Below are positions 1 through 37,212 of a DNA stretch of 37,212 nucleotides, in pieces. Position 1 is the stretch's first letter, and each line of letters begins with the position of its first letter. Source of the DNA: a bacterium (GTDB taxonomy: Bacteria; UBP14; UBA6098; B30-G16); assembly GCA_021159335.1 (NCBI GenBank), contig JAGGRZ010000059.1:1-37212 (forward strand). Reading direction: 5' to 3'. The translations under genes were made by a program, and so were the position numbers. The notes under the pieces were generated by a model. That model had not been told where the DNA came from, ran no database searches, and was given only the letters and a program-made list of their open reading frames with translations.

Positions 1-38
1 TTTAAATTTTGCTGTTTTAGTTCTATATTAAAATTAGT

Positions 39-3000
39 ATGAAATTATTGTTTAAAAATATCATAATTGTGTTCTTTCTATTTTCAATATCCTTTTCACA
101 AAATATTGTCAAATACCGCTTCCAGGACAACGGCACTGAGCTAAATGTTGGTCAAGCTGTTAAACTCGTCTCTTCAGGGATTATTGATACTACAACAATT
201 TCAGATGAAGACTATGTAGGAGTTATTTTTACAAAAGAGACGGTCGGCACGAATAGATATTATGGAATTGTTAACGGTGGTGTGTTTGAAGTTTACATTA
301 AAGCTGGCGTTTCAGCCGGCGATTTTTTAACGACCGCATCTGGCGGAACTCTCACTACTGCGTCATCGGGGAATATTATAGTTGGCAAGGCGCTTGAGGA
401 CGGTCCCTCAGCGGGCAACCCCGCAGCATTAAGAAAAGTTGTGCTTTTTCTCGAAAACACATTAGTTGGCAATTTTATCTGGAACCAGGACTCGGCTGCA
501 CAGAGCGCCGATTTCTGGATTGCTGGAACGGGCAGGGCGGATACCGGCTTTATCTCTGGAATATCGAGCTCACAGCTTATAGGGTATAAGTTCGCAACAT
601 CCGATTTTAACGGAATGTTCATGGCGGGCAGCAATAAGCTTGGTTTTGCCACCAAAGGCGATACAGCTATGGTTATAGACTCGATAGGTGAGGTGGGGCT
701 GGGAGTTACTAAGCCAAGAGCAAAAATTCACATTGATGGCGGTGAGATATGGATGTTCAACAATGGTGCTAATCCTCGATTTGTCATCGGTGATGATACT
801 CTGGTTTATGGATTCATGATGTGGGAAAGCTCGACTGATAATGTTTTGATAACTGATTATTCTTACTCGGGAAATGGTTTAAGGGTTAAAAGTGGGCATG
901 TATCAATAGGGAATGTTGCGCCAACACAGCCTTTGCTGGTCTATGAGGGTTGGTCAACTCCGCTTTTGGTTGTCAACGAGGATTACGATAATGTTGGGAT
1001 AGGAATAAGTGTTCCTGATGCCGGTGCAAAGCTCGATGTGCGTGGCGGAGATCTTTTCTTAATTGACTCAAGTAAGAACGTGAGATTTGTTATCGGTGAG
1101 GGTCTTGGCGGAGCTGATTCCTACGCAACATTTTCGTGGGACACGGCTAACGACGAACTTAGACTTGGCGTTGCTGTCGAACCTGAGGGGGTAGTTCTTC
1201 AGTCCAACGGCAGCGTGCGGATATCACAGGGGCTCGTGGTTAATGAGAGAGGATGGGCGAGAGACTTCCGTGCCGAAAGCGATGGCAACCAATACATGCT
1301 ATATGTGGATGCAGCGGATGATAGAGTGGGTATAGGAACAGGTAACCCACAGAAGGAACTTGATGTTAACGGACAGGTTAGGATAAGAAACCTTCCGTCA
1401 GGTTCAACATCTGATTATTTGGTTACCGCGGATGCTAATGGAAACCTAAGAAGAATAACATCAACGGGCATATCAGATGCTGACTGGGTGAGAGGCAGTG
1501 GTGTTCTCGATACTGTTCTTTTCACCTATAATTACCTCGGTATCGCTCGTGGTGATGCGGATAATATGTTATATGGGAATTATGTTCACACACATATAAA
1601 CCTTGGAGTAGCGTGCACGACAGGGGTTAATGGTCAGAATTATATGTATTGCACAATCGGTGGAGGGCATAGAAATAAATCTGCCCGAAATTATTCGGTA
1701 GTAGCCGGAGGAAGGCAAAACACTGCTAACAGTGATTATTCCTTTGTTGGTGGTGGGAGGACTAATAAGGCTTGGGGGGGTTATTCTGTAGTAGTAGGTG
1801 GATATGCTAATACTGCAGATGACGATTATTCATTTATTGGCAGCGGACTTGAAAATAAAAGTGGAGATAACTTTTCTGCCGTAGTTAGCGGTGAGCAAAA
1901 TATAGCGGACGGAGAATATTCGTTCGTCGGAAGTGGAGAATCTAACCGCGCAAGGGGGAACTACTCGTCAGTAGTTGGTGGGCAAGATAATATAGCAGAC
2001 GGTGAAAATTCATTTATTGGCGGAGGTTTAGAAAATAATGCAAGGCAGAATTTTGATATTATAATTGGTGGCTATCAAAACCGAGCGGATGGGGAATTAT
2101 CTATTATCGGCGGTGGAAGGGAAAATACAACCGATGGCGATTATTCTGCGGTTTTGGGGGGTCGTGAAAATCAAGCTGCACTTGATTATTCGGGTGTACT
2201 CACAGGATATCATAACAGGTGCGCTGGCTACTCGGGAATTATAGGAGGAGGATACCAGAATGCAATTGAAGGTAAATACTCTGCGATTCTTGGTGGGAGA
2301 AATAATATAGCTGGTGGGAGTGCTGCGGATTCATTCAGCGCTGTTTGCGGCGGTTATAATAATATCGCAGATAGTGCATTTGTATTTATAGGTTCTGGTT
2401 ATAAAAACAGAGTAAGAGGATATTCTTCGGGAATACTGGCGGGGATTGAAAATCTTATTACAGGCGATTTTTCATATGTTTTCGGTAGAGCATGCACATT
2501 ATCCTCGGATTATGTGACTCAATTTTACGACGATGATTATCCTGGTACCCTTTTGGTCGCGGGCGACATTGTTCCTGCCGCTGATGACCAATATGACCTC
2601 GGGAGAAATGATAGGCGCTGGGATGACATTTACATTTCCGGCGGGACTATTCATATAGGTAATTCCTCGACCGAGGGCACGATAAGTTTCAATACGACAT
2701 CTTCATTGATGTCCATATCTGCCGATTCGATTTCAATAAGTAATATACCGTCAGGCTCATCGAGCGATTCAATTTTGACAATAGATTATTCAACAGGAGT
2801 GATTCATAGGAGAAACATTAATGACTTTATATCTGATATAAATAAGAGAATAGTCTGTGTTTATGGAAAACATAATTCTTACCAGACGATAACAATCCCT
2901 GGTTATACTATAGTGGACCTTGACTCGGTAAATTATATAAGGGGCAGCGGGATTAGCGTTAATCTTTCCGCAAATACAATCTCTCTTCCCCCCGGCACAT

Positions 3001-3329
3001 ACCATATCCGTGCTGTAGCATCTTTAAGAAGAACTGCGACATATTGGGGGCCTTATGAACCGTGGGTTCGAGCAGTATTGCATTTTAGAAAAACCTCGCC
3101 TGGCCCTACTGAAGATAAGGTTGTTGGTATAACAGCTTCACTAGAATATTATGAGAACGATAGTCAAACACTCACCCTTGAGGGAATATTTGAGAACTCT
3201 TCTACTTCAAACGAGACATACAAATTGGAAATTTATGTACATTTCAATTACTCTTTTTTCAAATTTGTAGAACTTTGCGGCCGAAACGGTGGATTCACCG
3301 CCCAGATTTACATCGAACAGATAGAATAA
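39..3329 (+). CDS. Secreted fibre-like surface protein with 15-residue tandem repeats
   Basis: 1096 residues. The first ~20 residues are a signal peptide (Lys-rich start, hydrophobic core, S-F-S-Q end), so export is expected. Three modules of the form VGIGxxxPxxxLDVxG lie near residues 219-236, 318-336 and 430-445; this motif is common in tail-fibre-like and large surface proteins. Residues 535-819 are about 18 tandem repeats of ~15 residues, consensus YSxVxGGxxNxAxGD, resembling trimeric adhesin head beta-rolls. A 'YDLGRNDRRWDDIY' segment follows near 852-865, typical of fibre stalk-to-tip junctions. The last ~160 residues (936-1096) look like a beta-rich C1q/TNF-type jelly roll; I see no S74 autoprotease and no PNPFN sorting motif. 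It is probably an adhesin or surface fibre, target unknown. No clear Shine-Dalgarno precedes the ATG. It is convergent with the phosphofructokinase gene. Confidence 0.72.
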   Translation: MKLLFKNIIIVFFLFSISFSQNIVKYRFQDNGTELNVGQAVKLVSSGIIDTTTISDEDYVGVIFTKETVGTNRYYGIVNGGVFEVYIKAGVSAGDFLTTASGGTLTTASSGNIIVGKALEDGPSAGNPAALRKVVLFLENTLVGNFIWNQDSAAQSADFWIAGTGRADTGFISGISSSQLIGYKFATSDFNGMFMAGSNKLGFATKGDTAMVIDSIGEVGLGVTKPRAKIHIDGGEIWMFNNGANPRFVIGDDTLVYGFMMWESSTDNVLITDYSYSGNGLRVKSGHVSIGNVAPTQPLLVYEGWSTPLLVVNEDYDNVGIGISVPDAGAKLDVRGGDLFLIDSSKNVRFVIGEGLGGADSYATFSWDTANDELRLGVAVEPEGVVLQSNGSVRISQGLVVNERGWARDFRAESDGNQYMLYVDAADDRVGIGTGNPQKELDVNGQVRIRNLPSGSTSDYLVTADANGNLRRITSTGISDADWVRGSGVLDTVLFTYNYLGIARGDADNMLYGNYVHTHINLGVACTTGVNGQNYMYCTIGGGHRNKSARNYSVVAGGRQNTANSDYSFVGGGRTNKAWGGYSVVVGGYANTADDDYSFIGSGLENKSGDNFSAVVSGEQNIADGEYSFVGSGESNRARGNYSSVVGGQDNIADGENSFIGGGLENNARQNFDIIIGGYQNRADGELSIIGGGRENTTDGDYSAVLGGRENQAALDYSGVLTGYHNRCAGYSGIIGGGYQNAIEGKYSAILGGRNNIAGGSAADSFSAVCGGYNNIADSAFVFIGSGYKNRVRGYSSGILAGIENLITGDFSYVFGRACTLSSDYVTQFYDDDYPGTLLVAGDIVPAADDQYDLGRNDRRWDDIYISGGTIHIGNSSTEGTISFNTTSSLMSISADSISISNIPSGSSSDSILTIDYSTGVIHRRNINDFISDINKRIVCVYGKHNSYQTITIPGYTIVDLDSVNYIRGSGISVNLSANTISLPPGTYHIRAVASLRRTATYWGPYEPWVRAVLHFRKTSPGPTEDKVVGITASLEYYENDSQTLTLEGIFENSSTSNETYKLEIYVHFNYSFFKFVELCGRNGGFTAQIYIEQIE
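1641..2495 (+). repeat. In-gene tandem repeat, ~45 bp (15-aa) period, about 18 copies
   Basis: Copies begin with Tyr/Phe-Ser at regular 15-residue steps, with occasional 14-, 16-, 17- and 19-residue units. Neighbouring copies alternate between two flavours: 'SFVGSGxxNxARGN' and 'SxVVGGxxNxADGE', suggesting a 30-residue super-repeat. The DNA copies are well diverged, so the array looks old and held by protein-level selection. Confidence 0.75.
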
Positions 3330-3342
3330 CCAATCTTGCCCA

Positions 3343-3360
3343 TTGAATCCCTAAATTCAA
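3343..3360. terminator. Weak inverted repeat between convergent genes
   Basis: TTGAAT and ATTCAA form a perfect 6-bp inverted repeat around a 6-base loop inside the 42-base gap between two convergent stop codons. There is no T-run on either side, so a role as a two-way transcription stop is only a possibility. Confidence 0.22.
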
Positions 3361-3371
3361 CGTGTAATTTA

Positions 3372-4421
3372 TCAAGGCTCAAGTATTCGTGCTATATTTA
3401 TTAACTCTTTTGGAACCATCCTGATTCCTTTAGCAGCCTCTTCCATGGACACCGGGACTATTTCGAAACCCTTAAGGACCACCATTACTCCGTAATTATC
3501 GTTTGCTATCTGGTCAACGGCAGCTATGCCAAACCGCGTGGAAAGCCATCTATCGAATGCAGTAGGAACTCCGCCTCGCTGAAGATGCCCAAGCACAACA
3601 TGTCGCGCTTCCCAACCGGTCCGCTTCTGGAGTTCTTTGGCGAGTATTTTCCCTATTCCACCAAGTCTGACATGACCGAATTCATCCACCTCGGCATCCT
3701 GAGTTATTATGTCTTCCATACCTCCAGCGAATTTTATTTTAACTCCCTCGGAAACCGCCACCATAGCATACTTTCTGCCCTTATCGCGCATTTTCTTTAG
3801 CTTCAGAGCTACTTCGTCTATGTCAACGGGTTCCTCCGGTACGAGCACGATGTCTGCGCCACCCGCAACGCCACCTATAAGTGTCATCCAGCCAGCGTGC
3901 CGCCCCATAACCTCAACCACCATTATCCTATGATGTGACTTAGCAGTCGTTCTAAGTCTATCAAATGCTTCCATAACACGGTTAATAGCTGTATCGAATC
4001 CAAAACATTGGTCGGTGCCTGATATGTCGTTATCGATGGTTTTTGGAGCGCAAACCGTTGGTATACCTTCCTGGGTGAATAACTTATAAGCTACTCCTAT
4101 GGTGTCATCGCCGCCAAGAGCTATTATCGCGTCAAGCCCAAGTTTTTCGAAACATTCCTTACAAAGTTTTGGTCCATCCTCCCTTTTGTATGGGTTTGTT
4201 CTGCTCGAACCGAGGATGGTACCGCCCTCGTGCGAAAGCTCGTAAACATCATCGAGTGTTAGCGACATGGTTTTGCATTCCATTAATCCCTTCCAGCCGT
4301 CGAGTATGCCCACGAACTCGTAACCGTAGGTTTTAACTCCTCTATATACGGCTGCTCGTATTACTTGGTTAAGTCCAGGGGCGTCACCACCGCCTGTCAG
4401 GATACCTATTTTTTTGCTCAT
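3372..4421 (-). CDS. pfkA: 6-phosphofructokinase with pyrophosphate-type active site
   Basis: 349 residues, the usual length of the short PFK family. It phosphorylates fructose 6-phosphate in glycolysis. The N-terminal GGGDAPGLN loop, GGDDT (103-107), PKTIDND (126-132, catalytic base Asp130) and MGRHAGW (172-178) are all present. At the two positions that separate phosphoryl donors (Gly104 and Gly124 in E. coli PfkA) this protein has Asp106 and Lys127. In this family that pair marks pyrophosphate-dependent enzymes, whose reaction is reversible, so I infer PPi rather than ATP as donor. It is the last gene of a likely nadB, M29-like peptidase, pfk run, with 16 bases to the gene before it. An upstream AGGAGGAAA-type ribosome site supports the start. 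Confidence 0.93.
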   Translation of the reverse strand: MSKKIGILTGGGDAPGLNQVIRAAVYRGVKTYGYEFVGILDGWKGLMECKTMSLTLDDVYELSHEGGTILGSSRTNPYKREDGPKLCKECFEKLGLDAIIALGGDDTIGVAYKLFTQEGIPTVCAPKTIDNDISGTDQCFGFDTAINRVMEAFDRLRTTAKSHHRIMVVEVMGRHAGWMTLIGGVAGGADIVLVPEEPVDIDEVALKLKKMRDKGRKYAMVAVSEGVKIKFAGGMEDIITQDAEVDEFGHVRLGGIGKILAKELQKRTGWEARHVVLGHLQRGGVPTAFDRWLSTRFGIAAVDQIANDNYGVMVVLKGFEIVPVSMEEAAKGIRMVPKELINIARILEP

Positions 4422-4437
4422 ATTTTTCCTCCTCGTT

Positions 4438-5403
4438 TTACTCTATTAAAAGCTTGCCATCGCGCATTATTGTTTTCCCATCAAGCCATATCGTAGGTGA
4501 CAGTATTATTCCGTCGAGATGAATTGGCACATGCACATTTCCGCCCATTGATGCGTTATCACCTATGGCAATATGCGCAGTTCCCAAAACTTTTTCGTCT
4601 TCAAGAATACTTCCGCAAAGACGAGCGGCATAGTTAGTTCCTATTCCGAGTTCGGCTATATTTTTTGCCTCAGGTGGTTGTTCCGCCAATATTGACATAA
4701 GCCACGCTGCAGCTCTTCCGCCCTCGATTTTCTCTACCATGCCATTTTTAACATGTAATGTTATGTATTCACCAGATGATAATACGCCACTTTGTCCCAT
4801 GGAGCCATCAACCACGATAGTTCCTTCAGCGGTACCCTCGACTGGAGCTATGTAACCCTCGCCAGCAGGAAGATTACCGAATGCGCCAGGCTGGTGAAAA
4901 AGTCCAGTATCGGCTATTCCGCGCCTCCCTTCAAGAGACATTACTATATCCGTTCCTTTGGCGGTTTTTACGCGCGCTATTTTCGCACCTGATAAAGCCT
5001 CAGCAACCCTTTCCGAAAGCGAGGCTATCCTGTGATAATCAGCTATCATTGCTCTAACGAAGGTTTCCATTAAAATCCCCGGCATCGTTGCTATTCTGGC
5101 ACCTTGTGCGGAGGCAGTTCTTCTTGCTTCAGTGTGTGATAGTGATTTGAAAGTGGGGGCTATTATAACATCTACTGTTTTCATAAATTGTGCGACTTGT
5201 TCAGGTGGCTCTTCGCCGTCAATCTGGCGAGGCTTAATCATGAGGAGGAAACTTTCTTTGGCTATCTGCCGCGCAACATCGAATATAGCATTGCCGATTT
5301 CAAACTCAAGATTGTCCGTTACTACGAGGAATGTTTCGCTCTCTTTTAAGTTCATGCATTGTTGAACTGCTATTTCAGCGGCTTTTCTTATCCTATCGTT
5401 CAT
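4438..5403 (-). CDS. M29-like (thermophilic type) aminopeptidase
   Basis: 321 residues, shorter than classic M29 aminopeptidases (~400) but matching the related group often labelled 'leucyl aminopeptidase (aminopeptidase T)'. These are two-metal enzymes that remove N-terminal residues from peptides in the cytoplasm. Candidate metal-site features are the GNLPAGEGY loop (Glu182), AELGIG (Glu251), the LEDEKVLGTAHIAIGDN segment (Glu270, His277) and the C-terminal HVPIHLDG motif (His291, His295, Asp297). No signal peptide is seen. It sits 15 bases after nadB and 16 bases before the phosphofructokinase gene, so all three probably share one transcript; the functional link is not obvious. Specificity cannot be read from sequence, and some members of this group may not be true aminopeptidases. 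Confidence 0.75.
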   Translation of the reverse strand: MNDRIRKAAEIAVQQCMNLKESETFLVVTDNLEFEIGNAIFDVARQIAKESFLLMIKPRQIDGEEPPEQVAQFMKTVDVIIAPTFKSLSHTEARRTASAQGARIATMPGILMETFVRAMIADYHRIASLSERVAEALSGAKIARVKTAKGTDIVMSLEGRRGIADTGLFHQPGAFGNLPAGEGYIAPVEGTAEGTIVVDGSMGQSGVLSSGEYITLHVKNGMVEKIEGGRAAAWLMSILAEQPPEAKNIAELGIGTNYAARLCGSILEDEKVLGTAHIAIGDNASMGGNVHVPIHLDGIILSPTIWLDGKTIMRDGKLLIE

Positions 5404-5418
5404 ACATCACCCTTCGTT

Positions 5419-7074
5419 TTAAGGAATATGAGTCTCCCTATATATAGAATTGTAATGGAGAACTGTATCGTGGGCAAATCTCGAATCAGGTTGAGGGTAG
5501 TCTACCAGATAGTGAAGCCCACGACTTTCGTGCCTCATAAGCGCTGATCTTATCATCAGCTCGGCGACATATGTCATGTTCCGTAACTCAAGCATTTTTC
5601 TTCTTACAGGGTTGGTTCGGTAGAAATCGTCGACCTCCTGCCAGATCAATCTTATCCTTTTTAGTGCTTTCTCAAGTCGGCTTACCTTTCTTACTATGCC
5701 CATATAATCCCACATTAATGCTCTTAAAACCCTGAAGTTATGCCTTATGATGACCCATTCTTTGCTGTCAAATATTCCGGAGTCGTCCCAATCGGGCAGT
5801 GTCGGAAATTCCTTGGAGCCGAGCCCATGCTTCTTTATGTCGTCGAAGCAGAAGTCAGCGAAGGCGCATGCCTCAAGCAGGGAGTTGCTCGCAAGCCTGT
5901 TCGCTCCGTGAAGACCTGTGTGGGCAACCTCGCCGCAGGCGTAAAGGTTATCAATATCGGTTCTCCCGTATTCGTCTACCACGACGCCACCGCATAAATA
6001 ATGAGCTGCTGGAACGACCGGTATTAGGTCTTTGGTTATGTCGATGCCACGCTTGAGACAGTTCTCGTATATATTTGGGAATCGCTTCTTAATAAAGTTT
6101 GGGTCGAGGTGTCTGATGTCGATGAAAACATATTTATCGCCCGTTTCCTTTAATTCGTGGTCTATAGCTCGGGCAACGATATCTCTTGGAGCGAGTTCTC
6201 CCATAGGATGATACTTTTTCATGAATCTCTCGCCACGCGAATTAACGAGAATTCCGCCCTCTCCCCGGACAGATTCAGATATAAGAAAAGCGGGGTTATC
6301 ATCCTCGCTCGGTTCGTATAGCACGGTTGGATGAAATTGAACAAATTCGAGATTGGCAACTTTTGCGCCAGCTCTGTATGCCATAGCTATGCCATCGCCT
6401 GTGGCAATTTGGGAATTAGTAGTGTATTGATATAATCTTCCAGCGCCACCGGAAGCGAGAATGGTTTTTCTTGCGAGTATCGTGTGGACAATTTCGTTTT
6501 TCGTGTCGTAAACATAGGCACCATAACATTCTACCTTCTCCCACGGCTTCATGCTATAGTTGGGGATGTGGTGCTGAGTAAGAAGGTCAATCGCCATGTG
6601 ATTTTCGAGAAGAGTTATTCTCGGGTTTTTTCTTACCTTCTCGAGCAAAACTTCCTCTATAGCTCTACCGGTATAATCTGCGACATGTAATATCCTATTT
6701 CTTGAATGGCCACCCTCGCGCGTAAGGTCAAATCCGTCGTCGGGGCCTTCTTTAACGGTGAAATTAACGCCGAGTCGTTTTAGCTTTGCTATAACATTGG
6801 GAGCATATGATATGACTTTTTCTACGATTTTTGGATTAGCTAAACCAGCCCCTACTCGCAGAGTGTCTTCTATGTGAAGGCTTATGGAGTCATCCGAGCC
6901 GGGAAGCACTGCTGCTATGCCACCCTGCGCAAGGCTCGTGTTGCAGTCATCAGGCTTTGTTTTGGAAATAACGATGACTTTTCCCAGAGAAGAGGCATTA
7001 AGAGCTGAGATAAGCCCGGCAATGCCCGAACCGATAACCAAAAAGTCAGTTTGACAGCGAAGCTTTTTTATCAT
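5419..7074 (-). CDS. nadB: L-aspartate oxidase
   Basis: 551 residues, close to the ~540 of E. coli NadB. It oxidises L-aspartate to iminoaspartate, the first step of de novo NAD synthesis; in anaerobes fumarate can serve as electron acceptor. The FAD dinucleotide fold is at the N-terminus (VIGSGIAGL). Family motifs include TSLAQGGIAAV, REGGHSRNRILH, the HPTVLY segment, SESVRGEGGILVN and the C-terminal GEVAHTGLHGANRLASNSLLE. The RGEGG and HGANRLASNSLLE motifs place it in the fumarate reductase/aspartate oxidase family, and a helical C-terminal domain follows. Neither nadA nor nadC is in the window, so the pathway is split. It has its own likely promoter in the 71-base gap upstream and appears to lead the nadB, M29-like peptidase, pfk run. 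Confidence 0.95.
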   Translation of the reverse strand: MIKKLRCQTDFLVIGSGIAGLISALNASSLGKVIVISKTKPDDCNTSLAQGGIAAVLPGSDDSISLHIEDTLRVGAGLANPKIVEKVISYAPNVIAKLKRLGVNFTVKEGPDDGFDLTREGGHSRNRILHVADYTGRAIEEVLLEKVRKNPRITLLENHMAIDLLTQHHIPNYSMKPWEKVECYGAYVYDTKNEIVHTILARKTILASGGAGRLYQYTTNSQIATGDGIAMAYRAGAKVANLEFVQFHPTVLYEPSEDDNPAFLISESVRGEGGILVNSRGERFMKKYHPMGELAPRDIVARAIDHELKETGDKYVFIDIRHLDPNFIKKRFPNIYENCLKRGIDITKDLIPVVPAAHYLCGGVVVDEYGRTDIDNLYACGEVAHTGLHGANRLASNSLLEACAFADFCFDDIKKHGLGSKEFPTLPDWDDSGIFDSKEWVIIRHNFRVLRALMWDYMGIVRKVSRLEKALKRIRLIWQEVDDFYRTNPVRRKMLELRNMTYVAELMIRSALMRHESRGLHYLVDYPQPDSRFAHDTVLHYNSIYRETHIP

Positions 7075-7103
7075 AGCGCCTTGCCTGATTTATAGTTAAA
7101 CTA

Positions 7104-7131
7104 ATGATATAACTAAAGATTAATTCGTCAA
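7104..7131 (-). promoter_or_regulatory. Sigma-70-type promoter for nadB
   Basis: On the minus strand TTGACG (7131-7126) and TATCAT (7109-7104) are separated by 16 bases, each one mismatch from consensus. The predicted start is about 23 bases before the nadB ATG. Confidence 0.5.
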
Positions 7132-7145
7132 TGTTAACTTTATAT

Positions 7146-8384
7146 TTATTCGTATCTGAGCGCATCCACAGGAGACATTTTGGCTGCCTTTAGAGCAGGG
7201 TAGATTCCGAAAATAAGCCCTATTGCTGATGTGAAGATTATAGCAACAGCAACCGATGTAGTAGATAGTGCGAAGGGTAGCTTTTTTACGATTAGCGAGA
7301 TCGCAAATGGAAAAATGACGCCCCCTATAAAACCTACCGCGCCTCCAATCCAGCATTGAATAAGTGCCTCAAGTAAAAATTGAAGTAAAATGTGTAATTT
7401 TGTTGCTCCTAATGCTTTACGAATTCCTATTTCTCTTATTCGCTCGTTTACAGTTATAAGCATTATGTTCATTATGCCTATTCCACCCACGAGAAGGGCA
7501 AGCCCACCTATAGCAAAAATGGCAGCCCAAAGGTTTCTTGTGGTTTCCTTGTATTCTTTCAGCAACATCTCTTGAGAATTTATTGAAAAGTCATCTGGAG
7601 TTCCGGGTTTCAAGCCTCTAATACCCCTAAGGGCGACTCTAATCCTTTCTCGCAAAAGTTCTATTTCATCGGGGTTTTTTGCCGCAACGAGGACGGTAAG
7701 ATTTCGTCTGCCGCCAAAACTTGAAATGAAACAATGGTAGGGGATTATGATGTTGTCATCAAAGCTGCCGAAACCGAATGATTGCCCCTGTTTGGCTATG
7801 ACTCCAACTATGGTGAAATAGCTGTTGCCAACTCTTATTCTTTTTCCTATCGCACTTCCTTTCTCAAAAAGTGTTTTGTATACTTCCCAGCCTATAACGC
7901 AAACGGGTTTTCCCTTTTCGTCTTCGCCGTGCGTGAAGAACCTTCCGTCCTCAAGGTCGAACCTTCTTAGTTCTGGATATTGCCACGATGTTCCTCTTAC
8001 CGTTGCATCTATCTGGTTTCCCTTGTAATAAGCTGTGCGCATTGTTCTAACAAGTGGGGAGACAATATATGCCTCTTTTATTTTTTGTATTGCTGCGAGC
8101 TCACGATTTGTTATTGGTCTGTTGCGCCTTATTCTTGCCCAGCTTCTTCCGCCTGTCGTGACCCACGGGAACCTCTCAACATAAAGAACGCTTGTTCCCA
8201 ACGATGCGAATTGATTGGCTACGCTTTTGTTGAGGCCACTTATTATCGATACAATGGCTATTATAGTTGCCACACCAATGGTGATGCTAAGAAGAGTAAG
8301 CCCCGACCTGAGCTTGTGGCTGACAAGTGAATTGGTTGAGCTTCTGAATGATTCGACCAGTATGTGGATTATAGGAAACCTCAT
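7146..8384 (-). CDS. MacB/FtsX-type ABC transporter permease
   Basis: 412 residues with the standard plan: one membrane helix near residues 28-50, a large extracytoplasmic MacB-type periplasmic core domain (~50-280), and three helices near 285-405. The conserved FtsX segment NERIREIGIRKALGA lies just after the second helix. Such permeases pair with an ATPase and use the cycle to drive export of lipoproteins, peptides or drugs through mechanical movement of the periplasmic domain. No partner ATPase gene is adjacent: the only ABC ATPase in the window is LptB, which belongs to another system. Its ATG overlaps the stop of the S-component gene as ATGA, so the two are translationally coupled. Substrate unknown. 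Confidence 0.88.
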   Translation of the reverse strand: MRFPIIHILVESFRSSTNSLVSHKLRSGLTLLSITIGVATIIAIVSIISGLNKSVANQFASLGTSVLYVERFPWVTTGGRSWARIRRNRPITNRELAAIQKIKEAYIVSPLVRTMRTAYYKGNQIDATVRGTSWQYPELRRFDLEDGRFFTHGEDEKGKPVCVIGWEVYKTLFEKGSAIGKRIRVGNSYFTIVGVIAKQGQSFGFGSFDDNIIIPYHCFISSFGGRRNLTVLVAAKNPDEIELLRERIRVALRGIRGLKPGTPDDFSINSQEMLLKEYKETTRNLWAAIFAIGGLALLVGGIGIMNIMLITVNERIREIGIRKALGATKLHILLQFLLEALIQCWIGGAVGFIGGVIFPFAISLIVKKLPFALSTTSVAVAIIFTSAIGLIFGIYPALKAAKMSPVDALRYE

Positions 8385-8899
8385 TTTCTGGCGATAAATT
8401 TTTTCGTTAAATCACTTTTTGAGATAACCGGGAATAGAATTGCGAATATCACTGCATTCGAGACAATGTGCACAAAGGAGAAGGACAACCCCGCAACAAT
8501 ATAAGCAAGGAAAGCCTGCTTGGTCGGGAAAGCTACGAAACCAGCGGCGTTAGTGATAATATCGTAAAATGCCGTGCCAAGAATCCCGATAATGGCGGCG
8601 AAATGCGCTTTTTTTAATTTCTCTCTCAGCAATGCTCCTAAAAATCCTATGAATGCACCACCTATAATCTGTGCAAGAAGTAGTGGTAGCGGTGCCATTC
8701 CAAAAGGGGATAGTGCCGAGTAGATGCCAAATATTAATGCACCATCTATTATTCCCCATGTTCTCCCAAGAACGAAACCTGATAATGCAGCAGTAAAGCT
8801 TACAAGCTCTACATTGGGAAGCCATGCGAGCGCGTATCCAAGTCCGATGCCCAGGGCTACCAATGCTGCACTATAGGCTATTATCCTGTTACCCTTCAT
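8381..8899 (-). CDS. ECF-type transporter substrate-binding (S) component
   Basis: 172 residues, almost wholly hydrophobic with five or six predicted membrane helices and a basic tail (KKFIARK). The pattern GFVLGRTWGIIDGAL, followed by SPFGMAPLPLLLAQIIGGAFIG... up to the LLREKL loop, fits S components of energy-coupling factor vitamin transporters. These bind a vitamin and rely on a shared EcfA/EcfT energising module, which is not in the window. I cannot tell which vitamin. It starts its own transcription unit (good promoter at 8919-8947) and overlaps the MacB-type permease by 4 bases. There is no Shine-Dalgarno before this ATG. Confidence 0.68.
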   Translation of the reverse strand: MKGNRIIAYSAALVALGIGLGYALAWLPNVELVSFTAALSGFVLGRTWGIIDGALIFGIYSALSPFGMAPLPLLLAQIIGGAFIGFLGALLREKLKKAHFAAIIGILGTAFYDIITNAAGFVAFPTKQAFLAYIVAGLSFSFVHIVSNAVIFAILFPVISKSDLTKKFIARK

Positions 8900-8918
8900 T
8901 TAAAAGTGCTTCAAATTA

Positions 8919-8947
8919 ATTATAGACTAATAAATCAATTGTGTCAG
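8919..8947 (-). promoter_or_regulatory. Sigma-70-type promoter for the S component/permease pair
   Basis: On the minus strand CTGACA (8947-8942) and a perfect TATAAT (8924-8919) are 17 bases apart. A second -35-like TTGACA lies just upstream. The predicted start is about 13 bases before the ATG at 8899. Confidence 0.6.
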
Positions 8948-8975
8948 GTTTATGTCAAGTTATTTAAGGAAGATT

Positions 8976-10337
8976 TCAAAGCAGGCCATATTCTTTAAGT
9001 TTATTCCTGAGTGTATTTCTGTGCAGACCGAGTATTCGCGCCGCTTCCGATTGATTGCCGTTACAATATTCGAGAACTTTTATAATGTACTCGCGCTCGA
9101 CCTCAGCGAGTGTTTTAAGCTCTGATTCCTCGTAAGTAGTTGTAGCGTAATCATAATGGGGGGAGGGGATAAGCTCCTTTTGGATGAATTCTCTCCTCGA
9201 AAGGATAACAGCCCGCTCGATTGTGTTTCTAAGTTCCCGTATATTCCCGGGCCAAGGGTACCGTAAAATCCTGTCCTTCGCCTCAGGAGTGAAACCTTTT
9301 ATTGGTTTTCCATGCTTCCGTGCGAATTGTTTGAGGTATTTTTCAGCCAAAACTACTAAATCCTCTTTGCGCTCTCGAAGCGGTGGGATGTGTATGTGAA
9401 TAACATTAAGACGATAGTAAAGGTCCTCGCGAAATTTTCCTTCACTGACCATGCTTTTTATGTCGCGGTTAGTTGCTGATATGACTCTTACATCGGTTTT
9501 GACGGGCTGCGTTCCTCCAAGCCTGAAAAACTGTCCATCCTCAAGAAAACGAAGTATTTTAGCTTGTACAAGTAATGGCAGGTCACCAATCTCATCGAGG
9601 AATATCGTTCCGCCATCTGCCAATTCAAGCTTTCCTATTTGCCTTTTTCTTGCTCCTGTAAAGGCGCCGGGTTCATATCCGAAGAGCTCGCTTTCGATTA
9701 GCGTTTCTGGTATAGCTGCGCAATTTATCGGAACGAATGTCCGCTGCGCCCGTTTACTATTTTGATGTATGAGTCGTGCGATAAGTTCTTTTCCCGTTCC
9801 GGACTCGCCAGTTATAAGCACGGTGGCATCGGTAGGGGCAACTCGCGCAACGATGCTCAGAATCTCTTTCATTTGCGGGCTTTCGGCGATTATATCCGCT
9901 GGAATGGTAGCTGATGAAATCTCCTTGAGAAGTTTGTTCTCAGCTATGATTTGCCTTTTTTCAATTATCGATTCGATTACTTTTGCGAGATTCGCAAGGT
10001 CTACGGGTTTTTCCATGAACTCGGCAGCGCCACTTTTGATGCCTTCGGCAGCTGCGGAGATGGTACCGTATGCAGTAAGAATCACAGCTCCAAGATCAGG
10101 GTCTATAGAGCGGAGACGACGCAGAAGCTCTATGCCATCGAAGTCAGGGAGTTTAAGGTCTATTATGGCACTGTCAAACCCTTGCTTACGAAAAATCTCT
10201 TCCGCTTCCGTAGCTGTGCTCGCCGCGAATGTTTTATAGCCTTGTTTCTCGAAAAATTTGCTCAGTAATTCTCGCTGGTTTTTCTCGTCGTCAACTATAA
10301 GAATGGATGGCTTTTTACTTACTTTGCCTGAACTCAT
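8976..10337 (-). CDS. NtrC-family sigma-54-dependent response regulator
   Basis: 453 residues in the full three-domain form. The receiver domain (about 10-125) has phospho-acceptor Asp60, the acidic pocket VDDE (15-18) and Lys110. The AAA+ domain (about 148-380) has Walker A GESGTGKE (177-184), the sigma-54-contacting GAFTGA loop (224-229) and Walker [12 protein letters not shown] (242-252). A Fis-type helix-turn-helix ends the protein ([20 protein letters not shown]). Phosphorylation would let it open sigma-54 promoters. No dedicated histidine kinase is adjacent, so its partner is elsewhere. Its start overlaps the barrel gene by 23 bases, making it the last gene of the lptC/lptB operon. I saw no clear -24/-12 site in the window, so its targets are unknown. 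Confidence 0.93.
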
Positions 10338-11133
10338 ATATTATTCCAAAGTCGTTTGTTACGCCCAACTCTGGGTGAACTTGCCCAGAAATCGCAAAAC
10401 TAAGATTTTTTACGCTAAATTTTGCACCAAAAAACATTTTCATCGGTCTTGAGCCGACGCCTATCCCTATGCAAAGGTTACTGCCGAGCATTATCGATTG
10501 TCCAAGGTAAAGATAAGCTTTTTCGCCGACAAACTTTATGTCCATTAGCGCCTTTGCCCAGTTTGATACCTCGTAAAATCCGCCTATCGATATTTTGAAC
10601 TGTACTTCTTTTGACGCACTTTTCGAAAGGGGTGCGTCCTGAACGAAAATCCCTACACTCGCGTAATTGCTCAAATCGTGGATGAAACCTAAATCGACCA
10701 ATGGTTTCATAGTTTGCTTTTCCTCGGGATACTTTTCGCCCAAAAACTTTAGCCTTGCGCCGAGTGAACCAATTTTCCCCAGTTTATGGGCTAATCGCAG
10801 CACAAGAAGCTCTTCTGAGTATAGCGATGGTTTGCCGAAGTAACCTGCCTGCAGACCTATAATGAATTTAGATACATTAAAAGATGACGATATTGTATAG
10901 ACCGAGTATTCCTTTATCCACCAGATCTGGGAAGCCGATGCCGACACGAAATCTGGTGCATTATAAAAGCTTGCGGGATTGGAGTAGCTTGGATTGACTG
11001 TGTTGAACGATGATGCAAAGCCAGCGCCAGATGGCAGAATCCCTACTACTTCGAAAGGTTGTCCGAAAAGCATCGTTGAGAAAACTATGAATATAAACAT
11101 TACGCGAAATTTACATTTTGAACTCTGGACCAA
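10315..11133 (-). CDS. Outer-membrane beta-barrel, PorV/PorQ-like
   Basis: 272 residues. The N-terminus [20 protein letters not shown] reads as a signal peptide, which favours the start at 11133 over the internal Met at 11100 that would lose the basic n-region. The mature start ([15 protein letters not shown], then NPSYSNPAS) matches the 'G..A.......NPA' opening of PorV/PorQ/FadL-like barrels, and the rest alternates short amphipathic strands typical of a 12-14-strand barrel. In Bacteroidetes such proteins belong to the type IX secretion machinery; sorting domains elsewhere in this window fit that, but I infer the link only. It overlaps lptB by 23 bases and the NtrC-type gene by 23 bases, so it is in the same operon. 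Confidence 0.62.
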
Positions 11134-11902
11134 GGTAGATCTCCTTTGCTTTCTCGTCGGAAAGCAGAAATTCGGATTTCCCTTCGATGAGCACCTTGCC
11201 CTTGTAAATTATATAAGCTCTGTCCACTATTGAGAGCACATCGCGGACATTGTGGTCTGTTATAAGTATCCCTATCGAGAGATTTTTTAAACTTGTTATT
11301 AACTTTTTGAGTTCTCCAACGACTATCGGGTCTATCCCCGAGAATGGTTCGTCAAGCAGAAAGAATTTTGGTTTTGCGCACAATGAGCGGGCTATCTCAA
11401 CCCTTCTTCTTTCGCCGCCTGAAAGAGTGTAAGCTGGCTGCTTTCTTAGGTGTTTTATTTCCAGCTTTTCAAGTAATGATTCGAGTTTCTGCTTTCGTTT
11501 GCTGGGTTCACTTTCGACGAATTCCAGGATCGCCATTAGATTTTGCTCGACAGTAAGGGTTCGAAAGATGGATGGTTCCTGCGGAAGGTAGGTTATCCCC
11601 ATTCGGGCGCGTTTATACATGGGGAGTTTTGTTATGTCATTGTCGCCAAGAAAAACTCTGCCAGAGTTCGGTTTTATCAATCCTGTTATCATGTAGAATG
11701 TTGTCGTTTTTCCGGCACCGTTGGGTCCAAGCAGACCGACGACCTCGCCCGGTTTAACTGAGAGGCTTATTCCAGCTACCGCAACTTTTTTGCCGAACCT
11801 CTTTACGAGATTGTCCGTCCAGAGTATTGGTTCGCTTTTTTCCTCATTAACCGGTTTTATAGACTCTTTCACAGGCTCAACTTTCAAGCCTACCCCTGAC
11901 AT
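11111..11902 (-). CDS. lptB: LPS export ABC transporter ATP-binding protein LptB
   Basis: 263 residues. LptB is the cytoplasmic ATPase of LptB2FG, which extracts lipopolysaccharide from the inner membrane and pushes it along the LptC-LptA bridge. Visible motifs are Walker A GPNGAGKTTT, the Q-loop in YLPQEPSIF, signature LSGGERRRVEIAR and Walker B FFLLDEPFSGIDP, followed by the switch His in ITDHNVRD. These match LptB rather than generic ABC ATPases (LPQEPSIFR.LTVEQNL, and ITDHNVR). About 28 extra residues precede the usual start, overlapping lptC by 26 bases, so initiation could also be downstream. LptA, LptF and LptG are not in the window. Confidence 0.93.
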   Translation of the reverse strand: MSGVGLKVEPVKESIKPVNEEKSEPILWTDNLVKRFGKKVAVAGISLSVKPGEVVGLLGPNGAGKTTTFYMITGLIKPNSGRVFLGDNDITKLPMYKRARMGITYLPQEPSIFRTLTVEQNLMAILEFVESEPSKRKQKLESLLEKLEIKHLRKQPAYTLSGGERRRVEIARSLCAKPKFFLLDEPFSGIDPIVVGELKKLITSLKNLSIGILITDHNVRDVLSIVDRAYIIYKGKVLIEGKSEFLLSDEKAKEIYLGPEFKM

Positions 11903-12416
11903 TTTTTACCCTTATCTCCTTGAAGTTTGGGTCAGACACTATACCGATACCCTCGACCATTTCGGTCTTTCTTACAACTTTAACCCTTGAGTTGCTTTCT
12001 ATTTTCCCTGTAGTGGGATTCCATCGTAGTGAATCTGCATAGAGTTTTGTGCCATCGGGCGCGATAAGGCTTATGTTTCCAAAAACTTTCACGAGTCTGT
12101 TTCTTCCGGTACCTTCCGTAACATAACCTGAATCAGCAATCATGCCGCCATCGGGAATAGTATCGTTATCGGTAAAGAACTTCACATCTATGTCCCATCC
12201 AAATGTTAGCTCACCTCTTGTCTCGAGCCGCGACGCATAAAGTATTGCCTGAAGTTTACCACCCTCGGTAAAAGTTATTCGTGCTCGCTGAATCGTTGAT
12301 TTGCTTTGAGGCCGCTGTTCACGGACTGTAGTTTTGTCCCCACCACACGAAAATATTGAAAAAAAGGCAACAATCGGAAGCAATAATCTAATGTATTTAA
12401 AAACCCCTTGTTTCAT
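11877..12416 (-). CDS. lptC: LptC-family LPS export protein with a lipobox
   Basis: 179 residues. LptC passes lipopolysaccharide from LptB2FG to LptA across the periplasm. The fold is suggested by the repeated beta segments 'ARITFTEGGKLQAILYASRLE', 'LVKVFGNISLIAPDGTKLYADSL' and 'GKIESNSRVKVVR', and by its place directly before lptB. The N-terminus ends in IFSCGG with Cys24, a lipobox, so it is probably a lipoprotein rather than a helix-anchored LptC as in E. coli. A Ser/Gln/Arg-rich linker follows. It starts inside the stop of the preceding gene (ATGA at 12416-12413) and overlaps lptB by 26 bases. Confidence 0.78.
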   Translation of the reverse strand: MKQGVFKYIRLLLPIVAFFSIFSCGGDKTTVREQRPQSKSTIQRARITFTEGGKLQAILYASRLETRGELTFGWDIDVKFFTDNDTIPDGGMIADSGYVTEGTGRNRLVKVFGNISLIAPDGTKLYADSLRWNPTTGKIESNSRVKVVRKTEMVEGIGIVSDPNFKEIRVKNVRGRLES

Positions 12417-13666
12417 GTTTTCTTGTGTTTTTTCTGGGCTGCTGGGAAAAGCACATTGTTGAGTATGAGTCTGTATCCGGGCGAATTTTTATGCAGCGAA
12501 AGGTCGGTGGGTGGGTCTCCTATGAAGTGGGCGTAATCTTCAGGGTCATGGCCACCAAGAAATGTGAATGTGCCTTTGCCGAAGTTTCCGTGAATGTATT
12601 TTGCCGCTTTTATATCGTCGTACTTTGCGAGAATAACGACATTTTTCTTAATTTTATCTAGAGCGAAGGCAGTTGTCTGGCCAAGGAAATCGGGGATGAC
12701 CGCAGTGTGGTCCTGAACAAGCATTGTGGGAACCGGGTCGTATTTTGCCGAAAAGTCAAATAACCTGAAGTAGCGTGTTCCTTTCTGCGTGCCAAATTTA
12801 TCCGGGTGAACATCTATATCGGAGAATTCGTAAATCATCGGATTTGTTATCAATTTAAAATTGGTGAATGCAAGCGTTTTGGAGAAGTCGAGTTTGCTTT
12901 GGCAGTCGGGGTCAGGTGGGTCGCCGTCAAATGGGACATCAACTATATCCACATCCTCAGCGGCGAGAGCAATATCGTAGGAGTCTGTCGCTGAACACAT
13001 TGCGAATACAAAGCCACCATTTGCTATGTATTCCTTTATTTTCCTTGCCACTGCTTTTTTCATCTCTGGGACTTTTGCAAAACCCAGCTTTCGAGCAGTT
13101 TCCTGATTTAGCGCTACATCACGCTGGTACCACAGTGCATTTCTATATGAAGCGTAAAACTTGCCGTATTGCCCAGTGAAATCCTCGTGGTGAAGATGAA
13201 GCCAATCGAATTTGTAAAGCTCACCGGCAAGAACCTCAGGGTCCCAAACTGTTTCATAAGGTATCTTAGCGTATTCGAGCGCAAGCCTTACTGCATCGTC
13301 CCATGGCTCGTGGGTTTTTGGAACATAAACGCCAATTTTTGGTGCTTTCTCAAGAAGTATTGCTTCCATGTTCGAGTTTTCTATAGTATTATATATCTGG
13401 GCTATTTCGGTATTGCTTACGATGGTGTATGCAACGCCTCTCGTTTTGCAGATTTTTTCAATATCGGGTCGTGCAGGTGTTAGGAAACTCCCGCCCCTAT
13501 AGTTAAGTAGCCACTCGACTTCATAACCTCGTTGGAGACACCAGTATGCGACGCCGTAAGCGCGAAGGTGGTCGGTTTGGTTTTCGTCCATGAAGATAAG
13601 GATATTATCAGCGAACACCAATATCGCAAAAAGAAGCGTGAAAATTGTTATTATTCTGAGTTTCAT
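12413..13666 (-). CDS. Exported GATase-like protein of a family often labelled 'asparagine synthetase B'
   Basis: 417 residues from the start I chose. An in-frame Met at 13720 adds 18 residues, but only the Met at 13666 begins a proper signal peptide (MKLRIITIFTLLFAILVFA). The mature protein opens with ILIFMDENQTDHLRAYGVAYWCLQ and 'EWLLNYRGGSFL', a conserved opening I recognise from FCB-group proteins that databases call asparagine synthetase B. I see no AsnB features: no N-terminal Cys2 nucleophile and no ATP-pyrophosphatase loop. The centre has a class I glutamine amidotransferase/DJ-1-like look (GGFVFAMCSATDSYDIA) and later FTFLGGHDPEDYAHF. It is therefore a periplasmic or exported protein of unknown function that opens the lptC, lptB, barrel, NtrC operon. 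Confidence 0.6.
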   Translation of the reverse strand: MKLRIITIFTLLFAILVFADNILIFMDENQTDHLRAYGVAYWCLQRGYEVEWLLNYRGGSFLTPARPDIEKICKTRGVAYTIVSNTEIAQIYNTIENSNMEAILLEKAPKIGVYVPKTHEPWDDAVRLALEYAKIPYETVWDPEVLAGELYKFDWLHLHHEDFTGQYGKFYASYRNALWYQRDVALNQETARKLGFAKVPEMKKAVARKIKEYIANGGFVFAMCSATDSYDIALAAEDVDIVDVPFDGDPPDPDCQSKLDFSKTLAFTNFKLITNPMIYEFSDIDVHPDKFGTQKGTRYFRLFDFSAKYDPVPTMLVQDHTAVIPDFLGQTTAFALDKIKKNVVILAKYDDIKAAKYIHGNFGKGTFTFLGGHDPEDYAHFIGDPPTDLSLHKNSPGYRLILNNVLFPAAQKKHKKT

Positions 13667-13801
13667 TTTTCTCAATCTTTTTGTCGAGTTTAAAGATATT
13701 AATTTGCTCTCGTTTTTCAAGGGAATAAAGATTTATTATTTTTAAAAAAGTATTTTGAATTGTATTAAAATTAATTTAATTGTTGATTCTTATCAAAACA
13801 C

Positions 13802-13808
13802 AGGAGGT
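13802..13808 (+). promoter_or_regulatory. Shine-Dalgarno that fixes the lipoprotein start
   Basis: AGGAGGT lies 4 bases before the ATG at 13813. A TTG at 13780 would extend the frame by 11 residues but has no such site and would spoil the signal peptide. Confidence 0.7.
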
Positions 13809-13812
13809 AGAT

Positions 13813-14358
13813 ATGAGATGTTTGAGATGGGTAGGTTTGTTGGTTCTTTTGGCTGTTTTTATGCTTACTATTGGTTGCTCACCAGCAAAAGAGCCAGAAA
13901 AGAAACCTACCGTAGCGCTAAGAACGGCATCCTCTGAGGTGTCAGTAGGTGAAATATTCACGGTGGATGTTGTTGTCAAGCAGGTTAAAGAACTCGCATC
14001 GATAGGGATTAAGGTTAAATATCCTGTCGAGAAGCTCGAGGTCACAGAACTCGATCGAGACGATTCATGGCTTTCATCCAACGGTGGGACAGTTCAGCAG
14101 ATGGAGTTTTCTAATAATGCTGAATATGGATATGTTAAAATCGTTCTCGGCATTTTCCCAGCGAGTAAATGTGTCGGTGACGAAAGCCAAACCGAACACA
14201 GGATAGCGAGCATAAAGTTTAAAGCTATTTCGGTTGGCGACGCTGCGCTCGACCTGAGCATCGACAACAATGAAGATAGCGACCTTGGGGTTTTCGATTC
14301 GCACGCTAATCTTGTCTCGGATGTGGTGGATGAGGACTTAACTGTAAACATTAGATAA
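13813..14358 (+). CDS. Cohesin-like domain lipoprotein
   Basis: 181 residues. The signal peptide ends in LTIGC (Cys22), a lipobox, so the protein is membrane-anchored and faces the periplasm or cell surface. One beta-sandwich domain follows (about 32-180) with the cohesin-type opening 'VSVGEIFTVDVVVKQVKELASIGIKVKY' pattern and its later strand 'HRIASIKFKAISVGDAALDLS'. Cohesin domains bind dockerins in cellulosomes; outside cellulosomes they also occur as general adhesion modules. The next gene, 14 bases downstream, has a dockerin-like segment and two more cohesin-like domains, so the two proteins may bind each other. It heads this two-gene unit. Confidence 0.7.
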   Translation: MRCLRWVGLLVLLAVFMLTIGCSPAKEPEKKPTVALRTASSEVSVGEIFTVDVVVKQVKELASIGIKVKYPVEKLEVTELDRDDSWLSSNGGTVQQMEFSNNAEYGYVKIVLGIFPASKCVGDESQTEHRIASIKFKAISVGDAALDLSIDNNEDSDLGVFDSHANLVSDVVDEDLTVNIR

Positions 14359-14372
14359 AAGAGGAGGGAGAA

Positions 14373-17300
14373 ATGAGAAAAACAATTTTGCTTATATCAA
14401 TAATTATTCTTTTTGGCACCGCTTTTGGCAAAACAGCTCGGCCTTTCGCTACAACTGATACTTTGAGAAATAGTTACATAAAAATCGCCTGTGGACAGGA
14501 TGGAAGGTTCACTATTGGTACGGCTGATGGGCGGAAACTTCTTTACGGTTTCCCAAATGAGGGCTCGACAAGTCACACGATAGTAAGGATTGACGATTCG
14601 AGCTACATATACAACACGGTCGGTGGCATTGTCACCACAATTGACACCCTTCACCAGGAGGGTAACGCGCTCGTAATAACAAGAAGATTCGGATATCCTG
14701 GGTATGACTTCAATATCGAGGTTACACAAAGGCTTGTGATAGTTAATGGTCCCACATCGGGCAGACCCGATAATGTGAAAATAGAATACTACATTGTGAA
14801 TCGCGACACAGTTTCTCATTCGGTGGGGATTTTACTTGAGCTCGATACCGAAATAAACAACAACGACTACGCGCCGATAGCGACTTCGTTTGGCTACACG
14901 GGTGTTGAGCAGGATTTTACGGCACCTCGCATTCCGCAGTATTGGCAGGCTTTCGAAGAATCTCCTACTCAGCCGGAATCGCTACTTATCGGGCAAGGGA
15001 CATTGATAGGTTATGGAGCCGTTATGCCCGATAGATTCTGCCTCGGACCCTGGCCTGTCTATAACGATGTTACATGGGAATATACGAGCTCAGGCGAAAG
15101 ATACGGTGATTCAGCGGTTTTGCTGTGGTGGTATCCTGTTACCCTTGCCCCAGGAGCGTCAAGGACTGTCGCGACACTTTATGGCATAGGTTCGGGTGTC
15201 ACAGTAACTGGGAATCTTGGGATAAATCTTACGGCACCGCTATCGCTTAGTGTTGAGCATGGTTCCTATGTTCCGAATCCATTTGAGGTTAATGCGCTTG
15301 TAATTAACAATACTGGAAGAGTGCTTCATAATGTTACAGCCACGATAAATCTTCCTGCTGGGCTTTCTCTTGCTGCTGGCGATAGTGCTACCAAACACAC
15401 GACACCCGTTGACCTTGATACTGGTGGAATCGGAAGCGTATCTTGGCGCGTGCTGGCTGCAAGCAGAACCACTGCTGATTCACTAAGGTTTTCCGTGACT
15501 GCGAGTGCGGATACATTCACAACGACTGCGTATAGGAGCATATTCATCCCTGCGCTTGAGGAGAGTATAGGCGGAGTTATGATAACAGTTACCGGAGTTG
15601 ACGCATCCTCGTTCCCAACGATTAGGGTTTTCTGCATAGTTGCTGACCCCACTACTCATATGTCAATCTCGGGTTTGGACGAAAGCAATTTTGTCGTTCA
15701 TGAAGACGGTATCCACGAGACACCCATAACTGTTTCTATGATGTCGGATACTACAGGCGGCGGTAAAGCGGATATAGCTTTCCTTTTTGATGTCACGGGT
15801 TCTATGGGTAGCTATATAACCGGCATGAAGAATAAAACTATCGAATTTGCTGACAGTCTTGTCGCCAGTGGGCTTGATTACAGATTGGCGCTTGTTACAT
15901 TTTACGATACTGTAGGTGAGACGCATGACTTTACCAGTGATGCGAATGAGTTTAAAGGCTGGATAAGCGGACTTCATGCACTTGGTGGTGGTGATACTCC
16001 TGAGAATGCTCTTGAAGCCATAAGAAGAGCTACGACTTTATCATGGAGAAGCGATGCCCAGCATATAATGATACTTATAACGGATGCTCCTTATCATCAA
16101 TCAGATTGGGCGACATGCTTGACAACAGACTCAGTATTATCTATGCTCGCCGGGTTTGATTGCATGACATTTGTTGTAGGGCACGATGACACCGACCAGC
16201 ACAGACTTGCAAACGAAACAGGCGGAATGTGGTTCCCTATAGGGAGCGATTTTACCAATATAATAACGCGAATAGGCGGCATTATTTCGACGCAATATGT
16301 TATAACATACACTACTCACAACCCTGTTCCTGATAACAGGTGGCGACATGTTCTCGTAGATGTGAACTACCATAGCATGTCAGATAGTGACAGCGGTAGA
16401 TATTGGGTTGGCGGGTATGGATTGTTCTTTGACCCCGAAACGACCTACACGAGAGGTGGACTTCGATTCAGGCTCGATGTGATGGTTAATAGTCTAAGGG
16501 ATGTTAATGATGTCCACTTTATTGTTAACTACGATAGTTCTAAGGTTGCCTGCGACTCTGCCAAAGCCGGTGAATTTCTCGCTCGTGGTGCAGAGCCGCC
16601 GCTTTCAGTTATAACGCTTGGCAGTGGCAATGTCGACATTTCGCTGACCCGGCGAGGCAGCACAACAGGCGTTTCCGGAAGCGGAGTTCTGGCTTCACTT
16701 TATTTCACAGCTATCGCTCACAACCCGACGAGCAGAGTCTGGTTCAGCGATGTTGTGGTAAGGGATCATCTCGGAATTCCTATTGACCCATCGATAGATA
16801 CATTTGCTTATATAGTTTACCTTTCTGGTGCGGGACATGACACAAGCTGTATGCTTTGTGATTTCGATTGTGATGGAGACATTGACACCCGCGATTTCAC
16901 GCTTCTTGGAACATACTGGCAACCTACTAACGACCCTAACGGCGATGTTGGACCCGCAACTGGGACCGCGCCGGCATTAACTCCTCATCCGGATGGTGTG
17001 GTGAACTACGAGGACCTGTTCGTGTTCGGCAGGATGTGGAATTGGTATCATCTCGTCGTGCTGGGACATCCGAGGATTGTTCCTACAAATGCTGTAATAT
17101 CGGTAGTGGGCGATGGGAACAAGGTAAGCATCGTCGGGTATTCGCTTCCGCCGGTGGGCATGGCTCATTTCGTATTGAAGTTCAATCCTAAGCAGACAAA
17201 AATCGTTAGCACTGCTCTCGGCAATGCTCTTTCAACCGGTTTTGTGGATGTACACGATGGCACTGTCGAAATCTCAGCCATACGACTTGCTCGTGATGGC

Positions 17301-17702
17301 GAATCACCCGAAGTAGCTGGTGATGTCTCTTTCTGTGAGATAGTGGTTGAAGGAAAACCTGTTTTGCAACTTGTTGAATGTGACCTGCGAAATGGTGATG
17401 CGAAAAGTGTCGCTGCACAAGTTGTTAATGCTCTTGTGCCTGAGAAATTGGCAGTTAGCGTTGCGCCAAACCCATTCAATCCTGTTGCGTCGATTAGTGT
17501 TGCGGTTCCGGAAGAGGGTTTCTTGAGCGTAAACATAGTTGACATGTCGGGCAGAGTAGTATCGAATCTGTACAGCGGTCCCGCAAGTGCAGGAATCCAA
17601 GAACTGAAATGGAATGCAAGCGATGCTCCTGCGGGGATATATTTCGTGCATGTGAAACTTTCCGGTTCGAGTGTCATAAAGCGCATTGTTCTCGTTAAGT
17701 AG
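14373..17702 (+). CDS. Secreted multidomain protein: VWA, cohesin-like, dockerin-like, type IX sorting domain
   Basis: 1109 residues. Signal peptide 1-20. Residues ~25-300 form an unrecognised beta-rich domain. A von Willebrand A domain (about 466-650) has the metal-binding MIDAS motif DVTGS at 473-477. Cohesin-like sandwiches lie at about 693-815 and 903-1020. Between them (826-891) is a dockerin-like pair of calcium loops: 'DFDCDGDIDTRDF', then 'HPDGVVNYEDLFVFGRMW'. The C-terminus (about 1022-1109) is a type A sorting domain: APNPFNP, VDMSGRVV, GIYFVHVKL, IKRIVLVK. It is probably exported and attached to the surface, acting in adhesion or matrix building; no enzymatic domain is seen. A strong GAGGAGGG ribosome site precedes the ATG and a hairpin terminator follows. 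Confidence 0.85.
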   Translation: MRKTILLISIIILFGTAFGKTARPFATTDTLRNSYIKIACGQDGRFTIGTADGRKLLYGFPNEGSTSHTIVRIDDSSYIYNTVGGIVTTIDTLHQEGNALVITRRFGYPGYDFNIEVTQRLVIVNGPTSGRPDNVKIEYYIVNRDTVSHSVGILLELDTEINNNDYAPIATSFGYTGVEQDFTAPRIPQYWQAFEESPTQPESLLIGQGTLIGYGAVMPDRFCLGPWPVYNDVTWEYTSSGERYGDSAVLLWWYPVTLAPGASRTVATLYGIGSGVTVTGNLGINLTAPLSLSVEHGSYVPNPFEVNALVINNTGRVLHNVTATINLPAGLSLAAGDSATKHTTPVDLDTGGIGSVSWRVLAASRTTADSLRFSVTASADTFTTTAYRSIFIPALEESIGGVMITVTGVDASSFPTIRVFCIVADPTTHMSISGLDESNFVVHEDGIHETPITVSMMSDTTGGGKADIAFLFDVTGSMGSYITGMKNKTIEFADSLVASGLDYRLALVTFYDTVGETHDFTSDANEFKGWISGLHALGGGDTPENALEAIRRATTLSWRSDAQHIMILITDAPYHQSDWATCLTTDSVLSMLAGFDCMTFVVGHDDTDQHRLANETGGMWFPIGSDFTNIITRIGGIISTQYVITYTTHNPVPDNRWRHVLVDVNYHSMSDSDSGRYWVGGYGLFFDPETTYTRGGLRFRLDVMVNSLRDVNDVHFIVNYDSSKVACDSAKAGEFLARGAEPPLSVITLGSGNVDISLTRRGSTTGVSGSGVLASLYFTAIAHNPTSRVWFSDVVVRDHLGIPIDPSIDTFAYIVYLSGAGHDTSCMLCDFDCDGDIDTRDFTLLGTYWQPTNDPNGDVGPATGTAPALTPHPDGVVNYEDLFVFGRMWNWYHLVVLGHPRIVPTNAVISVVGDGNKVSIVGYSLPPVGMAHFVLKFNPKQTKIVSTALGNALSTGFVDVHDGTVEISAIRLARDGESPEVAGDVSFCEIVVEGKPVLQLVECDLRNGDAKSVAAQVVNALVPEKLAVSVAPNPFNPVASISVAVPEEGFLSVNIVDMSGRVVSNLYSGPASAGIQELKWNASDAPAGIYFVHVKLSGSSVIKRIVLVK

Positions 17703-17726
17703 CCGCTTTGTTTGTGGTTTACCATG

Positions 17727-17751
17727 AGCCCCTCTTTTGAGGTGCTTTTTT
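17727..17751 (+). terminator. Rho-independent terminator after the VWA protein gene
   Basis: AGCCCCTC and GAGGTGCT form an 8-bp stem with one C-T mismatch around a TTTT loop, followed directly by a run of six T. It separates the surface-protein unit from the acpP promoter. Confidence 0.75.
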
Positions 17752-17776
17752 GTTGAGCGATGCGAATAAAAATTGA

Positions 17777-17805
17777 TTGACACGCAAGTATTGGAAACAT
17801 AATAT
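17777..17805 (+). promoter_or_regulatory. Sigma-70-type promoter for acpP-fabF
   Basis: A perfect TTGACA (17777-17782) and TAATAT (17800-17805) are spaced by 17 bases. The predicted start is about 25 bases before the acpP ATG, with an AAGGAGGAA ribosome site between. Confidence 0.75.
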
Positions 17806-17836
17806 TTGGCACGGGCAGATAAAATAAGGAGGAACT

Positions 17837-18082
17837 ATGGACATCGAAGCAAAGGTCAAGGAGATTATTGTTGAGAAGCTCGGAGTAAGCGAGGACCAAA
17901 TAACACCGGAGGCGCACTTTATCGATGACCTCGGCGCCGATTCTCTCGATACCGTTGAGCTTGTCATGGCGCTCGAGGAACAATTCGGAATCGAGATACC
18001 GGATGAGGAGGCAGAAAAGCTCACCACGGTTGGTGCTGCAATAGAGTATCTGAAGGAGAAAGTGGGTCAAAAAGAGGAATAA
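17837..18082 (+). CDS. acpP: Acyl carrier protein
   Basis: 81 residues, highly acidic, the usual size. It carries growing acyl chains on a phosphopantetheine arm during type II fatty-acid synthesis. The attachment site is Ser36 in [13 protein letters not shown], followed by the conserved helix-II/III sequence [19 protein letters not shown]. fabF starts 6 bases after its stop, the common acpP-fabF order, and rnc follows, also the classic order. A consensus promoter and a strong Shine-Dalgarno suit a highly expressed gene. Confidence 0.98.
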
Positions 18083-18088
18083 GGATTC

Positions 18089-19330
18089 ATGACAAGAAGA
18101 GTGGTAATCACCGGGGTCGGAGCCGTGACTCCTATTGGCAACGACCCTGAAACATTTTGGAATAATTTACTTGCTGGAGAAAGTGGTGCCCAGCGAGTGG
18201 ATAGATTCGATATTTCACCTTATTCGTCCCAAATAGCCGGCCTTGTTAAAGATTTTGACCCCAAAGACTACATAGACCCCAAGGAAAGCCGCAGGCTGGA
18301 CCTCTACGCTCAATACGCCATAGTAGCTGCCTGTCAGGCATGTGAGATGGCTAAACTTGAGCCAGACAAATACGACCCTGAGCGCGGTGGTGTGCTTATA
18401 GGCTCCGGTATAGGCGGAATAATAACGCTTCTTAATCAGCACGACATTCTTAACTCACGCGGTCCAAGGAGAGTGAGCCCGTTCCTTATTCCCATGATGA
18501 TTTCGGACATAGCTTCAGCGCTTGTCGCGATAAGATACAACCTTAGAGGACCCAATTTTACTACTGTAAGCGCATGCGCATCGGGTGCTCATGCTATAGG
18601 CGAGTCCTATCGAATGATAAAAGAGGGGATAGTTGACCTTATGATTACCGGTGGGGCGGAAGCACCAATACATCCGCTTGCTTTTGCTGGTTTCTGTGCT
18701 GCGAGAGCGCTAACAACGAGAAATGATGCTCCTAAACGAGCTTCGCGTCCGTTCGATAGGGACCGCGATGGCTTCCTGATGGCTGAGGGCGCCGGCGTTA
18801 TAGTTATAGAGACGCTTGACAGCGCAAAAAAGCGTGGGGCAGAAATAATAGCTGAGATAATTGGTTATGCTGCCACGGGTGATGCATATCACATTACTGC
18901 GCCACATCCTGATGGACTCGGAGCTATCGAATCCATGAGGAAAGCAATCGAATCGGCGGGGATGAAACCGGATGATGTAGATTACATAAACACTCATGGA
19001 ACATCTACTCCAGCGGGCGATGTTAGCGAGTGTAAAGCTATAAAGGCGGTTTTTGGCACAAATAGCAGTAAACCTCTTATAAACTCCACCAAATCGATGA
19101 CCGGACATATGCTTGGTGCAGCAGGTGCCGCGGAATTAATAGCAACGGCGCTAACTCTTAAGACAGGATGGATCCATCCTTCGATAAATATAGAAAACAT
19201 TGAACCAGAATGCGAAGGCCTTAACATTGTTACAGAAAAGACAAAAGCCGACCCAAAAATAGCCATATCAAATTCGTTCGGCTTTGGCGGACATAATTGC
19301 ACGATAGTGCTTAAAAAGTGGGAAGAATAA
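18089..19330 (+). CDS. fabF: Beta-ketoacyl-ACP synthase II
   Basis: 413 residues, the standard length. It condenses malonyl-ACP with acyl-ACP to extend fatty acids. The Cys-His-His triad is visible: Cys163 in SACASGAH, His303 in NTHGTSTPAGD and His340 in KSMTGHMLGAAG, with Lys335 nearby. The C-terminal SNSFGFGGHN glycine loop is intact. It is placed right after acpP with a 6-base gap and no separate promoter, so it is co-transcribed. KAS I (FabB) is the alternative, but the length, the acpP-fabF-rnc order and the overall motif set favour FabF. Confidence 0.97.
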   Translation: MTRRVVITGVGAVTPIGNDPETFWNNLLAGESGAQRVDRFDISPYSSQIAGLVKDFDPKDYIDPKESRRLDLYAQYAIVAACQACEMAKLEPDKYDPERGGVLIGSGIGGIITLLNQHDILNSRGPRRVSPFLIPMMISDIASALVAIRYNLRGPNFTTVSACASGAHAIGESYRMIKEGIVDLMITGGAEAPIHPLAFAGFCAARALTTRNDAPKRASRPFDRDRDGFLMAEGAGVIVIETLDSAKKRGAEIIAEIIGYAATGDAYHITAPHPDGLGAIESMRKAIESAGMKPDDVDYINTHGTSTPAGDVSECKAIKAVFGTNSSKPLINSTKSMTGHMLGAAGAAELIATALTLKTGWIHPSINIENIEPECEGLNIVTEKTKADPKIAISNSFGFGGHNCTIVLKKWEE

Positions 19331-19369
19331 ATACATAAAAAGTGCTCTAAAATATATTTTCCGCGCTTA

Positions 19370-19375
19370 TATAAT
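19370..19375 (+). promoter_or_regulatory. Possible -10 box close to the rnc start
   Basis: A perfect TATAAT sits in the 54-base gap before rnc, with no convincing -35 box. If used, transcription would begin only about 3 bases before the ATG and give a near-leaderless message. The absence of a Shine-Dalgarno before this ATG fits, but this is weak evidence. Confidence 0.25.
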
Positions 19376-19384
19376 TATTCTTAA

Positions 19385-20074
19385 ATGTCCCAAAACGACG
19401 ATATTAAGCAACTCGAAAAAGTTTTAGGTTATAAGTTCAGGAATACGAAGTTGCTTGAATTGTCTGTTACTCATGCCTCATATACGAGGTCACACAAAAA
19501 TTCGTATCAGCGCCTTGAGTTTCTTGGCGATGCGGTTATAAGCCTTGTGGTAGCCGAGTTTTTGATAAAGCAATTTCCCGACCTCGACGAAGGTGAGCTT
19601 ACTAACATTCGCCAGCAAATGATAAGCCAGACCTCACTCGCCAATGCTGCGAAAATCCTTGGACTTGATAAATTCGTAAGAGCCGATGAGAAAATCACAA
19701 CAAGAAACATTTCGGACTCAATATTGTGCGACATATTTGAGGCTGTGGTAGGTGCCATTTATCTTGATGGCGGGATAAAGTTTGCAAGGAAATTCATAGA
19801 GAAAAATCTTTTAGCTCACATGGAAATACTTGCTATGTCACCGAAACTGAGGAACTACAAGGGCGAGTTACTTGAATACCTCCAAGCAATGGGGAAGACG
19901 CCGAGCTACGAACTCCTTTCCGAGGTTGATTCGGATGGTGAGGCTATTTTTGCTGTTGGTGTGCGCGTTAACGGCGAAATATTGGGGGTAGGGGTTGGCA
20001 GGCGCAAAAAGGACGCCGAACAGGAAGCCTCGCGGAAAGCTCTGGAAAAGCTTAAGTCAAAATCCTCCCAATGA
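19385..20074 (+). CDS. rnc: Ribonuclease III
   Basis: 229 residues. It cuts double-stranded RNA in rRNA precursors and mRNAs. The catalytic domain (about 5-150) has the signature RLEFLGDAV (43-51), with acidic residues Glu45 and Asp49, then Asp116 and Glu119 in the DIFEAVVGAIYLDGG segment. A double-stranded RNA-binding domain follows (about 157-226: NYKGELLEYLQ through KKDAEQEASRKALE). The stop overlaps the next start as ATGA (20071-20074), which couples it to the glycosyltransferase gene. Order after acpP-fabF is the one commonly found in bacteria. Confidence 0.97.
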   Translation: MSQNDDIKQLEKVLGYKFRNTKLLELSVTHASYTRSHKNSYQRLEFLGDAVISLVVAEFLIKQFPDLDEGELTNIRQQMISQTSLANAAKILGLDKFVRADEKITTRNISDSILCDIFEAVVGAIYLDGGIKFARKFIEKNLLAHMEILAMSPKLRNYKGELLEYLQAMGKTPSYELLSEVDSDGEAIFAVGVRVNGEILGVGVGRRKKDAEQEASRKALEKLKSKSSQ

Positions 20075-22302
20075 AGAAAAGGGACGAAAGAATAATCCTT
20101 ATTGCTATATTAGCGGCTGGCGCCCTAATAAGGGTTTATCATCTCTTATTCTGGTATAGGACTCCATATTGGAATGGTCTTTTTCTTGATGAGCTTTATC
20201 ATCACATCTGGGCAAAAAGCATAGTGGATTCCGGTCCAATGCCATCTGGAGTTTTCTTTCGCGCACCTCTGTATCCATATCTTCTATCCATGCTTTACGC
20301 GATTTTTGGGAATAGTGGCTTGGCACCGCGGATTTTTCAGCATGTCGTGGGAATAATTACTGCGATAGCTGTTTTTTACACTGTAGAAAGAGTCGTTGCG
20401 GGTCGTGTTTGGGCTTATTTAGCTGCTTTGCTTTGGGTACTTAATCCTATTCAGGTGTTTTTTGAATCACGCTTGCTTCTCGACTCGCTTTTCGCCTGTG
20501 GTGTGGTATGGCTTATTTATCTTGCATTAATAACCAAGGAGGAGCGAAAATACTACTTTATTACTGGGATTGTTTTAGGGTTTTTAGCGATCTTGCGTCC
20601 AACGGTGCTTGTTTTCGTTCCGGTAATAATCTTTTTCTTATGGGGTGGTAAGAAATCCGCGATTTTAAAATTAATTGTTGGAATCATTCTGCCCATAATT
20701 CCTGTTACATTATCGAATTTAGCTAACGGCGACTTTGTCCTAATAGCCTCACAGGGAGGGATAAATTTCTACATTGGTAACAATCCCAAAAGCGATGGTA
20801 GTTCCGCAGTCGTGCCAGAATTCGGTTGGAATTGGCGATACAGCCAATGTGTCAAGCTGGCGGAGAAAAATATCGGGAGAAAACTTAAACCATCGCATGT
20901 GTCTCGCTATTATTTCAAAAAAGGGCTTAAATTTATAATCTCAAATCCATTGCGTGCGATAAAACTTTACATTAAAAAATTGGCATTACTCGTTGGTGCA
21001 AGGGAAATTGGAAATAATGGTAGCATAAAAATTATGCTCCAAGGATCGGTTTTAAAGTATTTCCTATGGATTGGTTGGGGACTGATTTTTCCTCTCGGGA
21101 TTTTTGGTATTATTTTCGGAAAGTTGCGACACAAGACTTTTTTGATTGCGATATTTTTCGTTTACTTTGCCTTGCTTTTGGCTTTTTTTGTTTGCTCAAG
21201 GTTCAGATTGCCGCTGGTTGCTGTTTTATTACCTCTTGCGGCAAGCGGCGCCAAACAATTGTGGCTTGAAATAAAAAATAAAAATATTTATAAATTGTTA
21301 GTATTTGTAATCTTACTAACCTTACCTCAAGTAATTTCTTCGAAGTTGTTCACTGATGAGAAGAGCATCCACTATTTTTCGCTTGGAAACATTTATCTCA
21401 GAAGCGGGAGACTTGACAAAGCGTTGGCACAATACAAGAAAGTGCTTAAAGTCAATTCATTAGCGAGGGGTGTTAATCTTAACATTGGTGCATTATACTT
21501 TCGATTGGGGCTTGTTGACTCAGCCGAGCATTATTTCAGAGAAGAGGTGGCCGTTGGGGGCGAAGTGTGTCGCGCACTATCGAACATCGGTGCCTTAAAA
21601 AGGCTTCAGGGTGAGCTCGATTCAGCATTAATATATGGTTCCAAAGCTTACAAGATGTGTTCAGATGAGCCTGCGGTAGCGTTTAACTATATAAAGGCAT
21701 TGCTTTCCAGCAAAAATTTTATAGAAGCATCAAAGGCAGCCTATAGTATTGCAAGGAACTTTTCCAGTGAACCAGCATTGTTAAACATTTGTGGTGTCGC
21801 CAAACTTAGAGCATCGGATACGGCTGCTGCGGAATCGCTATTTGTGAAAGCTTTCGAGGCAAAACCAAAACTTTTAGTCGAGCAATACGAGCTCGGAACT
21901 ATATATAGCCAGCGGTCTGGACTCGCACCGTCATTGGCACGCTCAAGGGCTATGGCATTGTTCAATCTTTCCCAAATTGTTCTTCGCAGAGGTGGAAAGG
22001 ATTCTGCAAAAGTTCTGCTTTCAAAATGTATTTCAACCGATTCAACACTTGCTGTGGCTTTTGGAGCGATGGGAGCGATTTATCTTTCGGAGGGTAAACT
22101 CGATTCAGCATACTTTTTTCTCAAAAGCGCTGAGAACAAGGGTTTGAAAGCGCCGGAACTTTTCTTCAACATAGCGTCAGTTCACGCGCGTAAAGGGGAG
22201 TTTACTAATGCAGTTTTATACTTAAAGAAGGCGGTTGATGCTGATTCAACTTTTCAGCTTGCGAGAGACGCACTAAAAAGCATTAGGAAATTTATTCCTT
22301 GA
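20071..22302 (+). CDS. GT39-type membrane glycosyltransferase with C-terminal TPR repeats
   Basis: 743 residues. The first ~410 residues hold about ten membrane helices of a GT-C fold, with the acidic loop motif LDELYHHIWA (about 38-47) and the typical FFRAPLYPYLLS segment of the PMT/ArnT (GT39) family. Such enzymes transfer a sugar from a polyprenyl-phosphate carrier to a protein or lipid on the outer face of the inner membrane. From about residue 433 the protein turns into tetratricopeptide repeats (HYFSLGNIYLRSGRLDKALAQ..., and at least six further units to the end), which usually bind protein partners. This suggests a protein O-glycosylation or envelope role, though the substrate is unknown. 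It overlaps rnc by 4 bases; no obvious functional link. Confidence 0.82.
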   Translation: MKKRDERIILIAILAAGALIRVYHLLFWYRTPYWNGLFLDELYHHIWAKSIVDSGPMPSGVFFRAPLYPYLLSMLYAIFGNSGLAPRIFQHVVGIITAIAVFYTVERVVAGRVWAYLAALLWVLNPIQVFFESRLLLDSLFACGVVWLIYLALITKEERKYYFITGIVLGFLAILRPTVLVFVPVIIFFLWGGKKSAILKLIVGIILPIIPVTLSNLANGDFVLIASQGGINFYIGNNPKSDGSSAVVPEFGWNWRYSQCVKLAEKNIGRKLKPSHVSRYYFKKGLKFIISNPLRAIKLYIKKLALLVGAREIGNNGSIKIMLQGSVLKYFLWIGWGLIFPLGIFGIIFGKLRHKTFLIAIFFVYFALLLAFFVCSRFRLPLVAVLLPLAASGAKQLWLEIKNKNIYKLLVFVILLTLPQVISSKLFTDEKSIHYFSLGNIYLRSGRLDKALAQYKKVLKVNSLARGVNLNIGALYFRLGLVDSAEHYFREEVAVGGEVCRALSNIGALKRLQGELDSALIYGSKAYKMCSDEPAVAFNYIKALLSSKNFIEASKAAYSIARNFSSEPALLNICGVAKLRASDTAAAESLFVKAFEAKPKLLVEQYELGTIYSQRSGLAPSLARSRAMALFNLSQIVLRRGGKDSAKVLLSKCISTDSTLAVAFGAMGAIYLSEGKLDSAYFFLKSAENKGLKAPELFFNIASVHARKGEFTNAVLYLKKAVDADSTFQLARDALKSIRKFIP

Positions 22303-22327
22303 CAGGATTGGTGGCTCTCGATATTAT
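22299..22327 (+). promoter_or_regulatory. Sigma-70-type promoter for rpmH
   Basis: A perfect TTGACA (22299-22304) overlaps the stop codon of the glycosyltransferase, and TATTAT (22322-22327) follows after 17 bases. The predicted start is about 23 bases before the rpmH ATG; GGGAGGA lies between. Confidence 0.75.
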
Positions 22328-22356
22328 TTGCAGCGAATTTTTTGGGAGGAAATAAT

Positions 22357-22515
22357 ATGAGAATAACTAAGATTAGCAATATAAAGCGCCGCAGAAAACA
22401 TGGTTTCAGGGCGAGGATGGCTACTAAATCAGGGAGACGAGTACTCGCCCGAAGGCGCGCTAAAGGACGTTCAAGGATAACGGTTCTCACCCCGAGAAAA
22501 GGCGCGACAAAGTGA
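22357..22515 (+). CDS. rpmH: 50S ribosomal protein L34
   Basis: 52 residues, very basic. It is a small component of the large ribosomal subunit. The core [20 protein letters not shown] and RAKGR are the family signature. The usual start (M-K-R-T-[FY]-Q-P-S) is replaced by [12 protein letters not shown], and a short tail [10 protein letters not shown] extends the C-terminus beyond the usual end. It lies alone, not beside rnpA, yidC or dnaA as in most bacteria: the next gene is serS on the opposite strand, with only 4 bases between the two stop codons. A consensus promoter and a GGGAGGA ribosome site support it as a real, strongly expressed gene. Confidence 0.93.
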
Positions 22516-22519
22516 TGTT

Positions 22520-23797
22520 CTAATTATTGCCGCAAATTTTGTCTTTCCCAAAATAATCCTTGAGTGAATCGGGAATAAGTATGTCTCCGTCGCGGGTTTG
22601 ATAGGTCTCTAACAATGCTATTATAAGTCTTGGGAGAGCCACGCCAGACCCATTAAGAGTATGAACGAAGAGTGGTTTGCCGCCGCTTTTCGGGCGGAAT
22701 CTGGTGTTCATGCGTCTTGCCTGAAAATCGGTAAGGTTAGAAATAGAGGAGACCTCAAGCCATTTTCTGCTACCCGGTGCCCAAACCTCAATGTCGTAGG
22801 TTTTTGCCGATGCGAATGTTAGTTCGGCGGTGCAAAGAAGTGTAACTCGGTATTGTAATCCGAGCGCCAAAAGAACTTTTTCCGCATCGTTAAGCAGGTC
22901 TTCCAATTCGTCAAACGAGTTTTGAGGATGGACTATCTTTACAAGTTCAATCTTATCGAATTGATGCACTCGGATAAGTCCACGGGTCTGTTTGCCGTAC
23001 GAGCCCGCCTCACGACGAAAACATGGGGTGTAAGCGCAGTAGTATTTTGGCAGTTCGTCTTCCTGAAGGATTTGGTCGCGATGAAGGTTCGTTAGTGGAA
23101 CCTCTCCCGTTGGTATCAGGAAGTAATCCTCAAGGTCAAGATGATACATGTCATCTTCGAGTTTCGGCAGTTGGGCTGTGCCTACCATTGATTCCCTGTT
23201 GGCAAGTGCAGGCGGATAGATTTCGATGTACTTTCCGTTTTTGGTGTGAATGTCGAGCATGAAATTGATGAGTGCTCTAACGAGTTTTGCACCGTCACCA
23301 ACGAAGAGCGGGAAAAAAGCACCAACAAGCTTTGCCCCAAGTTGAAAGTCAAACAGATGAAGTTTATCGTTAAGGGCAAGGTGGTCTTTTGGCTCGAAAT
23401 CGAATTTTGGGGCTTCACCAACTACTTTCACTACTTTGTTGTCAGCTTCGCTTTCCCCAATGGGAACTGAATCATGCGGAATATTAGGGATTTTGAGAAG
23501 TAACTCGCTGAGTTTTTCTTCAACTACGCGCAATTCGGATTCTGTTGATTTAGCCTCGTCGGATATGTTTTTGGCTTTATCGCGCAGGTCGTCGATGTCT
23601 TTACCTTCCCGTGCAAGTTGAGAAATGAGTTTTGAAATTTGGTTAAGTTCTTTTCTTAGGTTATCTCTTCTTGCCACCAGTTCCTTGCGGAGTTTGTTTT
23701 GCTCCACTATCTCGTCCACAAAATCGGGCTCATGCTTCAGTTTGCAAGCACGCTTAACCACCTCAGGATTTTCAACTATGAACTTTAAGTCGAGCAT
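22520..23797 (-). CDS. serS: Seryl-tRNA synthetase
   Basis: 425 residues, the normal bacterial length. It charges tRNA-Ser, and the product also feeds selenocysteine. The N-terminal ~100 residues are the Lys/Glu-rich coiled-coil arm that grips the long variable arm of the tRNA. The class II core shows TGEVPLTN, motif 2 (CFRREAGSYGKQTRGLIR), the serine-pocket region FDKIELVKI and motif 3 (NGSGVALPRLIIALLE). EVSSISNLTDFQARR has Ile where many bacterial enzymes have Cys, a minor change. cysS ends 18 bases upstream, so the two synthetases share a transcript. AAGGA precedes the ATG. Confidence 0.97.
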   Translation of the reverse strand: MLDLKFIVENPEVVKRACKLKHEPDFVDEIVEQNKLRKELVARRDNLRKELNQISKLISQLAREGKDIDDLRDKAKNISDEAKSTESELRVVEEKLSELLLKIPNIPHDSVPIGESEADNKVVKVVGEAPKFDFEPKDHLALNDKLHLFDFQLGAKLVGAFFPLFVGDGAKLVRALINFMLDIHTKNGKYIEIYPPALANRESMVGTAQLPKLEDDMYHLDLEDYFLIPTGEVPLTNLHRDQILQEDELPKYYCAYTPCFRREAGSYGKQTRGLIRVHQFDKIELVKIVHPQNSFDELEDLLNDAEKVLLALGLQYRVTLLCTAELTFASAKTYDIEVWAPGSRKWLEVSSISNLTDFQARRMNTRFRPKSGGKPLFVHTLNGSGVALPRLIIALLETYQTRDGDILIPDSLKDYFGKDKICGNN

Positions 23798-23815
23798 TTT
23801 TGTGGTCCTTTTAAT

Positions 23816-25222
23816 TTACTCTTTCCAGCTCCACTTGGTTCCTTCGGGTGTATCCTTTATTTCAAGCCCCATTTGTCTCAGCTTTTCCCTTATCGCGTCA
23901 GCTTTCGCGTAATCCTTTCTTTTTCGCGCTTCTTCTCGCTCTTTTATTAGCCTTTCGAGTTCAGACGGGAGCTCTCTTCTTGGTTCTCTCAGCACACCGA
24001 GAACGGAGTTGATTCTTCTTAGAATATCGAGACCTTTATCGGCATCCGCACCAGTTATTCCTCTTTCGGCAGATATTTTGTTTATCGTTCTAACCATTTC
24101 GAAAATAGAGGCGAGGGCAGGGGAGATATTAAGATCATCGTCCATTGCTCTCTCGAATCCTTCCAAACCGTCCTTGAGCGCTTCCGTAACCTTTGGGTCA
24201 GTACCGGGAATATTTTTGGCAGCGTATTCCTCAAGCATATCTCTGAACTCACGCAGTCTATCTATTGCGGATTCCGCTGCTTTTATTCCTTCGAAGGTGA
24301 AATTAAGTTTCTGCCTGTAGTGGGTCGATAATAGTAAATATCGTATTGCCATAGGTTTATATGATTTTTCTAATAAATCGCGTAAAGTGTAATAGTTTCC
24401 GAGTGATTTCGACATTTTTTTACCTTCGACGATGAGATGAGCGCAGTGTAGCCAATATCTCACGAACGGTTTTCCAGTGGCAGCTTCAGATTGCGCTATT
24501 TCGTTTTCGTGATGGGGGAATAAGTTGTCCTCGCCGCCAGTGTGTATGTCGAATGTCTCGCCAAGGTACTTCATAGACATTGCGGAGCACTCTATATGCC
24601 ATCCCGGTCTGCCGCGCCCGAGAGGAGTATCCCAGTATATGTCACCATCTTCAGGTGTCCATGCTTTCCATAACGCGAAGTCTGCCCAGAGTTCCTTATC
24701 GTATTCATCGTGACTTATTCTTGCACCCGCTATAAGTTTATCTGGTCGCTTGCCCGAGAGTTTCCCATAATCCTTGAACTTTGATATTGAGTAATATATG
24801 CAGCCATCCTCGCCATAGTAGGCATAGCCTTTTTCGAGTAATTTTTGTATTAACGCCACCATGTCGTCTATATGCTTGGTGGCTTCGGGGTAGAAGTCTG
24901 CGCGGTCTATGTTGAGCGTATCGAGGTCCTCGAAGAATGCTTCTTTATACTTTCGCGTGTACTCATCGAGGGAAATCCCTGCTTCCCTTGCGCCTTTTAT
25001 TGTTTTATCGTCGACATCGGTTATGTTCATGACATGGATAACTTTATATCCTTTGAATTTGAGGTATCTTTTCAAAAGGTCCTCCCACACATAAGCTCTA
25101 AAGTTGCCTATGTGGGCATAGTCGTAAACTGTCGGTCCACAGGTGTACATTCTCACGGTAGGCGGGTCCAAAGGAATGAATTCCTCAAGTCTTCTTCCGA
25201 GTGTGTTAAAGAATCTAAGCAT
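23816..25222 (-). CDS. cysS: Cysteinyl-tRNA synthetase
   Basis: 468 residues, near the E. coli length (461). It charges tRNA-Cys. Class I motifs are HIGN (37-40, the HIGH box) and KMSKSLGN (about 267-274). Zinc ligands that select cysteine over serine are visible: Cys28 in YTCGPTVYDYAHIG, the Cys in WHIECSAMS and the His-Glu of FPHHENEIAQ. The C-terminal anticodon-binding helical domain is rich in Arg/Glu. A GAGAGGT site precedes the start. It leads the cysS-serS pair. The 115-base gap upstream is shared with the divergent mntP-like gene; I saw no convincing promoter boxes in it. Confidence 0.97.
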   Translation of the reverse strand: MLRFFNTLGRRLEEFIPLDPPTVRMYTCGPTVYDYAHIGNFRAYVWEDLLKRYLKFKGYKVIHVMNITDVDDKTIKGAREAGISLDEYTRKYKEAFFEDLDTLNIDRADFYPEATKHIDDMVALIQKLLEKGYAYYGEDGCIYYSISKFKDYGKLSGKRPDKLIAGARISHDEYDKELWADFALWKAWTPEDGDIYWDTPLGRGRPGWHIECSAMSMKYLGETFDIHTGGEDNLFPHHENEIAQSEAATGKPFVRYWLHCAHLIVEGKKMSKSLGNYYTLRDLLEKSYKPMAIRYLLLSTHYRQKLNFTFEGIKAAESAIDRLREFRDMLEEYAAKNIPGTDPKVTEALKDGLEGFERAMDDDLNISPALASIFEMVRTINKISAERGITGADADKGLDILRRINSVLGVLREPRRELPSELERLIKEREEARKRKDYAKADAIREKLRQMGLEIKDTPEGTKWSWKE

Positions 25223-25337
25223 TTTTTAACCTCTCATTTTGTTGCTTAAGATAAATAAAATTTGACTTACATAGCAATTATTTTTTGTTTATTTGCAATA
25301 TTTGGCAATCAATTATGAAAACAGCGTGAGTTATGGA

Positions 25338-25889
25338 ATGAATATTTTAACCAAACTTGGTATAGCGGTTGCTCTTGGCGTCGACGCATTTTCGGTTTCC
25401 ATAGTTGCGGGAAGCACAGTTGAGCATGGACGATTGCGGGCTTTATTCCGCTGTGCCTTCCATTTCGGGTTGTTTCAGACATTGATGACATTGCTCGGAT
25501 GGGCGCTTATGAGCACGATTCTTGGTGCATTCATCAAATTTAATAATTTAATAGCGTGTGGATTGCTCGTTTTGGTCTCCGTGAAAATGTTTTACAGTTC
25601 GTTCGCCAGAAAAGGGGATAGTAGCAGGGTGGTCGACATAACTCGTGGTCTGGATATGGTTATGTTATCTATCGCAACCAGCATCGACGCATTGGCGGTT
25701 GGTATGGGACTGGGTGCATTAAAGGTTGATATAGTATCGATAAGTTTAATAATCGGAGTTGTGGCTGCATTGATGAGTTCGATAGGTTTTCTGATTGGAA
25801 AGGTAGCGAAGACCATAGTTGGTGACTACGCTGAAGTGGTAGGTGCAGTTATATTGCTTTTTATAGCGATAAAATTATTTCTAATCTGA
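25338..25889 (+). CDS. mntP: MntP-family manganese efflux pump
   Basis: 183 residues from the ATG at 25338, six membrane helices in two homologous halves. MntP exports Mn2+ and protects against manganese excess. The two family motifs are present as mirror copies: GVDAFSVSIVAG in the first helix and SIDALAVGMGLG in the fourth, each with the conserved Asp. FGLFQTLMTLLGW (second helix) is also typical. An upstream TTG would add 15 residues (MQYLAINYENSVSYG in effect) with no membrane or signal logic, so I trimmed it. No yybP-ykoY-like leader was recognised upstream. Its stop is only 5 bases from the convergent korC stop. Confidence 0.85.
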   Translation: MNILTKLGIAVALGVDAFSVSIVAGSTVEHGRLRALFRCAFHFGLFQTLMTLLGWALMSTILGAFIKFNNLIACGLLVLVSVKMFYSSFARKGDSSRVVDITRGLDMVMLSIATSIDALAVGMGLGALKVDIVSISLIIGVVAALMSSIGFLIGKVAKTIVGDYAEVVGAVILLFIAIKLFLI

Positions 25890-25894
25890 TGAAG

Positions 25895-26563
25895 CTACAG
25901 TTCTAAAGCGGCTTCGTGTTTGTGTGGCAGGATACCTTTTTTCCTGTATGACAGTCCGAGCTTGAATCCCTCCTCAAGAGCATCAAGATTGGTTTTTAAG
26001 TATTTTGAACCACCAAATTTGTCCTCGACAGCACCTTTTATCGCATTTTTCGAAACAATTCTTGTGTATGTGGAAAGGAACCCGAGAACGATCATATTGG
26101 CAGGTATAGGAGTATTGAATTTATCCATACTCGTCTCGATAAAGGGAACGGTTATCGTTACGGCAGGTCCTACGGGTGATTCTGCCGCAGATGAGTCAGC
26201 TATCACCAATCCTTCGGGTTTAACATGCTGCGCGTAGTACTCGTATGAGCTTGGAGTGAGAGCTATCAGCAAGTCTGGCTTCAAACACTCTGGGAAGTAA
26301 ATTTCTTTATCGCTAATCACGACATCGGCAAGTGTCGCTCCGCCACGAGCCTCAGGACCATAATGCTGGCTCTGGGCAACATTTCTTCCATCGCCAATGG
26401 CTATGGCTTCACCAAGAAGCATCCCCATAGATATTATTCCCTGTCCACCAGCTCCCACAATCCTTATTTCAAACCTATCCACTTTGGGCGGTAGAAGTCC
26501 GGGGAATTCCTCTTTTTTTGCCTTTGTGTTTTTGGTTTTTCTTTTTTTTCTTTTGTCTTGCAT
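25895..26563 (-). CDS. korC: 2-oxoacid:ferredoxin oxidoreductase gamma subunit (KorC type)
   Basis: 222 residues. The gamma subunit of four-subunit 2-oxoacid:ferredoxin oxidoreductases helps assemble the core that converts a 2-oxoacid and CoA to acyl-CoA, CO2 and reduced ferredoxin. The family opening IRIVGAGGQGIISMG lies near residue 33, followed by QSHYGPEARGG and IVLGFLSTYTRIV. The first 20 residues are an unusual basic stretch (MQDKRKKRKTKNTKAKKEEF) before the normal start of the domain; a good GGAGAG site supports this start. It ends the korDABC operon, 15 bases after korB. Confidence 0.9.
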   Translation of the reverse strand: MQDKRKKRKTKNTKAKKEEFPGLLPPKVDRFEIRIVGAGGQGIISMGMLLGEAIAIGDGRNVAQSQHYGPEARGGATLADVVISDKEIYFPECLKPDLLIALTPSSYEYYAQHVKPEGLVIADSSAAESPVGPAVTITVPFIETSMDKFNTPIPANMIVLGFLSTYTRIVSKNAIKGAVEDKFGGSKYLKTNLDALEEGFKLGLSYRKKGILPHKHEAALEL

Positions 26564-26578
26564 TTTAACTCTCCAATA

Positions 26579-27430
26579 TTATTCGACGCTTACTTTCAAC
26601 TGAACCTTTTTTATCAAATCGGCGTACGCTTCCGTATATTCCTTACGCGATGTATCCTCTTTGAATATTCCGATAATTATTTTTCCCTTTAATTCATCTT
26701 CAGTCATATTTTTAGCCTTTGATAGAGGCACTGCGTTTTTTCGCTGCCATTCGAGCATGTCTGTTGGTTTTGGCATGTCGTTAAGTCTTCCGAAAATTAT
26801 GGGACACTGGCTCATAATCTCGACGAAGGAGAAACCTTTATGCATGATAGCTTTCTTAATGTAGTTTTCGGTCTGAACTATGTGGTAAACAGTGCTTCTT
26901 GCCACGAATGTTGCGCCAGCGGCCATGGCTAATTTGACGGCGTCGAAAGGCGGGTCAATGTTTCCGTAGGGTGCGGTATGTGCTATCGCGCCTATCGGAG
27001 TCGTTGGAGCCACCTGACCACCAGTCATGCCGTAGATGTAATTGTTAATGAGAATCATAGTTATATCTATATTTCTTCGTGCGGTATGGATGAAATGGTT
27101 CCCACCTATAGCCAGACCGTCGCCATCACCACTGACCACAATAACGGTCATCTCAGGATTTGCCAACTTAACGCCCGTAGCGAAAGCCAATGCTCTGCCG
27201 TGTGTAGTATGAAGTGTATTGAAGTCCACATAGATAGGCATTCTACTTGAGCAACCAATGCCCGATATCAGTGATACATTGTCCTTGGGTATTCCCAAAG
27301 ATGCTACCGCTCGTATTATTGCGCCCGTTATGGTTCCTATGCCACAACCTGAACACCAAACTGTTGGAAACACTTTTCTCCACCTCAAATAGTCATAAAT
27401 GTTTATTTCCTCTTTAACTTTAGTGGGCAT
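26579..27430 (-). CDS. korB: 2-oxoacid:ferredoxin oxidoreductase beta subunit (KorB type)
   Basis: 283 residues from the ATG at 27430. The beta subunit binds thiamine diphosphate. The opening WCSGCGIGTITGAI, GIGCSSRMP and the cofactor motif GDGDGLAIGGNH ending in NNYIYGMTGGQ are all present. I trimmed an upstream in-frame Met at 27451 because a perfect AAGGAGG sits 6 bases before 27430. With this start it overlaps korA by 11 bases. Order D-A-B-C matches the four-subunit 2-oxoglutarate enzymes (OorDABC) of epsilonproteobacteria, hence my 2-oxoglutarate call; a branched-chain 2-oxoacid (Vor-type) substrate remains possible. Confidence 0.92.
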   Translation of the reverse strand: MPTKVKEEINIYDYLRWRKVFPTVWCSGCGIGTITGAIIRAVASLGIPKDNVSLISGIGCSSRMPIYVDFNTLHTTHGRALAFATGVKLANPEMTVIVVSGDGDGLAIGGNHFIHTARRNIDITMILINNYIYGMTGGQVAPTTPIGAIAHTAPYGNIDPPFDAVKLAMAAGATFVARSTVYHIVQTENYIKKAIMHKGFSFVEIMSQCPIIFGRLNDMPKPTDMLEWQRKNAVPLSKAKNMTEDELKGKIIIGIFKEDTSRKEYTEAYADLIKKVQLKVSVE

Positions 27431-28586
27431 GAATTTCCTCCTTAATAGCACTTATTATTTGTTCGGGATTAAGTGGACGACCATCATATCTTAAAATACT
27501 TTTTATTTTTTCTTTTTTGGGCAAAACTTCCCTTACGGGATGAACGAGTTGCCCCATATTGTTTTCTGCTACAAATATAGCTTTTACATTCTTAGCAAGA
27601 TTTAGCAATGGTTCATCAGGGAACGGCCAAATCGTTTTGAGTTCCATCAATCCTACTTTTACATTCTTTCTTCGCAGCTTTTCTACTGCATCACGAGCTG
27701 CTCTTGCCGCGGAACCATATGCTACAATCAGGAATTTGGCATCATCGGTATAGTATTCTCGCCAATCCCAGATCTGGGCTTTGTGGCTCATTATTTTGGC
27801 TCTTAGCATTTCAAGTCCTTCGGTTATTTCAGCGGGTATTTGCGTTGGAAAACCTAAGCGGTCGTGGGTTAAACCTGTTATGCTATATCGGTATCCTGAG
27901 CCGAATGGAGCAGGATGTGCCACCATGTCCGCTGTCGGAGCATAGGGTATATACCATTCCGGCGGCGCTTTTGGGAAAGCCCTCTCGACTACCTCGACCT
28001 CTTTATCAAGTCTTATTATGAGTTTTTCTCGCATGTGCCCGATTAACTCATCCATAAGAACTATAACAGGTGTGCTAAACTTTTCCGCAAGATTGAAAGC
28101 AGTTATCATCATATCAAATGTCTCCTGAACCGAAGCGGGTGCTATTGCTATCGCAGTATAATCGCCATGAGTTCCCCATCTTGCCTGCATCGTATCGCTT
28201 TGCGCCAGTCTTGTCGGCAATCCTGTGGATGGTCCGCCTCTTTGAACATTAACTATAACTATGGGTAGTTGGACCATGTAGGCATATCCGATGTTCTCCT
28301 GCATTAGCGAAAATCCCGGTCCAGATGTTGCTGTCATCGCTTTCGCACCTGCTGCTGAGGCTCCTATTATAGCAGCTATAGAGGCTATCTCGTCTTCCAT
28401 CTGAATAAACACTCCGCCCACTTTGGGCAACTCTCTCGACATACCCTCTGCTATTTCTGAGGATGGTGTTATAGGATAACCTGCGAAAAATCGACAGCCT
28501 GCTTTTATCGCGCCGTAAACGCAGGCATCATTGCCTTGAACAAACATTATTTGGTGACCATCCTCAGTGGTTCTATTTAGGGGCAT
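27420..28586 (-). CDS. korA: 2-oxoacid:ferredoxin oxidoreductase alpha subunit (KorA type)
   Basis: 388 residues. The alpha subunit carries the pyrimidine-binding side of the thiamine site and the 2-oxoacid pocket. The opening QGNDACVYGAIKAGCRFFAGYPITPSSEI is read here in two parts: GNDACVYGAIKAG, then GYPITPSSEIAE, the KorA signature. MEDEIASIAAIIGAS, ATSGPGFSLM and VNVQRGGPSTGLPT follow. A domain II segment begins near residue 275 (KFLIVAYGSAARA). GGGAGGAA precedes the ATG. It overlaps korD by 14 bases and korB by 11, so the operon is tightly coupled. The enzyme would work in anaerobic carbon metabolism, either oxidising 2-oxoglutarate or carboxylating succinyl-CoA if ferredoxin is reduced enough. 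Confidence 0.93.
   Translation of the reverse strand: MPLNRTTEDGHQIMFVQGNDACVYGAIKAGCRFFAGYPITPSSEIAEGMSRELPKVGGVFIQMEDEIASIAAIIGASAAGAKAMTATSGPGFSLMQENIGYAYMVQLPIVIVNVQRGGPSTGLPTRLAQSDTMQARWGTHGDYTAIAIAPASVQETFDMMITAFNLAEKFSTPVIVLMDELIGHMREKLIIRLDKEVEVVERAFPKAPPEWYIPYAPTADMVAHPAPFGSGYRYSITGLTHDRLGFPTQIPAEITEGLEMLRAKIMSHKAQIWDWREYYTDDAKFLIVAYGSAARAARDAVEKLRRKNVKVGLMELKTIWPFPDEPLLNLAKNVKAIFVAENNMGQLVHPVREVLPKKEKIKSILRYDGRPLNPEQIISAIKEEIHAH
27437..27443 (-). promoter_or_regulatory. Shine-Dalgarno that fixes the korB start
   Basis: On the minus strand AAGGAGG lies 6 bases before the ATG at 27430, inside the 3' end of korA. It decides between 27430 and the longer start at 27451. Confidence 0.75.
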
Positions 28587-28890
28587 CTTTTGGTTCCTCC
28601 CAGTTAGGATTTTTCATTATTGCGAAATCGGGACAAATTCTCCAGCAAAGACTGCACAAAGTGCACTTTGATTCATCAGCCATATATGGTGTCCCATCTT
28701 TTTTTGCCGCCAGTGCTTTGGTGGGGCAAATATAAACGCAGATACCACACTTTTTGCACCACTCATAGAAAAATATTAGTTTCCCTTTATGCTGTTCGAT
28801 TCTTTTAGGAGTAATTGGATGAATAGCCATTCCTGAACCAAATACTCTATGGTTGGTCTGCTGACAGTCATTATTTTGATTTTGTTTCAT
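28573..28890 (-). CDS. korD: 2-oxoacid:ferredoxin oxidoreductase delta subunit, two [4Fe-4S] ferredoxin
   Basis: 105 residues from the ATG at 28890. It is the iron-sulfur subunit that carries electrons from the core to soluble ferredoxin. Two cluster-binding motifs are clear: CKKCGICVYICP and CTLCSLCWRICP, each of the CxxCxxCxxxCP form. I trimmed four residues (MEVV) because GGAGG sits 5 bases before 28890, while nothing ribosome-like precedes 28902. It is the first gene of the operon and has a probable promoter at 28915-28945. The Asn/Gln-rich first 12 residues look disordered. Confidence 0.93.
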   Translation of the reverse strand: MKQNQNNDCQQTNHRVFGSGMAIHPITPKRIEQHKGKLIFFYEWCKKCGICVYICPTKALAAKKDGTPYMADESKCTLCSLCWRICPDFAIMKNPNWEEPKDAPK

Positions 28891-28895
28891 TACAA

Positions 28896-28900
28896 CCTCC
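28896..28900 (-). promoter_or_regulatory. Shine-Dalgarno that fixes the korD start
   Basis: GGAGG on the minus strand, 5 bases before the ATG at 28890. It overlaps the alternative ATG at 28902, which would have no site of its own. Confidence 0.65.
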
Positions 28901-28914
28901 ATATAAATTTTTGA

Positions 28915-28945
28915 ATTATGCTAACCAATAGTTTCGGAGGGTCAA
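28915..28945 (-). promoter_or_regulatory. Probable promoter for korDABC
   Basis: On the minus strand TTGACC (28945-28940) and CATAAT (28920-28915) are each one mismatch from consensus, but the spacer is long at 19 bases. The predicted start, near 28908, gives an 18-base leader to the korD ATG. Confidence 0.42.
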
Positions 28946-28995
28946 GTATTTTTTTCTGTAAATAACATGGATATTGCATTATTTTTTATTCGCCC

Positions 28996-30849
28996 GTGAA
29001 AGAGGTTCGCCTTAAAAGAAAGCTTGGTTTCTACGATGTTTATTGCATTTCAACGGGGGCAATGGTCTCATCGGGTCTGTTTGTTCTTCCCGGTATAGCT
29101 CACGCCAAAGCGGGACCAGCAGTCGCTGTCTCCTATCTACTTGCTGGTGCTCTTGCACTTATTGGAGTGCTATCCCAGAGCGAACTCGTAAGTGCTATGC
29201 CCAGAACTGGCGGAAGCTACTTCTACATAACGCGCAGTCTTGGCTCTGCACTGGGAACATCTGCAGGTATAATGCTTTGGCTTTCGGTGATGCTTAAGAC
29301 ATCGTTTGCGCTGGTTGGTATGGGAGCGTTCGCAAATTATCTATTCCCTGGATTTCCCGTAAGGACATTTGCACTTATTTTCGCGATACTTTTTATCATC
29401 CTTAACATAAAGGGTATAAAGCAAGCGGCTAAATTCGAGGTCATCGTAGTTACAGCGCTAATAGTAACATTCGTGTTCTATATTTTTAGAGGGCTACCAA
29501 GCATATCCGAAGACAAACTTTTGCCGTTTGTTCCTTATGGATGGAACTCAGTTTTGGTAACCGCAGGGCTTGTTTTCGTCTCATATGGCGGGGTTTTGAA
29601 GGCAGCGAGCATTGCGGAAGAGGTGAAAAAGCCTCATATCAACATTCCCAAAGCGATGATAGTATCGCTTGTGACCATGATGCTCGTTTATTTCGTGGTG
29701 GTTTTTATAACAGCCGGAGTGCTCGACGCAGAAGTTCTTGATGCAAGTTTGACTCCTATATCGGATGCTGCTAAGGCTTTTGCCGGTAAATTTGGTGCTA
29801 TAGTAATGACATTCGGTGCTATGCTCGCTTTTATTTCCACCGCTAATGCTGGAATAATGGCTGCTGCGCGATATCCTGTTGCTATGGCTCGAGACAGGCT
29901 CATGCCGGGCTGGTTTAGTAGGATTAGTCCGAAAACCAATACCCCATCAATTTCAATACTAATAACAGGGCTTGTGATTGTTGCGGCTTTATTTCTGCCA
30001 CTCGTTGAGCTCGTTGAGATGGCCTCAACTGTGATGATACTTACATTTATTCTCGATATTATAAGCATGATAATAATGCGTGAGAGCCACTTGCAAAACT
30101 ACCAGCCGACATTTAGAGCACCTCTTTATCCTTTCCTTCAAATAATAGGAATATTAGGACTTATGTTCCTCATCACAGATATGGGATATCTCTCACTATT
30201 TTTATCCGCTTTACTCATAGTTATTGGGCTTCTTTGGTATTGGTTTTACGGAAGGGTGAAAATAGCGCGGGAATACGCGTTAAGCTTTCTGATATCGAGA
30301 ATAACCACATCACAGCTCAAGGGGAATTTGCTGGAAACTGAACTCAGGGAGATAATACGAGAAAGGGATGGCATAACGCGGGATACTATAGACGCATTAA
30401 TTGAAGATGCACCGCTTTTGGACTTTGAAGGAGAGATTAGTGCTGCAGAGCTTTTCCGCAGGGCATCCAAGATTTTCTCGGAAATGTTTAGTGAACCAGA
30501 AAATTCAATATTAAAGAAATTTCTTTCCCGCGAGGTTGAGTCAACTACAGTTATAGGTCCAAACCTTGCCATACCTCACATTATAGTTGAAGGGGAGGGG
30601 AAACTCGCCATGGTCATAGCCCGTAGTAAAGGTGGCATTTTCTTTCCGTCTGCTGATTATCCTGTTTACGCTTGTTTTTTACTTGCGGGAAGCAAAGATA
30701 CTCGAAATCTTTATTTAAAGACGCTGGCTGCTATAGCCGAGATGACTGGTAAGAAAGAATTCGAGAGGAAGTGGCTTTCGGCCAAAGATGAAACGGCTTT
30801 GAAAAACATACTACTATTAAGCAAAAGGAGGCGCTATGGCACAAACTGA
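28996..30849 (+). CDS. APC-family amino acid permease fused to a PTS EIIA-like domain
   Basis: 617 residues, starting with GTG; no ribosome site is clear, but no other start keeps the first helix. Residues ~8-420 form a 12-helix APC-type transporter (first helix STGAMVSSGLFVLPGIAHAKAGPA, later SEDKLLPFVPYGW and AMARDRLMPGWFSRI). From about 440 a soluble region leads into a PtsN-like EIIA domain (about 490-610) with the conserved phospho-acceptor context AIPHIIVEG, His528. The EIIA part suggests that uptake is gated by phosphorylation; no EI or HPr gene is in the window, so the donor is unknown. Its last 14 bases overlap the NSS gene start. The permease probably imports an amino acid. Confidence 0.85.
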   Translation: MKEVRLKRKLGFYDVYCISTGAMVSSGLFVLPGIAHAKAGPAVAVSYLLAGALALIGVLSQSELVSAMPRTGGSYFYITRSLGSALGTSAGIMLWLSVMLKTSFALVGMGAFANYLFPGFPVRTFALIFAILFIILNIKGIKQAAKFEVIVVTALIVTFVFYIFRGLPSISEDKLLPFVPYGWNSVLVTAGLVFVSYGGVLKAASIAEEVKKPHINIPKAMIVSLVTMMLVYFVVVFITAGVLDAEVLDASLTPISDAAKAFAGKFGAIVMTFGAMLAFISTANAGIMAAARYPVAMARDRLMPGWFSRISPKTNTPSISILITGLVIVAALFLPLVELVEMASTVMILTFILDIISMIIMRESHLQNYQPTFRAPLYPFLQIIGILGLMFLITDMGYLSLFLSALLIVIGLLWYWFYGRVKIAREYALSFLISRITTSQLKGNLLETELREIIRERDGITRDTIDALIEDAPLLDFEGEISAAELFRRASKIFSEMFSEPENSILKKFLSREVESTTVIGPNLAIPHIIVEGEGKLAMVIARSKGGIFFPSADYPVYACFLLAGSKDTRNLYLKTLAAIAEMTGKKEFERKWLSAKDETALKNILLLSKRRRYGTN

Positions 30850-32329
30850 GAAGGCTTACTGGTCGAGCAGAACCGCATTCATTCTTGCCTCAATAGGTTC
30901 TGCTATAGGCCTCGGTAATGTCTGGCGGTTCCCTTACATTTGCTACAAATACGGAGGAGGAGCCTTTATAATAGCGTATTTGGTTTCGCTTTTTTTGGCT
31001 GGGATACCGTTACTTATTCTTGAGTTTGCGCTGGGACAGAGAATAGGTGGTTCTGCTCCTGTGGCTTTCGCAAAGCTTTCCAAAAGATTCGCATGGATAG
31101 GGTGGTTCGCGATACTGGTTGGTTTTTTTATTACAACCTACTACGCGGTGATAATGTCCTGGGCGGCTAATTATCTTGTGTATTCGTTTAAGCTTTCTTG
31201 GGGGAGTGACCCCAAATCGTTTTTCTTCAACAAAGTTTTGGGACTAACTGATAGCATCGCGAATTTTGGCTCGATACAGACGCACCTCGTTATAGGGCTT
31301 ATTATAATGTGGGTCTGGATTGTTCTTTCAATATGGAAAGGGGCTAAAACTGTCAGTAAAGTAGTTTATTTCACCGTCACTATACCTTGGATAATACTTA
31401 TAACGCTTGTTATAGGTGGACTAACGCTCCCTAATGCTTTTGAGGGAATCAAGTATTATTTAACTCCTAAGTGGGATATGTTGCTTAAGCCACAAATCTG
31501 GCAGGCAGCATTTACGCAAGTTTTCTTCTCGCTTTCCGTTGGATTCGGGGTTATGATTGCGTATGCGAGCTTTCTTCCGCCCAAGTCAGACCTGGTCAAC
31601 AATGCGATGATAATAGCACTCTCAGATGCTGCGACAGCGTATGTAGGCGGATTCGCTGTTTTTTCGGTTCTCGGATACTATGCTGGCTTGCAGGGAGTAG
31701 AAGTTGCCAAAGTTATGAAAAGTGGTCCCGAATTGGCTTTCATAACATATCCAGAAATAATAAATCACTTACCGTTAGCGCCTCTTGTGGGAATCCTTTT
31801 CTTCCTGATGTTGTTAACTCTGGCTATCGATTCAGCTTTCTCGTTGGTTGAGGGATTCGTGGCAGGCGTTATGGAAACTTTTGGTACAAGAAGAGGAAGG
31901 ACCAACATTTTTGTTGCCTTAGTAGCATTCCTCATAGGCATAATCTACACCACTGGTGCGGGATTATACTGGCTCGACCTTGTTGACCACTACATGACTT
32001 TCTTCGGACTATTTGCAGTAGGCTTTCTTGAGGCACTCGTAGTTGGATGGTTTATCGACACCGAGAAAATAAGAGAGATGATAAATGCGCATTCCATAGT
32101 GAAAATAGGGAAGTGGTGGAATGTGGCGGTGAAGTTTTTCGTTCCGATAGCATCTATTGTGTTGTTGCTATCATCGGTTATCGGTATTATAATAAAACCG
32201 TATGGTGGTTATCCACGGTGGGCAGAGCTTGTTGGTGGATGGCTGTTGCTTGCTATTGCAGTGATTTTGGGTTTCATATTGGGGAAGCAAACGGTAAAAG
32301 CATTGAAAGAGAAAGGTTTGGAGGGGTAA
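30836..32329 (+). CDS. Neurotransmitter:sodium symporter (NSS/SNF) family transporter
   Basis: 497 residues with 11-12 membrane helices in the LeuT plan. It would use the Na+ gradient to import an amino acid. The first helix carries the diagnostic GSAIGLGNVWRFPY (21-34, unwound region at GLGNVW), and later helices show QVFFSLSVGFGVMIAYASF (sodium and substrate site) and LTLAIDSAFSLVEGF. AAGGAGG sits 6 bases before the ATG, inside the end of the permease gene. A MetS-like 30-residue gene begins one base after its stop, which points to a MetPS-type two-part transporter; methionine or alanine are known substrates in that group, but the substrate here is not determined. Confidence 0.93.
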   Translation: MAQTEKAYWSSRTAFILASIGSAIGLGNVWRFPYICYKYGGGAFIIAYLVSLFLAGIPLLILEFALGQRIGGSAPVAFAKLSKRFAWIGWFAILVGFFITTYYAVIMSWAANYLVYSFKLSWGSDPKSFFFNKVLGLTDSIANFGSIQTHLVIGLIIMWVWIVLSIWKGAKTVSKVVYFTVTIPWIILITLVIGGLTLPNAFEGIKYYLTPKWDMLLKPQIWQAAFTQVFFSLSVGFGVMIAYASFLPPKSDLVNNAMIIALSDAATAYVGGFAVFSVLGYYAGLQGVEVAKVMKSGPELAFITYPEIINHLPLAPLVGILFFLMLLTLAIDSAFSLVEGFVAGVMETFGTRRGRTNIFVALVAFLIGIIYTTGAGLYWLDLVDHYMTFFGLFAVGFLEALVVGWFIDTEKIREMINAHSIVKIGKWWNVAVKFFVPIASIVLLLSSVIGIIIKPYGGYPRWAELVGGWLLLAIAVILGFILGKQTVKALKEKGLEG

Positions 32330-32330
32330 A

Positions 32331-32423
32331 ATGTTCACATCACCCTGGTTTACTTTCGTGATAGCTTCTGTTGTTTTGTTCGGGGGAATAATATGGTCGA
32401 TAATAATAGCCAAAAGAAAATAA
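32331..32423 (+). CDS. MetS-like small subunit of NSS transporter
   Basis: 30 residues with one membrane helix (FTFVIASVVLFGGIIWSIIIA) and a basic end (KRK). It starts one base after the NSS stop codon, behind a GGAGGGG ribosome site. Small single-helix partners in this exact position are known as MetS-family NSS transporter small subunits; in Corynebacterium MetP needs MetS for methionine uptake. Size, topology, PW near the N-terminus and location all fit. It overlaps the kinase gene by 31 bases in another frame. Confidence 0.8.
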   Translation: MFTSPWFTFVIASVVLFGGIIWSIIIAKRK

Positions 32424-33913
32424 AAAGAGCCGACATTCTCGAGTTCATAATAAAAAATATCCCCCAGGGAATAGCCATCCTTGACCGCGATTTAAATCTC
32501 GTTTACACTAATTCAGCGCTTAAGGACATTCTTGGTGTTGGCTTAAAGAAACTTGACACAAAGTTCCCGGAATACCTTAACGCTTTAGGGGAGAGCAAGG
32601 GAGAGGTCGCAAGGCTAATACGGCAGTTCACAGAAACAGATGATAGAAGCTTTTTCTTTACAGTAACGACGGATCGTGGTTTCACATACAGGATTGCGCT
32701 TGTTAGGATTAATTCAGGACATTCGGAGTATCAATATATGTTACTCATTCAGGACATAACAAAAGAGATGGAGCTATTCATGCATCAGACGCTGATAAAG
32801 CAGCATAAATACCTTGAGAATATATCCGCAATACTTTTCCATAAACTTAACAATAATCTGATGACTATACTTAGTGAGGCGGAACTTATTCACAGGCGGA
32901 TTCCGCCCAACCAACGACAATATGTGGACGATGTTTTTGACAATCTCGAAGAACATTTGATAGAAATTTCTGAATTCGTAAACCTTCTCGCGTCTTTTAT
33001 GAGGGTTGAACTTAAGGAGAAGGTTGAATTCAATCCGATTAAAGTGCTTAAGGATATTTTGAAAAACATCTCGGAAAAGCAAGCGTTAGGTCACATAGTG
33101 CAGTTTGACGCTCCAGCAGAGGATGTAATAGTAAAAGGTGAGCCAAAGGCTTTTGAGGTAGCAATAAAAGCTATATTGGATAATGCTATACGGTCGATAT
33201 CGGGCAAAGGCAGAATAGTCATTAATGTAGAGACCATAACTGCAGATACATACTTTCTCCAGAGATACAGCGAGCTTAAGCCGGGGGAATACCTTAAAAT
33301 CTCAATTGCCGATACGGGAATTGGCATACCTAAAGAATTTATGAGCAGGATTTTTGAACCATTCTTCTCAGGCTGGTCTCAACCTTCTAAAGGGCTTGGG
33401 CTTCCTACCGCATTAACGGCCATAAGAAGAAATTCAGGCACTATCGACATCCAAAGCTTTCCTGGAGTTGGGACTACTGTAACTATTCTGCTTCCTCTCG
33501 AGACCAAAGTCATTCCAACAAGACAACCAGTTATTGCGAAGGGCAAATTGATTCTCGTTATCGATGATGATAGCCTCGTTCGCGAAACGGTTTCTCGAAT
33601 GCTTTCAGCTTTGGGATTTGAGGTGGAATGCGCTAAGAATTTTTCTGATGGTATGAAAAAGTTCAGAGACAGAAAACCATCAGTTGTTCTGCTCGATATA
33701 GTCATGCCGGATTCACCGGGGGACGAGGTGTTCTATGAGCTTAAGAAGGTCAGTCCCGATGTTCCCATAGTTATCATGACGGGTTACGCTCAGATAGACA
33801 CGGTTGAGAAACTTCTTGATGCAGGTGCAGCTGGCATACTTAACAAACCTTTCACAATGGAAGACCTTTCAGAGGCTATTAATCTTGCTATGGAGGATTC
33901 AGGTGGCGTATAA
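32393..33913 (+). CDS. Hybrid sensor histidine kinase with C-terminal receiver
   Basis: 506 residues, no membrane helices, so it is cytoplasmic. A PAS domain (about 14-125: NIPQGIAILDRDLNLVYTN) is followed by a dimerisation helix with H-box FHKLNNNLMTILSEAE (His150), then the ATP-binding domain with N-box (NAIRSISGKG), G1 (ADTGIGIPKE), F-box (FEPFFSG) and G2 (SKGLGLPTA). A receiver domain (about 385-505) has phospho-acceptor Asp435 in VVLLDIVMP and Lys near NKPF. The output is not DNA-binding, so a phosphotransfer partner is needed elsewhere. Its start lies inside the MetS-like gene, which suggests it senses or controls the transporters of this cassette; that is inference. Confidence 0.92.
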   Translation: MVDNNSQKKIKRADILEFIIKNIPQGIAILDRDLNLVYTNSALKDILGVGLKKLDTKFPEYLNALGESKGEVARLIRQFTETDDRSFFFTVTTDRGFTYRIALVRINSGHSEYQYMLLIQDITKEMELFMHQTLIKQHKYLENISAILFHKLNNNLMTILSEAELIHRRIPPNQRQYVDDVFDNLEEHLIEISEFVNLLASFMRVELKEKVEFNPIKVLKDILKNISEKQALGHIVQFDAPAEDVIVKGEPKAFEVAIKAILDNAIRSISGKGRIVINVETITADTYFLQRYSELKPGEYLKISIADTGIGIPKEFMSRIFEPFFSGWSQPSKGLGLPTALTAIRRNSGTIDIQSFPGVGTTVTILLPLETKVIPTRQPVIAKGKLILVIDDDSLVRETVSRMLSALGFEVECAKNFSDGMKKFRDRKPSVVLLDIVMPDSPGDEVFYELKKVSPDVPIVIMTGYAQIDTVEKLLDAGAAGILNKPFTMEDLSEAINLAMEDSGGV

Positions 33914-33952
33914 ATATACCCAATAGAAACATTATGTAAACTTGAAAAATGG

Positions 33953-33983
33953 GATTCGTTGATTTGAATCAGAAATATTTTTT
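33953..33983 (+). terminator. Weak hairpin after the kinase gene
   Basis: GATTC and GAATC form a 5-bp stem around an 8-base loop; a T-rich run follows after 7 bases. It is in the right place to end the cassette's transcript but is a poor terminator on sequence alone. Confidence 0.25.
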
Positions 33984-34074
33984 ATTAACCACTACTCCCC
34001 TGCTTGTTATGTAAAATTTTAATCAGTTAGAAGTAAAATTTCAAACTTGAAATTATCATTATTTTTTCAATTAT

Positions 34075-34080
34075 TATAAT
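34075..34080 (+). promoter_or_regulatory. Possible -10 box for the first propeller gene
   Basis: A perfect TATAAT lies 21 bases before the ATG at 34102, with AGGAGG between. The nearest TTGAAA (34047-34052) is 22 bases upstream, too far for a standard promoter. The rest of the 188-base gap is A+T-rich with no other recognisable signal. Confidence 0.3.
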
Positions 34081-34101
34081 ATACTTAAAAAGGAGGTTTT
34101 T

Positions 34102-35769
34102 ATGCGCATCGCAAATGTGTTATCGCTGGCGCTTTTTTCTCTAATGCTTTTTTGGGTAACAGTAATTTTCGCTCAACCACACATAGTCTGGCAGAAATCA
34201 TTTGGTGGAAGTGATGATGATTGGGCACAATCGATTCAACAGACTGCTGATGGTGGATTCATTGTGGCGGGAATGTCCGAGTCCAATAATGGAGATATTA
34301 GTGGAAACCACGGCTATTCTGATTGTTGGATAGTGAAATTGAATTCTTCGGGTTCAATAGTCTGGCAGAAATGCCTTGGTGGAAGTAATTGGGATTGTGC
34401 GTATTCCATTCAGCAAACATTAGATGGTGGATTTATCATGGCAGGAGTGTCCTGTTCCAATGATGGTGATGTCAGCGGAAATCACGGTGGTTGTGATTGT
34501 TGGATAGTTAAGTTAGATTCTTATGGTAATATAGTCTGGCAGAAATGCCTTGGTGGAAGTTATTGGGATGGTGCATATTCTATTCAGCAAACATTAGATG
34601 GCGGTTTCATCGTGGCGGGGGTGTCTAATTCCAATGATGGCGATGTCAGTGGAAATCATGGCTATGCTGATTATTGGGTAGTGAAATTAAATTCTTCGGG
34701 TGATATAGAATGGCAAAAATGCCTTGGCGGAAGTTTTTGGGATTATGCATTATCTGTTCAGCAAACGAGCGATGGTGGATACATTGTGGCGGGGGTTTCC
34801 TGTTCCAATAATGGCGATGTAAGCGGAAATCACGGCGGTAGTGATTATTGGATAGTTAAATTAGATTCTTATGGTAGTATGGTCTGGCAGAAATGCCTTG
34901 GCGGAAGTGGCTATGACATAGCGTATTCCGTTCAACAAACCACCGATGGCGGTTTTATTGTTGCGGGATATTCCAACTCTAATGATGGCGATGTCAGCGG
35001 AAATCATGGCAGTAGTGATTATTGGGTAGCGAGGTTGAATTCTTCTGGCAACATAATCTGGCAGAAATGTCTTGGCGGGAGTGGATATGACATAGCGCAT
35101 TCCATTCAACAGACAACTGATGGTGGGTTCATTGTAACGGGATGGTCCTCCTCCAACGACGGTGATGTTATTGGACACCATCCTGGCGAATATTGGGATT
35201 ATTGTGAGTCTGACGTTCCCAACTATTATGGTATGCGTGATAGCATTTGGAATGAATATTCTGATTATTGGTTAGTAAAATTGAATTCTGCGGGTTCAAT
35301 AGTCTGGCAGAAATGCCTTGGAGGAAGTTCTTGGGATCGTGCATATTGTGTTCAACAGACCTTCGATGGTGGGTTCATAGTGGCAGGAGTATCCGAGTCC
35401 AATGATGGCGATGTAAATGTAAACTACGGGGATTATGATTATTGGTTAGTGAAATTGTCGCCTGTTGGAGTAATCGAGAATATGATTGTTCCTGAGCAGT
35501 TCGCAGTCTCAGTTTTCCCCAACCCATTCAATTCCTCGTGTGTTATAGCTGCACCTTCAGGAGCAAAAATAGAGATATATGATATAAAAGGTAATGTTGT
35601 ATTTACATCATATGTTCATCGTTCTATTTCTTGCCAAAAAAAGGTGGAACAACAAAGGATAGAGCAGTTTATCTGGACCCCAAATGAAAATATACCATCT
35701 GGGATTTACTTAGTATGTGCAAAGGTAAATGATAAAATTTCGGAAAAAAGAGTTATCTATATAAAATAA
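34102..35769 (+). CDS. Secreted seven-repeat (propeller-like) protein with sorting domain, copy 1
   Basis: 555 residues. A signal peptide ends at Ala24 (VIFA|QPH). Seven tandem repeats follow (residues 28-457), each 58 residues except the sixth, which carries a 24-residue insertion. The consensus is (I/V)WQKCLGGS, then DxAxSIQQTxDGGFIVAG, then SNDGDVSGNHG and DYWVVKLxSxG. Seven copies of this size fit a seven-bladed beta-propeller, and the Asp/Asn/Gly-rich loop could bind calcium; both points are inference. The end (about 465-555) is a type A sorting domain: FPNPFNS, IYDIKGNVV, GIYLVCAKV, KRVIYIK. It is probably a surface protein of unknown ligand. AAAGGAGG precedes the ATG. A close paralogue follows after 38 bases. 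Confidence 0.85.
   Translation: MRIANVLSLALFSLMLFWVTVIFAQPHIVWQKSFGGSDDDWAQSIQQTADGGFIVAGMSESNNGDISGNHGYSDCWIVKLNSSGSIVWQKCLGGSNWDCAYSIQQTLDGGFIMAGVSCSNDGDVSGNHGGCDCWIVKLDSYGNIVWQKCLGGSYWDGAYSIQQTLDGGFIVAGVSNSNDGDVSGNHGYADYWVVKLNSSGDIEWQKCLGGSFWDYALSVQQTSDGGYIVAGVSCSNNGDVSGNHGGSDYWIVKLDSYGSMVWQKCLGGSGYDIAYSVQQTTDGGFIVAGYSNSNDGDVSGNHGSSDYWVARLNSSGNIIWQKCLGGSGYDIAHSIQQTTDGGFIVTGWSSSNDGDVIGHHPGEYWDYCESDVPNYYGMRDSIWNEYSDYWLVKLNSAGSIVWQKCLGGSSWDRAYCVQQTFDGGFIVAGVSESNDGDVNVNYGDYDYWLVKLSPVGVIENMIVPEQFAVSVFPNPFNSSCVIAAPSGAKIEIYDIKGNVVFTSYVHRSISCQKKVEQQRIEQFIWTPNENIPSGIYLVCAKVNDKISEKRVIYIK
34183..35472 (+). repeat. 174-bp tandem repeats, seven copies, copy 1 gene
   Basis: Units begin at 34183, 34357, 34531, 34705, 34879, 35053 and 35299. 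Six are exactly 174 bases; the sixth is 246 because of a 72-base insertion. Conservation is high at the DNA level, for example in the 'TGGCAGAAATGCCTTGG' block at the start of units 2-5 and 7. Confidence 0.88.
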
Positions 35770-35807
35770 CTGTGTTAATATTTCTTAACTCGAAGAGGAG
35801 GTTCTTT

Positions 35808-37212
35808 ATGCGAATTATAAAGATAATATCGCTTACATTTGTTATTTTAATCCTTTTTTCGGGAACAGTAATTTTCGCTCAACCACACATAGTCTGGCAG
35901 AAATCACTTGGTGGGAGTAATGATGATTGGGCACAATCAATTCAAGAGACTGTTGATGGCGGATTCATTATGGCAGGATATTCTTCCTCCAATGATGGCG
36001 ATGTTAGTGGAAACCATGGCTCTGCTGACTTTTGGGTAGTAAAAATGAAATACACAGGTTCAATAGCATGGCAGAAATGTTTTGGTGGAAGCTTTTGGGA
36101 TGGAGCGTATTCCGTTCAGCAAACATTCGATGGCGGATTCATTGTCGCTGGTTGGTCAAAATCCAATGATGGTGATGTAAGCGGAAACCATGGTGGAGGT
36201 GATTATTGGATAGTAAAAATTGATTCTTCAGGCAACATAGAGTGGCAGAAATGTCTCGGTGGAAGTAGTAAGGATATTGCATATTCCATTCAACAGACTA
36301 TTGATGGCGGATACATCGTAGCAGGAAGGTCCAGATCAAATGATGGCGATGTTAGTGGAAATCATGGCTCCGACGATTATTGGGTGGTAAAATTGGATTC
36401 TTCTGGCAATATAGAGTGGCAGAAATGTCTCGGAGGAAGTCTTTGGGACCGTGCATATTCCATTCAACAGACTGCTGATGGCGGATTCATTGTTGCAGGA
36501 TGGTCAAAGTCCAATGATGGCGATGTCATTGGTAACCACGGCGGTGGTGATTGTTGGATAGTGAAATTGAAATCATCGGGTGAAATAGCTTGGCAGAAAT
36601 GTCTCGGCGGAAGTGGTTGTGACATAGCATATTCCATTCAACAAACCACCGATGGCGGTTTTATTGTAGCAGGATTGTCCCACTCTAATGATGGCGATGT
36701 AAGCGGAAATCACGGCGGTGGTGATTATTGGGTAGTAAAAATTGATTCTTTTGGCGATATAGAATGGCAAAAATGCCTTGGAGGAAGTAATTATGATGAG
36801 GCACATTTCGTTAAACAGACAATAGATGACGGTTTTATTGTCGCAGGGTATTCTAAATCCAATGATGGCGATGTCAGCGGAAACCATGGCGGAGATGACT
36901 GTTGGGTAGTGAAATTAAATTCTTCTGGTTATATAGAGTGGCAAAAGTGCCTTGGTGGAAGTAATCGTGATTGGGTATATGATATTCAGCAAACGGCAGA
37001 TGGCGGATTCATCGTGGCGGGATTATCCGAGTCCAACGATGGCGATGTCAGCGGGAATCACGGCGGGATTGATTGCTGGGTAGTTAAGTTATCGCTTACT
37101 GGGGTAAGTGAGGATATAATTGTTCCCCAGCAATTCAAATTGTCAGTTTCACCAAATCCATTCAATTCATCGTGTATAATAACTGCCCCTTCAGGAGCAA
37201 AGGTAGAAATAT
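35808..37212 (+). CDS. Secreted seven-repeat (propeller-like) protein, copy 2, cut at the window edge
   Basis: 468 codons are present and the reading frame is open at the right edge, so the 3' end is missing. The signal peptide ends at Ala24 in the same position as copy 1, and residues 20-31 are the same in both (TVIFAQPHIVWQ). Seven repeats of exactly 58 residues follow (28-433) with the same consensus and no insertion. The start of the sorting domain is visible: VPQQFKLSVSPNPFNSS. By comparison with copy 1 about 60 residues are missing. GAGGAGG sits before the ATG. It arose by tandem gene duplication; the 38-base gap makes co-transcription likely. Confidence 0.85.
   Translation, partial: MRIIKIISLTFVILILFSGTVIFAQPHIVWQKSLGGSNDDWAQSIQETVDGGFIMAGYSSSNDGDVSGNHGSADFWVVKMKYTGSIAWQKCFGGSFWDGAYSVQQTFDGGFIVAGWSKSNDGDVSGNHGGGDYWIVKIDSSGNIEWQKCLGGSSKDIAYSIQQTIDGGYIVAGRSRSNDGDVSGNHGSDDYWVVKLDSSGNIEWQKCLGGSLWDRAYSIQQTADGGFIVAGWSKSNDGDVIGNHGGGDCWIVKLKSSGEIAWQKCLGGSGCDIAYSIQQTTDGGFIVAGLSHSNDGDVSGNHGGGDYWVVKIDSFGDIEWQKCLGGSNYDEAHFVKQTIDDGFIVAGYSKSNDGDVSGNHGGDDCWVVKLNSSGYIEWQKCLGGSNRDWVYDIQQTADGGFIVAGLSESNDGDVSGNHGGIDCWVVKLSLTGVSEDIIVPQQFKLSVSPNPFNSSCIITAPSGAKVEI
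35889..37106 (+). repeat. 174-bp tandem repeats, seven copies, copy 2 gene
   Basis: Units begin at 35889, 36063, 36237, 36411, 36585, 36759 and 36933, all exactly 174 bases. They are in phase with the codons and align with the units of copy 1, whose first unit starts 1706 bases upstream. Confidence 0.9.

Follow-up and report, generated by a model that had tools for sequence, protein, structure and literature searches.

The element conserved at the locus described here is the pairing of a gene for a MetS-like membrane peptide with a gene for a hybrid sensor kinase, and not the four-gene cluster in which the pair was encountered. The locus lies in a 37,212-nt stretch of DNA (the window) from a 2.06-Mb assembly (G000) that is 98% complete, and consists of genes for an amino-acid permease fused to an EIIA-Ntr-like domain, an NSS/SLC6-type sodium symporter, the peptide and the kinase. 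The peptide gene directly precedes an orthologue of the kinase gene in five genera (G000, G001, G002, G003 and G004), and this lasting adjacency, kept even where the pair lies away from the transporter, suggests that the kinase may sense the transporter.

Composition of the locus

Four forward-strand open reading frames were confirmed exactly at the coordinates in Table 1, with the spacing that the first-pass annotation had given: a 14-nt overlap between the permease and NSS genes, a 1-nt gap between the NSS gene and the MetS-like gene directly after it, and a 31-nt overlap between the MetS-like and kinase genes. Short gene overlaps are commonplace in bacterial operons. The 31-nt overlap is taken to be real because the ATG at 32393 is the sole in-frame start before the PAS domain. 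The oxidoreductase and ferredoxin genes that form the divergent context of the cluster are also found, all four of them, divergently upstream of the NSS gene in G003 (L121). A promoter and terminator scan found terminators no commoner than in shuffled sequence. Positions 34102-37211 hold tandem paralogues encoding repeat-rich secreted proteins with WQKCLGGS repeats, the first of which carries a C-terminal sorting domain (Por_Secre_tail).

Table 1. Coordinates of the features of the locus within the window
Feature	Position	Strand	Basis
2-oxoacid:ferredoxin oxidoreductase gamma, beta, alpha and ferredoxin genes (divergent context)	25895..28902	-	domain matches
APC-family amino-acid permease with C-terminal EIIA-Ntr-like domain, 617 aa, GTG start	28996..30849	+	Pfam
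EIIA domain, residues 484-606	30445..30813	+	PTS_EIIA_2
Phospho-acceptor His528 codon	30577-30579	+	motif GPNLAIPH
NSS/SLC6-type sodium symporter, 497 aa	30836..32329	+	Pfam SNF (PF00209), E 5.8e-134
MetS-like one-helix membrane peptide, 30 aa	32331..32423	+	NF033493
MetS-like/kinase reading-frame overlap, 31 nt	32393..32423	+	ORF coordinates
Soluble hybrid sensor kinase	32393..33913	+	PAS (22-124), HATPase (251-370), REC (387-497)

Most of what the first-pass annotation said of the individual proteins is borne out. The PTS-type phospho-acceptor domain that it placed on the permease is confirmed by the motif GPNLAIPH and by the Pfam matches, which are to AA_permease_2 (residues 10-398, E 1.3e-43) and PTS_EIIA_2 (PF00359, E 7.1e-19). 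In an AlphaFold2 model of the permease (mean pLDDT 81), a low-confidence linker (residues 424-462) is followed by a well-ordered C-terminal domain, and the only match of the EIIA part among solved structures is 1a6j, nitrogen regulatory IIA (EIIA-Ntr). Close homologues were checked for loss of the acceptor histidine, and His528 proved invariant in 17 of 17 aligned fusions (the window copy and 16 copies from relatives, these 36-55% identical). The 30-residue peptide also stands: it has one predicted transmembrane segment and scores 20.9 bits against MetS_like_NSS (NF033493), under the 25-bit curated cut-off, and the label MetS-like holds because its orthologues in G002 (31.5 bits) and G004 (27.8 bits) pass that cut-off. 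The same is true of the soluble PAS hybrid kinase, given its PAS, HATPase and REC matches and the lack of any predicted transmembrane segment. By contrast, the description of the two transporters as unrelated does not really hold, as APC and NSS carriers have the LeuT fold in common and belong to a single superfamily (PMC7918813).

Many relatives carry an APC-EIIA fusion, as do distant lineages. Because family databases list architectures of this sort, we do not claim the fusion as new; a literature search on APC-EIIA fusions found nothing relevant, and a search of viral contigs with the permease gave no match. The solved structures matched by the NSS protein are SLC6 carriers, and no second NSS gene was found in the assembly, the window copy being the single gene. 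The Pfam matches of the kinase are PAS_4, HATPase_c and Response_reg, with no STAC among them; its H-box histidine is His150 and its receiver aspartate Asp435, and the motifs lie at positions 149 (FHKLNN), 263 (DNAIRS), 307 (DTGIGI), 334 (GLGLP) and 433 (LLDIVMP). The HisKA model itself matches weakly (E 0.075); the FHKLNN H-box and the N, G1 and G2 boxes are kept in the kinase orthologues. An N-terminal stretch of some 105 residues, a PAS-like region, is present in orthologues of about 612 aa and missing from the window kinase. Next to the kinase gene, neither a response regulator gene nor an HPt gene was noticed. A named-genome search for the kinase returned five close orthologues, all within the family already found, and the next match beyond that family is a distant kinase (29% identical) on a Poribacteria contig.

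The genome encodes both EI and HPr, as the first-pass annotation had proposed checking. EI consists of three PEP-utiliser domains only, with no GAF domain detected, and the HPr gene is split over two contig ends, the halves of which give NKLGLHARPA, including the LHARPA site. There are six EIIA domains in the genome, and no match to PTS_IIB (PF02302, the EIIB family searched) was found in it. Two further EIIA genes, at L037 1483-3433 and L040 2-1944, adjoin transporter genes, for a Na/H exchanger and for CitMHS (the latter as EIIA-CBS). Because EI, HPr and EIIA are present, PTS_IIB has no match and His528 is invariant, it is plausible that a regulatory PTS gates the APC permease through His528.

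Gene order in related genomes

The full four-gene order is found in the window only among the genomes examined, some relatives having contigs that end too early to tell. A conserved four-gene system was rejected once the gene neighborhoods around homologues of APC-EIIA, NSS and the kinase had been read, and of the self-contained amino-acid sensing and import unit of the first-pass annotation there remain the import genes with a PTS-type acceptor. Neighbors in relatives are kept as parts of the cluster rather than as a whole: NSS adjoins APC-EIIA in G001 only (L043, 28-nt gap) among the APC-EIIA neighborhoods read in relatives, and besides the window only G003 (L121) has the order NSS-MetS-kinase. 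A single system in which the kinase and a PTS phosphorelay jointly tune both transporters, as originally proposed, is therefore very unlikely. The compact order in the window fits it, and the G001 and G003 arrangements could be what is left of an ancestral four-gene order; but APC-EIIA is without an NSS neighbor in G002, G003 and G004 and lies beside genes of aspartate-family biosynthesis in G008 and G011, no kinase or PTS partner common to both halves was found, and no link between the kinase and the PTS was found either. The window order may be ancestral and partly retained in G001 and G003, or the window may be a place where two gene pairs met.

The aspartate-family neighbors are an aspartate-semialdehyde dehydrogenase gene adjoining APC-EIIA in both G008 and G011 (L044 9911-12129 and L045 269-1267) and, in G008, an aspartate-kinase-like gene (in L044); they hint at an aspartate-family amino acid as the substrate of the permease. 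The APC-EIIA gene of G013 adjoins an ETF-alpha/ferredoxin gene.

The MetS-like/kinase junction is more durable. Reading frames overlap in four of the five genera, by 17 nt in G001, 11 nt in G002 and 4 nt in G004 besides the window, while G003 has a 109-nt gap and no overlap. The kinases of G001, G002 and G004 are 32-34% identical to that of the window, and the junction is still kept at a kinase divergence that reaches 32-37% identity. No kinase orthologue without MetS was seen where the contig allows a check, and in all seven genomes open to checking there is one MetS-like gene apiece. The other neighbor of the kinase varies: it is valS in G003, belongs to riboflavin synthesis in G002 and is a different gene in G001 and the window.

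In G001, G002 and G004, the pair is found away from NSS, behind a gene of the OmpA/PorP type (about 965-995 aa), and at the NSS locus of G002 it is rmuC, not MetS, that adjoins. The orthologous outer-membrane protein (OMP) gene is followed by neither MetS nor kinase in G000, G003 and G006, G006 being truncated by a contig end that makes it uninformative on MetS. In genus g6 (G005 and G007), what comes after the OMP gene is MetS with no kinase beside it, the next gene being mannose-1-phosphate guanylyltransferase-like as judged from its first residues; MetS thus does not need the kinase. The OMP tree separates G001, G002, G004, G005 and G007 from G000, G003 and G006 (support 92/93), a split that the NSS and kinase trees share as far as their members go. 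These trees fit vertical descent with a single relocation of MetS and kinase together. Since NSS-MetS is the usual arrangement outside the family, the simplest history would start from an NSS-MetS-kinase order in the family ancestor; thereafter MetS and kinase would have moved once, together, and the kinase would have been lost once.

We also searched 386 genomes with NF033493 (E <= 0.001), and matches were obtained in 26. Outside the window's class, the MetS-like gene follows NSS in nearly all cases. The MetS flanks were compared with the kinases already identified, and no kinase was found beside MetS outside the window's family in the flanks read; a general MetS-kinase association was accordingly rejected, and the kinase link appears special to this family. 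In family f2 (G008 and G011), MetS lies away from both NSS and kinase, after genes for secreted proteins with sorting domains (orphan MetS-like genes at L197 4653-4796 and L198 5192-5314, behind Omp28/Por_Secre_tail genes). MetS has thus departed from NSS on more than one occasion, in keeping with a trans-acting subunit.

Several other arrangements were observed. In several genomes (L182, L232, L237, L239 and L242), an NSS gene of another type precedes MetS, after which comes a DNA polymerase III delta-like gene (an identity checked against Pfam on the L199 copy only), and at L199 (G060) the MetS-delta pair lies behind bacA rather than NSS. The rmuC gene follows NSS both in G002 (L122 9524-10432) and in the distant genome G045 (L127 9313-10836); the G045 and window NSS proteins share 63% identity, and transfer between lineages is possible. 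Two-component genes located before NSS in G013 and G010 (family f4), encoding a HAMP kinase and a receiver-GGDEF protein, with an intervening TPR gene in G013, were considered and set aside as unrelated to the window kinase.

Possible coupling of the carrier to the kinase

We hypothesize, tentatively and with somewhat less than even confidence, that the locus is an amino-acid uptake cluster with two separate control devices, the kinase being coupled to NSS through MetS. In the first device, the EI-HPr pair would phosphorylate the tethered EIIA-Ntr-like domain on His528, and this phosphorylation would let carbon and energy status (PEP) gate uptake by the permease. In the second, the MetS helix would serve both as small subunit of NSS and as the place where the soluble kinase docks, and movement of substrate or sodium through NSS would thereby set kinase activity. 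NSS, MetS and kinase would together form a transceptor like CbrXA, made of separate polypeptides and with an NSS carrier instead of an SLC5 one; that MetS joins carrier and kinase is suggested by analogy with CbrX-CbrA. Whereas the gene anatomy and the intact active-site motifs are observed, co-transcription, physical contact, the direction of the signal, phosphorylation and substrates are inferred. Slightly less confidence attaches to the specific proposal of a split transceptor, in which an NSS (SLC6-like) symporter would act in trans as sensory input to a two-component phosphorelay, the MetS helix being its physical link to the soluble hybrid kinase, and microprotein and kinase being inherited as a unit.

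An adjacency confined to one family, with one relocation, is also compatible with plain operon inertia, which we regard as an equally serious rival and hold with the same reserve: the genes would be co-transcribed as ordinary operon neighbors, with no contact between transporter and kinase, and the pair would have moved as a small linked segment. Short overlaps are common enough in bacterial operons to need no special cause, a single relocation event suffices, G005 and G007 keep MetS without the kinase, and gene order around APC-EIIA and NSS is fluid. What inertia explains less readily is that across five genera MetS alone stays beside the kinase while the other neighbors change, the two frames overlapping in four of the five, and that the junction was retained although the kinases diverged so far.

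A third explanation, which we consider unlikely, is that the MetS-like peptide of this family no longer serves NSS and is now a membrane anchor, an activator or a translation-setting leader of the kinase. The pair does lie away from NSS in three genera, the NSS gene of G002 has rmuC and no MetS beside it, and the sequence of the CbrX peptide seems unimportant, its coupling to CbrA being translational (PMC7096432). Yet MetS-like peptides occur with no adjacent kinase in G005, G007 and family f2, the peptides paired with the kinase in G002 and G004 are still recognized by their scores as NSS small subunits, and no second MetS gene that could serve NSS was found in these genomes.

Relation to known systems

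The nearest precedent for coupling through MetS is CbrX-CbrA of Pseudomonas (SLC5-STAC-PAS-HK; PMC13022988, PMC7096432). CbrX is a membrane peptide of about 58 aa, whose gene overlaps cbrA and is translationally coupled to it; the peptide binds the SLC5 domain (PMC13022988) and is seen bound to the carrier domain in a cryo-EM structure, yet is dispensable for growth on histidine (PMC13022988, PMC7096432). Both systems have a gene for a small hydrophobic peptide upstream of, and overlapping, a PAS-kinase gene, together with a LeuT-fold amino-acid carrier. Whereas CbrA unites SLC5 and STAC in one polypeptide, the NSS carrier of the window is a polypeptide of its own and STAC is absent; the peptide is a single 30-aa helix of the MetS family, and the kinase is soluble and has a receiver domain. 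NSS-MetS-kinase would thus work like a transceptor but would not be a member of the CbrA family. The order of a carrier gene followed by a small-subunit gene of MetS type is that of MetPS of Corynebacterium glutamicum, a methionine/alanine importer (Trotschel et al. 2008, as cited in PMC5105988). No kinase is known to be attached to MetPS; the window peptide scores below the curated cut-off, and in sister genera of the window genome MetS does not adjoin NSS.

Trigger transporters coupled to sensors are represented by DctA-DcuS and LysP-CadC (PMC5703999, PMC7096432), in which, as here, a separate transporter is proposed to control a separate sensor protein; the window differs from them in its NSS carrier and in the MetS-type peptide as the proposed link, and no case of an NSS carrier linked to a sensor by such a peptide was found in the literature searched. 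On the permease side, the genome resembles the nitrogen-related PtsP-PtsO-PtsN system (PMC13104625) in having an EIIA-Ntr-type domain, EI and HPr with no PTS_IIB match; in other bacteria, transporters are under PTS-Ntr control (PMC3665714, PMC9239096). The genome is distinguished by an EIIA domain covalently tethered to an APC permease, an EI with no detected GAF domain and an unclassified bacterial lineage.

The APC-EIIA fusion, with its histidine conserved across distant lineages, would represent direct covalent PTS control over an amino-acid permease. If MetS links the NSS carrier to the kinase, an overlooked family of 30-residue subunits would gain a role, and transceptors would be extended from SLC5 to SLC6-related carriers. 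Such a split system, with parts that can be added or removed singly, would make it possible to ask whether the signal is transport itself or no more than binding.
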